The notes below the pieces were generated by a model. That model had not been told where the DNA came from, made no database searches, and worked only from the letters and a program-made list of their open reading frames with translations. A stretch of 64,000 nt of DNA from Tropicibacter sp. Alg240-R139 (GTDB taxonomy: Bacteria > Pseudomonadota > Alphaproteobacteria > Rhodobacterales > Rhodobacteraceae). Position numbers and translations under genes: made by a program. The DNA lies in contig NZ_UNRA01000004.1 of the NCBI RefSeq assembly GCF_900537075.1, forward strand, positions 256,572 to 320,571. The letters are read 5' to 3'. Below are positions 1 to 64,000 of this stretch, in pieces (positions within the stretch are counted from its first letter, which is position 1; each line of letters starts with the position of its first letter).

Positions 1-404
1 TGATCCATGGCCGGTTCTCGAACCCAAAGATTGTCGATACAACCCGGCGGGTAGCATTTGATGGCTCGTCTCGCCATGCTGGTTTTGTGATCCCGTCAAT
101 CCGTGATGGTCTGACGAATGGCACGCCAATCAAGGGGCTTGCCCTGATCGAAGCGGCCTGGGCGCGGATGTGCCAAGGCACCCGCGAGGATGGCAGCACA
201 ATCGAACCCAATGACCCATTCTGGGACGAATTGAGAACGAAAGCCAATCAAGCGCGCGAAAACCCACGTGTATGGCTTGAGATGCGCCAGATCTACGGAG
301 ACCTGGCAGATCAGCCTCAATTTTCGGACAACTTCACAAAGTGGCTAAACTTGATCTGGGACGAAGGGCTTGAAACAGCGATCGCAACTTACCTCGCCCA
401 GTGA
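1..404 (+). CDS. mannitol dehydrogenase family protein, C-terminal part
   Basis: The reading frame is already open at base 3 and ends at the TGA before 405, so this is the last 133 or so codons of a gene that begins outside the window. The opening residues (RFSNPKIVDTTRR, then VIPSIRDGL and G-x-P-I-K-G-L-A-L) match the C-terminal helical domain of polyol-specific long-chain dehydrogenases such as mannitol 2-dehydrogenase and fructuronate reductase. These enzymes oxidise mannitol or a related polyol to a ketose with NAD. The fructokinase gene begins 71 bases downstream on the same strand, which suits a pathway from mannitol to fructose to fructose-6-phosphate. The NAD-binding half and the catalytic Lys are not in the window, so the exact substrate cannot be settled. 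Confidence 0.85.
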   Translation, partial: IHGRFSNPKIVDTTRRVAFDGSSRHAGFVIPSIRDGLTNGTPIKGLALIEAAWARMCQGTREDGSTIEPNDPFWDELRTKANQARENPRVWLEMRQIYGDLADQPQFSDNFTKWLNLIWDEGLETAIATYLAQ

Positions 405-475
405 GAATTGCCAAAATTTGGAATAACCATGTGTGCAACACGATTCAGTATCTTAGCCTTTGTTGAGGGAAGCCA

Positions 476-1402
476 ATGATCCTGTGCTGCGGTGAAGCTC
501 TCATCGACATGATCCCCGAGCCAACGCTTGGGGGTTCGGATGGCTATGTACCGCGATCGGGTGGCGCGATATTCAACACGGCAATTGGGTTGGGGCGGCT
601 TGGCTGCCGAACGGGCCTATTGAGCGGGATTTCAACTGATATGTTCGGTCATCAGCTTATGGCCGACTTGCGCGCAAGTAACGTCGAAACGCACTGGGTT
701 ATACGATCAGAGCGCCCTACGACTTTGGCCTTTGTTAAACTGTCTGAAGGTCACGCGTCGTATTCATTTTTTGACGAGAACTCGGCCGGGCGGATGATCG
801 CAACCGATGATTTACCTGGCAATGTGGGCGATGTTTCCGCTCTTTACTTTGGGGGCATCAGTTTAGCCTGTGATCCGGGGGCTGAAACATACATGCAGTT
901 TGCGCAAATGCACGCAGGAAATTGTGTTGTGATGGTCGATCCCAACATTCGACCCAGCTTTGTCACCGATGAGCCGAATTTCAGAAACCGCATCGAACGG
1001 ATGCTCAAGCTGGCGGATATCGTAAAGGTGTCCGACGAAGATCTGAACTGGATCATTCCAACAACCGATGCGCTTGAAACGAAAGTTGCCCAACTATGCT
1101 CGCTTGGTCCCTCTGTCGTGATCTTGACGCGCGGCAGCTCGGGTGCCCAGGCATGGCTGCCGGACGGGCAATCTGTTTTTGTTGCCAGTCGAAAAGTCAA
1201 TGTCGTCGACACCGTTGGCGCAGGCGACACGTTCAATGCCGGTGTGCTTGCAGGACTGTCCGAGGCAGGCGTGTTAACCAAATCTGCAATGCAAACGGTT
1301 TCAGTGCGGGTCATCGAGCGGGCAATTGAATTTGGCGCGCAGGTTGCAGCAATCAATGTAAGCCGGGCCGGCGCAAATCCGCCATGGCGTGATGAGCTTT
1401 GA
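476..1402 (+). CDS. fructokinase, PfkB family
   Basis: A 308-residue sugar kinase of the ribokinase/PfkB family, probably phosphorylating fructose in the cytoplasm. The N-terminus (ILCCGEALIDMIP) and the Gly-rich stretch PRSGGAIFNTAIGLGRLG are the first PfkB signature. The C-terminal DTVGAGDTFNAGVL is the second signature and holds the catalytic Asp and the anion hole. The length is normal for the family. It follows a polyol dehydrogenase on the same strand with no clear terminator between them, so the two probably belong to one polyol-use operon. Fructose is inferred from that neighbour; 2-keto-3-deoxygluconate kinases look similar and cannot be excluded. Confidence 0.88.
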   Translation: MILCCGEALIDMIPEPTLGGSDGYVPRSGGAIFNTAIGLGRLGCRTGLLSGISTDMFGHQLMADLRASNVETHWVIRSERPTTLAFVKLSEGHASYSFFDENSAGRMIATDDLPGNVGDVSALYFGGISLACDPGAETYMQFAQMHAGNCVVMVDPNIRPSFVTDEPNFRNRIERMLKLADIVKVSDEDLNWIIPTTDALETKVAQLCSLGPSVVILTRGSSGAQAWLPDGQSVFVASRKVNVVDTVGAGDTFNAGVLAGLSEAGVLTKSAMQTVSVRVIERAIEFGAQVAAINVSRAGANPPWRDEL

Positions 1403-1715
1403 CGACGCCAAGAGTCCGTGTAGCTCGGAACTGCCGATCTTCAGTGCCAGCAAGGACCAGGACATAGTGTTAAGTCGACGTCCGCCTCCAACATCTTAAA
1501 ATGACAGCCCCGCTAGTACGCCCGCAATGTAAACCTGTCTTGTCCGCTCTTTCGCATCTCCGCCATTCATGCAACTCGCAGCATTGTCCCATTGGGGCTC
1601 TGACCAGACCTCGGATGCGACGCAGCATTCTGGGATATATTGCCTCGGTCACCTGAGGTGCCCTTAGGTTGATAGACGCCTTGCTTGGAAATTTTGGAAC
1701 CAAAGAGAGACGGAT
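1403..1715. other. non-coding stretch before mobile-element remnant
   Basis: No gene is supported here. The open frames on the minus strand are not protein-like. The last 70 bases lead into an IS3-type OrfA start, so part of this stretch may be the 5' end of an insertion sequence. No terminal inverted repeat could be identified with confidence. Confidence 0.5.
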
Positions 1716-1900
1716 ATGAACAAGGGCATTCGGTTTACCGATGAGTTTAAGCAGGACGCTGTGGCGCAGATTTTCGAGAAGACTGGCAACCTGAGCACGG
1801 TCCAACTGCTGCTCGGTCCCACGAAGATGGATAGCACCGTCCGGTTTCTCGGAGTTGAATAGGAAGATGCCTTGGCTATCGCAGACCTGAATTATCAGTA
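1716..1900 (+). pseudogene. chimeric remnant: IS3 OrfA start joined to tyrosine integrase end
   Basis: An ATG opens a 48-codon frame. Its first 18 residues (MNKGIRFTDEFKQDAVAQ) read as the start of an IS3-family OrfA transposase. The frame then changes without a break into the C-terminal end of a tyrosine recombinase: TGNLSTVQLLLGPTKMD, then STVRFLGVE, a TAG stop at 1860-1862, and EDALAIAD in the same frame. In intact relatives known to me the corresponding motifs are LLGHTK and VRYLG. Here the conserved His is Pro and the Tyr nucleophile is Phe, so no activity is possible. This is debris from two mobile elements, not a gene. Confidence 0.65.
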
Positions 1901-1928
1901 TTTTTACTCGGGTCTGCAACGAATTTTC

Positions 1929-2321
1929 TTACTCTGGCCGCTTCCAGTTCTGACCGTCGCAGAAACCAGAAACACAGCCTTCTACTCTGATAGCAGTTTT
2001 GCCCAGTGTAACGCGTGCGTCGTAGTCAGCGTCAGTTAGAACGTCATAAACCGTTCCGTTTTCCCAGCGGTTTTCCTCGACACGTTCCATGTCCCAGAAA
2101 ATGGCGCGCCCGATCAGTTCCTGTGCTGCCGGATTGTCCGAATTTACAACTTCGGTCACTGTGCTGCACAGGTTTTCGTCGGCATCTTGGCATGGGTGGA
2201 TGTCCACCAACAAATGAGCACCAGTGTCATCCGTGATCGTGCGCCAGATGCCGTATGGTTCGTTGGCGAGAGCCGGTCCAGCGAGCATCAGCGCCACAGC
2301 GCCGACATACAGTTTTTTCAT
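1929..2321 (-). CDS. DUF2147-like secreted protein
   Basis: A 130-residue protein with a signal peptide (Lys-Lys at residues 2-3, hydrophobic core, ALA cleavage site near residue 19). The mature part has the features of the DUF2147 family: GIWRT near the start, a short Cys-containing strand (IHPCQDADENLC), W-x-N-G-x-V-Y-D-V, and a C-terminal G-C-V-S-G-F-C-D-G-Q-N-W segment. It is probably a small periplasmic beta-barrel or lipocalin-like protein of unknown role. The four cysteines could form two disulfides. A strong purine-rich ribosome site (GAGGAGGAGATC on the minus strand) precedes the ATG. It lies just downstream of the large fusion gene on the same strand, 55 bases away, and may be read from the same message. 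Confidence 0.8.
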   Translation of the reverse strand: MKKLYVGAVALMLAGPALANEPYGIWRTITDDTGAHLLVDIHPCQDADENLCSTVTEVVNSDNPAAQELIGRAIFWDMERVEENRWENGTVYDVLTDADYDARVTLGKTAIRVEGCVSGFCDGQNWKRPE

Positions 2322-2376
2322 GATCTCCTCCTCTTGGATCTGAGTGTTCTGTGAGTGATGGGCTTAAGGGGCCACG

Positions 2377-5300
2377 TCATTCTGCAGCCTTTCGCCCTTG
2401 TGTACCGGCCAGCGTTCCTAAACGTGCGGCAATGTCGTGCAAGGCCTCAGCGGCGTCCGGAACGATACCGGCCCAGCTTTTGAACCCGTGGATCAGGCTG
2501 CTGTATTCGACATAATCAACCGGTACGCCCGCATCCCTTAGCGCGGTGGCAAATTCCTGTCCTGCGTCACGCAACGGATCAAAACCTGCGGTCGCAATCA
2601 ACGCAGGCGGCAGGTTTGCATGACTGTCCGCCTTTAGTGGTGAAATTCGCGGATCATCCCAATCAACGCCCTCGGGGATGTAGTGGCGCGCAAACCAATC
2701 CTGCAACGTGGCATCCAACCCGAACCCTTCGGCAAACTCGATGGACGATGGCGTTTCATGCCCCGCAGCGACCGAAGGATAGATCAACGCGCTCCAGGCA
2801 CATTGCGGACCGCCTGCGTCGCGCAACAACTGAGCAGTGACGGCCGCCAGATTGGCGCCTGCGGAATCACCTCCTACGCCTATGCGCGTCGCATCCAGCC
2901 CAAGCGCGGCTGCGTTCCGAACCACCCAGAGATATGCGTCTTGGGCATCCTCGACAGGCGCGGGGAATTGGAACTCGGGTGCGCGGCGGTAGTCGACAGA
3001 AACCAGTGTTACACCGCTGCCCGCAGCAAGGGCGCGGCAGGCATTGTCATGTGTGTCCAAATCCCCGATCACCCATCCGCCGCCGTGGAAATAGACCATT
3101 CCAGCCTCTTCCGAACCCGCTTTGTCTGGCCTGTAGACGCGATAGTTCAAGGTTCTGCCGTCAAGTTCCATAGTCCCGTTTTCAACCGCGCATACGATCG
3201 AGATCGGAGCTTCCAATCTTTCGACCATCGCCGAAAACAGCACGCGGGCGTCCACGGCGGACATCTCGTGCATCTTGGGCCCATTCTTGGCGTCCGGCGA
3301 TGACAAGATTGCCCCGATTGTGGAATCCAGTTTACGTGCCAGTGCCAGGTCTTTGTTTACTTGTCTTCTGGGTGTCCAGTTGTGGGGCGGTTTGCCCTTG
3401 TTGGCGGTGAGTTTGGTCAGAACAAACTCTGCTTCATCCACATGGCTCATCTGGTTCGCGAAATCCTGTGCGTTGCCCGGGTAAAGCGTTTCGATGCGGC
3501 CGTTTGATCCGATGTACCAGCTGTCACACCCGGACGCCCAAACGGTGTTGTCCAATTGCGATTGCATCGCGTCACCGAACCCAAGACACGTCTCTTTGCT
3601 CACGGACACCAGGCGATCTCGCCCGGCCAGTTTGATAACGTCAACGATCCAATCCACCGATTGTTCGATCAGATACACAACCGAAGTTGTGCCTACTCCG
3701 GAGTTGGGGCCGGTCACCAAGAAATAGTTCGGCAAGTCCGGAACCATGCTGGATTTATAGGCGTCTGCGCGGGTCTGCCAGATGTCATCCAAAGAACGGC
3801 CACGTTGGCCGGTTACACGGAATGCTGACCTCTGCCCCTCGATGTCAAACCCGGTCGCATAGATGATTGCATCCACCTGCGTCAGTGTCTCTTTGGAGAT
3901 GACACCAGTCGGTTCAATTGCCGTGATCGGCGCTGTTTCCAACGCGACGTTGGAGCGATTGAGCGTTGGCAGGAAATCGTCCGATATCAGGATGCGTTTA
4001 CATCCAAGTTCGTAGTCCGGCATCAGCTTTTCAGCAAGGTCAGGATCGTCGATCTGCGACCGCATGTGAGCCTTGATTTCAGCCTCGGCAACCCTTCGGA
4101 TCGCGGGGCTCACGACGATCGGGTAAAGCCGGGTGTCCTTGTCTTTGAACTGTTCATCCCGAACCGCCTGCATTTGGGCGAGATCTCGGCGGAAGCTGTG
4201 TTTTTGCTCGTCGGAATAGGCAAAATCCTGACGCGCTGCGATATAGTTGGGCGTGCGCTGAAATAGTGTGACTTGCGCTGCGGTTTTCGCCAGTTGGGGA
4301 ACTGCTTGGATCGCGCTTGCCGCGCTGCCAATAACAGCGATGCGTTTGCCGGACGGGTCGAAACCCTCGTCCCATTCTGCTGTATGCATTTCTATGCCGT
4401 CAAAATTCTCGCGCCCCGGCAATTCGGGAATGAACGGCTTGTGCAACCCGCCAGCCCCGTTCACGACAAAGCGCGTGCGAACTTCGGAACCGTCTGCAAA
4501 AAGCACGATCCACAGTGAGCTGGATTCGTCGAATTGAAGGTCCGTTATCTCGCAATTCAGGCTTATCCGGTCCCGCACGCTATATTTGTCGGCGCAATGC
4601 GCGATATAGGACTGAATCTCTTGTTGGGGCGCGTAAAACCGGCTCCAGTCGGGGTTCATCTCGAAAGAGTAACAATAGAAATGCGAGGGGATGTCACAGG
4701 CGGCCCCAGGATAACGGTTGTGCCACCAAGTCCCACCAATGCCACTGCTTTTTTCAAAGACACGAAAGTTAACGATGCCACTTTCCTGCAGTTTGATTGC
4801 CGCGCAGACACCGGAAAATCCAGCACCGATAACTGCCACATCCAACGGTTCCTGTCCGCTGGCAATCGCATGCTCAAGCGCATAATCTTCAATGCTGGTG
4901 CTTGCTTGCAAACCAGTCTCTATTTCGGCGAACCGGCCAGCAACAAAAGGCGCAAGATCGGCTTGAGTGAAAATGTAAAACCGGCCCTTGCCGATTTGAT
5001 CCAGGGTCCATTCCGCGACCACGTCGGGTTCTAATCCCGCGTCGATTGCGGCTGCCACCTGCCGATCCTGATCCGTTTCTTCGCGTGTGGCATCACCTTC
5101 TTTGTTCGAAGGACTCTCTTGGGCGCTTTTGTGAATGTCCGTGCGTACCCAGCCGGGGCACAAAAGGCCAACACCAATATCTGTCGATGCAAATTCCTGG
5201 CGTAGCGCTTCGCTATAGCCTACAAGACCAAACTTGGAGGCATTGTAAGGGCCACCACCGGGCAAAGCGAGATGCCCAGCCATGGACGCTGTATTCAGGA

Positions 5301-5709
5301 TAAAGCCACCCTCGTTTTGCGCTTTGAAAACGGGGACGAACACTTCGGTACAATGTACCGCGCCCATCAAGTTGATACCAAGAATCCAATTCCAGTCTTT
5401 TATGGGAATTGTTCCTGTCTGCCCCCCCAAGGACACACCGGCATTGTTGGCAAGAAAATGAACCTTGCCGAACCGCGCAAGGGTGGCTTCGGCGGCCCGG
5501 CCTACCGAAGCCGGGTCCGAGACATCACATTCTACCCACGCAGCATCAATGCCTTCGCTGCAAAGCATGGCACAACTTGCAATCAGTTTGTCGCCGTCAA
5601 TATCCGTGAGCATGACGCGCATGCCGCGCCGACCCAGCGATTTGGAAATTGCCAAACCGATGCCATTCGCGGCTCCCGTGACAAATGCGATTTTACCTTC
5701 GAATTCCAT
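2377..5709 (-). CDS. three-domain fusion: SDR dehydrogenase, Baeyer-Villiger monooxygenase, esterase
   Basis: A single 1110-residue frame holds three complete enzymes. Residues 1-285 are a short-chain dehydrogenase: TGAANGIG at 11-18, NNAG at 88-91, and Ser142, Tyr155 and Lys159 as the catalytic set. Residues 289-790 are a type I Baeyer-Villiger monooxygenase: GAGFSG at 295-300 for FAD, GGTWWHNRYPGAACD at 325-339, the fingerprint F436-x-G-x3-H442-x3-W446-D447, and a second nucleotide fold GSAASA at 461-466. Residues 815-1105 are a hormone-sensitive-lipase-type hydrolase: HGGGW at 875-879 (oxyanion hole), GDSAG with Ser949, Asp1044 and His1074. All catalytic residues are present. Read in order, the domains would turn a secondary alcohol into a ketone, then an ester or lactone, then a hydroxy acid or an acid plus alcohol. 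A LysR gene is divergent and a symporter gene lies beyond it. The substrate is unknown; a cyclic, terpenoid or steroid-like alcohol is a guess. Confidence 0.92.
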   Translation of the reverse strand: MEFEGKIAFVTGAANGIGLAISKSLGRRGMRVMLTDIDGDKLIASCAMLCSEGIDAAWVECDVSDPASVGRAAEATLARFGKVHFLANNAGVSLGGQTGTIPIKDWNWILGINLMGAVHCTEVFVPVFKAQNEGGFILNTASMAGHLALPGGGPYNASKFGLVGYSEALRQEFASTDIGVGLLCPGWVRTDIHKSAQESPSNKEGDATREETDQDRQVAAAIDAGLEPDVVAEWTLDQIGKGRFYIFTQADLAPFVAGRFAEIETGLQASTSIEDYALEHAIASGQEPLDVAVIGAGFSGVCAAIKLQESGIVNFRVFEKSSGIGGTWWHNRYPGAACDIPSHFYCYSFEMNPDWSRFYAPQQEIQSYIAHCADKYSVRDRISLNCEITDLQFDESSSLWIVLFADGSEVRTRFVVNGAGGLHKPFIPELPGRENFDGIEMHTAEWDEGFDPSGKRIAVIGSAASAIQAVPQLAKTAAQVTLFQRTPNYIAARQDFAYSDEQKHSFRRDLAQMQAVRDEQFKDKDTRLYPIVVSPAIRRVAEAEIKAHMRSQIDDPDLAEKLMPDYELGCKRILISDDFLPTLNRSNVALETAPITAIEPTGVISKETLTQVDAIIYATGFDIEGQRSAFRVTGQRGRSLDDIWQTRADAYKSSMVPDLPNYFLVTGPNSGVGTTSVVYLIEQSVDWIVDVIKLAGRDRLVSVSKETCLGFGDAMQSQLDNTVWASGCDSWYIGSNGRIETLYPGNAQDFANQMSHVDEAEFVLTKLTANKGKPPHNWTPRRQVNKDLALARKLDSTIGAILSSPDAKNGPKMHEMSAVDARVLFSAMVERLEAPISIVCAVENGTMELDGRTLNYRVYRPDKAGSEEAGMVYFHGGGWVIGDLDTHDNACRALAAGSGVTLVSVDYRRAPEFQFPAPVEDAQDAYLWVVRNAAALGLDATRIGVGGDSAGANLAAVTAQLLRDAGGPQCAWSALIYPSVAAGHETPSSIEFAEGFGLDATLQDWFARHYIPEGVDWDDPRISPLKADSHANLPPALIATAGFDPLRDAGQEFATALRDAGVPVDYVEYSSLIHGFKSWAGIVPDAAEALHDIAARLGTLAGTQGRKAAE

Positions 5710-5757
5710 GCATCATCCTCAACTCACAATTCAAAGTTTGACCTGCTAACCTTATTT

Positions 5758-5782
5758 GTAAACACTGTAAGTATTGCTTACA
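5758..5782. promoter_or_regulatory. LysR operator-like box, copy 1
   Basis: The pattern is GTAAAC-N3-GTAAG-N2-TTG-CTTAC, with a perfect inner inverted repeat TGTAAG-N5-CTTACA at 5766-5782. It lies 49 bases upstream of the fusion gene start and 12 bases before the LysR start, in the divergent promoter region. The same pattern recurs at 8180-8203 before the symporter gene. Position and symmetry suit the binding site of the adjacent LysR protein; binding itself is inferred. Confidence 0.7.
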
Positions 5783-5793
5783 GAGGACTCGAA

Positions 5794-6741
5794 ATGGATG
5801 GTCTTAACTCTCTCAGGCAGCTCGTCGCGCTTGGTGACACTGGCAATTTTCGTTTGGCTGGTGAGGCTTTAGGTGTTTCCCATTCGGCCGTGAGCCAAAC
5901 AATACGCAAGCTTGAAGATAACTACGGTGTCGAGCTGTTTGATCGGACCCGAGGGCGCACAGTGCCCACGGCTTTTGGCGAAAGACTGATCGAATCGGCG
6001 AGACGTTCATTGAACGACATGGAAACTGCGGCGCGCGATCTGCAACTTATGGAAAGCCATCAAGGCGGCAGGCTGGTCATCGGAGTGGACCCCGCGGTCA
6101 GCGAAAGCCTGCTTTCTTTGCCTCTTGCGAAGATGATGAACAAATATCCATCGTTGCAATTTACCGTCCTCGCGTGCAATCGCGCCCGTTGGGAAAAGCG
6201 CCTGCGCAACCGCGAAATCGACATGTATCTTGGCCTGCAACCGGATCGCGAGGAGGAGGTGTTGAGCTATCGCAAACTTGTTCTTCAACCACCTGAGTTG
6301 TTTTGCCGAGCTGATCACGATCTGCTGTCGAAACCACGTATTCTCATCCATGAACTGCGGCATATGTCGGTGATAGGTGGGGATGTTCCTGACTGGTTCC
6401 TGTGGCGTATTCTTGATGCGTATCCCGATGCATTCTCGGGCCTTCAAGACCTGCGCGGTACGTTTCTGACCTCGCAGGATTTCGGCTTGCTGCGTCAGCT
6501 TTTGTTAAGGACCAACGCGTTGGCCATATTGCCCGAATTCGTTGTCCAGAAAGAGATCGCCAAGGGTCTTGTGCACAAGGTCGAAATCCAAGGGTGGCCG
6601 TTTAGCGAAGGCACCATATCGGGCGTTGCTGCATGGCTGCGTGAACGCCCACTGCCACCGGCGGCCAAACAGCTTTTGTCCCAAGTGCAGCGCATGTTGG
6701 ATCAATCCGTCTACCTGCGTCGCAACGGGAGTGAAGCCTAG
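5794..6741 (+). CDS. LysR-family transcriptional regulator
   Basis: A 315-residue regulator. Residues 1-62 are the winged helix-turn-helix (SLRQLVALGDTGNFRLAGEALGVSHSAVSQ, here broken by the recognition helix), followed by a linker helix and a periplasmic-binding-like effector domain (R-L-V-I-G-V-D-P-A near residue 93). The frame is open much further upstream, but this ATG has an AGAGGA ribosome site six bases before it and gives the normal LysR N-terminus. It is divergent from the fusion gene and shares an operator-like box with it; its last codon overlaps the symporter stop codon by four bases on the opposite strand. It probably controls both neighbours, with an intermediate of the fusion pathway as a plausible effector. 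Confidence 0.92.
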   Translation: MDGLNSLRQLVALGDTGNFRLAGEALGVSHSAVSQTIRKLEDNYGVELFDRTRGRTVPTAFGERLIESARRSLNDMETAARDLQLMESHQGGRLVIGVDPAVSESLLSLPLAKMMNKYPSLQFTVLACNRARWEKRLRNREIDMYLGLQPDREEEVLSYRKLVLQPPELFCRADHDLLSKPRILIHELRHMSVIGGDVPDWFLWRILDAYPDAFSGLQDLRGTFLTSQDFGLLRQLLLRTNALAILPEFVVQKEIAKGLVHKVEIQGWPFSEGTISGVAAWLRERPLPPAAKQLLSQVQRMLDQSVYLRRNGSEA

Positions 6742-8135
6742 CCTTTTCCAAGAGCTTGGAGGTTATCGCTATGTTCGGAACGGGTCAGTGTGAACCCCTT
6801 TAGCACCCAAACAGAGATCACGTAGAGCACCGCGATCAGGATGACGTAGGGGATGGCGATTGACTGCATCGTACTCTGGTCGATCAGCCTGCCACTTTGC
6901 GCTCCGAGGCTGAGCATAACGCCCGACACAAAGATTCCGAGACCCGTCACGACCTTGCGCGTGAAGGAAAACGCTGCAAAATACATGCCTTCCGCGCGGT
7001 GACCGGTGCGGATTTGATCGACTTCCACAAGATCAATTGTCATCGAAAACTTCACAGCGCTCAGCAGAACCGTCACGGTTGTCGTCAGGAAAGTCAGGAT
7101 CGCGACCACGTAAAACAATTCCGAGCTGCGCGGCGCTGGAAGCAAGTCAAAGTATTTTCCAACAATCAGGGAAACGGACAACACCAGTGCCATCCAGCTT
7201 AGTGTGACAGCTACAGATTTCTTTTCAAAACCGCGCACGACAAATGCAGTGGACAGGTACGCGATGATCGCTGCAGGTACCATCGTCAATGTCACGAGGG
7301 CGATTTGGGTCGAACTTAGGCCGAAGTAAAAGATCCCGAAATAAAGTTGCAACGACATGGCAATGCCCGACACAAGGTTGGTGCACAGCGAAGCGAGAAA
7401 AACCGACCTAAAGGAACTGTCGGCAAAGATATGCCCCACATTCTTGAAGAACCGGAATCCGTAACCTTGGCTACTGGTGTCGGGGGTGCTGAAAACCTTG
7501 ATGGAACGGTGGGTTCCAACCGATGACATCAACATCGTCACCACCATGACAAGCGTGGCCCAGAAAGCGTATCGTGTATAACCCTCAGGGTTCAGAATGC
7601 CCGGATCATAATCCACCGAATCCGGCAAGAACACCTGATAGACAACCACCGCCATGAAGACCCCACCCAGCCAGCCGAACATAAGGCGCAAACCGGTGAT
7701 TGCCGTTCGTTTGTCGTAGTCATGAGAGATTTCACCGATCAACGCCGAGTTGGGGATCTCAAAGAAAGTAAGCGTCAGTCGAACCGCCACAGACATGAAT
7801 GTCAGATAGAGAAACAGCATGAACTCGCTGGTCTCGGGCGGAGTCCAAAGCAGGTAATAGGTGATCGCAATCGGTACAATTGAGGCATACATGAACGGAT
7901 GTCGTCGCCCCCACCGGGAAGTGCAACGATCTGACAAGTAACCGGCCCAGGGGTCTGAAACTGCGTCAACCAACATCGCAATCAACAAGGCGATCCCGAC
8001 CAGATACGCCGGAAGCCCTAGCACCTGGTTGAAGTAGATCATTAGGAATGTCGAGAACCCGTTGTCCTTGATCCCATAGGCAATCGATCCGATGCCGTAT
8101 GAAACAATACCTCCCAAACCCACTTTTTGCGTCAT
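6738..8135 (-). CDS. GPH-type (MelB-like) MFS symporter
   Basis: A 465-residue inner-membrane protein with about twelve membrane segments. The N-terminal half carries the glycoside-pentoside-hexuronide:cation symporter features: D-A-V-S-D-P-W-A-G-Y-L-S-D-R, where the two Asp residues align with the cation site, followed by RWGRRHPFMY. It is convergent with the LysR gene (four-base overlap of stops). Its promoter region carries the same box as the fusion gene, so it probably imports the substrate of the fusion enzyme or exports a product. The family usually moves sugars and glycosides, but some members sit in gene clusters for other compounds, so the substrate is open. Confidence 0.88.
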   Translation of the reverse strand: MTQKVGLGGIVSYGIGSIAYGIKDNGFSTFLMIYFNQVLGLPAYLVGIALLIAMLVDAVSDPWAGYLSDRCTSRWGRRHPFMYASIVPIAITYYLLWTPPETSEFMLFLYLTFMSVAVRLTLTFFEIPNSALIGEISHDYDKRTAITGLRLMFGWLGGVFMAVVVYQVFLPDSVDYDPGILNPEGYTRYAFWATLVMVVTMLMSSVGTHRSIKVFSTPDTSSQGYGFRFFKNVGHIFADSSFRSVFLASLCTNLVSGIAMSLQLYFGIFYFGLSSTQIALVTLTMVPAAIIAYLSTAFVVRGFEKKSVAVTLSWMALVLSVSLIVGKYFDLLPAPRSSELFYVVAILTFLTTTVTVLLSAVKFSMTIDLVEVDQIRTGHRAEGMYFAAFSFTRKVVTGLGIFVSGVMLSLGAQSGRLIDQSTMQSIAIPYVILIAVLYVISVWVLKGFTLTRSEHSDNLQALGKG

Positions 8136-8179
8136 GGCCGTTCCTCCCGGTCGCCATGATGTCCAAGGGGTAAATGTTC

Positions 8180-8203
8180 GTAAACTGCGTAAGGGTTGCT
8201 TAC
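8180..8203. promoter_or_regulatory. LysR operator-like box, copy 2
   Basis: GTAAAC-N3-GTAAG-N2-TTG-CTTAC, located 45 bases upstream of the symporter start. It matches the box at 5758-5781 at 19 of 24 positions, and all differences fall in the two spacers. Orientation relative to the controlled gene is the same in both cases. Confidence 0.68.
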
Positions 8204-8715
8204 TGGAGCGCAGGGACGGTGCGATAATGAACCTTATAACCAGAAAGCCTGCATCCTGACTGACTGCTTTCTTTGACGATCAGTTCTCATCATTTTGCGA
8301 AGAAGAGCGACTGCGCGCCTTCGAATTAAGCGCGAATTGCAGTGAACATCCACTTCCCACCCGACGGATCGACGCTTTCGATTGGACGAAAACTCTGCAA
8401 TCCAAATGTCCGCTTCCAAGCCGGAGACCGGAGTCACTAACACCCGCAGCGAACTTCCGCTGTCCGCCCGAGGAGCAAGAAAGCCATGTCTGCTTTGGAC
8501 TGAGAGCAGCCACTCCGGCGCCCGTGAGAATGACTGTTTCGTCCCGCATAACGGACAAACACAGCCGTTGGTCTTCTGGCTCGTTTTGACAAGGTTGCGT
8601 GTTGTGCAGCCGTTTTGAAGTGACGTGTCGCCCAGGTTTCTCTTTCAATGACGGTTCTTGCCAAGTCGCTCACCAACGGTCACACCGGGAGCTGTAAATC
8701 TGAAGAGGGTAGGCC
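8204..8715. other. gene-free stretch with repeat-like debris
   Basis: About 510 bases between the symporter promoter and the RarD-like gene. Open frames exist on both strands but none reads like a protein or has a convincing start. Imperfect recurrences of TGTCCGCTT-like words (near 8404, 8459 and 8486) suggest decayed repetitive DNA. A purine-rich ribosome site for the next gene (GAAGAGGG) lies at the right end. Confidence 0.45.
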
Positions 8716-9666
8716 ATGAGCGACACACTGCGCGGGATACTGGCCATGATTACATCCTGCTTGGTGTGGGGCCTGTCGCCGCTGTATTATAAGCTGCTGG
8801 AGCATGTGCCCCCGGCCGAGCTGCTTTCTCATCGCACCCTGTGGGCGGTGATCTTCTTTGTGGTGCTACTGGCCGTGCAGGGACGCTTGTCAGATCTGCG
8901 CAAAGTCCTGCGGGGGCGCAAACAAGTGGCGTTGATTGCAATGGCCTCACTTATGGTGGCAACGAACTGGTTCTGCTTCATCCTGTCGATCCAGATCGGA
9001 AAAGCCACCGAAGCGTCGCTGGGGTATTATATCTTTCCGCTCATCGCTGTGGTGATTGCCCGTATTTGGTTTTCGGAACAGTTGGCCCTGGGACAGTGGT
9101 TGGCGGTGGGATTGGCGGCGATGGCCGTGGTGATCCTGACCTGGGGTCTGGGCGTGGCGCCGTGGATTGCGTTGATCATCTCGACCACTTTTGCGCTATA
9201 TGGAGCGATCAAGAAGGGGCTTGCATTGGGGCCAGTCGTTTCGGTCACAGCCGAGGTTCTTTTGGTGTTGCCACTGTGGCTGATGGTGATGGGCTGGTTC
9301 CATCTGCAGGGGCAGGGGAGCTTTGGGTCGGATCTGGGCACCAGCTTGCTTTTGATGCTGTCGGGGCCACTGACGGCGGTGCCGCTGATTTTGTTCAGCT
9401 ACGCTGCGCGTCGGGTGGCACTGTCGACGATCGGGTTATTGCAGTACATCAACCCAACGCTGCAATTCCTGTGTGCCGTGGTGGTTTTTGGCGAGCCATT
9501 CTCAGAATGGCACGCCATCGCCTTTCCGCTGATCTGGGTCGCTCTGGCGGTGTTTTCGGTCTCGGCTTTGCGTCAGGAGAGGGCCATGCGCAAAGCCGCC
9601 ACCGTGGCCTCGGGATCGTCAACCCATGTAATGAAGTCCCCAAGCGATGCATCGGCAAAGCCCTGA
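8716..9666 (+). CDS. rarD: RarD-like EamA transporter
   Basis: A 316-residue inner-membrane protein with ten predicted membrane segments in two EamA repeats. The start (RGILAMITSCLVWGLSPLYYKLL) and the stretch HRTLWAVIFF, then NWFCFILSIQIGKATEASLGYYI, are typical of RarD proteins. These are drug/metabolite-type exporters whose substrate is unknown. A GAAGAGGG ribosome site precedes the ATG. The last 94 bases overlap the LOG-family gene on the opposite strand, so the C-terminal tail is encoded by the antisense of that gene and is probably not conserved. Confidence 0.87.
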   Translation: MSDTLRGILAMITSCLVWGLSPLYYKLLEHVPPAELLSHRTLWAVIFFVVLLAVQGRLSDLRKVLRGRKQVALIAMASLMVATNWFCFILSIQIGKATEASLGYYIFPLIAVVIARIWFSEQLALGQWLAVGLAAMAVVILTWGLGVAPWIALIISTTFALYGAIKKGLALGPVVSVTAEVLLVLPLWLMVMGWFHLQGQGSFGSDLGTSLLLMLSGPLTAVPLILFSYAARRVALSTIGLLQYINPTLQFLCAVVVFGEPFSEWHAIAFPLIWVALAVFSVSALRQERAMRKAATVASGSSTHVMKSPSDASAKP

Positions 9667-10124
9667 TCCATAGTGTGATTCATCAGATCACGCAGCGTGT
9701 CCCAATAGCCGTCCACGTTCATCACCAGGATCGGCTTTTCATGCAGGCCCAACTGACGCCAGGTGAGTGCTTCGAAAAACTCGTCCAGTGATCCTGGGCC
9801 GCCGGGCAGCACGACCACCGCATCGGCGTTCATGATCATCACCTTCTTGCGCTCGTGCATCGTCTCGGTCACGACAAAGCTGGTGAGGTCGGTCTTGCCC
9901 ACTTCGCGATTCAGCAGATGGGTGGGGATCACGCCAAACGTGTCGCCGCCAGCCGCTTGTGCAGCGCGTGCAACCGCCCCCATCAGCCCCACATCGCCCG
10001 CGCCGTAGACCAGCCGCCAACCCTCGTTGGCGAGCAACGTGCCAAAGGTTTCAGCGGCCTGTGAATACGCAGGCATTGCTCCGAAGCGCGATCCGCAATA
10101 CACACAGACGGATTTGACAGTCAT
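9573..10124 (-). CDS. LOG-family phosphoribohydrolase
   Basis: A 183-residue cytoplasmic protein of the LOG (lonely guy) family, which cleaves cytokinin riboside monophosphates or related purine nucleotides to base plus ribose phosphate. The motif PGGPGSLDEFFE is the family PGGxGTxxE signature with Ser for Thr, and Y-G-A-G-D-V-G-L-M-G forms the nucleotide site. An upstream in-frame start exists, but this ATG gives the normal N-terminus (VKSVCVYCGSR) and has a GAAAGG ribosome site. It overlaps the end of the rarD-like gene by 94 bases in convergent orientation. Natural substrate in bacteria without plant contact is usually not known. Confidence 0.9.
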   Translation of the reverse strand: MTVKSVCVYCGSRFGAMPAYSQAAETFGTLLANEGWRLVYGAGDVGLMGAVARAAQAAGGDTFGVIPTHLLNREVGKTDLTSFVVTETMHERKKVMIMNADAVVVLPGGPGSLDEFFEALTWRQLGLHEKPILVMNVDGYWDTLRDLMNHTMDQGFADASLGDFITWVDDPEATVAALRMALS

Positions 10125-10255
10125 GGCTGGCCTTTCAGTGGGAATGAAACATGCGTTTTGCCCCCTGATAGCGGGATTGCTAGGCTGGCTCAACTACGCG
10201 GTTGATGGTTCGGGATGGGGCCCGGGTCATGCGCCGTGGATGGGGAAGGAAGAAC

Positions 10256-11914
10256 ATGGCAGCGAGTGCCGGAGCTGGGGGGCTAAGTGCCCTTGGATGG
10301 GTCGTTGTGGCAGGCGGCGTTGCCGTTGCCGGAGCAGCAGGGCTTTATTTTTCAGGGGTTTTGACACCTGCGCCAGAAGTCGAACAAGTTGTTGTTGTTG
10401 ACACCAAGCCGGAAGATGCACCCGCCAAGGCCGTCGAGGCAACCGATCCAGTCGTCGAAGCACCGGCGCCGGTCGGAGCCTCTGATCCCGAGCCAGCTGA
10501 AGACGTAAGCGAGACGGCGGAACCTGAGGCCGATCCTGCGCCCGAAGAAACCGAATCCAATCAGACGACCGAGGCCGATCCTGAGGCGACAACAGAGCCT
10601 GAGGTCGCCCCTGAACCGGTTGTACCTCCGCTTGCAGCCCCGTCGCTCGATACCATTCGCATCGAGCCGGATGGTTCGGCTGTTCTTGCGGGCAAAGCCG
10701 CACCCGGCAGCGAATTGTCCGTGCATCTGGATGGGCAAGAGATCGAGCGCGCTCAGGTTGATCGAAGTGGCGCTTTCGCCTTGTTCCTGACACTACCGTT
10801 CAGCGACGCACCCCGTGGGCTGAACCTGACCGCCGAGTTGGACGGTCAAACCGCGCAGTCCGACGACTATTTGTTGGCTGCATTGCCGAAACCGCGGCCC
10901 GTCCAGGTGGCAGAGGCGGTGGCGGAACCTGAAGAACAAGCGCCAGCAACCGAGGCGGCGCAGACTGACCCTCAGCAAGAGGTCGAGACGTCATCGCTAG
11001 AACCGCAACCCGAAACGACGGCAAATACGGCAGAAGCGGGCCAAGTGGCCGAAGTCGAAGCACCCGCAGATCCGACACCGGTTGACGACGCTCCGGACAG
11101 TGAGAGTGCAGAGACGCAAGACAGCGCACCCGAGCCGGTTCAAGTGGCCGAGGCCGAACAATCGGCAGATCCTGAGCCGGTTCAAGACACAGAATTGGCC
11201 CAAAGCACCGCCGCGCCGTCTGAAGAAAGTGCAGAGGACTCTACAGCTCAAGTTGCGGCCAATGCGGCCAATGCGGCCGAGGAGGCTTCCGCCGCAGAAA
11301 CGGGAATTGTGATTTATGAAACTGCCTCAGAATCCGAGGAGGCGGTCGAAGAAGAACCGCGTGCCGTCGCGATCTTGAAATCTGACGAAAAAGGTGTCGA
11401 GCTGGTTCAAGCGCCGACGCCCGCAACGCCTGACGCCAAGGTTCAAATCGCGCTGGATACCATCGGGTATTCCGACGCGGGGGATGTGCAACTGACCGGT
11501 CGTGCCACGCAAGGGGCGCTTGTTCGGGTTTATCTGAACAACCTCGCGGTCTCGGATGTCGTCACTGATACCGAAGGCCGTTGGCGGGGTCAGCTGGATG
11601 ACGTGAGCCCCGGTATCTACACCCTGCGCGTGGATGAGCTTGGCCCCGGAGACGTGGTGTTGAGCCGCTTGGAAACCCCGTTTAAACGCGAGGCACCTGA
11701 GGTGTTGCTGCCCAAGGCGGCCGAACCGGGAATCGCGCCGGAAACACCTGCGATCCGTGCGGTAACGGTGCAAAAGGGCGATACGCTTTGGGCGATCTCT
11801 CGCGCCCGCTACGGCGACGGTGTGCTTTACGTCAAAGTGTTCGAGGCCAACCGAGGGGCAATTCGCAATCCCGACCTGATTTACCCCGGCCAGGTGTTCA
11901 ACATTCCCGAATAG
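10256..11914 (+). CDS. LysM protein with membrane anchor and long acidic linker
   Basis: A 552-residue envelope protein. Residues 8-35 are one hydrophobic segment with a short positively poor N-terminus. A long Glu/Pro/Ala-rich, strongly acidic region follows, interrupted by two Ig-like modules (about residues 125-205 and 400-475, each with an I-x(5)-G-x-V-x-L-x-G-x-A start). The last 50 residues are a LysM domain (V-Q-K-G-D-T-L-W-A-I-S ... NPDLIYPGQVFNIP) that binds peptidoglycan. The ATG chosen has AAGGA six bases upstream; two earlier in-frame starts lack one. It probably spans the periplasm from inner membrane to cell wall. A small GC-rich hairpin (11926-11939) follows the stop. It precedes an Atm1-type exporter on the same strand. 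Confidence 0.85.
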   Translation: MAASAGAGGLSALGWVVVAGGVAVAGAAGLYFSGVLTPAPEVEQVVVVDTKPEDAPAKAVEATDPVVEAPAPVGASDPEPAEDVSETAEPEADPAPEETESNQTTEADPEATTEPEVAPEPVVPPLAAPSLDTIRIEPDGSAVLAGKAAPGSELSVHLDGQEIERAQVDRSGAFALFLTLPFSDAPRGLNLTAELDGQTAQSDDYLLAALPKPRPVQVAEAVAEPEEQAPATEAAQTDPQQEVETSSLEPQPETTANTAEAGQVAEVEAPADPTPVDDAPDSESAETQDSAPEPVQVAEAEQSADPEPVQDTELAQSTAAPSEESAEDSTAQVAANAANAAEEASAAETGIVIYETASESEEAVEEEPRAVAILKSDEKGVELVQAPTPATPDAKVQIALDTIGYSDAGDVQLTGRATQGALVRVYLNNLAVSDVVTDTEGRWRGQLDDVSPGIYTLRVDELGPGDVVLSRLETPFKREAPEVLLPKAAEPGIAPETPAIRAVTVQKGDTLWAISRARYGDGVLYVKVFEANRGAIRNPDLIYPGQVFNIPE

Positions 11915-11973
11915 CGTTGCATTCCGGCCCCTTCGGGCCAACATGTCAGACGTAAACAAATTAAAGGCAGGCC

Positions 11974-13797
11974 ATGCGACGCAGTGCGCCAACCCATTCT
12001 GATGACAGCGTAACAGATGCCGAGCGCAGCTCGGGCTGGCGCACCTTGCGCAGGGTGGCCCCCTATTTGTGGCCCGATGACCAGGCTTGGGTGAAACGGC
12101 GGGTCGTTCTGGCCCTGGTGATGCTGGTGTTTGCCAAGATCATCGCCGTTTACACACCGATCCTTTACAAAGGCGCGGTAGACGGCCTGGCCGGCGAAGG
12201 TGTGCCGCCTTTGGCGCTTGGGGCCGTGGGGCTGACTGTGGCCTATGGCGTGGCGCGGATGATGACCGTGGGCTTTCAACAGCTGCGAGACGCGATCTTT
12301 GCCCCTGTTGGGCAGCGCGCACTGCGGGCTTTGGCGCTGGAAACCTTCCGCCATATCCATCGATTGTCGATGCGCTACCACATCACACGCAAGACCGGTG
12401 GCCTTAGCCGGATCATCGAACGTGGCGTCAAAGGCGTCGAATTCCTGCTGCGCTTTATGCTGTTTTCCATCGGCCCGCTGATCCTGGAACTGTTGATGAT
12501 CGCGGTGATCCTGCTGTGGTTGTTTGATGTTTGGTATCTGGTGATCGTCGCCGTCACCATCGCGCTTTATATCTGGTTCACCTTTGCCGTGACCGAGTGG
12601 CGGGTGAAACTGCGGCGTGAGATGAATGATCAGGACACGGACGCGAACCAAAAGGCGATCGACAGTCTGCTGAACTTTGAAACGGTCAAGTATTTCGGCG
12701 CCGAAGAGCGCGAGGCCATGCGTTACGATGCTTCGATGCGGGCCTATGCACGCGCAGCATTGAAAACGTCCTATTCGCTGGCGTTTCTGAATTTTGGTCA
12801 GTCGCTGTTGATTACTGCCGGTCTGGTGGGCGTCATGGTTCTGGCGGCAGTCGGTGTGCAAAAGGGTGGTTTGACGGTAGGCGATTTTGTCATGGTCAAC
12901 GCCTATATGATCCAGATCACCGTACCATTGAACTTTTTGGGCACCGTCTATCGCGAGATTCGTCAGTCGCTTGTGGACATGGGCGAAATGTTCGATCTGC
13001 TGGAACAGCCCTCAGAAGTGTCGAACAAACCAAACGCCAAGGCCCTGCAGGTGAACGGCGGAGAGATTACGTTGGAAAATGTGCGGTTCGGCTATGATCC
13101 CGACCGCGAGATCCTGAAAGGCGTGTCGCTGACCGTGCCTGCGGGCAAGACCGTGGCCATTGTTGGCTCGACAGGGTCGGGCAAATCCACCATCGGGCGG
13201 CTGCTGTTCCGGTTCTATGACGTGACTGGCGGGGCGCTAAAAATCGACGGGCAGGACGTGCGCGACGTGACACTGTCCAGCCTGCACGACGTCATTGGTG
13301 TGGTGCCGCAAGACACGGTGCTGTTTAACGACACGATCCGCTACAACATCGCCTACGGTCGCGAAAACGCCACACAAGACGATGTCGAGGCCGCCGCGCG
13401 TGCTGCGCAAATTCACGAGTTCATCGAAGAGTTGCCCGAAGGCTATGACACCAAGGTCGGCGAACGTGGACTGAAGTTGTCAGGCGGCGAGAAACAGCGC
13501 GTTGGCATCGCGCGCACCTTGCTAAAGAACCCGCCGATCCTGTTGCTGGACGAGGCGACCAGCGCGCTTGACACCGAGACCGAACAGGACATCAAAGAGG
13601 CGCTGGAACGCGCGGGCGAGGGGCGTTCGGTGATCACCATTGCACACCGTCTGAGCACCATCGCCGAAGCAGACCGCATTGTGGTTCTGGACAAGGGCGA
13701 AATCGTCGAGCAGGGCAGCCATGATGAACTGTTGGCGCGCAAGGGTCGCTATTCGCAGCTCTGGAACCGACAACAGGCGGACGCTGACGCGGCTTAA
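11974..13797 (+). CDS. Atm1-type ABC exporter (permease and ATPase)
   Basis: A 607-residue half-transporter. The membrane domain (about residues 40-330) has six segments and the Atm1-type NFETVKYFGAEEREAMRY loop. The ATPase domain has Walker A GSTGSGKST, the Q-loop PQDTVLFNDT, the signature LSGGEKQRVGIAR, Walker B ILLLDEATSALD and the switch His in ITIAHRLST. It is closest in features to the ABCB7/Atm1/HMT1 group, which exports glutathione-linked sulfur, iron-sulfur precursors or metal conjugates. It functions as a homodimer in the inner membrane. The export substrate cannot be read from the sequence. Confidence 0.92.
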   Translation: MRRSAPTHSDDSVTDAERSSGWRTLRRVAPYLWPDDQAWVKRRVVLALVMLVFAKIIAVYTPILYKGAVDGLAGEGVPPLALGAVGLTVAYGVARMMTVGFQQLRDAIFAPVGQRALRALALETFRHIHRLSMRYHITRKTGGLSRIIERGVKGVEFLLRFMLFSIGPLILELLMIAVILLWLFDVWYLVIVAVTIALYIWFTFAVTEWRVKLRREMNDQDTDANQKAIDSLLNFETVKYFGAEEREAMRYDASMRAYARAALKTSYSLAFLNFGQSLLITAGLVGVMVLAAVGVQKGGLTVGDFVMVNAYMIQITVPLNFLGTVYREIRQSLVDMGEMFDLLEQPSEVSNKPNAKALQVNGGEITLENVRFGYDPDREILKGVSLTVPAGKTVAIVGSTGSGKSTIGRLLFRFYDVTGGALKIDGQDVRDVTLSSLHDVIGVVPQDTVLFNDTIRYNIAYGRENATQDDVEAAARAAQIHEFIEELPEGYDTKVGERGLKLSGGEKQRVGIARTLLKNPPILLLDEATSALDTETEQDIKEALERAGEGRSVITIAHRLSTIAEADRIVVLDKGEIVEQGSHDELLARKGRYSQLWNRQQADADAA

Positions 13798-13866
13798 GGG
13801 CGGTTGCGCGGGGGCGACTTGCGCGGCTAGGCTGAACCGGATTGCATCTGCATCCCGGAGGCCTAA

Positions 13867-15423
13867 ATGCTGAAAACCCTGCGATTTCTGATCATTGCTA
13901 CGCTTTGTTATGTTTTCGCCAGCTTTGGCTTCCAGTGGCTTTTCCCGGTGCCTCACGATCCGGGTCGCGAGAATTCATCTGCGTTGCCTGCAAGGTCCGA
14001 CACCACATTGGGCGGGGTTGTCTTGCCGCTGATGGAACAACACGTGGGCACTTCGGGGGTGGCGGGTTTGCAGGATGGGGCGGCGGCCTTTGCCGCGCGA
14101 CTTCTGTTGATTGATGCCGCCGAGCAGAGCCTCGATGTGCGTTACTACATCTGGCAAAAAGACATCACCGGCCTGTTGTTGCTGGACGCGCTTCAGCGCG
14201 CAGCAGAGCGGGGCGTGCGGGTGCGGTTGTTGTTGGATGACAACGGCACGCCTGATCTGGACCCAGAACTGGCCGAGATGGACGCGCATGAAAACATCGA
14301 GGTACGTCTGTTCAACCCTTTCATGCTGCGCAGCCCGCGCATGGCGAGTTATGCGCTGGACTTTGGCCGGATCAATCGCCGGATGCACAACAAGAGCCTG
14401 ACCGTGGACGGGGTTGCGACCGTGGTCGGCGGGCGCAACGTGGGCGACATCTATTTTTCGCGCAGCGAAGGGGTGAATTATTTCGATATGGATGTGGTGG
14501 CCATCGGCGATGCGGCGGCGGATGTGTCGGTTGATTTCGACATTTACTGGGCCAGCTCTTCGGCCGTTCCAGTCTCGGATGTGCTGGTGCCACGGCCTGT
14601 GGATGGGGGGATTCTGGATGCCTCGGTAGCGCAGATCAAGGCGCTGCCGGGCGGTGAGGCTTATGCCGAAAGCGTCCGCGCCTCGAACCTGATGGAGGAG
14701 TTATTGGACGATGCGCGCGGCTTTGACTGGGTGCCGATGCAGATGGTCAGTGACAGTCCGGTCAAGGGGCAGGGGGCGGCGCAGGAGGATGATCTGATGA
14801 TGACGCGGCTGATCAAACTGCTGCCCAATCCTGAAATCGAAGTCAGCGTAATCTCAGCCTATTTTGTGCCCGGCAACCGATTTACCGAAGTTCTGACGAC
14901 GTGGGCGGGGGACGGGATCAGGGTGCGCACCCTGACCAACGCGCAAGAGGCGACAGATGTACTGCCAGTGCACTCGGGCTATGTGCCTTATCGAGACCGT
15001 TTGATCGACGGCGGGGTCGAGGTTTATGAGCTGAAGTCCAATCAGGTTAAACCTGACCTTCTGGAACAGTTCGGTTTGGTGGGCTCATCGAACACCAGCC
15101 TGCACGCGAAGACGTTTGAAATTGACGGGCAGCATATTTTCGTCGGGTCGTTCAACTTCGATCCGCGCTCGGCCCGGTTGAACACCGAAATGGGCTTTTT
15201 GATCGACAGTTCTGAGTTGGCCGGGAACATGGCGCGGGGGCTGGACCGACAGTTGCCCGAACGGGCCTACAAGGTCGAGCGGGGCGATAGCGGAGAACTG
15301 CATTGGATTGAAACCGAACAGAATGGGGCAGATCACATCTACCCCAAAGAACCAAAAACCACCGCGCTCAGCCGCACGGTGGTTTGGATCATGGGGTTGT
15401 TGCCCATTCAATGGATGCTCTGA
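13867..15423 (+). CDS. phospholipase D-family protein (cardiolipin synthase-like)
   Basis: A 518-residue protein with an N-terminal membrane segment (about residues 5-22) and two HKD motifs: H-x-K-x4-D starting at residue 174 (HNKSLTVDG) and at residue 413 (HAKTFEIDG), each followed by a G-x-x-N segment (GGRN, GSFNFD). Such proteins transfer phosphatidyl groups, hydrolyse phosphodiesters or make cardiolipin. The architecture resembles the ClsC or periplasmic PLD-like group. A ribosome site (CGGAGG) precedes the ATG. The gene is convergent with the RND operon, with 17 bases between the stops. Confidence 0.86.
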   Translation: MLKTLRFLIIATLCYVFASFGFQWLFPVPHDPGRENSSALPARSDTTLGGVVLPLMEQHVGTSGVAGLQDGAAAFAARLLLIDAAEQSLDVRYYIWQKDITGLLLLDALQRAAERGVRVRLLLDDNGTPDLDPELAEMDAHENIEVRLFNPFMLRSPRMASYALDFGRINRRMHNKSLTVDGVATVVGGRNVGDIYFSRSEGVNYFDMDVVAIGDAAADVSVDFDIYWASSSAVPVSDVLVPRPVDGGILDASVAQIKALPGGEAYAESVRASNLMEELLDDARGFDWVPMQMVSDSPVKGQGAAQEDDLMMTRLIKLLPNPEIEVSVISAYFVPGNRFTEVLTTWAGDGIRVRTLTNAQEATDVLPVHSGYVPYRDRLIDGGVEVYELKSNQVKPDLLEQFGLVGSSNTSLHAKTFEIDGQHIFVGSFNFDPRSARLNTEMGFLIDSSELAGNMARGLDRQLPERAYKVERGDSGELHWIETEQNGADHIYPKEPKTTALSRTVVWIMGLLPIQWML

Positions 15424-15440
15424 TGAGCAAACGATCCGAT

Positions 15441-18400
15441 CTATTCGGCGGCGCGCAGGGGCGCTCCGATTGTCGGCTGGGTGTCATCCGTCTCGGTGTC
15501 GGGCTTTGGTGTTGAAACCGGAGCGTCATCCCAGATGATCTCGGTCGCTTGCAGCTTTTTCGCTGACTTGTTCAACCGCATGTCGCGGGCAATCCTGCTG
15601 GACCGACCGCGGGTGGCGCGGGCCAACAGCCGACCGATCCAGACCGCGTAGGTCGTGAACCAGACCCGCAGCGCCAGGAACGAAGGTGTCACGATCAGCG
15701 TCAGAACCGTCGCGATGCCCAGGCCAAAGACCACCGCTGTCGCCAGCTGCTTCCACCACAGCGCAGTGGGGCTGTCGATGGAATAGCCGCCGCCGATGAA
15801 GTCCAGGCTCAGGCCGAACATCATCGGTGTCAGACCGGCCATCGTAGTGATGGTGGTCAGCAGAACCGGACGGATACGCGCCTCGGCCGTGCGAATGATC
15901 GCCTCGATCCGGGGCATGTAGCGGCTGTATTCCTGGTAAGTGTCGATCAGAACGATGTTGTTGTTCACCACGATTCCCGCAAGCGCCACGATGCCGGTGC
16001 CGGTCATGATGATCGAGAAGGGTTGTTGCATCACCATCATTCCGATCAGGACGCCGGTGGTCGACAGGATCACTGCCAACAGAACCAGGACCGAGTTGTA
16101 GAAGCTGTTGAATTGCGCCAACAGGATCACGAACATCAGCCCCAAGGCCGCCAGAAACGCGCTGGACAGGAAGGCCTGGCTTTCGGCCTGTTCTTCCTGA
16201 TCGCCTGTCCATTCCCATTCCAGACCTGCGGGCAGGGGATTGGCCTCAAGCCATTCGGTCAGCACGCCGATGCGTTCGTTGGGGTTGATCGGTACGAATT
16301 TCGCTCCGTCGTCGATGGCCGTGGTCAGTGTGTCAAGGTCAGCGTCATCCAAAAAGGCAACGACATCAAATTCCGCGCCGGTTGCGTTTACTAAGGCAGG
16401 CCCTTGGGCAGAATCTCCATCAGGCACAGCGCGCAGGACCGCCAGACGGGTGTTGCTGCCGTCGTCGGCGGCAACTTCCAGGCTGATCAGCCCCGGTTCC
16501 ACATCCGATTTGACGTCGAAATACCGTTTCTGGTCGACGCGTTTGATTTCTGACAGTTTCGCTACCGGTTTGCGAGTGATGAAGTTTGCCAGCGGCACCA
16601 AGCCATCCGGCGTGCGTACGCGCAGGGTGTCGAGCGTCGACAGCACCCGGTCGTTGTCGGGCAGGCGCACGCGGATTTCGATCTCTTCGTCGCTGTTGTT
16701 GGGGCGCATTTCACCCAGCAGGATACCGCGCGTCACCAGCTGCACCATTGCGCCCACGGTCACGACATCGGCGCCATAGCGACCGGCCTTGGCCACGTCG
16801 ACCGAGATTTCCCAATCGATGCCGGGCAGGGGCAGCGTATCGTCGATCTTGATCAGACCGGGGACCGTGTCGAAATGCGCACGCGCCACTTCGGTGCTGG
16901 CGACCAGCTGGTCCCAATCATCGCCTTTGATGCGCAGGTGAATGGGTTTGGCTGATCCGGGGCCCTGTTCCAGCGCCTCGATTTCGGCCACGATACCGGG
17001 CAGTTTCGCCAGTTCAACGTTGATCTCGTCAATCACCGTGTTGCCGTCATAATCGGTCGCGGTGACTTCGCGGGTGAGCAACCCATAGAACCATGTTTCG
17101 GTCTCGGTGGGGCGGTTTTCCCACGGGATCATTTCGAACTGGACCTGACCAACCGTGTCAGCAGGGGACTGACCGCCGCCGGGGCCGCCGGTGTCCAAGC
17201 CACCTTCGCCCGCGAAGGAGAAGACGTTGATGACCGCCGGATGCTCGGCAATGATGTCTTCGACCTGACGGACCATTTCGTCCTTTTCGGTCAGCGACAG
17301 GTTGCCCCGTGCGCGCACATAGGTGGTGGCCTGTTCCGGTTCGTTTTCGACAAAGAATTCAACCCCGCGCGAGTTGGCGGGGAAAAGGACCGCAACCACA
17401 TAGAACACCGCCGCAAAGACGGCCGCGATCGACACGATCGGCATGATCGGGTTGCCAACGAGGAACTTCACCACATGGCCAAACGGGGTGTGCCCCGTCT
17501 GGGTGCGAACCTGACGCGCCTGAAATGTGACCTTGGCGGCGCTCAGCGTGATCGAAGAGGCAAACGCTGAAAGGACAAAGAACAAGGCACCCGCAATCGA
17601 CCCGCCGGGCAGAAAGTAACCGGGGTTCAGCATTTGCATCGCGCCCAAGAACATCCCGTAGAGCGATGGTGGCACCAGCAATGCGCGCACAATCCAAGGT
17701 GTGCGCGCACGCAGCCAATCTGATGCATAGGTGAACGTGCGGCTGATGCGGCCCGATACACCGCCCACGACGGGAAGGTACACCAGCGCAACCACCAGCG
17801 AGGCCGACAGAACAAAGATCAGGGTCACGGGCAACATACCCATGAACTCACCCGGAACACCGGGCCAGAACAGCATCGGCAAGAAAGCGCAAAGCGTTGT
17901 TGCCGTGGACGAAATCACCGGCCAGAACATGCGTTTGGCGGCCTCGACATAAGCGTGCATCGGGCCGATGCCGTCCTTGATACGCTTGTCGGCGTATTCC
18001 ACCACAACGATGGCGCCATCGACCAGCATCCCCACGGCCAGGATCAAGCCAAACATCACGATGTTCGAAACGCTGATGCCCATCAAAGCGAGAAAGGCAA
18101 AGCACAACAGGAAGGAGGTCGGAATCGCAAAGCCAACCAACAACGCAGCGCGGCTGCCAAGGCTGGCCAGAACAACGATCATCACCAATGCCACAGCTGT
18201 CAGAACCGAGCCTTCGAGCTGACTGACCATAGAACCCACAACGCGACTTTGGTCATTTGATGTGTCGACGTGAATTGCGGTTTTTAGCTCGTCGGGCCAT
18301 TCGGTTTGCGATTGTGCAAGCGTTTCTTTGACCTGATCCACTGTGTCGATCAGGTTGTAGCCCTTGCGCTTTACCACTTGCAAAGCAACGGTCGATTCAC

Positions 18401-19223
18401 CGTCAAAACGTGCAGTGCCTGCGCGGTCTTCAAACGTATAATTGATCTGTGCTAGCTCGCCCAAGGTCACAACGCGGTCGCCGTTGACCTTGACCGGCAG
18501 ACCATAGACGTCTTCGGCCTTCTTGAACGACGACGGGATCTTGACCGAGAACGTGCCCTGTTCGCTTTCAACTTCACCGGCTGCGATCAGCTGGTTATTG
18601 TTGTTCACCACATTAATCAGCTCAGTGGCGGTGACGTTGTACGCCTCAAGCCGCAGCGGGTCGATCACGACCTCTAGCATTTCGTCCCGATTGCCCGCGA
18701 TCCCGGCTTCGAGCACAGAATCAAGTGCTTCGATGTCGTCCTGAAGCTCTTTGGCAATGCGCGCCATGGTGCGTTCGGGGACATCACCCGTCAGGCTGAT
18801 GATGACGATCGGAAATTCCGAGAAATTGATTTCGGTAATCGTGTATTGTTCGGCACCGTCCGGGAAATTCCCCTGCGCTGTGTTCATCGCGTCGCGTACA
18901 TCGGCAATGGTTGCGGACTTGTCCCAGCCGAATTCGAATTCGAGCAACACACCGGCATAGTTTTCCGCAGCGGTGGCCGTCATCTTGTCTAGGCCGTCGA
19001 TGTCCACCATTTCGGTTTCCATCGGCTTGATCAGCAGGTTTTCACTGTCTTCGGCTGAAATCCCCGGAAATTGAGCCGAGACAAAGAGCATCGGAATGTC
19101 GATGTCCGGCTCGCCCTCTTTGGGCAGGTTCACGTAAGAATAGCCCCCAATCACCAGCGAGATGATGATGAAGGCGATGACCATCCGCGCCCGGGACGCG
19201 GCCCAGTCGACGATACCGGTCAT
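15441..19223 (-). CDS. RND efflux permease, AcrB-like, with extra membrane insert
   Basis: A 1260-residue inner-membrane pump, about 200 residues longer than typical AcrB proteins. It has an N-terminal helix, two large periplasmic regions, and the membrane motif VGMLVDGAIVVVEYADKR, with one Asp where AcrB has two. Between the first six-helix group and the second half (about residues 495-580) there is an added stretch with two hydrophobic segments (SLYGMFLGAMQML and IAGALFFVLSAFASS). A hydrophilic C-terminal tail of about 70 residues also exceeds the norm. Its ATG overlaps the adaptor gene stop by four bases, so the two are translated together. Substrates are likely hydrophobic compounds, but this is not shown. 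Confidence 0.9.
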   Translation of the reverse strand: MTGIVDWAASRARMVIAFIIISLVIGGYSYVNLPKEGEPDIDIPMLFVSAQFPGISAEDSENLLIKPMETEMVDIDGLDKMTATAAENYAGVLLEFEFGWDKSATIADVRDAMNTAQGNFPDGAEQYTITEINFSEFPIVIISLTGDVPERTMARIAKELQDDIEALDSVLEAGIAGNRDEMLEVVIDPLRLEAYNVTATELINVVNNNNQLIAAGEVESEQGTFSVKIPSSFKKAEDVYGLPVKVNGDRVVTLGELAQINYTFEDRAGTARFDGESTVALQVVKRKGYNLIDTVDQVKETLAQSQTEWPDELKTAIHVDTSNDQSRVVGSMVSQLEGSVLTAVALVMIVVLASLGSRAALLVGFAIPTSFLLCFAFLALMGISVSNIVMFGLILAVGMLVDGAIVVVEYADKRIKDGIGPMHAYVEAAKRMFWPVISSTATTLCAFLPMLFWPGVPGEFMGMLPVTLIFVLSASLVVALVYLPVVGGVSGRISRTFTYASDWLRARTPWIVRALLVPPSLYGMFLGAMQMLNPGYFLPGGSIAGALFFVLSAFASSITLSAAKVTFQARQVRTQTGHTPFGHVVKFLVGNPIMPIVSIAAVFAAVFYVVAVLFPANSRGVEFFVENEPEQATTYVRARGNLSLTEKDEMVRQVEDIIAEHPAVINVFSFAGEGGLDTGGPGGGQSPADTVGQVQFEMIPWENRPTETETWFYGLLTREVTATDYDGNTVIDEINVELAKLPGIVAEIEALEQGPGSAKPIHLRIKGDDWDQLVASTEVARAHFDTVPGLIKIDDTLPLPGIDWEISVDVAKAGRYGADVVTVGAMVQLVTRGILLGEMRPNNSDEEIEIRVRLPDNDRVLSTLDTLRVRTPDGLVPLANFITRKPVAKLSEIKRVDQKRYFDVKSDVEPGLISLEVAADDGSNTRLAVLRAVPDGDSAQGPALVNATGAEFDVVAFLDDADLDTLTTAIDDGAKFVPINPNERIGVLTEWLEANPLPAGLEWEWTGDQEEQAESQAFLSSAFLAALGLMFVILLAQFNSFYNSVLVLLAVILSTTGVLIGMMVMQQPFSIIMTGTGIVALAGIVVNNNIVLIDTYQEYSRYMPRIEAIIRTAEARIRPVLLTTITTMAGLTPMMFGLSLDFIGGGYSIDSPTALWWKQLATAVVFGLGIATVLTLIVTPSFLALRVWFTTYAVWIGRLLARATRGRSSRIARDMRLNKSAKKLQATEIIWDDAPVSTPKPDTETDDTQPTIGAPLRAAE

Positions 19224-20467
19224 TGCGCGGCCTCCTGGTAGGTGGGCACAACACGCACGCCCTGGGTAACGAATTCCTGACCCACAACGATCACGTCCGT
19301 CCGCTCGCTCAAGCCGCCAACCCAGACGCCGTCAGCCTGATCCTTGATCAGTGTAACAGGATGGAACTGAACAATGTTATTTGCCCCGACCGCGCGCACG
19401 CCCAGCTGACCATCATTGTTCAACGTCAGCGAAGATTGCGGCAGAAGATGCGCCAATGTGCCGTCCGAGGCGACGCCGATGGTGGCCGTCTGGCCGTCAC
19501 GGATCAGCAATTCGTCGTTGGGCACGGTGATCTCGACCTCGAACGTGCGGGTGGTAGGATCCGCCGAACGGCTGAGGAAGGTCACGCGCCCCTGCACCTC
19601 AAGCCCTGTGGCCAGGCGCGCGCCAGCGGGCGAGCCCACGGTCACACGGTTTACTTCGGTTTCGGGGACAAAGCCCACAAGCTTGATGGGGTTCAACTGG
19701 ATCACCGTGGCGCACAGGGTGCCGGGTTGCATCAGGCTGCCAATCTCGGCGGTGTCGCTTTCCAGCAAGCCACGGAACGGCGCAGTGATCGACAAGCGCG
19801 CAATTTCGCGTTCGGCTGCAGCCACCGCAGCGCTGGCGGCTTCGATCCCGGCGCTTGTTGCCTCCAGCTGTGCCTTAGCGCTTTCGATGCCTGCTTCGGC
19901 CGAGCTTACGGCGGCTTCGGTGGCGACGCGGCGGGTTTCCGAGGCGTAGCCGCCTTCGGACAGCTTTTGCGCGGCATTGTTGTTGATTTCGGCCTCTAGC
20001 AGGCGGGCTTTGGCCTCTTCCAGGCGGGCTTGGGCTTCGGGAACACGGCTTTCAGCCTCAAGCTTGCGGGCGTGCATTTCGGCCAGCACGGCGTCGCGGG
20101 TGCCGGTGTCCAGTTGGCAAAGCAAGTCGCCTTCTTCGACAAAGGCGCCTTTGCGCTTGGGTTCTGACACAACGATCGCAGAGGTTTCGGCGCGCACCTC
20201 TACCTGCCGGATGGCTCGGGTCTGGCCGCGCAGAACCACCGCGCTGTCGATCTGACGCGCAACGGATTTCAGGGCAACCACGCCAACAGCGTTTTCGCTT
20301 GCCTGTGCCACCGCTTCGGATGTGTCCTCGGGCGCGTCTGAAGGTGCCGCATCCTGGGCCTGTGCGGCGTCGCCCTTAGCAAAGGCCAACAACGCCTCAC
20401 GCTCGAACACAGCCAGATACAACCCAGCTGTTACCAAAATCGCGGTGATGAAAGGGATCAATCGCAT
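19220..20467 (-). CDS. RND periplasmic adaptor (membrane fusion protein)
   Basis: A 415-residue adaptor that joins the RND permease to an outer-membrane channel. It has one N-terminal membrane segment (about residues 5-22), a lipoyl half (VVLRGQTRAIRQVEVRAETSAIVVSEPKRKGAFVEEGDLLC), written here as evidence of the barrel-sandwich fold in pieces, a long Ala/Glu-rich coiled coil (about residues 125-225), and the second lipoyl half with APFRGLLESDTAEIGS. The ATG chosen has AGGAAGG nine bases upstream; an earlier start 21 codons up has none. It is the first gene of the pump operon. No outer-membrane factor gene is in the window. Confidence 0.9.
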   Translation of the reverse strand: MRLIPFITAILVTAGLYLAVFEREALLAFAKGDAAQAQDAAPSDAPEDTSEAVAQASENAVGVVALKSVARQIDSAVVLRGQTRAIRQVEVRAETSAIVVSEPKRKGAFVEEGDLLCQLDTGTRDAVLAEMHARKLEAESRVPEAQARLEEAKARLLEAEINNNAAQKLSEGGYASETRRVATEAAVSSAEAGIESAKAQLEATSAGIEAASAAVAAAEREIARLSITAPFRGLLESDTAEIGSLMQPGTLCATVIQLNPIKLVGFVPETEVNRVTVGSPAGARLATGLEVQGRVTFLSRSADPTTRTFEVEITVPNDELLIRDGQTATIGVASDGTLAHLLPQSSLTLNNDGQLGVRAVGANNIVQFHPVTLIKDQADGVWVGGLSERTDVIVVGQEFVTQGVRVVPTYQEAAQ

Positions 20468-20558
20468 GTTGCGCCTTCCTGAAAATTCTCGGTTCTGTCC
20501 CACGCGCCACAGTCGGCACTTGGGCACCACATGGGGGTTGGGTTTCTCGATGTCTATA

Positions 20559-20576
20559 CTGAACCGAACAGTTCAG
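20559..20576. promoter_or_regulatory. palindromic operator candidate before the RND operon
   Basis: CTGAAC-N6-GTTCAG, a perfect 6-bp inverted repeat about 92 bases upstream of the adaptor start. On the minus strand it fills the spacer just before a TATAGA hexamer. That is the usual place for a TetR/AcrR-type repressor site at an RND promoter. No such repressor gene is adjacent, so it would act from elsewhere. Confidence 0.45.
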
Positions 20577-20693
20577 ATCACTTTTTTTTACTTATAGCAC
20601 ACATACGGCAGGCAAATGACGCATTTCCAACACTTGGCTTGATGCGAGGGGCACGGTATGAGGGGCTTCAACACTATGCACCAGGGGGCAGGG

Positions 20694-21365
20694 ATGAGCG
20701 ATACGGACAGTTTCATTGACGAGGTGACCGAAGAGGTCCGCCGAGACCGGATGTATCTGTTGCTGCGCCGTTACGGTTGGATTGCAGCCGTGGTTGTCGT
20801 CGGCGTTGTCGGTGGGGCAGCGTTCAACGAATTCCGCAAATCGCAGATCACTGCAAGTGCGCAGAGCTTGGGTGATGACATCATAGCCGCGTTGGCCGTC
20901 AATGACGCCGCCGACCGGGCAACGAACCTGGCAGCGATAGAGGCCGGTTCTCCCGGCGGTCAGGCCGTGGTTGACATGCTGACCTCGGCGGCACAGGCCA
21001 ATTCGGATCAATTGGCGGCCTCGGTCGCAGGGCTGAACAATGTGGCCACAAATGGTGAACTGCCCGAGATTTATCGCCACATCGCCACCTTCAAGGCGTT
21101 GACCCTGCAAGCCGACACCCTGGACGTGGCCGACCGTCGTCAACAGTTCAGCGCATTGGCGGCACCGGGCGCGCCGCTGCGCCTTTTGGCCGAAGAACAA
21201 TTGGCCTTGATCGATGTGACCGAAGGCGACGCATCGGCAGCCATTGACCGGTTGCAGGCGATCTTGCAGGATTCCGAGGCAACCACTGACTTGCAACAGC
21301 GCGCAAGCCAGTTGATTGTGGCCTTGGGTGCCACGCCCGAACCCCTGCCGGGGCAACAAGGCTAA
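20694..21365 (+). CDS. YfgM-like tetratricopeptide protein
   Basis: A 223-residue protein anchored by one membrane segment (about residues 25-44, WIAAVVVVGVVGGAAF). The N-terminal 20 residues are cytoplasmic (DSFIDEVTEEVRRDRM), and the periplasmic part is helical with degenerate TPR-like repeats. Gene order with bamB and der matches the yfgM-bamB-der arrangement of gammaproteobacteria, where YfgM is an ancillary SecYEG translocon protein acting with periplasmic chaperones. The ATG at 20694 has an AGGGGG ribosome site; two earlier in-frame ATGs are less well placed. The function is taken from context and fold, not from strong sequence identity. Confidence 0.75.
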   Translation: MSDTDSFIDEVTEEVRRDRMYLLLRRYGWIAAVVVVGVVGGAAFNEFRKSQITASAQSLGDDIIAALAVNDAADRATNLAAIEAGSPGGQAVVDMLTSAAQANSDQLAASVAGLNNVATNGELPEIYRHIATFKALTLQADTLDVADRRQQFSALAAPGAPLRLLAEEQLALIDVTEGDASAAIDRLQAILQDSEATTDLQQRASQLIVALGATPEPLPGQQG

Positions 21366-21392
21366 GCCGGGCCGACTGAGAGCCCGGGCTTA
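21363..21392 (+). other. intercistronic hairpin between yfgM-like gene and bamB
   Basis: TAAGCCGGGC pairs with GCCCGGGCTTA across a nine-base loop, with one bulged G. There is no T-run after it, so it is more likely an mRNA processing or stability hairpin than a full terminator. Confidence 0.4.
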
Positions 21393-21424
21393 ACAGGAAT
21401 TGAACAGGACAACAGGCCAGAGCG

Positions 21425-22747
21425 ATGATTGCAAAGTTTTCCGTTTCCCGTGTCGGGGCCGCGTTTTTGGGCGGATCACTGCTGCTCTTGTCGGCCTGCG
21501 CAGAGCCCGAGGTCATCCTACCGGGTGAGCGAGAGGACATTCGCGGCGCAGATGCGCCGGTTGAGGCCGTAAACCAGTCCAAACCGATCAGCCTGCCAAA
21601 ACAGGTGAGCAACACGACCTGGGCACAGAACTACGGCACGCCGGCGTTTCGCACCAATAACGCCGCAATGCGGGCCTCACCTCAGCTGATCTGGTCTACT
21701 CCAATCGGGGATGGCGATGAAAAACGTCGCCGGATCACTGCTGATCCGGTTGTGGCGGGGGGGCTGATTTATACGCTCGATTCCGGCGCTATCGTGACTG
21801 GCGTTGCGCCGAATGGTGGCGTCGTGTGGTCAACCAACCTTGTGCCCGATGGTGAGGATGCTGGCCAGGCAACCGGGGGTGGTATGGCTTATGATGGGGG
21901 CGTGCTTTACGTATCTTCCGGATTTGGCCGCTTGACCGCGCTGGATGCCAAGACGGGCGCTGTGCGTTGGCGTCAAAGGTTGAACGCCACTGGCAGCGGT
22001 ACGCCTACTGTGCGCGACGGCCTTCTGTATCTTGTGGCGGGCGATGAAACTGCCTGGGCCATCAACACCAAAGACGGTCGCATTGCTTGGCAATTGAGCG
22101 GCACGCCAAGTGTCGGCAACGTTTTGGGTGCTCCGGCTCCGGCATTGACTTCGGATCTGGTGATCTTTGCATTTGGTTCTGGCGATATCGTTGCCTCGTT
22201 TCGCAAGGGTGGCATCCGGCGTTGGTTTGCCTCGGTAACAGGGGAGCGTAAAGGACGCGCCGCCTCGCGCATCGGGGATGTGACCGGTAGTCCAGTGGTT
22301 TCGGGCAGCACCGTCTATACTGCCAACCACTCGGGCCGTACCGTAGCCTTTTCCACCGAATCCGGCGAACGCAAGTGGACCGCGACCGAAGGCGCAATTG
22401 GACCGGTTTGGCCTGTTGGAGACAGTGTGTTCCTGGTCAGTGACCGAAGCCAGCTGATGCGGTTGAGCGCGTCAGACGGGTCGGTGATCTGGGCACGCGA
22501 TCTGCCGGGGTTCGTCAAAGACAAGCCCAGAAAACGCGGCGCGATCTTTGCTCACTATGGTCCGATTCTGGCCGGTGGGCGCATAGTTTTGGCCTCAAAT
22601 GATGGCTATCTGCGGCTCTATAACCCAACTGATGGCGCTCTTCTGGGGCAGGTTCCGGTCCCTGGTGGCGCCACGACAGGCCCTGTGGTTGCAGGCAACA
22701 CGCTTTACGTTGTCGGCGCCAAAGGGCAATTGCACGCTTTCCGTTGA
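21425..22747 (+). CDS. bamB: outer-membrane assembly lipoprotein BamB
   Basis: A 440-residue lipoprotein. The signal peptide ends in the lipobox L-S-A-C with Cys about residue 25. The rest is an eight-bladed PQQ-type beta-propeller, with repeated blade ends such as G-x-V-x-W, Y-x-x-A-x-D and L-x-A-L-D-A-K-T-G-A-V-R-W. BamB helps BamA fold and insert outer-membrane proteins. The neighbouring der gene downstream and the YfgM-like gene upstream fit the conserved locus. The final blade closes with L-Y-V-V-G-A-K-G-Q-L-H-A-F. Confidence 0.9.
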   Translation: MIAKFSVSRVGAAFLGGSLLLLSACAEPEVILPGEREDIRGADAPVEAVNQSKPISLPKQVSNTTWAQNYGTPAFRTNNAAMRASPQLIWSTPIGDGDEKRRRITADPVVAGGLIYTLDSGAIVTGVAPNGGVVWSTNLVPDGEDAGQATGGGMAYDGGVLYVSSGFGRLTALDAKTGAVRWRQRLNATGSGTPTVRDGLLYLVAGDETAWAINTKDGRIAWQLSGTPSVGNVLGAPAPALTSDLVIFAFGSGDIVASFRKGGIRRWFASVTGERKGRAASRIGDVTGSPVVSGSTVYTANHSGRTVAFSTESGERKWTATEGAIGPVWPVGDSVFLVSDRSQLMRLSASDGSVIWARDLPGFVKDKPRKRGAIFAHYGPILAGGRIVLASNDGYLRLYNPTDGALLGQVPVPGGATTGPVVAGNTLYVVGAKGQLHAFR

Positions 22748-22752
22748 CGACC

Positions 22753-22774
22753 AGATGCGCTAAAGGGCGCATCT
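22753..22774 (+). other. intercistronic hairpin between bamB and der
   Basis: AGATGCGC (22753-22760) pairs perfectly with GCGCATCT (22767-22774) over a six-base loop. The run after it is TGAGTCCTTT, a weak T-tract. It may be a partial terminator or attenuator setting the ratio of bamB to der. Confidence 0.45.
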
Positions 22775-22799
22775 TGAGTCCTTTGCAAAGTTTGGAACC

Positions 22800-24260
22800 A
22801 TGTCGCTGACCCTCGCCATCGTGGGGCGCCCCAATGTGGGCAAATCCACTCTGTTCAACCGCCTTGTGGGCAAACGCCTGGCCCTGGTCGATGACCAACC
22901 GGGGGTCACACGTGACCTGCGCGAAGGCGAGGCCCGCCTTGGCGACCTGCGCTTTACCGTGATCGACACCGCCGGTCTGGAGGACGCGACCGACGACAGC
23001 CTGCAGGGCCGCATGCGTCGCCTGACCGAGCGTGCTGTGGACATGGCTGACGTGTGTCTGTTCATGATCGACGCGCGCACGGGCGTCACGCCTACGGACG
23101 AGATCTTCGCCGATATTCTGCGCAAACGTGCCGATCACGTGATTCTGGCCGCCAACAAAGGCGAAGGATCGGCCGCAGATGCAGGTGTGCTCGAAGCATT
23201 TGCTCTGGGCCTGGGCGAACCCGTTCGACTGTCCGCCGAGCACGGCGAAGGGATGAACGAACTTTATACTCACCTGATGCCGTTGGCCGACAAGATGGCC
23301 GAGAAGGCCGAAGAGGATGCGCCTGTCACTGACGTTGAGTTGTCCGAAGACGACAATGACGAGTTTGAGGTTCCCGCGATTACGGCGGACAAACCGTTGC
23401 AGGTGGCTGTTGTCGGGCGTCCTAACGCGGGTAAATCGACACTGATCAACAAGATCCTGGGTGAAGACCGTCTGCTGACCGGGCCAGAGGCTGGAATCAC
23501 CCGTGATGCCATCTCGCTGCGCACCGAATGGTCCGGCACGCCGATGCGGATTTTTGACACTGCTGGCATGCGCAAAAAGGCCAAAGTGCAGGAAAAGCTG
23601 GAAAAGCTTTCGGTTTCGGATGGTTTGCGCGCGGTAAAGTTTGCCGAAGTTGTGGTGGTCTTGCTGGATGCAGAGATTCCGTTTGAACAGCAGGACTTGC
23701 GGATTGCGGATTTGGCCGAACGCGAAGGACGGGCTGTTGTTGTCGCGGTCAACAAATGGGATGTCGAAGAGAACAAGCAGGAAAAACTGCGTGACCTGAA
23801 AGAAGCATTCAATCGCCTGCTGCCGCAGCTGCGAGGCGCTCCTTTGATCACGGTGTCGGCCAAAACGGGCCGAGGGCTGGAACGCCTTCACGACGCCATC
23901 CTGCGCGCACATGACGTCTGGAATCGCCGCGTTCCGACGGCCGCATTGAATCGCTGGCTGATCGGAATGCTTGAACAGCACCCGCCACCGGCACCCCAGG
24001 GCAAACGCATCAAATTGCGCTATATGACCCAGGCCAAGACGCGCCCGCCGCATTTCGTTGTCATGTGTTCACGCCCAGACAAGACCCCGGACAGCTATTC
24101 CCGCTATCTGGTGAACGGGCTGCGAGAGGATTTCGACATGCCCGGAACCCCAATCCGTCTGGTGTTGCGCGGGCAAGGGGACAAGAACCCCTTCAAGGGC
24201 AAGCGCAAGAAACAACCCAGCAAACTAAGCAAACACCTCAAGGGACGTCCCAGTTCCTGA
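22800..24260 (+). CDS. der: ribosome-assembly GTPase Der (EngA)
   Basis: A 486-residue essential GTPase for 50S ribosome assembly. It has two G domains in tandem. The first has GRPNVGKST near residue 8, D-T-A-G-L-E and N-K-G-E in place of NKxD. The second has GRPNAGKST near residue 207, D-T-A-G-M-R and NKWD. The C-terminal KH-like domain (about residues 380-465) contains the usual LKYxTQ-like segment ([17 protein letters not shown]) and a basic tail. An acidic stretch of about 30 residues links the two G domains. The gene follows bamB by 52 bases. Confidence 0.96.
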
Positions 24261-24312
24261 GTTGGAAAATTACTCCGCCGCTTTGATGTGCCTTCATCGG
24301 GTGGCCACAGGC

Positions 24313-24396
24313 GCCAAGCAGTCGCGGGCGCAGCCCGCGCCTGCTTGGCCCAACGGGAGAAGATGCCCCGTAAGGGGCCTCGACGACGGGCGGGAG
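24313..24396 (+). repeat. structured two-hairpin repeat, copy 1
   Basis: Hairpin 1 is a long stem, 24313-24329 with 24333-24349 (one T/C mismatch, loop GCA). A conserved block GGCCCAACGGGAGAAGAT follows. Hairpin 2 is GCCCC-GTAA-GGGGC at 24365-24378, with a GNRA loop on the plus strand. The end block is TCGACGACGGGCGGGAG. The same order of parts occurs at 60231-60312 with different but still paired stems. The rest of the 24261-24582 gap holds only a weak 38-codon frame at 24424 that I do not support as a gene. Confidence 0.7.
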
Positions 24397-24582
24397 CCCC
24401 CCGAATTGCCTCGACCCGACGTCATGATTTCACCCAAGTTGCCATCAACACGGGTGACGCGCTATAAAAACCCGGCTAAGCATGTTGTTAACGCACAAGT
24501 TTTTACCCAACCCCTCGGACTGGGATGGGCTTTGAAATGATTAAGTTGAAATGAACCGGGCCATCCAGGGGAGAGGAAGGGC

Positions 24583-25575
24583 ATGGATCTACGGGAACAT
24601 ACGCGGGCCTATTGCAAGAAAGACAACCGACTTGCGAAGCTCAGCTACTTCGCCACATTTGCGGTCTATTTCTTATCGCTTTACCTGGCCATCACATTTG
24701 TGGACGTCTGGTATTTGATGCTGCCGGCGGGGATAGTGCACGCCTTTTCCGCCGTGCGCCTTTACGTGCTGCAACATGATTGCGGCCATCATTCCCTGTT
24801 TGAGACCCGTCAGCAGAACGAATTGGCAGGCCATGGCCTGTCCCCGTTCACCTTTGCGCCGTTTGAGGTGATGAAGCAGAACCACAACCTGCATCACGGC
24901 GGCATCGGGAACCTGGATCATCGCGAAACAGGTGAGATCAACACCATGACCCTGCGCGAATGGAACGCGGCCGGCTTTTGGCCACGCCTGTTCTACCGGC
25001 TCTATCGCAACCCGTTTGTGCTGGTGCCTGTGGGTGCGGCCTTTACCTATTTTGTACGCTACCGCTGGCCCAAGAATACCATGCGTTTCGGTCTAGTGGG
25101 CGTCTTGCTGCACAATCTTTCGATCCTGGTCTATCTGAGTGCGCTCTATGCCCTGGCCGGATCAACCGGCGTATTGGTGTGGCTGGTGTTTTCTTTCCTG
25201 GGCGGGATGATTGGCGTGTTTCTTGTCTACTTGCAGCATAACTTTGAGGACACATATTGGGATCGCCGCCCTGATCTCGATCCGCAGATCGCGGCCCTGC
25301 AGGGGTCATCAGCGTTGGATTTCGGCTGGTTCTTTGATTTGATTGTGGCCTGTATTACCCTGCACGACATTCATCATTTCAATGCACGTATACCGTCGTA
25401 CCGCCTGCGAGCGTGCCATTACAGCCTGCCGCCTGAGGTTGCGCCGCGCCGGATCAAATTCCCCGAGGCAATTGGTGCGCTCAACCTCAAACTCTGGGAC
25501 GAGGACAACAAGCGTCTCGTTCCTTTCCCAAAAGCCAATAGGGCGGACAAAAACGAAGGAGCGCTTGTCCAGTAA
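24583..25575 (+). CDS. membrane fatty acid desaturase
   Basis: A 330-residue di-iron membrane enzyme that introduces a double bond into an acyl chain. The three histidine boxes are present: HDCGHH at 65-70, HNLHH at 101-105 and HDIHH at 261-265, with an extra LQHNFEDTYW at about 217-226. Hydrophobic segments lie around residues 22-60 and 150-215. An AGAGGAAGGGC ribosome site precedes the ATG. It resembles the delta-12 or acyl-lipid desaturase group; regiospecificity cannot be read from the sequence. The gene stands alone between the structured repeat and the histone-like gene. Confidence 0.88.
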   Translation: MDLREHTRAYCKKDNRLAKLSYFATFAVYFLSLYLAITFVDVWYLMLPAGIVHAFSAVRLYVLQHDCGHHSLFETRQQNELAGHGLSPFTFAPFEVMKQNHNLHHGGIGNLDHRETGEINTMTLREWNAAGFWPRLFYRLYRNPFVLVPVGAAFTYFVRYRWPKNTMRFGLVGVLLHNLSILVYLSALYALAGSTGVLVWLVFSFLGGMIGVFLVYLQHNFEDTYWDRRPDLDPQIAALQGSSALDFGWFFDLIVACITLHDIHHFNARIPSYRLRACHYSLPPEVAPRRIKFPEAIGALNLKLWDEDNKRLVPFPKANRADKNEGALVQ

Positions 25576-25667
25576 AATGGACCTGAGGGCCCGCTATTCG
25601 CAGTTTGTATATCTAATGTATATACAATTTTTCAAGAGATGAAGACGTTGAATTGAAAGGACTTATA

Positions 25668-26294
25668 ATGACATCTGTTTCCTCTTTGCGGGGTGTCGGT
25701 AAAGCACTGGAACAAGCGTTGAGTGCGGCTGGATTTAAGTCGCTCGAAGATGTAGCTGGCGCGACGGAGGAGCAGTTGAGGCAGGTCCCTCGCGTCGGGG
25801 CAGCGCGCGCCAAAGCGCTTTTGGCGGCGGCCAGGGCCGACGCAACTACGGCGCAAGCGATCGCATCAAAACCAGCCCGCAAAGCCGCGCCCCGCAAATC
25901 TGGCGCCCGGACACCTGTCACGCGCAAAGCCCCTGCCAAGGCAACGGTCAAGCCGACGGTGTCTTCGGCGGCGGCCAAGACAGCTGCTGTGAAGCCCAAA
26001 GCGCAAGCCGCTGAAAAGATGCGCAAAGAGGCCGAGAAGGCCCGCAAGGATGAGAAAGCGCATAAAGAGGCGGAAAAGGCCAAGAAGAAGGCCAAGACCA
26101 AGGCCAAGGCGGCAAAGGCAGCAAAGAAGATCGAAGAGCTTGAGGCCAAGATCCAGAAGGCCAAGGAAAAGGCGAAATCGAACGCCTGGGCCAAAAAGGA
26201 CAAAAAGGCCAAGTCCAAGGATAAAGACAAATCTAAGAACAAGCCGAAAGGCAAGACATCCAAGAAGAAGGATAAGAAAAAGGCGAAGAAGTAA
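25668..26294 (+). CDS. helix-hairpin-helix protein with Lys/Ala-rich histone-like tail
   Basis: A 208-residue protein in two parts. Residues 1-60 form a helix-hairpin-helix DNA-binding unit (L-R-G-V-G-K-A-L-E-Q-A-L and Q-V-P-R-V-G-A-A-R-A-K-A-L). The remaining 145 residues are made almost only of Lys, Ala, Glu, Arg, Pro and Ser, as in eukaryotic histone H1 tails and bacterial AlgP or Hc1-like proteins. The tail shifts from an Arg/Pro/Thr-rich stretch to a charged helical K/E/A stretch and ends in a Lys-rich patch. It is probably a nucleoid-associated protein. The ATG has GAAAGGA upstream; the TTG five codons earlier is unlikely. The gap before it is AT-rich. Confidence 0.72.
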   Translation: MTSVSSLRGVGKALEQALSAAGFKSLEDVAGATEEQLRQVPRVGAARAKALLAAARADATTAQAIASKPARKAAPRKSGARTPVTRKAPAKATVKPTVSSAAAKTAAVKPKAQAAEKMRKEAEKARKDEKAHKEAEKAKKKAKTKAKAAKAAKKIEELEAKIQKAKEKAKSNAWAKKDKKAKSKDKDKSKNKPKGKTSKKKDKKKAKK

Positions 26295-26345
26295 CCTTCC
26301 TCGCCATTTTGGTTCTTGTTTCAGCGGGCGATCAGCCCCCTAGGT

Positions 26346-27638
26346 TCAGCCCAGGTTGCCGTCCAACCGCAACGTGGTTTTGCCGCCCATATAAGGTGCC
26401 AGAACCTGCGGCAGGGTTACGGTGCCATCTGCGTTCTGACCATTTTCCAGCACCGCAATCAGGCACCGCCCCACCGCCAGGCCAGAACCATTCAGCGTGT
26501 GCACGAATTGCGGCTTGCTGCCATCAGCAGGCTTGAACCGGGCGTTCATGCGGCGAGCCTGGAATGCACCTGTGCTCGAAACGGAAGAGATTTCGCGATA
26601 GGTGTCCTGACCGGGCAACCAGGCCTCGATGTCAAAGGTCCGGCGCGCACCAAAGCCCATGTCGCCGGTGCACAGTATGACGGTGCGATAAGGAATGCCC
26701 AGCTGTTCCAGCAGATCCTCGGCGCAGCGCAGCATGCGCTTTTGCTCGTCGTCCGATTTGTCGGGGTGGGTCACTGACACCATCTCTACCTTTTCGAACT
26801 GGTGCTGACGCAGCATGCCCGATGTGTCCTTGCCCGCACTGCCCGCTTCGGAACGGAAACAGGCGGTGTGCGCGGTCATGCGGCGGGGCAGGTCGGCCTC
26901 ATTCAGAACGTCACCGGCCACCGAATAGGTCAGCGTCACTTCAGACGTCGGGATCAGCCACCAGCCATTGGTGGTCTGATAGCTGTCATCGCCGAATTTG
27001 GGCAGCTTGTCGGTGCCATACATCGCCTCATCGCGCACCAGAACCGGGGTCTGCGTCTCGGTCAGCCCGTTCTTGTCCACATGGGTGTCCAGCATGAACT
27101 GCGCCAGCGCGCGGTGAATACGGGCGACGCCCTTGGTCAGGTTCACAAACCGGCTGCCGGATGTTTTGACGGCGGTTTCAAAGTCCATCGCCGCAGCCAC
27201 GGCGGGGATGTCGAAATGCTCTTTGGGGGCAAAACCCAGCTCACGCGGGGTGCCCCAGCGGGTCACCTCGACGTTGTCGTCCTCATCCGCGCCCTCGGGC
27301 ACATCGTCGGCGGGCAGGTTGGGGATGCGGGCCAGCTGATCGGTCAGCTTGGCGTCCAGCTCTTTGGCCTCGGTCTGCATCGTGGCCACTTCGGCCTTTT
27401 TGGCGGAAACCTCGGCGCGCAGCCGCTCGAATTCACCCTCATCGCCCTTGGCCTTGGCGGCCCCAATGGCCTTGGCGGCCTTGTTCTGCTCGGCCTGAGC
27501 GGTCTCGGCCGCCAGAATCTTGGCCCGGCGCGCCTCGTCCAGTTCCAACAGCGACGACGACATCGCATCATCCCCACGGCGTGCCAGAGCGGCATCAAAG
27601 GCGGCAGGATTTTCGCGAATAGCGCGGATGTCGTGCAT
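26346..27638 (-). CDS. serS: seryl-tRNA synthetase
   Basis: A 430-residue class II synthetase that charges tRNA-Ser. Residues 1-105 form the tRNA-binding coiled-coil arm ([22 protein letters not shown], seen as the usual start, then Ala/Lys/Glu-rich helices). The catalytic core has motif 2 ([21 protein letters not shown], in two pieces around residue 257) and motif 3 ([15 protein letters not shown]) near the end. The length is normal. It is followed by a short gap to the histone-like gene, which runs towards it. Confidence 0.96.
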
Positions 27639-27759
27639 GGGTCTTGTCCCTTTGGGTGATTCAACTGTGGGCGTTATGCCTGATGTACGGGGGGAAGGGT
27701 AGAGGGTGCGAAGCTGTCAACCTGTCCCGCTCGGACAAAGGCTGGGCAGCCCCTGAATG

Positions 27760-29202
27760 TCACTCCGCGTTTGGGCTGTCCCATGTCGAGGAGTCGTCAG
27801 GATCAAAGTCGATTACGTTAGGAAAGACATGCCACTGTTCAAGGAATTTACTGATTTCTAATGTTTCGTCCCTGTCGATTGCTCTAGTTAAACCTTTTGG
27901 TAAAGTCACCGAGCCGTCGTAGAATGTCTCGTCGATTTGAAGCTGAGACAGAATTAAATCTGAATAATCAGTCAGCTTCAAAGCTGCACCGCGGAGAGAG
28001 GTGGCCTCAAGACTGGTCGAAGCGCTCACTTTTACCCCGACTAAGTTTACCCCTTGCATCTTTGCTGACCCAAAGTTCGTGCCTTGCATTTTGGCCCCTG
28101 TTAGGTCGACGGCTTGCATGTCGGCTGAATCGAAGTAGGCCTCTTGTAAATCTGCAAAACTGAGGTCTGCCCCTTGCATTTTCGCACTTAAAAGGCTTGC
28201 GCCCCGTAGATCTGCACGTGTGAGGTCAACTTGCTGCATTTGTGCCTCGATGAAGAACACTCGTTGCAACTTTGCGCCGGTTAGGTTTGCCCCTTGCATG
28301 TCTGCTAAACTGATGGACGCCCTTTTCATATCGGCCCAGCCAAAGTTCGCCCATTGTGCACCCACCAATTCAAGGTTTGCCTGTTGCATATTAGTGCGGA
28401 GCAACATTGCTCCCTGCAACTGGGCCCCAGTGAGCTTCGCCGCTTGGAAATTCAAATCCTTGAGATCGAAACCCTGCAAATTGGCTTCGCGAAGATCGAT
28501 GACTATGTCCTCCGAATTTACTCCTCTAGATTTCGTCAATCGTCCTAGCACTTGCGTCGCGTTTTCCATGTCTGAGCGAACGACGGTCAAATTTCTGGCC
28601 CATGCTCTCAACTCGATTAGCGTCATATCTTTAGGAGGCGGAACAGGAGGATGTTCTTTGGACAGTTCTCTAACGTAAACGCTCAGCATCATCGAAATTC
28701 GGAGAGCGACGTCTTTCCGCTCATTTGCTAACCCCTTGAGCCTGTCGATAGCTACGTTGCGGCGGACGATGTCGTCCTCCCAGATATTCTGCTTCAGATT
28801 GTCATCCCACCTTTGTCGAGTCGCGTGAAGGTCGGCGCTTGCAGCAATAATTTTTTCGTTAAACAGCGCTTCGTTTGCTGTATGCGCTTGCTTTTGAGCG
28901 ACAACAGTCCGCCAGATCACAAACGGCACACCGATGATAGCGGCAACCACAAGGCCGATGTTGCGGATGGCGGCGCTTTGGGACACGGTGTCCTCGAAGC
29001 CACCCATTCCAGTGAGCGCCAAGAAGAACTCGTAGAAGACAAGGCCAACAAAGCCGACGATTAGGATCGTTCCAACAACTGAGATCAACCCACCCAACCA
29101 ACGCGCCTTGGTGAAATCGGGCAGGGTGTTGATCCCCAGCCAGTCGGATATTTTGTTTGATTGTTTCGCGATACACACAACTCTCGAATAGGTTGCGCAC
29201 AC
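27760..29202 (-). CDS. pentapeptide-repeat membrane protein
   Basis: A 480-residue protein. Two hydrophobic segments lie near residues 38-65 and 82-100, then a charged helical region, then about 35 pentapeptide repeats of the A(D/N/K)Lxx type (about residues 230-430), which fold into a right-handed square beta-helix. Many repeats carry a regular MQ pair (KMQGADL, DMQGANL, KMQGVNL). The start is uncertain: the GTG at 29202 is used, but a second GTG lies seven codons in. Codon use and GC content are looser than in serS and the MscS gene on either side, which suggests later acquisition. No function is known; such proteins can be scaffolds. Confidence 0.8.
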   Translation of the reverse strand: MCATYSRVVCIAKQSNKISDWLGINTLPDFTKARWLGGLISVVGTILIVGFVGLVFYEFFLALTGMGGFEDTVSQSAAIRNIGLVVAAIIGVPFVIWRTVVAQKQAHTANEALFNEKIIAASADLHATRQRWDDNLKQNIWEDDIVRRNVAIDRLKGLANERKDVALRISMMLSVYVRELSKEHPPVPPPKDMTLIELRAWARNLTVVRSDMENATQVLGRLTKSRGVNSEDIVIDLREANLQGFDLKDLNFQAAKLTGAQLQGAMLLRTNMQQANLELVGAQWANFGWADMKRASISLADMQGANLTGAKLQRVFFIEAQMQQVDLTRADLRGASLLSAKMQGADLSFADLQEAYFDSADMQAVDLTGAKMQGTNFGSAKMQGVNLVGVKVSASTSLEATSLRGAALKLTDYSDLILSQLQIDETFYDGSVTLPKGLTRAIDRDETLEISKFLEQWHVFPNVIDFDPDDSSTWDSPNAE

Positions 29203-29232
29203 TATGACGCCATTGAACGTCAGGGTCGAGGG

Positions 29233-30891
29233 TTAGGTGTCGTCCATATGGGCCAGTTGGCCGCTCCAGTCTTTGGGGGGGATTTTGGCCTCGGGCGGGT
29301 CGGCGATGTAGGACGGCGTCATGATTTGCACGCCATTTTCCGTGAACACCGCCATGATGTTGCGGTGCAGGTCGGATTTGATGCGCGGGATGGATGCGCC
29401 TCGGGTCGTGTAGGCGTTGATTTGATAGTTGATCGCGTAATCGGCCAGCGCGGTCCACAGCACAAACGGGGCGGGGCGCGCCTTGAGGTCCTTGGTGCGG
29501 TGCGCGGCCTCGATCAGCATCGCCTCGACCTTTTCGGGGGGCTCTTCATAGCCGATGCCGACGGTGGTGTGCAGCAGCAGGCCCGAACCGTCGATTTTCT
29601 TGGTGTAGTTGATCACTTCAGAATTCAGAAGCTGTGCGTTGGGGATCGAGATCAGCTCGTTCTTGATCGACTTTAGATGCGTCTCCATCAGTTTGATCTG
29701 AACCACGTCACCGATGTGTTCACCGACCTGGATGCGGTCCCCCAGCGAGGTCGAGCGGCGATAGATCACGAACAGCCCGGCGATCACATTGCCCACGACC
29801 GAGTTTGACCCCAGCGACAGCATTGCCCCCACAAGAATGGTCAGCCCCTGAAAGGCCGCCGAATCCGAGCCGGGGATGTAGGGAAAGGAAAAGACCAACG
29901 CGATCAGGATGATGACCGTGCGGGCGATGTTGAAGGTCGGGTTGATCCAGTGCTTTTCGAAATCGCGCAAGCGAAAGGTCCCGGCCTCGACCGCGTCAAA
30001 GAACACCCGCATCCCTTTGATCACGTATTGGGTCAGCAGGCCGATGATGAGCAGCGTGATCAGATTGGGCAGATAGCCTACGAACCCCAGCACGATATTG
30101 AGCACCGGCTCGGTCACATAGACCAGAAGGATCTGCGCCACATAGCGGGTTTCGGCAAAGGCCAGCAGGATGAACGACAGGTAGTAATAGGCGCCCAGGA
30201 AGAAGAGCACGAAGAGGATGAAGTTCACGCCGAACCGGATCAAGGCCGCGATGGCGTCGGCCTGGACTTGCTCATTGGTGGCAGTTTCAACCTCGGCAAA
30301 GTTTCGGCGCACGATGGCATTGATTCCCAGTTTGAACCGCCTGCGCAGCCAAAAGATAAGGACCGAGAACAGCGCAAACCCGACGGTCCATAGACCTGCC
30401 TCGATTGCGCCGGTGACGCGGGCTTCGTTCGTGCGTTCGTTCCGATAGGACAGAATGGCATCGCGGATTGCATCGCCCTGCAGTTGAGCCAGCACATCCA
30501 CATCCATCTGGTCCAGCTCGCCATCAGCGGCCGTCACGATGCTGATGGGGGTGCCATCGGCCAGGATCTCGATGCCCAGTTCGGTCTCCTGGAATGTGAT
30601 ATCGACGGTCTTTTTGGTGGAATTTGCGGCCAACGCGACGATGCGTTCCTGAACCAGAGCCACCCGTTCTGCCGCGGGCAGGGCGCTGGAGCCGCGCAAT
30701 AGAAACAATTCATGCCCGTCGACAATGACGGTGGCCTGAAAGGTGCCGTCGGGTTCTTCTTCGGCCAAGGGCGGCGGGGGAACCTCGCTCTGAGCTTGAG
30801 CCGGTGGTGGGGTCATCGCGATCAGGACAAAACACAGGCCGATCAAAATCTGGCGCCAGAGAGGCCAAAGCGCGGTTCGTTCCTGTGTCAT
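29233..30891 (-). CDS. MscS-family mechanosensitive channel
   Basis: A 552-residue channel-like protein. It has a signal peptide (cleavage near A-Q-A-Q, residue 34), a periplasmic domain of about 110 residues, then four or five membrane segments. The pore helix and beta domain are MscS-like: LGSNSVVGNVIAGLFVIYRR, then GDRIQVGEHIGDVVQIKLMET and IPNAQLLNSEVINYT. The C-terminal alpha/beta part follows (GIGYEEPPEKVEAMLIEAA). It would release solutes at high membrane tension. It is about twice the size of E. coli MscS because of the extra N-terminal parts. Confidence 0.9.
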   Translation of the reverse strand: MTQERTALWPLWRQILIGLCFVLIAMTPPPAQAQSEVPPPPLAEEEPDGTFQATVIVDGHELFLLRGSSALPAAERVALVQERIVALAANSTKKTVDITFQETELGIEILADGTPISIVTAADGELDQMDVDVLAQLQGDAIRDAILSYRNERTNEARVTGAIEAGLWTVGFALFSVLIFWLRRRFKLGINAIVRRNFAEVETATNEQVQADAIAALIRFGVNFILFVLFFLGAYYYLSFILLAFAETRYVAQILLVYVTEPVLNIVLGFVGYLPNLITLLIIGLLTQYVIKGMRVFFDAVEAGTFRLRDFEKHWINPTFNIARTVIILIALVFSFPYIPGSDSAAFQGLTILVGAMLSLGSNSVVGNVIAGLFVIYRRSTSLGDRIQVGEHIGDVVQIKLMETHLKSIKNELISIPNAQLLNSEVINYTKKIDGSGLLLHTTVGIGYEEPPEKVEAMLIEAAHRTKDLKARPAPFVLWTALADYAINYQINAYTTRGASIPRIKSDLHRNIMAVFTENGVQIMTPSYIADPPEAKIPPKDWSGQLAHMDDT

Positions 30892-31098
30892 GATCTTCTC
30901 CCCTTAACTCGACTATATCGGCGCGAGCGGGCCTGCCTAGGACTTATCTGCAACGGTGCCCGAGAAAGAGCAGGGCCGTGACAACGTCGATGTCCCGCGC
31001 GGCGTCAGGTTCCCTTGCAAACCCCCCGGTCTGCGCATAGGTTCCGGCCAAATTTGCGAGGGGAACAGCCCCTTGCCTCTGACACAAAGGAATATCCC

Positions 31099-31383
31099 AT
31101 GGACGTTGGTGCACTCGGTCAGTTTCTGCCGCTCATCCTGATCTTTGCCATCATGTACTTCTTGCTGATCCGCCCGCAGCAGAAGAAGGTCAAGGAACAC
31201 CAGGCTATGGTCGATGCTGTGCGTCGCGGCGATCAGGTGATCACTCAAGGTGGTCTGATCGGCAAGGTTGTGAAGGTGAAAGACGACGGCGAGCTAGAGG
31301 TTGAACTGGCTGAAAACGTCAAGGTGCGCGTGGTCAAGGCCACCATCGCCCAGGTTCTGAGTAAGACCGAGCCAGCAAAGTAA
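31099..31383 (+). CDS. yajC: preprotein translocase subunit YajC
   Basis: A 94-residue single-pass protein that joins SecD and SecF in the holo-translocon. The membrane segment (residues 10-27, FLPLILIFAIMYFLLIRP) ends in the family motif R-P-Q-Q-K-K-x-K-E-H, followed by a small beta domain (GDQVITQGGLIGKVVKV). An upstream in-frame start exists 28 codons earlier, but this ATG has an AAAGGA site and gives the usual start. secD follows 33 bases later. Confidence 0.95.
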   Translation: MDVGALGQFLPLILIFAIMYFLLIRPQQKKVKEHQAMVDAVRRGDQVITQGGLIGKVVKVKDDGELEVELAENVKVRVVKATIAQVLSKTEPAK

Positions 31384-31416
31384 TCGCGACCTATAACACA
31401 TTCAAAAGGCAGGGTA

Positions 31417-33078
31417 ATGCTGCAAATTGATACCTGGAAGCGGGTTCTGATCTGGCTGGTTTGTGTGACCGGCCTGCTGATGGCCCTGCCGAATGCGTTC
31501 TACACGCGCGTCGAGCAAAGCAACGACGCGATCGCCGAGATCGAGCTGAAGGGTGAAACTCCCGAGCGGCTCGTTTTGGCGGAAAACTGGCCCGGCTGGA
31601 TGCCATCCTCTCTGGTCAACCTTGGTCTGGACCTGCGCGGTGGGGCCCATCTGCTGGCCGAGGTCAAGGTTCGGGACGTCTATGCCAGCCGGATGGAGGC
31701 CATGTGGCCGGAAATCCGCGATGTTTTGCGTCCCGAACGCGCCACCATTGGCACCGTCCGACTGCAGCAATCCCCTGCGGATGAGATTCGCGTTCGCATC
31801 TCTCAGCCCGAGGGCATGTCGCGTGCGATAGAAGTTGTGCGTGAATTGGCCCGCCCGATCCAATCACTGACCGGTGCCGGTTCCACCGATATAGAGGTAA
31901 GCGGGCAGGGCGATGTTCTGACCGTGCGCCTGTCCGAGGCAGAAAAGCTGGCGTCGGACGACCGCACCGTGCGTCAGGCGCTGGAAATCATCCGCCGCCG
32001 GATTGACGAGGTTGGAACCCGTGAACCTACAATCCAACGCCAAGGCGCCGACCGCATCCTGATTCAGGTGCCGGGCATCGGCAGCGCGTCTGAGTTGAAA
32101 GAGATCATCGGGACAACCGCGCAGCTGACATTCAACCCGGTTGTGTCGCGCGGCACGGACGCCAATGCAATCGCAGGTGTCGGAAACGAAATCATCCCGT
32201 CAATCGGCGAAGACAGCGTTTACTACACAATCGAATCCGCGCCGGTCGTGACCGGCGAAGAGCTGGTCGATGCACAGCCCAGCTTTGATCAAAACGGTCG
32301 CCCGGCGGTCAGTTTCCGGTTCAACACATCCGGTGCGCGCAAATTTGGCGACTATACCCGAGACAACATCGGTTCGCCCTTTGCCATTGTCTTGGATGAC
32401 GAGGTGATCAGCGCCCCGGTGATCCAAAGCCACATTCCCGGCGGCTCGGGCATTATCACAGGTAGCTTCACTGTCGAGGAAAGCACCAATCTGGCTGTTT
32501 TGCTCCGAGCTGGTGCCCTGCCTGCTGGGCTTGAGTTCCTAGAAGAGCGCACCATCGGTCCCGAGTTGGGTCAAGACAGCATTGACGCGGGTAAGATCGC
32601 AACCGTTGTAGCCTTTGTCGCCGTGTTGGTGTTCATGGCGCTCAGCTATGGTCTGTTTGGCATCTTTGCCAACATCGCTCTCATCATCAACGTCGGCTTG
32701 ATCTTTGGTCTGTTGTCCACAATCGGTGCGACGCTGACCCTGCCGGGGATCGCTGGTATCGTGCTGACGGTCGGTATGGCGGTGGACGCCAACGTGCTGA
32801 TCTTTGAACGTATCCGCGAAGAGCTGAAAACCGCCAAGGGCCCGGCGCGCGCCATCGAGCTGGGCTATGAAAAGGCGCTGTCGGCCATTCTGGATGCCAA
32901 CATCACCACATTCATCACGGCCGTAATCCTGTTTGCCATGGGGTCTGGCCCTGTGCGCGGCTTTGCCATCACGCTTGGGCTGGGGATCTTGACCTCGGTC
33001 TTTACCGCCATTTTCGTGACGCGCCTGATGATTGTCATCTGGTTCGAACGCCGCCGCCCCAAGATGATCGAGGTTTGA
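31417..33078 (+). CDS. secD: protein translocase subunit SecD
   Basis: A 553-residue membrane protein that uses the proton gradient to help secreted proteins finish crossing. It has an N-terminal membrane segment, a large periplasmic P1 domain with D-L-R-G-G-A-H-L near residue 70 and R-R-I-D-E-V-G-T-R-E-P near residue 192, then five C-terminal segments with V-G-M-A-V-D-A-N-V-L-I-F-E-R-I-R-E-E. The conserved Asp of that motif is present. An AAAAGGCAGGG ribosome site precedes the ATG. secF starts one base after the stop. Confidence 0.96.
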   Translation: MLQIDTWKRVLIWLVCVTGLLMALPNAFYTRVEQSNDAIAEIELKGETPERLVLAENWPGWMPSSLVNLGLDLRGGAHLLAEVKVRDVYASRMEAMWPEIRDVLRPERATIGTVRLQQSPADEIRVRISQPEGMSRAIEVVRELARPIQSLTGAGSTDIEVSGQGDVLTVRLSEAEKLASDDRTVRQALEIIRRRIDEVGTREPTIQRQGADRILIQVPGIGSASELKEIIGTTAQLTFNPVVSRGTDANAIAGVGNEIIPSIGEDSVYYTIESAPVVTGEELVDAQPSFDQNGRPAVSFRFNTSGARKFGDYTRDNIGSPFAIVLDDEVISAPVIQSHIPGGSGIITGSFTVEESTNLAVLLRAGALPAGLEFLEERTIGPELGQDSIDAGKIATVVAFVAVLVFMALSYGLFGIFANIALIINVGLIFGLLSTIGATLTLPGIAGIVLTVGMAVDANVLIFERIREELKTAKGPARAIELGYEKALSAILDANITTFITAVILFAMGSGPVRGFAITLGLGILTSVFTAIFVTRLMIVIWFERRRPKMIEV

Positions 33079-33079
33079 T

Positions 33080-34048
33080 ATGAGACTGAAACTTGTCCCC
33101 CAAAGTACCTCGTTCGACTTTTTCAGCCGCTGGAAGCTGTGGTTGGGTATTTCGGCCCTGATGATGGTGGTTGGTATGGCGTCGTTCGCCTATCAGGGCC
33201 TGAACTTCGGCATCGATTTCCGCGGCGGTACAACGGTGCGAACTGAAAGTGCACAGCCCGTGGATGTCGCGGCTTATCGCGCCGCGATGGCCCCACTTGG
33301 CCTGGGTGACATCTCGATCACCGAGGTGTTCGACCCAACTTTTGAAGACGACGAAAACGTGGCCATGATCCGCATCCAAGCCCAAGAAGGCGCGGAATCA
33401 GTCACGGCTCAGGTCGTCAACGACGTGCAGACAGCCTTGCAGGCACTGGACCCCGAGATCAAGTTCCCCTCGGTTGAATCCGTGGGACCCAAGGTTTCGG
33501 GCGAGCTGGTCCAGACCGCCGTTCTGGCCGTGGCGCTCGCCATCGGGGCGGTGCTTGTTTACATTTGGTTGCGGTTTGAATGGCAGTTCGCGCTTGGCGC
33601 GGTTGCGGCGCTGGTGCATGACGTGGTCCTGACCATCGGCATCTTTTCCGAACTGCAGATCAAGTTCGATCTGGCCATCATCGCCGCATTGCTGACCATC
33701 GTGGGCTATTCGCTGAACGATACTGTGGTCGTCTTTGACCGGGTTCGCGAGAACCTGCGCAAATACAAGAAAAAGGACCTCAAAGAGGTTCTGAACGTGT
33801 CCATCAACGAAACCCTCAGCCGAACGGTCATGACGTCGGTCACGACCCTGCTTGCGCTGATTTCGCTTTACGTCCTCGGTGGCGATGTGATCCGTGGGTT
33901 TGTCTTTGCGATGATCTGGGGCGTGATCGTGGGGACCTATTCGTCAGTCTTCGTGGCCTCAGCCATCCTGCTGTATCTTGGCGTCAAGCGCGACTGGTCC
34001 AAACCGTCGAACACCGCCGGCAGTCAATACGCAGACATCGATGCCTGA
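33080..34048 (+). CDS. secF: protein translocase subunit SecF
   Basis: A 322-residue partner of SecD with six membrane segments. Markers are F-G-I-D-F-R-G-G-T near residue 50, the cytoplasmic-side motif G-Y-S-L-N-D-T-V-V-V-F-D-R-V-R-E-N near residue 212 and SRTVMTSVTTLLAL. The start codon lies one base after the secD stop, so translation is probably coupled. Its end overlaps the next gene's start by eight bases. Confidence 0.96.
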   Translation: MRLKLVPQSTSFDFFSRWKLWLGISALMMVVGMASFAYQGLNFGIDFRGGTTVRTESAQPVDVAAYRAAMAPLGLGDISITEVFDPTFEDDENVAMIRIQAQEGAESVTAQVVNDVQTALQALDPEIKFPSVESVGPKVSGELVQTAVLAVALAIGAVLVYIWLRFEWQFALGAVAALVHDVVLTIGIFSELQIKFDLAIIAALLTIVGYSLNDTVVVFDRVRENLRKYKKKDLKEVLNVSINETLSRTVMTSVTTLLALISLYVLGGDVIRGFVFAMIWGVIVGTYSSVFVASAILLYLGVKRDWSKPSNTAGSQYADIDA

Positions 34049-34805
34049 GACACTTCTGGCGGCGCTTGAGACGTCGGGCCTCTGGTGGCTTGCCGGGGCG
34101 GCCTTTGTCGCCGCCGTGGTGCGCGGGTTTTCGGGCTTTGGCACGGCGCTGGTGTTTCTACCCGCCGCTGCCCAGGTGCTGCCCCCCGTTTGGGCCGTGA
34201 TCGTGCTGACAGTGATGGACGCCTTTGGTCCGCTGCCGATCCTGCCGCGCGCCTGGCGTGAATGCCACCGCAATGACCTGCGCAGATTGCTGATTGGCAC
34301 GGTTGTCACAGTCCCAATTGGTGTGCTGATCCTTCGCAACACTGACCCCGACATCTATCGCTATGGCATTTCCGGGCTGGCGCTGATCATGCTGGTAATT
34401 TTGCTCTCGGGCTTTCGCTATTCGGGAGAGGTCTCGCGCCCGATGGTCTATGGCATCGGCGGCGGTGCAGGGTTTGTCGGTGGCGTCGCCGGCTTGCCGG
34501 GACCGGTTGTGATCCTGTTCTACATGGCCAGCCGCCATGGCCCAACAGTGATTCGTGCCAACACGCTGCTCTATCTCTGGGCTTTTGATATCTTGTTTTT
34601 CACTGCTCTGATCTTGCAGGGGGGCTTTGTGGGCACCGCCGCCTGGATCGGCCTGTTCATGGTTGTGCCGACATTCATTGGCAATCTCATCGGAACTGCT
34701 ATCTTCAATCCTGACCGCGAGCGGCTGTATCGCACTGCCGCCTATGTCATCATCGCTGCCTCGGCTATTTCGGGGCTGCCTTTCTGGAACACTGGAGCGC
34801 ACTGA
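34041..34805 (+). CDS. TauE/SafE-family transporter
   Basis: A 254-residue membrane protein with about eight hydrophobic segments. The N-terminal repeat has V-V-R-G-F-S-G-F-G-T-A-L-V-F-L-P and the C-terminal repeat has the shorter G-F-V-G-G-V-A-G-L-P-G-P. Members of this family export sulfite, sulfoacetate or related anions. The ATG at 34041 overlaps the end of secF, and the stop overlaps the next ATG, so it lies inside the sec-ccm operon. An earlier in-frame start lies inside secF and is not needed. The link to secretion or cytochrome assembly is positional only. Confidence 0.85.
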   Translation: MPETLLAALETSGLWWLAGAAFVAAVVRGFSGFGTALVFLPAAAQVLPPVWAVIVLTVMDAFGPLPILPRAWRECHRNDLRRLLIGTVVTVPIGVLILRNTDPDIYRYGISGLALIMLVILLSGFRYSGEVSRPMVYGIGGGAGFVGGVAGLPGPVVILFYMASRHGPTVIRANTLLYLWAFDILFFTALILQGGFVGTAAWIGLFMVVPTFIGNLIGTAIFNPDRERLYRTAAYVIIAASAISGLPFWNTGAH

Positions 34806-35158
34806 TGCAGCTGAACGAGATGTCATTCACAGGTGCGGTCCCAGTTGATGGATATGGACCGGGGTTCTTCCGCGTGGGTGGAAACGTGGTTCAAGGCGGG
34901 CTTATTACAGGTCCCAATGGCACCGCCAACTGGGGCGGTTACGAGGATACCGAAGCCCTGCTGGCTCTGGCAGACGATATCGACGTGCTCTTTGTCGGTA
35001 CAGGCGCCGAGATCGCCCATGTTCCCGCCGACCTGCGCCAATCTCTCGAAGCCGCAGGCCTGGGTGTCGAAGTGATGAATTCGCCCGCCGCTTGCCGCAC
35101 CTACAACGTCCTGTTGTCCGAAGGCCGCCGCATCGCATTGGCCGCGTTGCCTGTCTGA
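34805..35158 (+). CDS. Mth938-like domain protein
   Basis: A 117-residue cytoplasmic protein of the Mth938/NDUFAF3 fold (formerly DUF498). It has a beta-alpha fold with G-G-L-I-T-G-P-N-G, then VLFVGTGAEIAHVP and a C-terminal S-P-A-A-C-R-T-Y-N-V-L-L-S-E-G-R-R-I-A-L-A segment. The mitochondrial relative NDUFAF3 helps assemble complex I, but the bacterial role is unknown. In related bacteria this gene often follows secF, as here. Its ATG overlaps the previous TGA (ATGA). Confidence 0.9.
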   Translation: MQLNEMSFTGAVPVDGYGPGFFRVGGNVVQGGLITGPNGTANWGGYEDTEALLALADDIDVLFVGTGAEIAHVPADLRQSLEAAGLGVEVMNSPAACRTYNVLLSEGRRIALAALPV

Positions 35159-35210
35159 TCCGCTTCTTGATCTGGCCAAGAATATTCCGGGGAGCGCCAG
35201 GGGCATCGTC

Positions 35211-35239
35211 CATGGTTCTTGAACCAATGGCGAACCATG
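35211..35239. promoter_or_regulatory. inverted repeat upstream of ccmA
   Basis: CATGGTTC (35211-35218) and GAACCATG (35232-35239) form a perfect 8-bp inverted repeat, with a nested GGTTC-TT-GAACC at 35214-35225. It lies about 74 bases before ccmA in the only sizeable gap of the sec-ccm cluster, so it may mark a separate ccm promoter. Confidence 0.35.
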
Positions 35240-35312
35240 AACGATACTCGCTCCCAACTTTGCGGCAACAACGCCCCTTTTGCGTGATGCATCAATCGGC
35301 TAAGCGGGTTTC

Positions 35313-35927
35313 ATGACACTGACCGTCTCAAACCTGACCATCGCCCGGGGTGGCGTGCCCGTCCTCGAAGGGCTGAACCTGACGCTTGCACCGAGGCAGG
35401 CATTGGTGATCCGTGGCCCCAATGGGATCGGCAAGACGACACTCTTGCGAACCATCGCTGGTTTGCAGCCCGCCGTTGCTGGAGACATGCAGGGCGCAGA
35501 TGAGACCATCGCTTACGCCGGGCATTCCGATGGGTTGAAACCCACGCTGACGGTTGCCGAGAACCTGTTGTTCTGGGCCGCGGTCTTTGGCCAGGGCTCC
35601 ATCCAACCCGCATTGGATGCGTTTGAATTAAACGAGTTGTCTGACCGACATGCCGGAAATCTGTCTGCGGGACAGAAACGTCGCCTTGGCCTATCGCGCT
35701 TGCTGGTGACCGGTCGTCCGATTTGGGTACTGGATGAGCCCACCGTATCGCTGGACACCCGCGCCGTGGGGATGTTTGCCGACGCCGTGCATGCGCATCT
35801 GGGGCAGGGGGGATCGGCGCTGATTGCAACCCACATCGACCTTGGGCTGGACGCGCAAGTTCTCGATGTCGGAGCGTTTCGCGCCAAGCTGCCCGCGCTC
35901 GATGATTTTGATGGGGGCTTCCTGTGA
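35313..35927 (+). CDS. ccmA: heme exporter ATPase CcmA
   Basis: A 204-residue ABC ATPase of the CcmABCD heme-handling complex in cytochrome c maturation. It has Walker [10 protein letters not shown] near residue 33, the signature [15 protein letters not shown] and Walker [13 protein letters not shown]. The protein is compact, as usual for CcmA. With CcmB it releases holo-CcmE from CcmC. The stop overlaps the ccmB start by four bases. Confidence 0.95.
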
Positions 35928-36580
35928 TCGCGCTTTTGATACGCGATCTGCGGCTTGCCCTCCGGGCCGGTGGCGGATTTGGGCTGGGTTTGGCGTTCTT
36001 TCTGATCCTGACCGTTTTGGTGCCTTTCTCGGTTGGGCCGCAATCAGCTTTGCTGGCCGTCATCGCACCGGGTGTCTTGTGGCTTGGGGCCTTGCTGGCC
36101 TGTCTATTGTCTCTCGATCGTCTTTTGGCTCTGGATTGGGAGGACGGGACGCTTGATCTGTTGGCAACCGCACCATTGCCGTTGGAATCGGTCGTGACGG
36201 TCAAGGCGCTGGCTCATTGGTTGACCACGGGCTTGCCGCTGGTGCTGGCAGCCCCTGTGTTGGGTGTTCTGCTAAACTTGCCGACACCGGGCTATGCGTG
36301 GCTGGTTGTGTCGCTGCTTGTTGGCACGCCTGCGCTGTCGGTGATTGGCACATTCGGCGCGGCGCTGACCGTTGGCCTAAAACGTGGTGGGCTGCTGCTG
36401 TCCTTGCTGGTGCTGCCGATGTACGTGCCAACGCTTATTTTCGGGGCCGAAGTTGCGCGTCGCGGGGCTGAGGGGATGGCGACCTCGACGCCGCTGTTGC
36501 TGCTTGCCGGGATCACGGCGGCGGTCATCGCGTTGTTGCCGTTCGCCAGCGCCGCTGTGCTGCGCGTCAATCTGCGCTAG
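35924..36580 (+). CDS. ccmB: heme exporter permease CcmB
   Basis: A 218-residue permease with six membrane segments. The start ([14 protein letters not shown]) and the motif [22 protein letters not shown] are typical of CcmB. It pairs with CcmA; the genes overlap by four bases (ATGA-type arrangement with GTG start). Confidence 0.95.
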
Positions 36581-36625
36581 CGATGTGAATTGAGGCCGTA
36601 TGAAATCCGGGCTAGATACCAAGAC

Positions 36626-37399
36626 ATGACACAGACCACCAAGCTCAATTCCCTGTGGGAATACGCCAACCCGAAAAAGTTTCTGTCCACGACCGAGCGG
36701 TTTTTGCCCGGCCTGTGGATCATCACGGCCCTATGTCTGGTAGTCGGGCTGACCTGGGGGTTTTTCTTCACCGGTGACGACTACAAGCAGGGTTCGACTG
36801 TCAAGATTATTTACCTGCATGTGCCTGCCGCGCTGATGGCGATCAATGCGTGGCTGATGATGCTGGTAACCTCGTTGATCTGGGTGATCCGTCGCCACCA
36901 TGTGAGTGCCTTGGCCGCTCGCGCTGCCGCGCCAGTGGGTGCCGTTTTTACCCTCATCGCGCTGGTGACCGGGGCGATCTGGGGCCAGCCGATGTGGGGC
37001 ACATGGTGGGAGTGGGACCCACGCTTGACGTCGTTCCTGATCCTGTTCTTGTTCTACTTGGGCTACATCGCCTTGTGGGAGTCGATCGAGGACCCCGACA
37101 CTGCCGCCGATCTGACCTCGGTCCTGTGTCTGGTGGGGTCCGTGTTCGCAATCCTCAGCCGCTATGCCGTCAACTTCTGGAACCAGGGACTGCATCAGGG
37201 GGCATCGGTGTTCCGCGCGGGAGCGGTGACCGGGGCAGACACCGCCGAAAAGGTGAGCAATGTCTATTTCTACCCGCTGCTGATCTGCATGATCGGTTTT
37301 GTTCTGCTGTTTGTGGCACTGGTGTTTTACCGCACCGGAACCGAGATTCGGGCGCGCCGGATCAAGGCCCTGCAAGCCCGCGAAAGGATGAGCGCATGA
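36626..37399 (+). CDS. ccmC: heme-handling protein CcmC
   Basis: A 257-residue membrane protein with six segments that loads heme onto CcmE. It carries the tryptophan-rich WWD motif (WGQPMWGTWWEWDPRLTS, residues about 115-132) and conserved heme-ligand His residues in the flanking periplasmic loops (YLHVPAA; one in FWNQGLHQGAS). The ATG at 36626 is chosen; a TTG 12 codons upstream is unlikely. The stop overlaps the ccmD start. Confidence 0.95.
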   Translation: MTQTTKLNSLWEYANPKKFLSTTERFLPGLWIITALCLVVGLTWGFFFTGDDYKQGSTVKIIYLHVPAALMAINAWLMMLVTSLIWVIRRHHVSALAARAAAPVGAVFTLIALVTGAIWGQPMWGTWWEWDPRLTSFLILFLFYLGYIALWESIEDPDTAADLTSVLCLVGSVFAILSRYAVNFWNQGLHQGASVFRAGAVTGADTAEKVSNVYFYPLLICMIGFVLLFVALVFYRTGTEIRARRIKALQARERMSA

Positions 37400-37554
37400 T
37401 GCCCGATTTGGGGAAATACGCGGATACCGTGCTGTCGGCCTATGCGGCCTCTCTGGTGTTGCTGGTTGTCTTGGTGGTGATGTCTGTTCTTCGCGGGCGC
37501 AAGGTACGCGCCGAGATGGAAGAGATCGAAAAGAGAGTGCGTCGAGATGGCTAA
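37396..37554 (+). CDS. ccmD: heme exporter protein CcmD
   Basis: A 52-residue single-pass protein. The N-terminus has L-G-K-Y-A-D-T-V-L-S-A-Y (the Tyr is conserved), then a membrane segment (residues 15-32) and a basic/acidic cytoplasmic tail (RGRKVRAEMEEIEKR). CcmD tethers CcmC, CcmE and CcmAB. It starts on ATGATG overlapping the ccmC stop and its end overlaps ccmG by eight bases. It is short and easily missed. Confidence 0.93.
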   Translation: MMPDLGKYADTVLSAYAASLVLLVVLVVMSVLRGRKVRAEMEEIEKRVRRDG

Positions 37555-38086
37555 GTTTTCACCTCTGATGATCGCCCCGCCGCTGATCTTTAGCGGCTTC
37601 GTGCTGCTCGCCGCTGTCGGCATGTTCCGCGAAGATCCTGACAGCCTGCCATCAGCACGCGAAGGGCAACCAGCGCCGCCTGTGGTGATGACTGAATTCC
37701 CGGGTAAAACCGGATTTGACGACGCCACCTTGCGTGATGGCAAGGTCAAGTTGGTCAACTATTGGGCCAGCTGGTGCGCGCCGTGCCGTGCGGAACACCC
37801 CAGCCTTGAGGCGCTGTCCGAGCAGGGCATTCCGGTTTACGGCGTGAACTACAAGGACTCACAAGGCAACGCTTCGGACTTCCTTGATGAACTTGGTGAT
37901 CCCTACGCTGGCATTGGCCGTGACGAGCAGGGCCGCATGGCGCTGGATTGGGGCGTCTATGGCGTGCCCGAGACCTATGTGATCGCGGGCGATGGCACCA
38001 TCATTTTGCGCTTTGCCGGGCCAATCACGCAGCGGGTGATCGAAAGCCGGATTCGCCCGGCGCTGGAACAGGCAGCCGGAAACTGA
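37547..38086 (+). CDS. ccmG: thiol:disulfide oxidoreductase CcmG (DsbE)
   Basis: A 179-residue periplasmic thioredoxin-like protein anchored by an N-terminal segment (residues about 8-25). The active site is W-A-S-W-C-A-P-C-R-A-E near residue 75, and the cis-Pro loop is Y-G-V-P-E-T-Y. It keeps apocytochrome Cys residues reduced for heme attachment. It closes the ccmABCDG run; ccmE, ccmF and ccmH are not in the window. Its stop lies directly against the stop of a minus-strand small frame. Confidence 0.94.
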   Translation: MAKFSPLMIAPPLIFSGFVLLAAVGMFREDPDSLPSAREGQPAPPVVMTEFPGKTGFDDATLRDGKVKLVNYWASWCAPCRAEHPSLEALSEQGIPVYGVNYKDSQGNASDFLDELGDPYAGIGRDEQGRMALDWGVYGVPETYVIAGDGTIILRFAGPITQRVIESRIRPALEQAAGN

Positions 38087-38176
38087 TCACTTGCGCACTA
38101 AGATCCAGACCATCGCGCCGATAAAGGCAAAGGTGGTCAGGTTCATCATGGTATCCGTCAGATCACCGGTCAGCAT
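38087..38176 (-). CDS. possible 29-residue membrane protein after the BCCT gene
   Basis: A short frame whose ATG lies inside the last codons of the BCCT transporter gene (14-base overlap), so translation could be coupled. The product is a polar head (LTGDLTDTMMN), one hydrophobic stretch (LTTFAFIGAMVWILV) and a basic end (RK), a good single-pass peptide. It stops exactly where ccmG stops on the other strand. Small membrane proteins coupled to transporters are known in general; this one I do not recognise. Chance cannot be excluded for so short a frame. Confidence 0.45.
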   Translation of the reverse strand: MLTGDLTDTMMNLTTFAFIGAMVWILVRK

Positions 38177-39665
38177 TTTGATGCACCCTTTCTTCGCGAA
38201 GCCCGCGGAACAGGCAGACCAGCAGCATCACCGAGATAAAGACAAAGGGCAGCGCGCCCATCGAGATCAGTATTTTCACCGAGTCGACCGAGCCCGACAG
38301 GATCATCGCGACGCTTAGCAGGCCCAGAAGCAGACCCCAAATCAGGCGGATGCGCGGCGCGGGGTTCGCATCGCCACCGCTTGAAAACGTCCCCAACACA
38401 AAGGCCGCGCTGACCACGCTGGTGACGATAAACAAAAAGGCCGCCAGAACCGTCGCCAGTGTTGTCACCCGGGTCAGGGGCAGGCGATCCAGCAGGCCAA
38501 AGGTGACCCGCTCGACGTTGGTCTCAGTCATCGAAAGCAGTTCTCCGGCTCCGTTCAGGGCCTCGAACAGGCCGATGCCGCCAAAGGCGCTGAACCAGAA
38601 AATCGAGAACAGCGTCGGAGCAAAGAGCACGCCCAAAACGAACTCTCGGATCGTGCGTCCGCGGGAAATCCGGGCCACGAAAACACCAACAAACGGTCCC
38701 CAAGCGATCCACCAGACCATATACGTGAGCGTCCAGTCGCTGAACCATTGGTTCACTGCGTCGCCATAGAAGGTAAACGTCTGAAATCCGCGCGGAATAA
38801 CATGCGCGACATAATCTCCAAAGCTCTGCACCACGGTGTTTAATAGATACTCGGTCGGGCCGAGGATGATTGTGTAAAGCACCAGTGCGATTGCGATCAG
38901 CATTGCCGTGTTCGAAAGCTTGGCCATGCCCTGACCCAGATCGATGAGCAGGGCAGGGACATAAGCCGCAACCATCGCCACAAGAACGCCGCCAATCAAG
39001 TAGGACGACACCGGCCAGTTGGTCAAAGCTGAAATGCCATCGGCGACCTGAAACACGCCCATTGCCATGGAACCACCGACTCCGATGGCAATCGCGATGA
39101 TAGCGGAAAAATCCGAAAACCAGCCCACCGCTTTTGCCCAACGTTCGCCTGGGAACAACGAGATGAGCGGTGCGCTGACCATCATTCCGGTGCCCCGCCT
39201 GAAGCTGAAGAACGCGATAGTCAGGGCTGTTGAACCATAGATGGCCCAAGCGTGCAGCCCCCAATGGAAATTTGTGGCCAGCATGGCCTGCCTAGCCGCT
39301 TCGGGCGATCCTTCGAATTCGTCAATAAAGCGATAGTGGGTCAGGGGTTCCGCCACGGCCCAGAACAGCAAACCCACGCCCATGCCCGCCGAGAACAACA
39401 TGGCAATCCACGATGGGGTCGAAAACTCGGGGCGATCTTCGTCTTTACCGAGGCGGATGTTCCCGTATTTTGAAAAGGCAAGGAATAGACAACTTACCAG
39501 CATCCCACTTGCCGAGAGCATCACGAACCATCCACGGCTGTGAAATGTCTTGCGCACGATTCCGTCTGCCCAATCGACCAGACCGCCGATGTCGACGATG
39601 CCCCAGACACCGACCGTCGCGATGACGATCAATGAACACAAAAGCAATGCGTTGGGTTTGCCCAT
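38163..39665 (-). CDS. BCCT-family transporter
   Basis: A 500-residue transporter of the betaine/choline/carnitine family with twelve membrane segments. Markers are FSAGMGVGLLFWAVAEPLTHY near residue 90, where the glycine-rich GMGVG motif stands, and M-V-W-W-I-A-W-G-P-F-V-G-V-F-V-A-R-I-S-R-G-R-T near residue 330, which holds the aromatic substrate box. The ATG at 39665 has a GGAG site; a start 24 codons upstream has none. Substrates are quaternary amines such as glycine betaine, choline or DMSP. DMSP would fit the dddP gene found 15 kb away, but nothing here proves it. Confidence 0.9.
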   Translation of the reverse strand: MGKPNALLLCSLIVIATVGVWGIVDIGGLVDWADGIVRKTFHSRGWFVMLSASGMLVSCLFLAFSKYGNIRLGKDEDRPEFSTPSWIAMLFSAGMGVGLLFWAVAEPLTHYRFIDEFEGSPEAARQAMLATNFHWGLHAWAIYGSTALTIAFFSFRRGTGMMVSAPLISLFPGERWAKAVGWFSDFSAIIAIAIGVGGSMAMGVFQVADGISALTNWPVSSYLIGGVLVAMVAAYVPALLIDLGQGMAKLSNTAMLIAIALVLYTIILGPTEYLLNTVVQSFGDYVAHVIPRGFQTFTFYGDAVNQWFSDWTLTYMVWWIAWGPFVGVFVARISRGRTIREFVLGVLFAPTLFSIFWFSAFGGIGLFEALNGAGELLSMTETNVERVTFGLLDRLPLTRVTTLATVLAAFLFIVTSVVSAAFVLGTFSSGGDANPAPRIRLIWGLLLGLLSVAMILSGSVDSVKILISMGALPFVFISVMLLVCLFRGLREERVHQNADR

Positions 39666-39740
39666 TATCAGGCTCCGATCAGGGGGTGACCCTGCAAAGA
39701 CTGCCCAAACCCAGGACAAAGGTCCAGAAGATAACAAAAG

Positions 39741-39766
39741 AACCCGGCGCTGTGGCCGGGTTTTTT
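39741..39766 (-). terminator. rho-independent terminator after acnA
   Basis: AACCCGGC (39741-39748) pairs with GCCGGGTT (39755-39762) over a six-base loop. On the minus strand it is followed by TTCTTTTGTTA, and on the plus strand by TTTTTT, so it may work both ways. It sits between the end of acnA and the BCCT start. Confidence 0.8.
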
Positions 39767-39785
39767 CGTGATAGGTTCTAGCGTC

Positions 39786-42473
39786 CTACAACTTGGCAAG
39801 ATTGCGTAGCACGTAGTGCAGCACGCCGCCGTGTTCGATGTATTCAATCTCGGGCGCGGTATCGATCCGGCACTTCAGGGTGATGTCTTTTACCGAGCCG
39901 TCCGCCATGGTGATCGAGCAGGGCACCTCTTGCAGCGGCTGGACGCTGTCCAGACCGGTGATCGTAACGGTTTCTTCGCCGGTCAGACCTAGCGACTTGC
40001 GGGAGTCCCCACCGGTGAATTCAAGCGGGATGACGCCCATGCCAACCAGGTTCGAGCGATGGATGCGCTCAAAGCTTTCGGCAATCACGGCCTTGACGCC
40101 CAACAACGCGGTGCCCTTGGCTGCCCAGTCTCGCGACGACCCAGCACCATATTGCTCGCCACCAAAGACCACCAGAGGCGTGCCATTGACCTGATGCGCC
40201 ATCGAGGCGTCATAGACGCTGGTCTGCGCGCCATCCGGCCCTTTGGTATAGCCGCCTTCGACACCATCAAGCATCTCGTTCTTGATACGGATGTTGGCAA
40301 AGGTGCCGCGCATCATGATCTCATGATTACCCCGGCGCGAGCCGTAAGAGTTGAATTCGCGCGGCTGGACTTGACGCTCGATCAGATACTGACCAGCGGG
40401 CGATGAGGCGGCAAAGGACCCGGCGGGCGAGATATGGTCGGTGGTGATCATGTCGCCCAGAACCAGCAGCACTTTGGCGCCTTTGATGTTTTTGATGGTG
40501 CCCGGCTCATCGCTCATGCCCTGGAAATAGGGCGGGTTCTGGATGTAGGTCGAATTGGCGGGCCAATCATAAGTCTCCTGCTGCGGAACCTCGACCCCGC
40601 GCCATTTTTCGTCGCCTTTGAAGACATCGGCGTACTTCGACTGAAATGCCTCGCGGGTTACAGTCTGCTGCACCAGTTCGGCGATCTCTTCGGTCGAGGG
40701 CCAGATGTCTTTCAGATAGACGTCATTGCCGTTCTTGTCCTGCGCGATCACATCCGACGACAGGTCAATGTCCAACGTCCCGGCCAATGCATAGGCCACC
40801 ACGAGCGGCGGTGAGGCGAGGTAGTTGGCGCGCACATCCGGGCTGATCCGCCCCTCAAAGTTGCGGTTGCCCGACAGGACCGATGTTGCCACCAGATCGC
40901 CCTCGGCAATGGCGTCGCTGATCTCTTTCTGGATGGGGCCAGAGTTGCCGATGCAGGTGGTGCAGCCATAGCCCACAAGGTTGAACCCGATGGCGTCCAG
41001 ATCATCCTGCAGGCCTGCTGCCTCTAGATAGGCGCTCACGACCTGTGACCCCGGCGCCAGCGAGGTCTTGACCCAGGGCTTGCGGTTCAGGCCCAATTCA
41101 GCGGCCTTGCGCGCCACCAGACCGGCGCCAATCATGACATAGGGGTTCGAGGTGTTGGTGCACGACGTGATCGAGGCGATGACGACTTTGCCGCTTTCCA
41201 TGGTGTAATCCTCGCCCGCGACGGCGACTTCTTTGCCCATGGGGCGTTTGAAGGTCTCATCCATCTCGCGGAGGAATTCCGTCTTGCCATCGCTCAACGC
41301 GACATAGTCCTGCGGGCGTTTGGGGCCGGAAATCGCCGGAACAATCGTGCCCATGTCCAAATGCAGGGTGTCGGTGTAGATCGGGGCGTAATCGGCATCG
41401 CGCCAGAACCCGTTGGCCTTTGCATAGGCCTCGACCAGTGCAATACGGTCCTCGTCGCGGCCCGTATTGGTCAGGTAGCGGATGGTTTCGCCGTCGATCG
41501 GGAAAAAGCCGCAGGTGGCGCCGTATTCTGGTGCCATGTTGGCGATGGTGGCCCGGTCGGCCAAAGGCAGACGGTCCAGACCGTCGCCATAGAATTCAAC
41601 GAATTTACCGACAACACCCTTTTCGCGCAGCATTTCAACAACTTTCAGCACCAGATCGGTGCCGGTTGTGCCTTCCGTCATCGCACCGGTCAGTTCGAAC
41701 CCGATCACCTCGGGGATCAGCATGGAAATCGGCTGGCCCAGCATCGCGGCCTCGGCCTCGATCCCGCCAACGCCCCAGCCCAGAACCGCAACCCCGTTGA
41801 CCATGGTGGTGTGGCTGTCGGTGCCCACCAGCGTATCGGGATAGGCGACCTCGACCCCGTTCTGGTCCGTGTCGGTCCAGATGGTCTGGGCCAGATACTC
41901 CAGGTTGACCTGGTGACAGATGCCAGTGCCGGGGGGCACAACGCGAAAGTTGTTAAACGCGTTCTGACCCCATTTCAAAAAGGTATAGCGCTCCATATTA
42001 CGCTCGTACTCGCGGTCCACGTTCATCTGGAACGCACGCGGATTGCCGAATTCGTCAATCATGACCGAGTGGTCGATGACCAGATCGACCGGCACCAGAG
42101 GGTTGATCTTGGACGCCGAGCCCTTGAGGCCCACGATCCCGTCACGCATCGCCGCCAGATCCACAACGGCCGGAACCCCGGTGAAATCCTGCATCAACAC
42201 GCGGGCAGGGCGGTATGAAATCTCGCGCGGGTTCTTGCCGCCGTTCGCGCCCCATTCGGCAAACGCCTTGATGTCGTCGACCGAAACGGAAAAGTCGCCA
42301 TCTTCGAACCGCAGCATGTTTTCCAACACGACTTTCAGCGCGGCGGGCAGCTTGGAAAAATCACCAAGCCCGGCCTCGGTCGCGGCGGGGATCGAGAAAT
42401 ACGAGATGGTCTTGCCATTCACGCTTAGCTCGCGGCGTGTCTTGGCGGTGTCTTGTCCAACGGTGATGGGCAT
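39786..42473 (-). CDS. acnA: aconitate hydratase AcnA
   Basis: An 895-residue TCA-cycle enzyme that interconverts citrate and isocitrate through a 4Fe-4S cluster. The cluster Cys residues are in T-S-C-T-N-T-S-N-P and [10 protein letters not shown]. Substrate-binding stretches [19 protein letters not shown] and [12 protein letters not shown] are all present. The length fits the AcnA/IRP type. The ATG at 42473 gives the normal start ([16 protein letters not shown]); 26 further codons are open upstream but have no family match. Confidence 0.96.
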
Positions 42474-42578
42474 AAGGTGGCTTCCCTCTAATGAGATGTG
42501 AAAATGAGGTTTTGCTATGGGTTTTCTGCATGACCGGGCGTCGTGTTTCAAGGGGAATGGCGCTGCTTAGATAAAAAT

Positions 42579-42606
42579 GTATGCAATGGTATGCAATTTG
42601 CAATGC
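42579..42606. repeat. tandem short repeats upstream of acnA
   Basis: GTATGCAATG (42579-42588) is followed at once by GTATGCAATT and then TGCAATGC. The array lies about 106 bases before acnA and about 105 bases before the divergent DUF1223 gene. It could be an operator or the AT-rich part of a divergent promoter. Confidence 0.35.
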
Positions 42607-42708
42607 GCGGACATTGATTTATTCACTTGCCTCTCAAGAAACCTTGATTGGCCTTTGATTACGCTGCGTCCTAGACCTGTAATCACCCCAAGCAGGATAG
42701 TGCCAGCC

Positions 42709-43410
42709 ATGAAACGCGCCCTTTTTTCCATCGCCCTGACCGTGTTGTCGGCCACCGCAGCTTTTGCCGAAAACAGCAATCCGGTTGTTGTCGAGCTTTA
42801 TACGTCTCAGGGGTGTTCATCCTGTCCCCCGGCCGATGCCCTGATGCAGAAATTGGCTCAACGGGACGACGTGCTGGGGCTAGCGCTGCACGTGGATTAC
42901 TGGGACTACATTGGATGGAAGGACGAATACGCCAAACCTTCCCACACCACGCGCCAGCAGGGGTACGCACAATCTGGAGGGCGCACGATGATTTACACCC
43001 CGCAAATGGTGATCAACGGTAACGAGAGCGTGGTTGGTGCGCGTGGTATGGAGTTGATGGAACTTATTGCTCGGCATCGCGACCGCGCCCCGATGGCCAC
43101 GGTTGAAACAACCAAATCAGGTAATGAGGTCGAAGTCAGCGTTTCGGCATCCGATAAGCTGCCCAAAGGAACCTATGCCGTGCAACTGGTCCGGTATGCC
43201 CCGATGCGTCACGCAAGCATCAAGCGAGGTGAGCTTGCTGGTCACGATCTGGATTACGCCAATGTGGTCGACAGTTTGAACTTGCTGGGACGCTGGGACG
43301 GGAACGCAGACGCAACTTTTACCGTGCACTTGGCTGATGGCCTGAAAACCGCCGTGTTGGTGCAGGTGCCTGGCTATGGCCCAATCGTGGCAGCCGCCAA
43401 GCTGGATTAA
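42709..43410 (+). CDS. DUF1223 thioredoxin-like secreted protein
   Basis: A 233-residue protein with a signal peptide (KRALFSIALTVLSATAAFA, cleaved near residue 20). The mature start V-V-V-E-L-Y-T-S-Q-G-C-S-S-C-P-P-A-D is the DUF1223 hallmark, with a CxxC pair in a thioredoxin fold, followed by LHVDYWDYIGWKD. The role is unknown; a periplasmic redox task is plausible. An earlier in-frame start would destroy the signal peptide. The gene is divergent from acnA and its end overlaps the acyltransferase gene by four bases in convergent orientation. Confidence 0.9.
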   Translation: MKRALFSIALTVLSATAAFAENSNPVVVELYTSQGCSSCPPADALMQKLAQRDDVLGLALHVDYWDYIGWKDEYAKPSHTTRQQGYAQSGGRTMIYTPQMVINGNESVVGARGMELMELIARHRDRAPMATVETTKSGNEVEVSVSASDKLPKGTYAVQLVRYAPMRHASIKRGELAGHDLDYANVVDSLNLLGRWDGNADATFTVHLADGLKTAVLVQVPGYGPIVAAAKLD

Positions 43411-44321
43411 CCGTCAGCCGACCCCAAGCCGTTCCACATTTTCCAGCGGCGGTGAATCCAAAACCACTGATCCATGTGTTTGCGAACGATAGCTTCGAGG
43501 TCGTCGTTCATTTGCTGGGTCATGGTCGTGGGATCGCTATGTTCTATCGGGTCATGAAGCACGATCTCGAAATCCAGACCGTTGGGTTCACGCACGGCGT
43601 AGCAGGGGATGGTCACAGCATTGTACTTGATCGCCAATTCCGCGTTCAGCACGGATGTCACCGCAGGCTGACCAAAGAATTGCAGCTCTTCGCCGCCATG
43701 GGCATGCAGGTCCGAAACAATCGCGATGATGCCGCCCTTTTTCAGCGAGCGAACCATCTCCATCATGCCGCGGCGGCCCTGTTCGAACATCGGTTTGCCG
43801 GTCTTGTGAAAGGCTTCGACGTAGATCTTGTTGAAATAGGGGTTCGCCATGCGGCGATACAGGCACCCGATAGGCTTGCCGACACGATGTTGCAGGGCAG
43901 GGCGCGCGGCCAGATAATGCCCAAAATGGGCGGTGATGAACATGACTGGGCGCCCCTCGGCGCAAGCCTTTTCAAAAGCTTCGAACCCGGGACCAGAAAC
44001 TTTGGCGTTCTTCTGACGTTCGGTGAATTCCTCGGGCGAAAAATGTTCCATCACGGCACGGCCAGCTGTGTTGGGCACGGCCTTGGTCAGGCGTTTGACC
44101 TCGGCTTCTGGTAGGTCCGGACAAGCCAGATTCAGATTCTTGCGGATGCGGTTGCGGAACCCCACAAGGGGCGAGATTGCGCTGACGATCCACCCCATGG
44201 TCGCGATCCGCGTGTCATAAGGCAGCTTGCGCATGCCGCCAATGAAGGCGCGCAGGAAGAAAAAAGACGCACGATATTTCGCCCGCTCAAACCGGGAGAG
44301 TTCTGATTTTTCAACGGGCAT
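43407..44321 (-). CDS. LpxL-like lysophospholipid/lipid A acyltransferase
   Basis: A 304-residue inner-membrane protein of the HtrB/LpxL family, which adds late acyl chains to lipid A or to related lipids. It has the N-terminal F-F-L-R-A-F-I-G-G-M-R-K-L-P and R-I-R-K-N-L-N-L-A-C-P segments and the catalytic block ITAHFGHYLAARP. The family motif is H-x4-(D/E); here His132 is present but residue 137 is Leu, so the acidic partner is missing. H-A-H-G-G-E near residue 216 stands where D-Q-x-x-P usually is. It may have altered activity. It is followed upstream by an EamA transporter gene on the same strand. Confidence 0.82.
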   Translation of the reverse strand: MPVEKSELSRFERAKYRASFFFLRAFIGGMRKLPYDTRIATMGWIVSAISPLVGFRNRIRKNLNLACPDLPEAEVKRLTKAVPNTAGRAVMEHFSPEEFTERQKNAKVSGPGFEAFEKACAEGRPVMFITAHFGHYLAARPALQHRVGKPIGCLYRRMANPYFNKIYVEAFHKTGKPMFEQGRRGMMEMVRSLKKGGIIAIVSDLHAHGGEELQFFGQPAVTSVLNAELAIKYNAVTIPCYAVREPNGLDFEIVLHDPIEHSDPTTMTQQMNDDLEAIVRKHMDQWFWIHRRWKMWNGLGSADG

Positions 44322-44330
44322 GGCTGCGCC

Positions 44331-45194
44331 TCAGGTGTTTCTTGTTTCGCGATGCCACACATATAGTCCCGCCCCAGCGATCACAAGCGCACCGCAGATC
44401 GTCCAGATGTCGGGACGCTCGCCAAAAAACACCGCGCCCCAGACAGCGGCAAAACCCAACCCGCAATAGGCATAAGGCGCCAGCATTGAGGCCTGACCAA
44501 GCGAAAAGGCCCGGATCAGCAGCAATTGCGCCATCGTGCCAAAGCCTGAAACCAGGGCAATCAACCCCCATCCGGTCGCATCTGGCATGGTCCAGTAAGG
44601 TGGGGCAACGAGGCTCAGGATGATGGTGCCGACAAGGCCGGTGTAAAACAGCGAGGTCCAGACATCCTCGTCCGGGCCGACTTTGCGGGTGAGCAGCGCA
44701 TAGCCCGAGTAACAGCAGGCGGCGGCCAGCGGGTAAAGCGAGGCCAGCGAAAAGACGCTGCTGCCAGGGCGGATGATCACGATCGCGCCGCAAAGTGCAA
44801 TTATGATACCGAAGATTCGGCGGGGTCCGAGCGGTTCACGCAGGAACAGCGCAGCCCCCAGCGTAATCAGGACCGGATTTACGGACATCAGCGCCGAGGC
44901 GTCGGTGAGCGGGATCAGCGTGAGCGCGAGAAAAAAGAAACCGGTGGCCCCCATCAGCAAGAGCGAGCGCAGGAACTGCAAGCCGGGATAGCGGGTGCGC
45001 ACCACGCGATGCAGACGGGGCAATACCAGGATGAAAACAAACAGCATCTGACCCGCATAACGCGCCCAAAGGCTGGGGATTACCCCGATGCGTGGGGCCA
45101 GCGCCTTGACCGAGGCATCCATCAGCGAGAAAAACAGGACTGCGCCAACCATCAGAAGTATGGCCTTGCTATGGGTGTCTGACCCGTTGGTCAT
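44331..45194 (-). CDS. EamA-family transporter
   Basis: A 287-residue inner-membrane protein with ten segments in two EamA repeats (AILLMVGAVLFFSLMDASVKALA at the start; a second repeat starting near VFSLASLYPLAAACCYSGYALLTRK). It belongs to the drug/metabolite transporter superfamily; substrate unknown. It ends nine bases before the acyltransferase start on the same strand, so the two are likely cotranscribed. Confidence 0.85.
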   Translation of the reverse strand: MTNGSDTHSKAILLMVGAVLFFSLMDASVKALAPRIGVIPSLWARYAGQMLFVFILVLPRLHRVVRTRYPGLQFLRSLLLMGATGFFFLALTLIPLTDASALMSVNPVLITLGAALFLREPLGPRRIFGIIIALCGAIVIIRPGSSVFSLASLYPLAAACCYSGYALLTRKVGPDEDVWTSLFYTGLVGTIILSLVAPPYWTMPDATGWGLIALVSGFGTMAQLLLIRAFSLGQASMLAPYAYCGLGFAAVWGAVFFGERPDIWTICGALVIAGAGLYVWHRETRNT

Positions 45195-45561
45195 GGGCGG
45201 GAACAGTTCAATGAAATCATACGCGGCCTGCAGCTGATCATCGCTCGATTATTGTGAGCATGCTAACGTCATAGGCGCGGCCCGCACGGCTGTCCATGCG
45301 GGAAATGCTTGGCCTAACAAACACCGCAGCGTTCTTTGCTTCCTGGCAGTGACGCTAGGCACATGGTGTATAATATCACTTGCCTAGGTAGGGCTCTTTC
45401 TCAGTGATCTGGGGCTTCGATTGCCACCAGACCATCAATGCCTTTGCACCAAGTCATTTGATGACAGAAGGGTGCGGACCCAGAACGCGCGTTCTGGACT
45501 AGGTTCGAACAGAATGGTCGGCTGCCTTAAGTAACCACGATTAAGTCAGTGCGCTATGGGA
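45195..45561. other. gene-free stretch with an 18-bp perfect palindrome
   Basis: No gene is supported. A CCCGCA/TGCGGG hairpin lies near 45281-45302. The half CCAGAACGC and its reverse complement meet at 45488/45489 to make an 18-bp perfect palindrome (45480-45497). It has no T-run beside it, so it is not a classic terminator for fliG. It could be a protein-binding site. Confidence 0.5.
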
Positions 45562-46674
45562 TTATTCTTCGTCCTCTTCTTCAACCACCAGGGTAATGGT
45601 GCCTTCTTCTTCCAAACCGCGGACCGCGTTGACGACCGCGTTCATGGCCCGTTCGCCATCGGCGCGTTTGACGGTGCCACGTTCCTGAACCTCTTCCCTC
45701 AGGTTGTCGGCCATGCGGCTGGACATGTTGCCAAGTAGGAATTCACTAACAGGGGCGTTCTTTTCGTCGGTTGCCGCCGCCAATGCAGTCACCAGCTCCT
45801 CCTGGTCCACGGCGCGCACCACAGCAGGAACATCGCGTTCGCTCACCCGATCGGGGATGTGGGCAAAGGTAAAGATCATCTTGCGAACAGAAGTGGCAAA
45901 TACCTCGTCCTCGGCATCCAGAGAGGTCAGCATGTCGTCGCGGGTGTTTGCGGCAGACTGGTTAAGGATGGCACCAACACGTTTGTCGGGGTCATCAGAA
46001 AAGGCCGAGATCGGGCGTTGGTCCATTTGCGCAACCAAGGAAAACCCTATTCTATCAACAGCTTCTGGCGTAACATTGCCAGTTTTTGACACCGCATAGG
46101 TGATCTGACGTGCCATGGGTCCTGGCAGTTGGCCCAGCATCTCGGCGGCCTTGGGGGTGTCGAGCTTTGACAGTAGAACAGCGGCCACCTCGGTGCTTTC
46201 AGCCTGCGCCAGTTCCGCCAGTTCAGCGGCTGACATAGCCTTGAGCCGAACCCACGGGTCGCCCGATTGCTTGACGCCTGCCTGCTTGCGTAATTTGGCG
46301 GCAGTGCGTGCGCCGATCTTGCCGTCCAGCACACTGAGTGCTCCTGCCAGGTCATGAGGCATCGACAGCCCGATCCCTTCGAGTGCTTCGGCAAACTCAT
46401 GCGCCACGGCCCCGAGCGTCACGCGGTCCACCAGGCCGATTTCCCCCATTTGTTCGGTCAACTTGGTTTGCAACTCTTCAGGCAACTCCTCCAACGGGAT
46501 GTCCGCGCCGTCATTGAGCAAAAGCCGGACCACGATGGCGGCTTTGGCCCGCCCGCTAAGGTGTCGAGCGACACGAACCTCTACCGTCGGGGCGTCGGTA
46601 TTCACCGTGATAACACTATCGCCCACCGGGGTTCCCAGTGGGGCCAATTGCATCAATGCTCTGTCTTCTTGCAT
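45562..46674 (-). CDS. fliG: flagellar motor switch protein FliG
   Basis: A 370-residue cytoplasmic protein of the flagellar C-ring, which bears torque and sets rotation direction. The N- and middle domains have L-S-G-R-A-K-A-A-I-V-V-R-L-L-L and E-V-A-A-V-L-L-S-K-L-D-T-P-K-A-A-E-M-L-G-Q-L-P, the second being the armadillo repeat. The C-terminal domain has the charged torque helix (D-D-M-L-T-S-L-D-A-E-D-E-V-F-A-T-S-V-R-K-M-I-F-T-F) and the V-P-A-V-V-R-A-V-D-Q-E segment. An acidic tail ends the protein. No other flagellar gene is in the window, so it lies apart from the main cluster. Confidence 0.88.
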   Translation of the reverse strand: MQEDRALMQLAPLGTPVGDSVITVNTDAPTVEVRVARHLSGRAKAAIVVRLLLNDGADIPLEELPEELQTKLTEQMGEIGLVDRVTLGAVAHEFAEALEGIGLSMPHDLAGALSVLDGKIGARTAAKLRKQAGVKQSGDPWVRLKAMSAAELAELAQAESTEVAAVLLSKLDTPKAAEMLGQLPGPMARQITYAVSKTGNVTPEAVDRIGFSLVAQMDQRPISAFSDDPDKRVGAILNQSAANTRDDMLTSLDAEDEVFATSVRKMIFTFAHIPDRVSERDVPAVVRAVDQEELVTALAAATDEKNAPVSEFLLGNMSSRMADNLREEVQERGTVKRADGERAMNAVVNAVRGLEEEGTITLVVEEEDEE

Positions 46675-46742
46675 CTGCCCGCCTGTAGGTCCGTCATCAT
46701 CATGGGCACGCTAGCCCACAGGCAGTAAAGAAAGACTGAAAA

Positions 46743-47291
46743 TCAGTAGCTGTATGTGGTTCCTGTGCGAATGGCTTCGCGCAGCGAGGCTTCGGCCCAG
46801 GACCCTTCGCCGCCGCGTGCTTTGATCTCGCGCCATTGCGCGATCGCCAAATCAAGTTTCCCTTGTTCGACAAAGCCTTGGCCTATGTAGCTGCGTGCCA
46901 GGATGTTGTCGGGGTTGGTGGTGATAGCCTTTTCGTAAAAGGCGTTTGCCAACTCGACCTGACCCAGCTTGCGGTGGGTAAAGCCCCAGTAAGTCAACAC
47001 GCGGTCGTCGCTTTGATCCTGCATCGCGGTCAACACACCCTGTGCGTCCGCATAGCGCCCGGCATAGGCCAGTTCGCGCACCGCGCCGTAAAGCGTATCG
47101 GTGTCCAACGACGAGTTCTTGGGTTTCACGCAACGCTTCTTTTTCTCATCCCAGACGCGCACACCCTTGCAGGTCTTGGTGGTCTCAGACGGTTCAGGCG
47201 GGTTGGTCCAAGTGGTGCCGCCGTCTCCATTGCCACCTGCGGCAAAAGCAAATCCGGGCATGGCAACGGCCAATGAAAGCAACATACGCAT
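46743..47291 (-). CDS. secreted TPR-like protein with C-x5-WD-x5-C motif (shorter paralog)
   Basis: A 182-residue secreted protein. The signal peptide (RMLLSLAVAMPGFAFA) is followed by a short Gly-rich stretch and the motif C-K-G-V-R-V-W-D-E-K-K-K-R-C. The rest is two or three TPR units (VRELAYAGRYADAQ, DDRVLTYWGFTHRKLG, NPDNILARSYIGQGF). It ends in GTTYSY. The ATG at 47291 is chosen by comparison with the neighbouring paralog; a GTG three codons upstream is also open. The ribosome site TTGGAG lies inside a 14-bp hairpin. It is the last of three cotranscribed secreted genes. The function is unknown. Confidence 0.8.
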   Translation of the reverse strand: MRMLLSLAVAMPGFAFAAGGNGDGGTTWTNPPEPSETTKTCKGVRVWDEKKKRCVKPKNSSLDTDTLYGAVRELAYAGRYADAQGVLTAMQDQSDDRVLTYWGFTHRKLGQVELANAFYEKAITTNPDNILARSYIGQGFVEQGKLDLAIAQWREIKARGGEGSWAEASLREAIRTGTTYSY

Positions 47292-47327
47292 TAAACTCAC
47301 TCCAAATGATCACTTGGAATGAGTTTA
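47292..47327 (-). promoter_or_regulatory. hairpin masking the ribosome site of the shorter TPR gene
   Basis: Arm 47292-47305 pairs with arm 47314-47327 over 14 base pairs, one of them G-U in the minus-strand RNA, with an 8-base loop. The downstream arm holds the TTGGAG ribosome site and ends exactly at the ATG (47291). Such a fold would hide the site until melted or bound, for example by heat, a protein or ribosomes on the upstream gene. Confidence 0.6.
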
Positions 47328-47392
47328 GTGCAAAAAGATGAGGACGCCCCTCAAAACGGCGCGCCTGCAATAAAAAACTTGTGAGATTTGCG

Positions 47393-47551
47393 TCAACTGT
47401 TGACGATCTTGACGCAGCTTTGACTGTTTGCATCCCAAGTCGAGCCTGCCGCGCAGGACTGCACCTGATGTTCGCGCCCTGAGCAGCCCATGGCCGCAGC
47501 CATGGACGGCAACAAGAGTGCCGCGGTCAGGACAAGAGTTCCGACTTTCAT
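47393..47551 (-). CDS. 52-residue secreted protein with C-x5-WD-x5-C motif
   Basis: A short gene between the two TPR paralogs. It has a textbook signal peptide (KVGTLVLTAALLLPSMAAA), and a mature part of about 33 residues with GCSGREHQVQSC, then A-A-G-S-T-W-D-A-N-S-Q-S-C. An AGGAGG ribosome site lies seven to eight bases before the ATG on the minus strand, which makes it very likely a real gene. The motif C-x5-W-D-x5-C is shared with both neighbours and resembles the core of chitin-binding peritrophin (CBM14) domains. Two disulfides are possible. Role unknown; binding of a polysaccharide is a guess. Confidence 0.78.
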   Translation of the reverse strand: MKVGTLVLTAALLLPSMAAAMGCSGREHQVQSCAAGSTWDANSQSCVKIVNS

Positions 47552-47639
47552 AATCCGTCCTCCTCTGATGTGGGGTCAGGATAGCCTGAGCCCCGCATTT
47601 TCCAAAGTAAAAGATTTCGTGCGTTGTCCGCCCACGTCA

Positions 47640-48302
47640 TCAATAGCTGTAAGTGACGCCGGTTCGAATGGCCTCGCGCAGTGATGACTCGGCCCAGGTG
47701 CCTTGTCCGCCACGCACGTTAATCTCGCGCCATTGGGCGATGGCCAAATCCAGCTTGCCCTCAGCTACAAAGCCCTGACCCATGTAGCTGCGTGCCAGAA
47801 TGTTGTCGGGGTTGATGGCGATGGCCGAGCGGTAATAGGCGTCTGCCAGTTCGCGGTGGCCCAATTTGCGATGGGTAAAGCCCCAATAGGTCAGAACACG
47901 GTCGTCGGTCTGGTCGTGCATCACCTGCAGGATGCTTTGAGCATCGCGGTAGCGGCCCGCATAGGCCAGTTCGCGCACAGCATGATAGAGAGTTTGCGTG
48001 TCAAAGCTTGCAAATGTCGGGGCCTGACAGGTTTCACTGGCCGTGTCCCAGATGGTCACGTGCTGGCAGATGGTGGTGTTTTCAGTCTTTTCAGGCGGGT
48101 TGACCCAGAGTGTTCCAGTCTTGCCCTCAGTGCCGCCACCGTCTGCGTCACCATTGGCACCGCCCGCGCTGCCTCCTCCGCCGCTGCCTCCTGCACCACC
48201 GCCGTCGCTGCCCCCACCACTGCCGCCACCGTCACCGCCACCGGCAGCCATGACGCCCAAAGGCAGCATGATTGAAAAAGCCAAAGTTAAAAGTATTCGC
48301 AT
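47640..48302 (-). CDS. secreted TPR-like protein with Gly-rich linker (longer paralog)
   Basis: A 220-residue paralog of the protein encoded at 46743-47291. After the signal peptide (ILLTLAFSIMLPLGVMA) comes a stretch of about 45 residues made almost only of Gly, Ser, Ala and Asp, which the shorter paralog mostly lacks. Then comes C-Q-H-V-T-I-W-D-T-A-S-E-T-C and the TPR part with the shared DDRVLTYWGFTHRKLG and NPDNILARSYMGQGF, ending in GVTYSY. The C-terminal 125 residues of the two proteins are nearly colinear, so they arose by duplication. A GGAGAG ribosome site precedes the ATG. It leads the three-gene group. Confidence 0.82.
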   Translation of the reverse strand: MRILLTLAFSIMLPLGVMAAGGGDGGGSGGGSDGGGAGGSGGGGSAGGANGDADGGGTEGKTGTLWVNPPEKTENTTICQHVTIWDTASETCQAPTFASFDTQTLYHAVRELAYAGRYRDAQSILQVMHDQTDDRVLTYWGFTHRKLGHRELADAYYRSAIAINPDNILARSYMGQGFVAEGKLDLAIAQWREINVRGGQGTWAESSLREAIRTGVTYSY

Positions 48303-48435
48303 GAGAACTCTCCATGGTTATGGAACAGTTCCCCTGATGATAACGAAAATTGGTGCTAAATGACAGGAAACCGCAGGTTGGGCGCCGTCAAACTTTGGTG
48401 AACGACATGTCCTGAACGGGTGGAGCAGAAAAAGA

Positions 48436-48460
48436 AAAGGCCCCGAATTTCGAGGCCTTT
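48436..48460 (-). terminator. rho-independent terminator after purB
   Basis: AAAGGCC (48436-48442) pairs with GGCCTTT (48454-48460); inner bases can extend the stem. On the minus strand it is followed by TCTTTTTCT. It lies seven bases past the purB stop. Confidence 0.8.
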
Positions 48461-48467
48461 GATCGCA

Positions 48468-49772
48468 TTAGTCTTTGAAGACACGCTTGAAAATCGTGTC
48501 GACGTGTTTGGTGTGATAGCCCATGTCGAACTTCTCGTTGATGCCGTCTTCGCCAAGTGCGGCAACAACATCAGCATCCGCCAGCAGCTGTTCGCGGAAG
48601 TCGACGCGGTGTTCCCAGACTTTCAGCGCGTTGCGCTGCACCATGGAATAGGCGTCTTCGCGGCTGACGCCGGCCTGGGTCAGGGCCAGCAGAACGCGCT
48701 GCGACATGACAAGGCCGGGGAACTTGTTCATGTTGTGCAGCATGTTGTCGGGGAAGATCAGCATCTTTTCAACCACACCGGCCAGACGGTGCAGGGCAAA
48801 GTCCAGCGTGATGGTGGCGTCGGGACCAATCGCTCGCTCGACCGAACTATGCGAGATGTCGCGCTCGTGCCAGAGCGCCACGTTTTCCATTGCCGGAACA
48901 ACAGCCATGCGTACCAGACGGGCCAGTCCGGTCAGGTTTTCAGTCAGAACGGGGTTCTTCTTATGCGGCATCGCCGACGAGCCCTTTTGGCCCATCGAGA
49001 AAAACTCGGCACCTTCCAGAACTTCGGTGCGCTGCATGTGGCGGATTTCAACAGCGACGTTTTCGATTGAGCTGGCGATGACGCCCAGAGTGGCAAAGAA
49101 CATCGCGTGACGGTCGCGTGGGATCACCTGTGTGCTGATTGGTTCGGGGCGCAGGCCCAGTTTTTCGCAGACGTGATCCTCGACCGCCGGGTCGATATTA
49201 GCAAATGTGCCGACAGCGCCCGAGATGGCACCGGTGGCAATTTCCCAGCGGGCTTTTTCCAGGCGGTTTTTGTTGCGGTCCATCTCGGCGTAGAAACGCG
49301 CGAATGTCAGGCCCATGGTTGTGGGCTCGGCGTGGATGCCGTGGCTGCGGCCAACGCGGACAGTGTCCTTGTGTTCAAACGCACGGGTTTTCAGCGCGGC
49401 CAGAACCCGGTCCATGCCTTCCAGCAGGATGTCGGCGGCGCGCACCAATTGCACGTTCAGGCAGGTGTCCAGCACGTCCGAGGAGGTCATGCCCTGATGG
49501 ACAAAACGGGCCTCTTCGGAACCGACATGCTCGGCCAGGTGGGTCAGGAACGCGATGACGTCATGTTTGGTGACGGCTTCGATCTCGTCGATGCGGTCCA
49601 CATCAAATTCGACATCTTTGGCTTTCCACACCGCTTCGGCGTTTTCTTTCGGGATCACGCCCAGATCGGCCATCGCATCACAGGCGTGCGCCTCGATCTC
49701 GTACCAGATGCGGAACTTGGTCTGCGGCGACCAGATGGCGACCATGTCGGGGCGGGAATAGCGGGGAATCAT
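48468..49772 (-). CDS. purB: adenylosuccinate lyase
   Basis: A 434-residue enzyme that acts twice in purine synthesis, splitting SAICAR and adenylosuccinate to release fumarate. The fumarase-superfamily signature SSAMPHKKNPVLTEN is present near residue 262, with the catalytic Ser loop just before it, and H-Q-G-M-T-S-S-D-V near residue 86. The frame is open for 166 codons further upstream, but the ATG at 49772 gives exactly the usual start (IPRYSRPDMVAIWS). The upstream part has no protein-like content. Confidence 0.96.
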   Translation of the reverse strand: MIPRYSRPDMVAIWSPQTKFRIWYEIEAHACDAMADLGVIPKENAEAVWKAKDVEFDVDRIDEIEAVTKHDVIAFLTHLAEHVGSEEARFVHQGMTSSDVLDTCLNVQLVRAADILLEGMDRVLAALKTRAFEHKDTVRVGRSHGIHAEPTTMGLTFARFYAEMDRNKNRLEKARWEIATGAISGAVGTFANIDPAVEDHVCEKLGLRPEPISTQVIPRDRHAMFFATLGVIASSIENVAVEIRHMQRTEVLEGAEFFSMGQKGSSAMPHKKNPVLTENLTGLARLVRMAVVPAMENVALWHERDISHSSVERAIGPDATITLDFALHRLAGVVEKMLIFPDNMLHNMNKFPGLVMSQRVLLALTQAGVSREDAYSMVQRNALKVWEHRVDFREQLLADADVVAALGEDGINEKFDMGYHTKHVDTIFKRVFKD

Positions 49773-49859
49773 TGGCGGCGGCACCTTATTGTGATTGGCA
49801 CGGGGGATCGCGCGGGTCTTAAACTCGCAACGACAAATGAACAAGGCAGGAGCGGGTAC

Positions 49860-50192
49860 ATGAGACGGTTTGCCCTGATTTTGGCAGTTTTGGCGGGGGC
49901 AACGGCGGTAAACGCCAACGAAAAGCCCGAAGACGCGCGCGTGCTCGACGCGTTGATGGGCAAAAAGCTGGATTACGGCGAAGGCGCCTGGCAGGAGTTT
50001 CGCCCCTCGATGAAGACGCTTTACCACTCTGGTCGACCCAGCTGGGGATACTGGGCCGTGCGCGACGGCCAATATTGCTCCCAATGGCCGCCCTCCAGCC
50101 TGTGGGCCTGCTATGACATCGAACTCACCGAAGACGGTGTTCGTTTTGTGGGCGAGCGCGGGGACATCACGACAGGCAGCTACACGGATTGA
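49860..50192 (+). CDS. small secreted protein, unknown
   Basis: A 110-residue protein with a signal peptide (RRFALILAVLAGATAVNA). The mature part has W-Q-E-F-R-P-S-M-K-T-L-Y-H, then G-R-P-S-W-G-Y-W-A-V-R-D-G-Q-Y-C-S-Q-W-P-P-S-S-L-W-A-C-Y-D-I, rich in aromatic residues with two Cys that could pair. It looks like a small periplasmic beta-sandwich. A strong AGGAG site lies seven bases before the ATG. It is divergent from purB. I do not recognise the family. Confidence 0.78.
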   Translation: MRRFALILAVLAGATAVNANEKPEDARVLDALMGKKLDYGEGAWQEFRPSMKTLYHSGRPSWGYWAVRDGQYCSQWPPSSLWACYDIELTEDGVRFVGERGDITTGSYTD

Positions 50193-50336
50193 GGCAACGC
50201 CGGAATTCCAGTTTACAAACGCAAATTTGCACCCGACATTTGTTGTGATTGAACAGGGGACGAAGCGCATCGCCCGAAGGGACGCCGATTGTGCGGCCGA
50301 AGTTGAGGTAAATGCTGATCCGTATACGAGGTTGAT

Positions 50337-50924
50337 ATGAAATCAAACCTGCTGCGCCGGTTTGTGGCTGGACTTCTTATTGCGATTCCAATCGTGGTTC
50401 TGGGGATCGCCCTTTATACTGTGTTCGAGGTTATTCAATTCATAGGTGATCCGCTGTTTGGCCTGATTGGCACCGGAACACCCTTTGATTCCGCAATCGA
50501 ACATGTGCTTGCAGGATTTGCCGCTGGTGTGACCCTGTATCTGTTGGGGTACGCGGCTGAATTGCAGGTGATCAAAGATCGGGTCAATCGCTTGGATCGG
50601 TTGCTGGTTCTGCTGGTGCCCGGTTACACGATGATCAAGGGGTTCATCGGTGGGGTGGTTCACGAAGACGCCATGACAGAAGGGTTTCGTCCGGTGTTGG
50701 TCGACACCGTGGACAGCACCCGCATCGGGTTCGAGATCGAGCGTTCCGACAGCGGCAAGGTTGTGGTTTTTCTACCAAACGCCCCTGCTGCCAGCACCGG
50801 GATCATCGCGGCCTATGATGCCGAGCGCGTGACCCGGCTGAATGTTCCTCCGCACCGGGTCATGGAAATGCTCAGCTTTTACGGCGCGGGCCTCACCGAC
50901 CTTGATAAGCTGCAGATCAATTAA
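50337..50924 (+). CDS. DUF502-like membrane protein
   Basis: A 195-residue protein with two membrane segments (about residues 8-30 and 55-77) and a C-terminal cytoplasmic or periplasmic beta domain. LLVLLVPGYTMIKGFIGGV and KVVVFLPNAPAASTGIIAAYDAERV resemble the DUF502 family, where the second stretch usually reads as VFxPTxPNPTSG. A similar family exists in plants (COV proteins), but the bacterial role is unknown. No close operon partner; the next gene is on the other strand. Confidence 0.7.
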   Translation: MKSNLLRRFVAGLLIAIPIVVLGIALYTVFEVIQFIGDPLFGLIGTGTPFDSAIEHVLAGFAAGVTLYLLGYAAELQVIKDRVNRLDRLLVLLVPGYTMIKGFIGGVVHEDAMTEGFRPVLVDTVDSTRIGFEIERSDSGKVVVFLPNAPAASTGIIAAYDAERVTRLNVPPHRVMEMLSFYGAGLTDLDKLQIN

Positions 50925-50932
50925 TCGCCTGC

Positions 50933-52162
50933 TCAGGCGGGTTCCTTGATCCGGTCCAAAATGGTCTCGACCTGGCTGGAGGCTTCAAGCGTGCGGTGCA
51001 CTGGGCATTTGTCGGCGATCTCAAGCAGCCTTTTCTGCTGATCCGCCGTCAGTGCGCCTTGCAAGTGAATGCGACGCGTAAATCGGTCGATCTTGCCGCT
51101 GGCGGCAGAGTCGGCGTCTTGGGCGTGGACCTTGTTGTGGCTGACATCCACGCTGACATTGTCCAACGACCAGCCCTTGCGGCGGGCATACATGCGGATG
51201 GTCATCGACGTGCACGCGCCCAGGCCAGCCGCGACAAATCCATAAGGCGACATGCCCTGGTCCGTGCCGCCATAGGACAACGGCTCGTCAGCCACCGCAT
51301 GGTGATCAGGGCCCGATTGCACATCTTGGCGGAACCCGCCCGGATCTGCCTCGGACACGCGCACGATCCCTTCGGGCGCACCGGGGGGCGGGGCAGGCGG
51401 GGTCAGATCCACATATCGTGCTGCCCAGGCCGCGATGACGTCGGCGGCGTATTCCGCATCCACCGCGCGGGTGATCAGGTGATCAGCGTCATCAAGTGTG
51501 ACAAAGCTTTTGGGGTGTTTGGCGGCAAGAAAAATCTCGGCCGCGTTGTCGATGCTGACGGTGTCATCCAGCGGCGCATGCAGCACCAGAAGGGCGGTGT
51601 TCAGCTCGGCGATGGCTGGTTTCAGGGCTGCGCCCGAGATGTCGTGAACAAAGTCACGCCCAATGCGGAAGGGACGACCGGCCAGACAGACTTCGGCTGA
51701 TCCTTCGGCCTCGATCTCGGGCAAGGCGGCGTCGAAATGGTGCGAGACATGGCCAGGATCGGCAGGGGCGCCCAATGTAACCACCCCTTTGACTGACGGG
51801 ATGCCCGCGCGAGCCCGTAGGACCGCAGCCCCGCCAAGCGAGTGCCCAATGAGCAGCGCAGGCGCCATCCGGCGCGTCGCAAGATACTGAGCCGCCGCGA
51901 TCAGGTCCTGCACATTCGAGGTAAAAGTGGTGTTGCCAAACTCACCCTCGGAGTGCCCCAAACCGGTAAAGTCGAACCTCAGCACGGCGATCCCCATGGC
52001 AGACAAGCGTGCAGCGATACGGCGGGCCGCCGGAATATCCTTGGAACATGTAAAGCAATGGGCAAAAAGCGCAGTCGCTAGTACTGGCCCATCCGGCAGA
52101 TCAAGTCGGGCGGCGAGTTGGTTGCCATCGTGACCGGGAAAGGTGATGCGTTCTGTGGGCAT
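50933..52162 (-). CDS. fusion of alpha/beta hydrolase and OsmC-type peroxidase
   Basis: A 409-residue protein with two enzymes. Residues 1-255 are a serine hydrolase: I-G-H-S-L-G-G-A nucleophile elbow near residue 105, an Asp in [10 protein letters not shown] and His in D-A-D-H-L. Residues 270-409 are an OsmC/Ohr domain with the peroxidatic Cys in G-A-C-T-S-M-T and the resolving Cys in K-C-P-V-H-R. OsmC proteins reduce organic hydroperoxides. This architecture is known in many proteobacteria; the hydrolase might free fatty acid hydroperoxides for the second domain, but that is inference. The ATG at 52162 gives a normal start; 37 more codons are open upstream. Confidence 0.9.
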
Positions 52163-52444
52163 GTCGGGCTCTTTGTCTGTGCGCAAGGGATGGCGCCAAG
52201 ATGGGCCGGGACACCCCCTTGCGACAAGGCCTGTGACAGCCCAGTCACGGCATGGTGAGAGAAACGGAGCCACAGTTTCCCCACAATTGACCTCATTGTA
52301 TCCGCAATTCTCTCAAAGTTTCCTCAAACTGTTCTGACCATATCAAGTCTCAATTGAATACCAGAATACACGTGAAGAACGACATGTAACCGACAGTGCG
52401 GCTTGGGGGCTGCGCGCTTGTCCCGGCAAACGGGGGTATCAGCA

Positions 52445-53314
52445 ATGCTGGACCTGACGAGTGAACATGTAGTTGTGACGCCACCCTGGCGTGATCGGGT
52501 TTGTTTAGGTCTAAAGGGGAAGATTAACGAGGTTGCGCAGGCCATTGTCGGCGACACCGACGCCCGCAATATGACGTTCACGCTGATCAAGGAATCGGCG
52601 CAATCCGTATGTGCCGAAGTTGAGATCGGTGGGCAGAGCGCGTTCCTCAAGCTGTTTGACGGCGAGACAGAAGCGGACCAACTGGCGTATATGCGCGAAA
52701 AAACCTGCCTGCTGACCTTTCGTGGCAGCGGTTTGGTGCCACGTATCTTGGCGTTCAGCAATCCCGGCCGCTTTGTCATCACCGAATGGATCAGCAAAGG
52801 GCAGGTGCACGACCGTCTGGACCGGCTCAGCGCCGAGGGAACAGGTGACAAGCTGGGTCGTTGGCTGGCGCGATATGACGCCGTCAGCCCGGCGGAATCC
52901 GCCTGTGGCAATTGGTATTCCTATCTGAACCGCTTTGGGTCAGAGATTGATTTGCAGGCCGTTGAGACCGCGCAGGATCTGCTGTTGGAAATCCCGCTGT
53001 GCGGCCGTTCCCTGGCGCGCAATGATGCGGCGCTTGGCAATTTCATGCTCACCCACAAGGGCGACATCATCGCTTGTGACTTCGAGGCAGCGACCATGCG
53101 CCCAAGGGGGTGGGATTATCTGCAGCTCTATCGCGCGCTGGTTATGCGTTTTGCTGACCGGGCCTCGGATGCGGTCGAGGCGTTTGCTGCGGGCTATGCC
53201 GCCGAACACAAGGGTGCCTTGATTGCGGATGAGCTGAACGTTGTCGCGCGCACTCTGTTCTGCGCCGAGGCCGTGGCAGGTCGCAAGGATCGTGAGGCAC
53301 TGGCATGGCTGTAG
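52445..53314 (+). CDS. kinase-like phosphotransferase, APH-type
   Basis: A 289-residue protein with a protein-kinase-like fold of the aminoglycoside/choline phosphotransferase type. A Lys in S-A-F-L-K-L-F-D lies in the N-lobe. The catalytic loop reads R-N-D-A-A-L-G-N (usually H-x-D-x4-N, so the His is replaced) and the metal-binding motif is A-C-D-F-E-A-A (D-F-E for D-x-D/DFG). The Asp, Asn and second Asp are kept, so activity is possible. Its stop lies inside the next gene, a ten-base overlap, so it is translated with the Hint protein gene. The substrate is unknown; a modification of the Hint protein or its passenger is one option. Confidence 0.78.
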   Translation: MLDLTSEHVVVTPPWRDRVCLGLKGKINEVAQAIVGDTDARNMTFTLIKESAQSVCAEVEIGGQSAFLKLFDGETEADQLAYMREKTCLLTFRGSGLVPRILAFSNPGRFVITEWISKGQVHDRLDRLSAEGTGDKLGRWLARYDAVSPAESACGNWYSYLNRFGSEIDLQAVETAQDLLLEIPLCGRSLARNDAALGNFMLTHKGDIIACDFEAATMRPRGWDYLQLYRALVMRFADRASDAVEAFAAGYAAEHKGALIADELNVVARTLFCAEAVAGRKDREALAWL

Positions 53315-54309
53315 AGGTGCTGACGATCTCGCTGACCGAAAACGAGGACAAGGTCAAAGGCACGGATTACATCACCGGTGATCGGGACGACAATCAAATC
53401 GTTACTGTGTTGGACGGCGGCGATCTGGATGACGACGATCCTTACGTTTTTGAATTCTGGGGCAAAGATACTCCGACTGAACCAGGGGCCGGGCCGGGCG
53501 GGGATGACCAGTTCTCGTTTGACCTCTCCGGTTTTGACGATGACTTCGATATCGAGGTCAAAAGCTTCGACGAAGACGATTGCTTCATTTTCACCAACTT
53601 CGACAGTTACAGCGTCGTCGGCAACGTTTGGACGTTTGAATACACCGGTTCAGACGGGCAACCGCATACTGTGTCAATCGACGCGGAATCCACCAATGGC
53701 ACCGGCGTGGCCTGCATCGTGGTTTGCTTTGCCAAGGGCACCAAGATCCGCGTGCCAGCCGGGCAGGTTTCCGTCGAGGATTTGCAGGTTGGTGACATGG
53801 TTCACTGCGGCGACGGCATCCCGCGTCCGATCCGCTGGATCGGGGGGCGTGCGATAGATCAGCAAACGCTCGACTTGCACCCCGAACTGCGTCCAGTGCG
53901 GTTCAAGGCGGGCGCATTAGAGCCGGGATATCCCGCACGCGATCTTTACCTGTCACCCCAACACCGCGTGTTGCTGCGCGACTGGCGAGCCGAGCTGTTG
54001 TTTGGCGAGGGTGAGGTGTTGGCCTCGGCATCAGCGCTGGTCAACGACGACACTATTCGACCTGACATGGACTGCACGCAGGTTGAATATTTCCACTTGC
54101 TGCTGGACGGCCATCAGACCATTTTTGCCAACGGGGTGGAATGTGAGACGCTCATGCCGGCCGAGATGGCGGTGAACGCCTTGCCTGCGGATGCCCGAAC
54201 CGAGATTTGCGCCATATTTCCGGAACTTTCCGTCGATTTGAACGCTTTCGGTCCGCTCTATCGTATGGCCCTAAAACCGACCGAGATCAGGGCCATGATG
54301 GCGCTTTGA
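53305..54309 (+). CDS. Hint-domain protein
   Basis: A 334-residue protein. Residues 1-135 are acidic, Asp/Gly/Phe-rich and beta-strand-like, without RTX GGxGxD repeats. A Hint (hedgehog/intein) domain of the Hint_2 type follows: Cys141 in VVCFAKGTKIRV, S-V-E-D-L-Q-V-G-D-M-V, I-R-W-I-G, and the block-B-like S-P-Q-H-R-V-L-L with His220, then a long C-terminal stretch (VEYFHLLLDGHQTIFANGVE). Such domains can cleave their own N-terminal peptide bond. This group is abundant in Roseobacter genomes. No toxin or enzyme domain follows the Hint part. The start codon lies inside the kinase-like gene. Confidence 0.85.
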   Translation: MAVEVLTISLTENEDKVKGTDYITGDRDDNQIVTVLDGGDLDDDDPYVFEFWGKDTPTEPGAGPGGDDQFSFDLSGFDDDFDIEVKSFDEDDCFIFTNFDSYSVVGNVWTFEYTGSDGQPHTVSIDAESTNGTGVACIVVCFAKGTKIRVPAGQVSVEDLQVGDMVHCGDGIPRPIRWIGGRAIDQQTLDLHPELRPVRFKAGALEPGYPARDLYLSPQHRVLLRDWRAELLFGEGEVLASASALVNDDTIRPDMDCTQVEYFHLLLDGHQTIFANGVECETLMPAEMAVNALPADARTEICAIFPELSVDLNAFGPLYRMALKPTEIRAMMAL

Positions 54310-54313
54310 GGCA

Positions 54314-55654
54314 CTATTTTCTCATCAGGGCAGCGTCAAAGGGGTATGTCGTCAGGTTCTCATAGCCGTCTTCGGTAATGAGAACCTGATCCTCGAGCTT
54401 GATCGAGAAGGCGCCGCCGACGGCCCCCACGCAGGCCTCGACGCACAAAACCATGCCGGGTTCCAGCGGATAGTCATAGGCGCCTTCGACGGCGGCGTCG
54501 GGGTAGGCCACAAGCGGCCACTCATCACATAAGCCCACGCCATGCATCAGGCAGCCGTATTTCTGCGCCTGGAACTGATCGTCCAGACGATGCGCGTTGG
54601 CTGACAACTCGGGGATCATCACGCCGGGTTTAAGCATCTCCATATTAGTCATGATGTGCTCATGTGCATGCTGCATGGCATAGACCATTTCGGCGGGTGG
54701 TTTTTCATCACCGATCCACCAGCTACGCGAGATGTCGATGCAGATTCCGTAAGACCCGATCAAGTCGGTGTCGAACGAAAGGATTTCGTTTGCTTGTGTG
54801 ATCCGGGGGCCGCATTCTTGGAACCAGGGGTTGGTGCGCTGACCGGACGCCAGCAGGCGGGTTTCGATCCATTCGCCGCCCCGACGGATGTTTTCGGCGT
54901 GCAGCACCGCCCAGATGTCATCTTCGCTGGTCTTGCCGTCGCCCACATTGGCGCGGGCGAACTCCTCCATCGCGCGCACGGAAGTTTCGCAGGCGTGGTT
55001 GGCGCAGCGCATCGCCAGGATTTCGTCCGGGCCTTTGACGGCGCGCGCCTTTTCAGTAAGCTCTTCGCCCTCCATGATCTCGAACCCCTGCGCCTCCAAA
55101 GCGCGCAAACCGTGCAGCATGATCTTGTCCACGGCCAGGCGCATGTTGCCACCACCGTGTTCAGAGATCAGTTCACGCACCTCGTTGGACAGCTTGTCGG
55201 CGGCCACATCAACCTTGTCGCCCCGATCGAAATAGAACAAATCCGCGCCCGAGCGCTGCTCGCGCACGAGTGGGTTGAAGGTGCTCAGGAATGGCGACTG
55301 CTTGTAGTCCCAAATCACCATGTAGCCATCCGCGCATAGCAGTAGGGCGCGGAACGGGTTGTGGGTGTTCCAAAGCTGCATGTTGGTGCTGTCGGTAGCA
55401 TAGCGGATATTGAGCGGGTCAAACAGCAGCGCACCGCCATAGCCGCGATCGACAACATGCTGGGTCAGCCGTTGCCAGCGATGTTTGCGCATGGCTTCGA
55501 GATTGGGCAGAACCAATCCGGCGGCCTCCCACTCGGCAAAGGCCAGTTGGGTTGGGCCAATCTCGACGCGGTCGTTATCATTGGGGGTTCCATCACCCAA
55601 AGTCGCGCCCTTGTTGGGGGCAATCTTGCGGCGATCTCGGTAATGCTGGTTCAC
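54314..55654 (-). CDS. dddP: DMSP lyase DddP
   Basis: A 446-residue enzyme that cleaves dimethylsulfoniopropionate to dimethyl sulfide and acrylate. It has the M24 (creatinase/aminopeptidase) fold, and all six metal ligands known for DddP fall at the published positions: Asp295, Asp297, Asp307, His371, Glu406 and Glu421. Other DddP stretches such as RYATDSTNMQLWNTHNP and HGVGLCDEWPLVAYPD are kept. The start is a GTG at 55654 with a GGGAG site, which yields the usual length and start (NQHYRDRRKI). The gene is divergent from a DUF3445 gene across 114 bases that hold a 14-bp palindrome. Confidence 0.95.
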   Translation of the reverse strand: MNQHYRDRRKIAPNKGATLGDGTPNDNDRVEIGPTQLAFAEWEAAGLVLPNLEAMRKHRWQRLTQHVVDRGYGGALLFDPLNIRYATDSTNMQLWNTHNPFRALLLCADGYMVIWDYKQSPFLSTFNPLVREQRSGADLFYFDRGDKVDVAADKLSNEVRELISEHGGGNMRLAVDKIMLHGLRALEAQGFEIMEGEELTEKARAVKGPDEILAMRCANHACETSVRAMEEFARANVGDGKTSEDDIWAVLHAENIRRGGEWIETRLLASGQRTNPWFQECGPRITQANEILSFDTDLIGSYGICIDISRSWWIGDEKPPAEMVYAMQHAHEHIMTNMEMLKPGVMIPELSANAHRLDDQFQAQKYGCLMHGVGLCDEWPLVAYPDAAVEGAYDYPLEPGMVLCVEACVGAVGGAFSIKLEDQVLITEDGYENLTTYPFDAALMRK

Positions 55655-55724
55655 TGACTGGCTCCCTATCTTTTGGCCGTCACTGTGCCATCGGGAAGGA
55701 TGCGTTGTCCTATCGGAAAGCGAC

Positions 55725-55738
55725 CGACACATGTGTCG
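55725..55738. promoter_or_regulatory. palindrome in the dddP/DUF3445 promoter region
   Basis: CGACACATGTGTCG, a 14-bp perfect palindrome. It lies 30 bases before the DUF3445 start and 71 bases before dddP, a natural place for a repressor or activator of either gene. Confidence 0.5.
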
Positions 55739-55768
55739 TTTTTTGCTGAAAGGTGCTAGGGCAAGGGA

Positions 55769-56518
55769 ATGAAAGAGATCCTTCAGACTTCGATCCCCTA
55801 TGATTTTCGATCACCCAAGGCTTTGCCGGGTATCGCCCCTATTGGGAACGAGGGTTGGCTGCATCAGGACGAGGCTTTTGCCGAGCAAGTGGCTTATCGC
55901 GAAGAGTTGCTGACCCATAAACGCGACCGGGTTCTGGCGTTGGATGATCAAGCGCTCCCTGCAGCTGTGGAATTGTTGGATGACGTGTTGGCGCAGGTTT
56001 ATCCGGGACAGGGGGGACAGGTCCGGCGTCGGGATGGCGTGATGGTTTCAATCGACCGAAGTGACCCGTTGGGAACCCTGGGGCGCATCGTTCAGGAAGA
56101 TTTCTGTATTTTGCAAAAACAGGGTGACGAGCACATTCTGACGGGGGCCGTTTTGTGTTTTCCCGCCAGCTGGACCTTGTCCGAGAAGTTCATGCGCCCG
56201 TTGATCGCAATACATGACACGGTGAACGAGTATGACGATGGCATTGCCAAGCGAGTGCAGCGCTTGTTTGACGGGGTAAAGTCGGACCGTCCAATATGGC
56301 GGTTCAATGCGCTATGGTATGTCGATCCCGACCTGTACCAACCGCGCAGTGTTCACGACAGACGCCGAAAACCGGAACCGACCAAGGCCAGTTACTTTCG
56401 CTCGGAACGACAATGCATCCGTAGATTACCGCAAAGTGACGCGGTTGTTTTTTCAATTCATACCTACATTTTGGCACAAAAAGATGCGCCAAACGGTGAA
56501 AGCTCCGCAACCCGTTAG
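55769..56518 (+). CDS. DUF3445 protein (heme-dependent N-demethylase-like)
   Basis: A 249-residue protein of the DUF3445 family, which includes the alpha subunit of heme-dependent oxidative N-demethylase and the DmmA-type subunit of dimethylamine monooxygenase. Markers are QEDFCILQKQGDEHILTGAVLCFPASWTLSEKFM, cited here in parts: E-D-F-C-I-L near 110 and C-F-P-A-S-W-T-L near 128; then I-H-D-T-V-N-E-Y and R-F-N-A-L-W-Y-V-D-P-D-L-Y. A role in methylated amine or osmolyte breakdown is plausible. It is divergent from dddP. Partner subunits are not nearby. The stop codon lies within a hairpin. Confidence 0.83.
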   Translation: MKEILQTSIPYDFRSPKALPGIAPIGNEGWLHQDEAFAEQVAYREELLTHKRDRVLALDDQALPAAVELLDDVLAQVYPGQGGQVRRRDGVMVSIDRSDPLGTLGRIVQEDFCILQKQGDEHILTGAVLCFPASWTLSEKFMRPLIAIHDTVNEYDDGIAKRVQRLFDGVKSDRPIWRFNALWYVDPDLYQPRSVHDRRRKPEPTKASYFRSERQCIRRLPQSDAVVFSIHTYILAQKDAPNGESSATR

Positions 56519-56531
56519 GGTGCGGAGCTTT
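56499..56531 (+). terminator. hairpin at the end of the DUF3445 gene
   Basis: AAAGCTCCGC pairs with GCGGAGCTTT, and CCC pairs with GGG across a GTTA loop. It overlaps the stop codon and stands between convergent genes, so it may serve both. T-runs are short, so the call is moderate. Confidence 0.5.
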
Positions 56532-56549
56532 GCAGTAATCAATCTATTT

Positions 56550-57461
56550 TCACATAGGAAGCATCGACATGACGCTTGCCATGGCGCCTGAACTTTGCAG
56601 GAACACCAGAGCGCCGGTCAGCGATAGCACCTGAGTGTTCAGGCGAAAGTCCTCGCCGCGAGCCAAGTTGACTGCTGCCAGTGACAATGCAACCGGGGCT
56701 GAGACAAAGGCGAGCGTACCGGTCATTGCCCAACTGGTCAGACGGCGGATGTCGTTTTGTGCTCGATCTTCGGGCGACAATCCGTCTAACTCGTCGGGGT
56801 GGGGGTCGCTGCGGAATGCAAGCGAGAGCGCCTCTTCATCGGTCAATTCGATCAATCCGAACTCGCCTCCGTGAGGCTTTTGTCCTGCGATTGTGTCGTA
56901 ACGCATGGCCAAATCGGGGGCCGTATCATCAATCGGCGCAAAGCGATCGCCGTTATCATAGATGATCTCTTGCCGTCCCCGCACGCGGCGCGGCGAGACA
57001 TTTGCAAAGGCGCCCAGAAACTGATCGATGGTTAGCGAAACGTTGGGGTCCAGCCACTCGATGTGCTCTGACGCGTAAAGGTCGACCATGCGATACAGCA
57101 TAACCACCAACATCAATTCCGTTACGTCACGGTCGTCGGTCTGCTCGGACACGGGGCTGAGCGAAATCACCAGCCGGTTGCGTTCGCGGACACGGATTTC
57201 CCTTTTGCCACGCTTTAAACCCGCCGCGTCATCCAAACGCACGGTATGGTCGGCGCACATAGGATTTGGATCGAGCGTCAGCTTAATGTGGAACTGGCTG
57301 GTGACGATCCGAGCCTCGTGCGGGCCCGACAATGTTTGTCGTTCAACTGAATGGCCGTAGTCCTCGAGCGTCGCCGTAACAATGCGACTGAACCGATCCA
57401 AAGAGCCGTCTTGGTTACCCAGGAATACTAGTCCACCGTGATACTTGCCTGTCTGTGTCAC
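56550..57461 (-). CDS. unknown protein with C-terminal membrane hairpin
   Basis: A 303-residue protein that I do not recognise. The N-terminal 220 residues are mixed alpha/beta and charged (RIVTATLEDYGHSVERQTL, MLVVMLYRMVDLYASEHIEWL). Two hydrophobic stretches lie at the end (GTLAFVSAPVALSLAAVNL, and VLSLTGALVFLQSSGAMASV), like a membrane hairpin anchor. No catalytic motif was found. It stands between a DUF3445 gene (convergent) and a lytic transglycosylase gene (same strand, 210 bases upstream). The 57462-57671 gap has a loose inverted repeat (TTTGAC...GTCAAA) that may be part of its promoter. Confidence 0.7.
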   Translation of the reverse strand: MTQTGKYHGGLVFLGNQDGSLDRFSRIVTATLEDYGHSVERQTLSGPHEARIVTSQFHIKLTLDPNPMCADHTVRLDDAAGLKRGKREIRVRERNRLVISLSPVSEQTDDRDVTELMLVVMLYRMVDLYASEHIEWLDPNVSLTIDQFLGAFANVSPRRVRGRQEIIYDNGDRFAPIDDTAPDLAMRYDTIAGQKPHGGEFGLIELTDEEALSLAFRSDPHPDELDGLSPEDRAQNDIRRLTSWAMTGTLAFVSAPVALSLAAVNLARGEDFRLNTQVLSLTGALVFLQSSGAMASVMSMLPM

Positions 57462-57671
57462 AGTGAGAATCCTCCGTTGTGTGTGTTCTCGAGATCAAAA
57501 CTACTCACCGATCAGGGAGAAAGTTTGACCCAAACAGACAGATCACGGGGCAATCTTGGGTTTTGTCAAAGATTGATGACAGATCGGAAACCAGTGTTTT
57601 TAAGGAAAATTCGTCTAAATCTGTCGGAATTGCGGCGGTCCCGCGGCGAGGGCAGGGCCGCGATGCGACCT

Positions 57672-58472
57672 CTAGTTGTCTATCCTAGCTCCCATGATCG
57701 CAATTGCCTTTTGATAAACCGTTGCTGCATTCCATTGCTTTATCACGGCAAAATTTGGCTCTCCGGGTTGATATCCCTTGCCTGGCTTCCATCCCTTCTG
57801 GCGAAGGAAGTTCGCCGTAGAGGCGAGTGCATCCGTCAGGTTGTAGAAATCGACCCTACCATCACCGGTTGCATCGACCCCATAGGTTAACGCATTTCCC
57901 GGCAAGAATTGGGTGTGCCCCAGCTCTCCGTGTTTTGCCCCTTTGGTGGCGGTCGTGATTGCACCCTGGTCCACCAGTCTGAGCGCGCCGATCGCGTGTG
58001 GGATGAAGAAATCAGAGCGGCGGCAGTCATAGGCCAAGGTGGTGATGGCCGAAACAACCTGACTGTCGCCCATGAAATTGCCAAAACCGGTTTCCATGCC
58101 GTGGATGGCAATCAGAACGCCAGCAGGTACCCCGTATTGCCGTTCCAGCGTGGCATAGAATTGGGCATTGCGCGCCTTGCGCTTGCGCCCTTGGGCCACA
58201 ATCGTGTCGGCGCCCCGGATCTGCATGAATTTATCCAGCGTATAGCGAAAGCTCTTTTGATTACGATCTGCTGCAATGGTGCGTGTCGCATAGCGGGACT
58301 GGGCCAGTGCGTTGAGACCCTGTTTGCGCACACCGGCCTTGCGGGCCTGTTTGGCAAAATCTTTTTTCCAGGTTTCAAACCCGGCGCCGGTGTTGCCGCA
58401 TGTTGCTGCCAGGATGGGTTGGCCAAATAAACCAAGGGCGACGAAGGCGGGGATCAAAATGGATCGTGGCAT
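57672..58472 (-). CDS. lytic murein transglycosylase, MltB-like
   Basis: A 266-residue periplasmic enzyme that cleaves peptidoglycan glycan strands to anhydro-muropeptides. It has a signal peptide (ILIPAFVALGLFGQPILA) and no lipobox. The catalytic Glu lies in I-H-G-M-E-T-G-F-G, and the family stretch G-E-L-G-H-T-Q-F-L-P-G follows, near residue 180, then Y-G-V-D-A-T-G-D-G-R-V-D. This is the SLT_2 (MltB) type without the peptidoglycan-binding domain at the C-terminus. Confidence 0.88.
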   Translation of the reverse strand: MPRSILIPAFVALGLFGQPILAATCGNTGAGFETWKKDFAKQARKAGVRKQGLNALAQSRYATRTIAADRNQKSFRYTLDKFMQIRGADTIVAQGRKRKARNAQFYATLERQYGVPAGVLIAIHGMETGFGNFMGDSQVVSAITTLAYDCRRSDFFIPHAIGALRLVDQGAITTATKGAKHGELGHTQFLPGNALTYGVDATGDGRVDFYNLTDALASTANFLRQKGWKPGKGYQPGEPNFAVIKQWNAATVYQKAIAIMGARIDN

Positions 58473-58502
58473 GGCGTAACTCTCAATTCTTCAAAATGGG
58501 TG

Positions 58503-58524
58503 CGCCGGAGGCGGACCTCCGGCG
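58503..58524 (-). terminator. stem-loop after the solute-binding protein gene
   Basis: CGCCGGAGG (58503-58511) pairs perfectly with CCTCCGGCG (58516-58524) over a CGGA loop. It follows the stop of the minus-strand binding-protein gene by about eight bases and is followed on that strand by CACCCATTTTG. Confidence 0.6.
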
Positions 58525-58531
58525 GCTGGGT

Positions 58532-59371
58532 TTAAGGCAGCGTGGGTGCCACCATGTGTAGGGCATCCAGGGCAAAGCCGGGCTCGACGCCGGGTAGGGC
58601 GGTCTGGAAAATGTCGGCCATGGCGCCAGTGCCGTAAAGATCGGACAGGACACTGTCGACCAGCAGGCGGAAATCCGCATCCCCGCGCGCCATCGCCAGC
58701 CCGTGCTTTTCGATGGTCATGATCTCTCCTGAGATCTTGAAGTCATTGGCCATGCCAGCGGCGACATAATTCACCAGCAGGATGGATTGGTCGGCAAAAT
58801 AGGCAGAAATTTCGCCATTCTTCAGGGCCGTGATTCCGGCCGGGTGGGTGTCAAAGCGCACCATCTCTGCTTCGATCCCGGCGGCTGTGAACGAGTTCTT
58901 AACGGCCTCTTCAGTGGTGGTGCTGCTGCGCATGCCGATCTTTTTGCCAGCCAATTGCCGCAGATCACCGCTTGCGTCGCGTGGCAACAAGACATCGGTG
59001 CCGTCGATGTAGGTCGGGATCGAGAAGTCCACCAGTTCGCGGCGGCTGAGTGTTATGGTGGCGGCACCACACAGCAGATCGATCTCTCCGCTGGCGACTT
59101 TTTCAAATCGGGTCTTGGAATCGACAGGGATGAAAGTCGCGTTCATCTCTTTCAGGTCCAGCTTGTCGGCAATGGCCTGTGCGATCTGATCGCAGATGAT
59201 AGGGGAATAGCCGGCAGGCTTGTCGTTGCCGTCTATGTAAGACAGAGGGGCCGCGTCGGTGCGGAACCCGATGTTGAATTGTTTGGTTTCTTTGATGCGG
59301 TCCAGGGTCTGGGCCGCGGCTACCCCGGCAACCAATGTGGCGGTTGCCAAGGCGAGGGAAAACAGGTGCAT
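58532..59371 (-). CDS. periplasmic solute-binding protein, amino-acid type
   Basis: A 279-residue class II periplasmic binding protein (SBP_bac_3). The signal peptide is HLFSLALATATLVAGVAAA. Markers are I-G-F-R-T-D-A-A-P-L-S-Y near residue 34, P-A-G-Y-S-P-I-I-C-D, the stretch E-I-D-L-L-C-G-A-A-T-I-T and R-R-E-L-V-D-F-S-I-P near 110. It would feed an ABC importer for polar amino acids, but no permease or ATPase gene is adjacent, so it may work with a remote partner or in sensing. Confidence 0.87.
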   Translation of the reverse strand: MHLFSLALATATLVAGVAAAQTLDRIKETKQFNIGFRTDAAPLSYIDGNDKPAGYSPIICDQIAQAIADKLDLKEMNATFIPVDSKTRFEKVASGEIDLLCGAATITLSRRELVDFSIPTYIDGTDVLLPRDASGDLRQLAGKKIGMRSSTTTEEAVKNSFTAAGIEAEMVRFDTHPAGITALKNGEISAYFADQSILLVNYVAAGMANDFKISGEIMTIEKHGLAMARGDADFRLLVDSVLSDLYGTGAMADIFQTALPGVEPGFALDALHMVAPTLP

Positions 59372-59395
59372 GAAAAACTTCCTTTGCGTTCAAAC

Positions 59396-60150
59396 TTATC
59401 CAAACGTAGCGGGATAGACCGGGAAACCAAAGGGGAATGTGATCATGGCCGGTGTCAATTCACGGCTGGCGCATGCCAGACCAAATTGCGCCTTTAGTCC
59501 TTCGACAAGCGTCTCATCATCTCGTGTCTTGCGGGCAGCCATGAGTGAATCGGCTTCTGCCCCTGCTATAGTGCGCAGTGTGGGCGTGCCATTTGCTTCG
59601 GCGGCCCAGATTACCTCGGACACCAGATTGGGGTCAGATCCTGCATCACCGGAACCGAGCCGGGTAAAGGTCCGCATCAATGCCTGAATGATGGGGGCGT
59701 GGCCGGGAACGTTTTCGCTTTGAACAAAGCCGAAGGACTGGGCAGCGAAATCGGAGGGGTTCATGCCCGGTTCGACAATCTTCATTTGGATGCAAAGAGG
59801 CTCGTGTTCATAATGCGAGGTCTCGCTGAGGCACTCGACAGCAAATTTCGTGCGATGATAGAGAGTGCCCAAGGGCAAGGCCATGTTGCCACCGACAGAG
59901 TCGATATTGACCATCGGGCCGGGCCAGGGCGGGGCAGGCGGCGCGGATGTAGGACGGACCGGCTGTGGTGATGTCAAGCAGGTCGATTAAATTGGTGTCG
60001 AACTGTCGGTAGATACGTTCCCTTTCAAGAGAGTTGAGGGGGCCTTAGGTGCCGGAGCGCAAGATCGCAGTCTTGCGGGCGGATTGGGTTGTGGCGGCGT
60101 CGGCGACGTCCTGCCGAGTGACAAGGACGTTGTCGAGTCCATCCAAGCCG
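59396..60150 (-). pseudogene. decayed short-chain dehydrogenase
   Basis: Pieces of one SDR protein appear in order on the minus strand but in broken frames. First, LDGLDNVLVTRQDVADAAT (near 60060-60145) matches the segment before NNAG. A TAA stop follows at 60045-60047, and in the same frame comes GPLNSLERERIYRQFDTN. The NNAG segment between them is missing. The frame then shifts near 59900-59950, after which N-I-D-S-V-G-G-N-M, the catalytic Y-H-R-T-K and the C-terminal half follow intact to 59396. The N-terminal nucleotide-binding motif is not found. The gene cannot give an active enzyme. Confidence 0.75.
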
Positions 60151-60230
60151 ATGCCCGCTGCGGATCGTGCCAAACGGCATCGAAGAAACTGCGCGGCCAA
60201 CTGGTATTGCGCCCTGGATACGGCGGCGAT

Positions 60231-60312
60231 CAGGCTCATGTGGGCTCTGCCCACATGAGCCTGGCCCAACGGGAGGAGATGTTTCGTCAGAAACTTCGAC
60301 GACGGGCGGGAG
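60231..60312 (+). repeat. structured two-hairpin repeat, copy 2
   Basis: Hairpin 1 is a perfect 15-bp stem, 60231-60245 with 60249-60263, loop TCT. The block GGCCCAACGGGAGGAGAT (60263-60280) follows. Hairpin 2 is GTTTC-GTCA-GAAAC (60281-60294), then TCGACGACGGGCGGGAG. It matches the parts and order at 24313-24396, but both stems differ in sequence while staying paired. It lies between the decayed dehydrogenase and the glnA terminator. Confidence 0.72.
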
Positions 60313-60332
60313 TGCCTCCAGCAATAAAGAAA

Positions 60333-60356
60333 AAGGGCGCCCTGAAAGGCGCCCTT
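60333..60356 (-). terminator. rho-independent terminator after glnA
   Basis: AAGGGCGCC (60333-60341) pairs perfectly with GGCGCCCTT (60348-60356) over CTGAAA. On the minus strand it is followed by TTTCTTTATT. It lies 24 bases past the glnA stop. Confidence 0.88.
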
Positions 60357-60380
60357 GAGTGTGTGATAAGTCGCCGAGGA

Positions 60381-61787
60381 TCAGCAGCTATAGTACATAC
60401 CGTACTCAACCGGGTGCGGCGTGTGTTCGTAAGTTTCGATCTCTTCCATTTTCAGCGCGATGTAGCCATCGATCTGATCCTTGGTGAATACGTCGCCCTG
60501 CAGCAAGAAGTCGTGATCAGCCGCCAGGGCCTCCATCGCTTCGCGCAAGCTGCCGCAGACAGTCGGGATGCCAGCCAGCTCTTCGGCGGGCAGATCATAC
60601 AGGTTCTTGTCCATGGCTTCGCCGGGATCGATCTTGTTCTTGATGCCGTCCAGGCCGGCCATCAGCAGGGCTGCAAACGCCAGATAGGGGTTCGCGGCCG
60701 GATCGGGGAAGCGAGCCTCAACGCGCTTGGCTTTGGGGCTTTCGGTCCATGGGATACGAACACAACCCGAGCGGTTGCGGGCCGAGTAGGCGCGCAGAAC
60801 GGGGGCCTCAAAGCCCGGGATCAGACGCTTGTAGCTGTTGGTCGCCGGGTTGGTGAAGGCGTTCAGGGTCTTGGCGTGCTTCAGGATGCCGCCGATGAAG
60901 TACAGAGCTTCGCTCGACAGATCCGCGTATTTGTCACCTGCAAAGAGCGGCTTGCCGTCTTTCCAGATCGACATGTTCACATGCATGCCGGTGCCGTTAT
61001 CACCATAGATCGGTTTCGGCATGAAGGTCGCCGATTTGCCATAGGCATGCGCCACGTTGTGGATGATGTACTTGTATTTCTGCAGCTCGTCGGCCTGTTT
61101 GGTCAGGCTGTCAAAGATCAGACCCAGTTCGTGCTGGCACGACGCAACCTCGTGGTGGTGCTTGTCCACTTTCATGCCCAGACGCTTCATGGTCGACAGC
61201 ATTTCCGAACGCAGGTCCTGGGCTTCGTCGATCGGGTTCACAGGGAAATAGCCGCCCTTGACGCCCGGACGATGGCCCATATTGCCCATTTCGTATTCGG
61301 TGTCGGTGTTCCAGGACGCGTCTGTTGCATCCACCTCGAACGACACTTTGTTGATGGTGTTCGAGAAGCGAACATCGTCAAACAAAAAGAATTCGGCTTC
61401 GGGGCCCATATAAGCAACGTCGCCGATACCGGACGCTTTCAGATAGGCTTCGGCCTTCTGCGCGGTGCCGCGCGGGTCACGCTCATAAGCTTCGCCGGTG
61501 TCGGGCTCGACGATCGAGCAATGCAGACACAGGGTCTTTTCGGCGTAGAACGGATCGACATAAGCCGACTCGGTGTCCGCGATCAGTTTCATGTCCGAGT
61601 TTTCGATCGACTTCCAGCCCGCGATGGACGAACCGTCGAACATGAAGCCTTCTTCGAGGAAGTCTTCGTCGACCAGGTCAACGTCCACGGTCACGTGCTG
61701 CAGCTTGCCGCGCACGTCAGTGAAGCGGATGTCGACATAGGCTACGTCTTCATCCCGGATTGTCTGGAGAACTGCGTCTACGCTCAT
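60381..61787 (-). CDS. glnA: glutamine synthetase, type I
   Basis: A 468-residue enzyme that makes glutamine from glutamate, ammonia and ATP and forms a dodecamer. Markers are D-G-S-S-I-A-G-W near residue 50, G-P-E-A-E-F-F-L-F near 128, N-G-T-G-M-H-V-N-M-S near 265 and N-R-S-G-C-V-R-I-P. Tyr397 in K-N-L-Y-D-L-P is the adenylylation site, so activity should be tuned by GlnE through PII. It lies 42 bases after glnB on the same strand, the usual glnBA operon of these bacteria. Confidence 0.97.
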   Translation of the reverse strand: MSVDAVLQTIRDEDVAYVDIRFTDVRGKLQHVTVDVDLVDEDFLEEGFMFDGSSIAGWKSIENSDMKLIADTESAYVDPFYAEKTLCLHCSIVEPDTGEAYERDPRGTAQKAEAYLKASGIGDVAYMGPEAEFFLFDDVRFSNTINKVSFEVDATDASWNTDTEYEMGNMGHRPGVKGGYFPVNPIDEAQDLRSEMLSTMKRLGMKVDKHHHEVASCQHELGLIFDSLTKQADELQKYKYIIHNVAHAYGKSATFMPKPIYGDNGTGMHVNMSIWKDGKPLFAGDKYADLSSEALYFIGGILKHAKTLNAFTNPATNSYKRLIPGFEAPVLRAYSARNRSGCVRIPWTESPKAKRVEARFPDPAANPYLAFAALLMAGLDGIKNKIDPGEAMDKNLYDLPAEELAGIPTVCGSLREAMEALAADHDFLLQGDVFTKDQIDGYIALKMEEIETYEHTPHPVEYGMYYSC

Positions 61788-61829
61788 TCCCTTGGTCCTT
61801 CTGATAGATGTGTCAGGTTGTATGGTGAA

Positions 61830-62198
<369 letters not shown>

Positions 62199-62336
62199 TC
62201 AGATCACGTCTAAGTTTTGCTCACAATCGGATTGCGCTTTGGCGGCTGTTGCATCGCAGCAATTTTGCGGACTGTATTAATTTTTGAGCAGGTTGCACAA
62301 AAAATGCGCAGAATTGAATCGGACGAGGTTTGAGCC

Positions 62337-63929
62337 ATGACTGAATTGCTGACAGCGGCGCAAATGCGGGCCATCGAGCAGGCCGCCATCGAGTCAGGTA
62401 ACGTGACCGGGCTGGAGCTGATGGAACGCGCGGGCCTTGGAGTGGTTGAGGCGATATTCGAGGAGTGGCCTGAACTGGCCGAGAGCGAAGAGGGGGGCGC
62501 TGCCCCCCGTCCTGCGGACTCCCCCCGGAGTATTTCCAAAAGGGTGAAACGGGCAGTGGTCCTGTGTGGTCCGGGCAACAACGGTGGAGATGGGTTTGTC
62601 GTGGCGCGGTTGTTGTGTGAGTTGGGGTGGGAACTGGAGGTATTCTTGTATGGAGACCCCGAGAAACTGCCACCGGATGCCAAAACCAATTACGACAGGT
62701 GGATCCATTTGGGGGGCGTTTCAGATTGGTCATTGTTGGATCCTGTAACCTGCGTCGCTGACTTGATTGTTGACGCGATGTTTGGTGCCGGATTGAGCCG
62801 CGCGCCATCGGACAGGATTATGGCACCGGTGACCGAGCTGTTCACGTCCGGTTGCGCCTTGGGAAACATCGTTGCCGTTGATGCACCGACGGGGTTGTGC
62901 ATGGACAGTGGCCGGGCCCTGTCCGACTATTGGGGGGCGGTATATGCCAGTTTGACCGTGACTTTTCACCGACCACGAAGAGGCCATCATCTGGACGACG
63001 GCCCTCATTATTGCGGCAAAGTTGTCTGCAAACAGATTGACCTGAATGATCGACCCTCGCAGGATAGAGGGGTGAACCTTGTGTCTGTTGGCTCTGAACA
63101 GCTTTCGAAAGGTATCGGCGATCACAAATTTGATCATGGACATGCGGTTGTCCTGTCGGGCGGGACCGGGAGGAGTGGAGCCGCGCGTTTGGCGGCACGT
63201 GGTGCGCTCAGAATCGGGGCTGGGCTTGTGACATTGGGTGTTCCACCATCTGCAATGATGGAAGTGGCCGGACATATAACTGCGTTGATGATGGCCCGGG
63301 TTGAAGGCGGCGAGGGGCTGGGCGTCATTTTGGAAGATCCGCGTCTGAACGCCCTGTGTCTTGGGCCGGGGTTGGGACAGGCGCGGGCGCGCGACGTGGT
63401 GCCGGTGGCCTTGGCTGCGAAAAGGGCAACCGTATTGGACGCGGATGCGCTGTCAGCTTTTGCAGATGATCCGGAGATGTTGTTTTCTCAGGTGCACAAG
63501 GCCTGCGTGTTGACCCCGCATGGCGGGGAGTTTGCGCGCTTGTTCCCCGACATCGCAGACAAGCTGAACGAGGTGCCCATCAATGGCCCCGCCTATTCCA
63601 AGGTGGACGCGACGCGTGCGGCGGCCAAGCGGGCAGGGTGCGTGGTTCTGTTTAAGGGGGCGGATACGGTGATTGCTGACCCTGACGGGCACTGCTCGGT
63701 CAGCTCGGCGCAGTATGAGCGGTCGGCGCCTTGGCTGGCTACCGCCGGGTCCGGCGACGTGCTCGCGGGGTTCATCACAGGGCTGTTAGCGCGCGGGTTT
63801 AAGCCGATGCAGGCCGCCGAGACGGCAGCCTGGTTGCATGTGGAATGCGCGTTGGAGTTTGGCCCTGGCCTGATCGCCGAGGATTTGCCGGAACAGCTTC
63901 CGGCTGTTTTCCGAAAGCTTGGTGTTTAA
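62337..63929 (+). CDS. nnr: NAD(P)HX epimerase and ADP-dependent dehydratase (bifunctional)
   Basis: A 530-residue repair enzyme. The N-terminal half (YjeF_N, about residues 1-230) epimerises hydrated NAD(P)H: L-T-A-A-Q-M-R-A-I-E near the start and C-G-P-G-N-N-G-G-D-G-F-V-V-A-R-L-L. The C-terminal half is the ADP-dependent dehydratase of ribokinase-like fold: G-A-A-R-L-A-A-R-G-A-L-R-I-G-A-G-L-V-T, then L-T-P-H-G-G-E-F-A-R-L-F and A-T-A-G-S-G-D-V-L-A-G-F-I-T. A short insert rich in acidic residues and Pro (about residues 50-72) lies in the first half. It is divergent from glnB. Confidence 0.94.
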   Translation: MTELLTAAQMRAIEQAAIESGNVTGLELMERAGLGVVEAIFEEWPELAESEEGGAAPRPADSPRSISKRVKRAVVLCGPGNNGGDGFVVARLLCELGWELEVFLYGDPEKLPPDAKTNYDRWIHLGGVSDWSLLDPVTCVADLIVDAMFGAGLSRAPSDRIMAPVTELFTSGCALGNIVAVDAPTGLCMDSGRALSDYWGAVYASLTVTFHRPRRGHHLDDGPHYCGKVVCKQIDLNDRPSQDRGVNLVSVGSEQLSKGIGDHKFDHGHAVVLSGGTGRSGAARLAARGALRIGAGLVTLGVPPSAMMEVAGHITALMMARVEGGEGLGVILEDPRLNALCLGPGLGQARARDVVPVALAAKRATVLDADALSAFADDPEMLFSQVHKACVLTPHGGEFARLFPDIADKLNEVPINGPAYSKVDATRAAAKRAGCVVLFKGADTVIADPDGHCSVSSAQYERSAPWLATAGSGDVLAGFITGLLARGFKPMQAAETAAWLHVECALEFGPGLIAEDLPEQLPAVFRKLGV

Positions 63930-64000
63930 GCCGCAGGACGAATTTCAGCAGCCAGCGTTTGTGCGCCCAGCTCTAGCCCTCCGGCATAAAGAATGTGGGA
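63926..64000 (-). CDS. end of an unidentified gene
   Basis: A minus-strand frame runs in from the right edge and ends at the TAA at 63926-63928, sharing bases with the stop of the gene before it. The 24 visible residues end in L-A-A-E-I-R-P-A-A. Too little is present to name the product. Confidence 0.4.
   Translation of the reverse strand, partial: SHILYAGGLELGAQTLAAEIRPAA

Follow-up and report, generated by a model that had tools for sequence, protein, structure and literature searches.

Natural fusion of a short-chain dehydrogenase, a Baeyer-Villiger monooxygenase and an esterase in Tropicibacter sp. Alg240-R139, and its probable role in a catabolic cascade

In Mycobacterium tuberculosis an SDR-type dehydrogenase, a Baeyer-Villiger monooxygenase (BVMO) and a hydrolase are encoded by the neighbouring genes sadH, mymA and lipR, and a detoxifying or lipid-modifying role has been proposed for this mycobacterial trio. 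Dehydrogenases and BVMOs have also been joined by hand, with an alcohol dehydrogenase (ADH) that belongs to another dehydrogenase family than the SDR described here. Such engineered ADH-cyclohexanone monooxygenase fusions convert an alcohol to a lactone, with a lipase added against product inhibition (Aalbers and Fraaije 2017, PMC5624969, in extract), and in engineered fusions ADH activity was higher when the ADH came first (PMC9354712, in extract). They resemble the natural chain reported below in combining a dehydrogenase with a type I BVMO, and the third domain of the natural chain could act as their lipase; they differ in being man-made, in their NADP-dependent dehydrogenase with redox recycling, and in keeping the lipase separate. 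An initial sequence-only reading of the present locus had pointed to separate genes for these steps and to pairwise BVMO fusions, and both are found in nature. Neighbouring SDR, BVMO and hydrolase genes occur in genomes G558, G336 and G1026, on R. opacus pR1CP1 and on Marinobacter pHP-187; these are the same kinds of enzyme, but as separate proteins, in varying order and often with another hydrolase family. Two-domain chains with a BVMO followed by Abhydrolase_3, and no SDR, occur in Bradyrhizobium sp. CB82 (WP_283043299.1, 32% identity) and in G1043 (38% over the BVMO part). The trio as separate genes and fusions of two of the domains therefore occur elsewhere, and no description of a triple fusion was found in the open-full-text literature.

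The window analysed is a 64,000-nucleotide stretch of Tropicibacter sp. Alg240-R139 (contig NZ_UNRA01000004.1), in which the following features are discussed:

2377..5709, minus strand: SDR-BVMO-esterase fusion gene, 1110 aa (Pfam, motifs, full-length 86% copy in L009)
4960..5709, minus strand: SDR domain, aa 1-250, limits set by us (TGAANGIG 11-18, N113, S142, Y155, K159)
4849..4959, minus strand: linker 1, aa 251-287 (dN/dS 0.125)
3400..4848, minus strand: type I BVMO domain, aa 288-770 (fingerprint 436-447, Pfam, solved-structure alignment)
3214..3399, minus strand: linker 2, aa 771-832 (dN/dS 0.159)
2380..3213, minus strand: HSL-type esterase domain, aa 833-1110 (HGGGW, GDSAG, D1044, H1074)
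1888..8235, no strand: cassette, the sole stretch of the window with a blastn match in L099, a 16-kb F. mediterranea locus
1929..2321, minus strand: DUF2147 small protein at the cassette end, with counterparts in F. mediterranea (92%) and G237 (49%)
5766..5782, no strand: palindrome TGTAAG-N5-CTTACA between the LysR gene and the fusion, with related sites in three other genomes
5794..6741, plus strand: divergent LysR-type regulator (identity 89% to F. mediterranea, 57% to G237, 46% to G519)
6738..8135, minus strand: MFS_2 (GPH-type) transporter, with counterparts in F. mediterranea (94%) and G237 (61%)

The fusion frame begins with an ATG at 5709, and its stop ends at 2377; the coordinates of the 1110-codon frame given in the sequence-only reading are right, and the strand, which it left unstated, is minus. 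All eleven residues that it named (S142, Y155, K159, F436, G438, H442, W446, D447, S949, D1044 and H1074) are in place. That an assembly or sequencing artefact merged separate genes, the objection it had itself raised, we regard as negligibly probable: nothing was found in its favour, there is no N within the stretch, and an independent genome of a second species, Falsiruegeria mediterranea M17, carries the same frame at full length and 86% identity with a dN/dS of 0.10. In the comparison of the two copies, found by a contig scan on exact 8-residue words in which one locus matched, purifying selection acts on the SDR (dN/dS 0.072), the BVMO (0.112) and the esterase (0.100) alike, and the two linkers are slightly less conserved (identity 84% and 81% vs 86-87% in the domains).

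Pfam matches, motifs and selection together bear out the claim of three complete enzyme domains in one chain. The first matches adh_short (aa 6-198, E 4.6e-45) and contains all of the classical SDR motifs, i.e., TGAANGIG (11), NNAG (88) and the N-S-Y-K residues with N113. The second has a Pyr_redox_3/FMO-like match at aa 291-498, a first Rossmann motif GAGFSG at 295, the motif [A/G]GxWxxxx[F/Y]P[G/M]xxxD as GGTWWHNRYPGAACD at 325, and the BVMO fingerprint FxGxxxHxxxW[P/D] as FDGIEMHTAEWD at 436. Its alignment with the solved Thermocrispum cyclohexanone monooxygenase (CHMO) extends to residue 522 of 541 and is interrupted once, at 217-254 of the 515-aa BVMO query, where the Thermocrispum enzyme is about 30 residues longer; K571-R572 fall on the KR pair of that enzyme; in CHMO and phenylacetone monooxygenase the catalytic Arg sits in such a KR pair. 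Thermocrispum CHMO and the steroid and phenylacetone monooxygenases, which are homologous to nearly the whole domain, differ in being single enzymes of about 540 aa. The second dinucleotide-binding motif is GSAASA (461), departing from the textbook GxGxx[G/A] and from the GTGSTG of Thermocrispum CHMO, and this counts against the cascade proposed below. We nevertheless keep the type I BVMO assignment because of the fingerprint and because the domain as a whole is homologous to BVMOs of solved structure (E 8.9e-75); among 83 related BVMO rows the GxAxxA form recurs in 20, including all three fused BVMOs, which form one clade (support 100/99) among unfused relatives. The third domain matches Abhydrolase_3 (aa 871-1076, E 4.9e-70), with HGG at 875 as part of the HGGG oxyanion motif, GDSAG (as GxSxG) at 947, and the Asp and His present. 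Its HGGGW, GDSAG, DPL and HGF align with those of carboxylesterase EST2 (1qz3; 1evq) and other HSL (family IV) esterases, which are single enzymes. The NCBIfam LipP1 hormone-sensitive lipase equivalog scores 322.2 bits against a curated cut-off of 350, and on this score the domain is best placed as a relative of that equivalog and not a member. A whole-chain structure prediction from two sequences had a mean pLDDT of 29.5, too low to place the active sites relative to one another, which also counts against the cascade.

The fusion lies in a cassette of four genes (DUF2147, the fusion, the divergent LysR gene and the MFS_2 transporter), with limits drawn by blastn of the window against L099 at E 1e-5; the flanks differ. 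The palindrome is likely the operator of the LysR-type regulator. Of the four genus genomes, two yielded neither the BVMO nor the transporter, so that the function is dispensable, a further point against the cascade.

A chain with another third domain occurs in G237, a third genome of the family, in which the SDR and BVMO parts (50% and 58% identity) are followed in frame by a PF00144 Beta-lactamase domain (E 2.3e-65). This domain has the SxxK motif. Its best solved relative scores E 8.5e-83, and the five that reach E 1e-25 all bear the name of an esterase or ester hydrolase; the domain is predicted to be a Beta-lactamase-fold carboxylesterase, of a fold unrelated to HSL. Either the esterase was exchanged in a relative, or an esterase was gained twice, and this difference in fold is the best argument for ester hydrolysis as the predicted task of the third position. 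The regulator and transporter are kept beside the G237 chain, whose neighbours are an AMP-ligase, MFS_2 and LysR, then an acyl-CoA dehydrogenase, an SDR, a thiolase and DUF2147; the acyl-CoA ligase, acyl-CoA dehydrogenase and thiolase genes point to catabolism.

G000, G295 and G237 are the sole three with an SDR-BVMO chain among the genomes surveyed: 4 from the genus (for the BVMO part), two overlapping family samples of 295 and 394, 289 from the class, 398 from the phylum, and 185 from the class to which G707 belongs, a different one within this phylum. In the rows listed, at most five candidates per genome were scored for the smaller family sample and the class, four for the G707 class, three for the phylum and two for the larger family sample, with misses possible, and rows without a locus were judged on open-frame length alone. 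Among 72,556 plasmids, through which alone Actinobacteria were sampled, no match reached 80% coverage of the query. Seven genomes with open frames of at least 750 (G092, G525, G727, G823, G799, G514 and G334, the last two judged from tblastn matches alone), which besides G000 and G237 make up all such rows of the smaller family, class and phylum samples, were rejected as SDR-BVMO fusions, as no single ORF had both matches; G799 (L095) has a hydrolase match and a BVMO in one 919-aa ORF. Also rejected were G137 (an open frame of 1081 in the larger family sample and of 486 in the smaller, where the DNA itself shows 486 and a stop immediately ahead of it), Nocardia farcinica H7 (a single tblastn piece, in which the BVMO ORF ends at L115:4599 and the HSL match starts at 4798) and Roseomonas H15 (two CDS).

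In the nearest unfused relatives the SDR and BVMO genes are mostly touching: they overlap by 4 bases in G519, are 4 bases apart in G215 (to the nearest ATG), and in G137 the SDR TGA is followed directly by the BVMO ATG. Three separate genes in the order SDR-BVMO-hydrolase occur in G1026, G525 (HSL match) and L089, and the same order is annotated on Marinobacter adhaerens pHP-187, with a CocE/NonD hydrolase. Of 79 unfused BVMO loci (a set of 80 from which L112 was dropped, as its query had included the SDR as well as the BVMO), 29 have a same-strand SDR, 22 a same-strand hydrolase and 13 both, counted in flanks no longer than 1.5 kb. A same-strand SDR is absent from 50 of the 80, and no panel hydrolase was found in the flanks of the close unfused relatives G215, G092, G137 and G519; both observations count against the cascade.

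We propose that the fusion most likely serves a catabolic alcohol-ketone-ester-acid cascade, with a probability of roughly 0.66. The SDR domain would oxidise a secondary alcohol, probably with NAD+; the BVMO domain would insert oxygen next to the ketone, probably with NADPH and O2, to give an ester or lactone; and the esterase would hydrolyse this to an acid and an alcohol, or to a hydroxy acid, for entry into beta-oxidation. The LysR regulator and the transporter would serve the same pathway. One shared substrate, the order of steps, the cofactors and the fate of the product are all inferred. D36 and the lack of a basic residue in TGAANGIG we take as a suggestion of NAD+ in the SDR, and R485 and K571 likewise of NADPH in the BVMO; the SDR, if NAD+-using, would not supply NADPH to its partner, and the cofactor signs suggest that the two are not a self-recycling redox pair. 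The fusion probably arose from an operon in which the SDR and BVMO genes were already touching, the esterase being joined on.

The sequence-only reading had taken the domain order as matching the chemistry and had called for a check of its conservation. The order does fit a path from alcohol through ketone and ester to acid, and each of the three fusions opens with the SDR; as evidence for the order of steps it is weak, because unfused gene order varies. Among 14 unfused loci that carry the whole trio on one strand, BVMO-hydrolase-SDR is the commonest order (8, including the related G558 and G336) and is also compatible with an SDR working on the released alcohol, with two each for SDR-BVMO-hydrolase, BVMO-SDR-hydrolase and SDR-hydrolase-BVMO. 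This count, together with the GSAASA departure, moved weight from the cascade to a scheme with the same three activities in another order, where the BVMO would act first on an imported ketone, then the esterase, and lastly the SDR on the released alcohol; chain order need not equal reaction order. We still consider that scheme unlikely, given that an SDR leads all three fusions and precedes the separate BVMO in G519, G215, G137 and G1026, and that G519, G215 and G137 are without a panel hydrolase in their flanks, although these are weak points, as gene or domain order does not establish a mechanism. A detoxifying or lipid-modifying enzyme would be in keeping with the shared families of mymA-lipR-sadH and with the Falsiruegeria cassette, in which catabolic genes apart from the transporter were not found; the transporter and LysR gene fit substrate use, the acyl-CoA genes and the thiolase gene around the G237 fusion speak against it, and such a role seems to us improbable. 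Compatible with the cascade is a fusion that would secure equal amounts and joint inheritance of its parts, and we give even odds to its working without channelling: the somewhat less conserved linkers and the same trio as separate genes elsewhere favour this, and the linked esterase of G237 hints at some advantage of linkage.

In hand-built cascades an ADH is placed in front of the BVMO and a lipase behind it, with inhibition by the lactone product as a limiting factor (PMC5624969, in extract). We tentatively suggest, as a possibility that we hold to be somewhat less than even, that the locus represents a natural domain-swappable assembly line, an SDR-BVMO chassis that has come to bear at least two unrelated esterase folds at its end because ester cleavage near the BVMO would ease product inhibition or keep a labile ester from being lost. 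The natural three-enzyme chain and its esterase-swapped relative offer a ready test of the benefit of linkage and of evolution from operon to chain, and the cascade, if true, would indicate a pathway by which roseobacters process alicyclic or branched alcohols.

Promoter-like sites are near chance (3 vs 4.1 expected), as are terminator-like sites (10 vs 7.1 expected, sd 2.9), and PADLOC gave no family at E 1e-5. The repeat search yielded just short, imperfect families.

The sequence-only reading had described a short-chain dehydrogenase (SDR), a Baeyer-Villiger monooxygenase (BVMO) and an esterase in one frame of 1110 codons, and this was borne out, the frame lying on the minus strand and the eleven SDR, BVMO and hydrolase residues named there all being found as stated in the fusion sequence (11/11). 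The features are:

2377-5709, minus strand, SDR-BVMO-esterase fusion gene, 1110 aa
aa 6-198 of the fusion, adh_short domain (Pfam)
about aa 291-498 of the fusion, Pyr_redox_3/FMO-like domain (Pfam)
aa 871-1076 of the fusion, Abhydrolase_3 domain (Pfam)
5766-5782, palindrome TGTAAG-N5-CTTACA, between LysR and the fusion

Compared by sequence with solved structures, the SDR is closest to 5ig2 (E 8e-51), the BVMO to the Thermocrispum cyclohexanone monooxygenase (CHMO; E 8.9e-75) and the hydrolase to 1evq (EST2 group; E 1.3e-69). K571-R572 of the BVMO lines up with the CHMO KR pair, the position of the catalytic arginine. The second nucleotide-binding motif is GSAASA in place of GxGxx[G/A]; the form GxAxxA occurs in 20 of 83 related BVMO rows (L010-L091, with L112 included), among them all three fused BVMOs discussed below and those of genomes G215, G092, G137, G519, G558 and G336. 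It is a subfamily feature, and strict BVMO patterns would miss such rows. Since the strict fingerprint is found in 53/83 rows, the BVMO group is wider than the textbook pattern.

The same chain is present in F. mediterranea M17 (86% identity, with the C end 21 residues longer). Between the two copies dN/dS is 0.102 for the whole fusion and 0.072, 0.112 and 0.100 for the SDR, BVMO and hydrolase domains, the linkers giving 0.125 and 0.159; all are rough Nei-Gojobori values from two sequences. As judged by sequence comparison, the fusion is one selected protein.

In the predicted pathway, the SDR domain would oxidize a secondary alcohol to a ketone, the BVMO domain would convert the ketone to an ester or lactone, and the esterase domain would release acid and alcohol, the acid then going to acyl-CoA. 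The SDR has D36 at the end of its second strand and the motif TGAANGIG with no basic residue, which we take to suggest use of NAD+, and R485 and K571 presumably indicate NADPH use by the BVMO; the SDR is therefore probably not a cofactor recycler for the BVMO. A different order of steps, in which the SDR acts on the alcohol released by the esterase, could also apply, and gene order bears on it. The sequence-only reading had matched the domain order to the chemistry; in the 14 unfused loci with the trio on one strand the order varies, being BVMO-hydrolase-SDR in 8 and SDR-BVMO-hydrolase, BVMO-SDR-hydrolase and SDR-hydrolase-BVMO in 2 each. The commonest order lends the SDR-first reading no help. 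The fusion order exists as separate genes in G1026 (SDR, BVMO, alpha/beta hydrolase) and in G525, where a distant BVMO (29%) lies between SDR and HSL (Abhydrolase_3 family) matches in three frames.

The 14 loci belong to a census of 80 unfused BVMO loci (best-ranked matches only, flanks of up to 1.5 kb). On the same strand an SDR was found in 30, a panel-type hydrolase in 23 and both in 14; leaving out L112, which came from a search with an SDR+BVMO query, gives 29, 22 and 13 of 79. The panel included domains from some counted loci, and related genomes are not independent. On either strand an SDR was present in 32/80 (31/79 without L112), the rough chance level being about 3%, estimated from 37 SDR matches in the 4.66-Mb genome. 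The three functions are also neighbours on plasmids R. opacus pR1CP1 (hydrolase, SDR, BVMO) and Marinobacter pHP-187 (SDR, BVMO, CocE/NonD hydrolase). Two-domain BVMO-hydrolase fusions occur in Bradyrhizobium sp. CB82 (825 aa) and G1043, and G799 has the hydrolase-BVMO order. The Bradyrhizobium fusion, at 3028-5505 of locus L117, is annotated only as an alpha/beta hydrolase fold protein, so its monooxygenase half is hidden, and some Burkholderia glumae plasmid records resemble such a fusion, judging from the match listing. Among the genomes surveyed, SDR and BVMO share one frame only in that of the window, its congener (presumably F. mediterranea M17) and G237, of another genus in the family.

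Engineered ADH (alcohol dehydrogenase)-CHMO fusions with added lipase perform similar chemistry, the difference being an engineered versus a natural chain (PMC5624969, PMC9354712). The proposal for deep-sea organic matter in SAR202 bacteria has the same series (dehydrogenase, BVMO, then spontaneous or esterase-/lactonase-driven opening) but with separate enzymes and type II BVMOs (PMC5395668). Literature searches, with subscription papers mostly outside their reach, gave no description of a natural SDR-BVMO-esterase chain, which is weak evidence of absence.

In G237 the SDR-BVMO part (50% and 58% identity to the window domains) is followed by a PF00144 Beta-lactamase domain (E 2.3e-65) with SCTK; its five solved-structure matches with E 1e-25 or better carry the names carboxylesterase, esterase A or fenoxaprop-p-ethyl hydrolase. 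Esterases of two unrelated folds thus follow one and the same SDR-BVMO pair at an equivalent position. Chance accounts for this poorly, whereas a requirement to hydrolyse esters alongside the BVMO accounts for it well. Near the G237 fusion lie genes for an AMP-dependent ligase, an acyl-CoA dehydrogenase, an SDR and a thiolase, a set that would suit the breakdown of the acid expected from the esterase; no ligase, acyl-CoA dehydrogenase or thiolase genes of this kind were found within the Falsiruegeria cassette. Near a second BVMO of G215, on the opposite strand, L032 3647-4474 matches the Beta-lactamase-fold esterase domain of G237 at 48% identity.

In a tree of the 83 BVMO rows the three fused BVMOs form a single clade (support 100/99), with G215, G092 and G137 as sister group and G519, G558 and G336 next, all unfused. 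The SDR and BVMO genes overlap by 4 bases in G519 (LysR 46%), a four-base gap separates the SDR from the nearest BVMO ATG in G215, and in G137 the TGA of an SDR of another subfamily abuts the BVMO ATG; no SDR was found in the BVMO flanks of G092. The G137 frame (L102 6233-7738, 501 aa) has its SDR domain only from about residue 255 and ends directly at the BVMO start codon; no Pfam family was matched at E 1e-5 in the first half, which may reflect a wrongly placed start. G558 and G336 have the order BVMO-HSL-SDR, and their HSL is sister to the fused HSL (97/94; a tree of 21 rows in which branches are long, two short rows having been excluded). Because of this, an esterase of the ancestral operon, retained in Falsiruegeria and replaced in G237, would be as probable as two separate gains.

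The fusion lies in 1888-8235, the sole stretch of the 64 kb matching the 16-kb F. mediterranea locus (84.8% over 6350 bases; blastn, E 1e-5), with DUF2147, fusion, divergent LysR and MFS_2 transporter genes in both. The flanking genes are PfkB and EamA in the window and ribonucleotide reductase and TPP enzyme in F. mediterranea, and BVMO and transporter are both present in 2/4 genomes of the genus and neither was found in the other 2/4, so the four-gene cassette looks like an accessory unit. G+C is 0.545 for 1929-8135 versus 0.578 for the window. The cassette seems to move as a block. G237 also has matching LysR (divergent, 57%), MFS_2 (61%) and DUF2147 (49%) genes. The palindrome GTAAG-N5-CTTAC between LysR and the SDR start is shared by the window, F. 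mediterranea and G519, and by G237 with one change; its longer form, with at most 1 mismatch, occurs once in the window versus 0.02 expected. The small DUF2147 protein accompanies the fusion in three genomes (window 1929-2321; L107 16601-16987).
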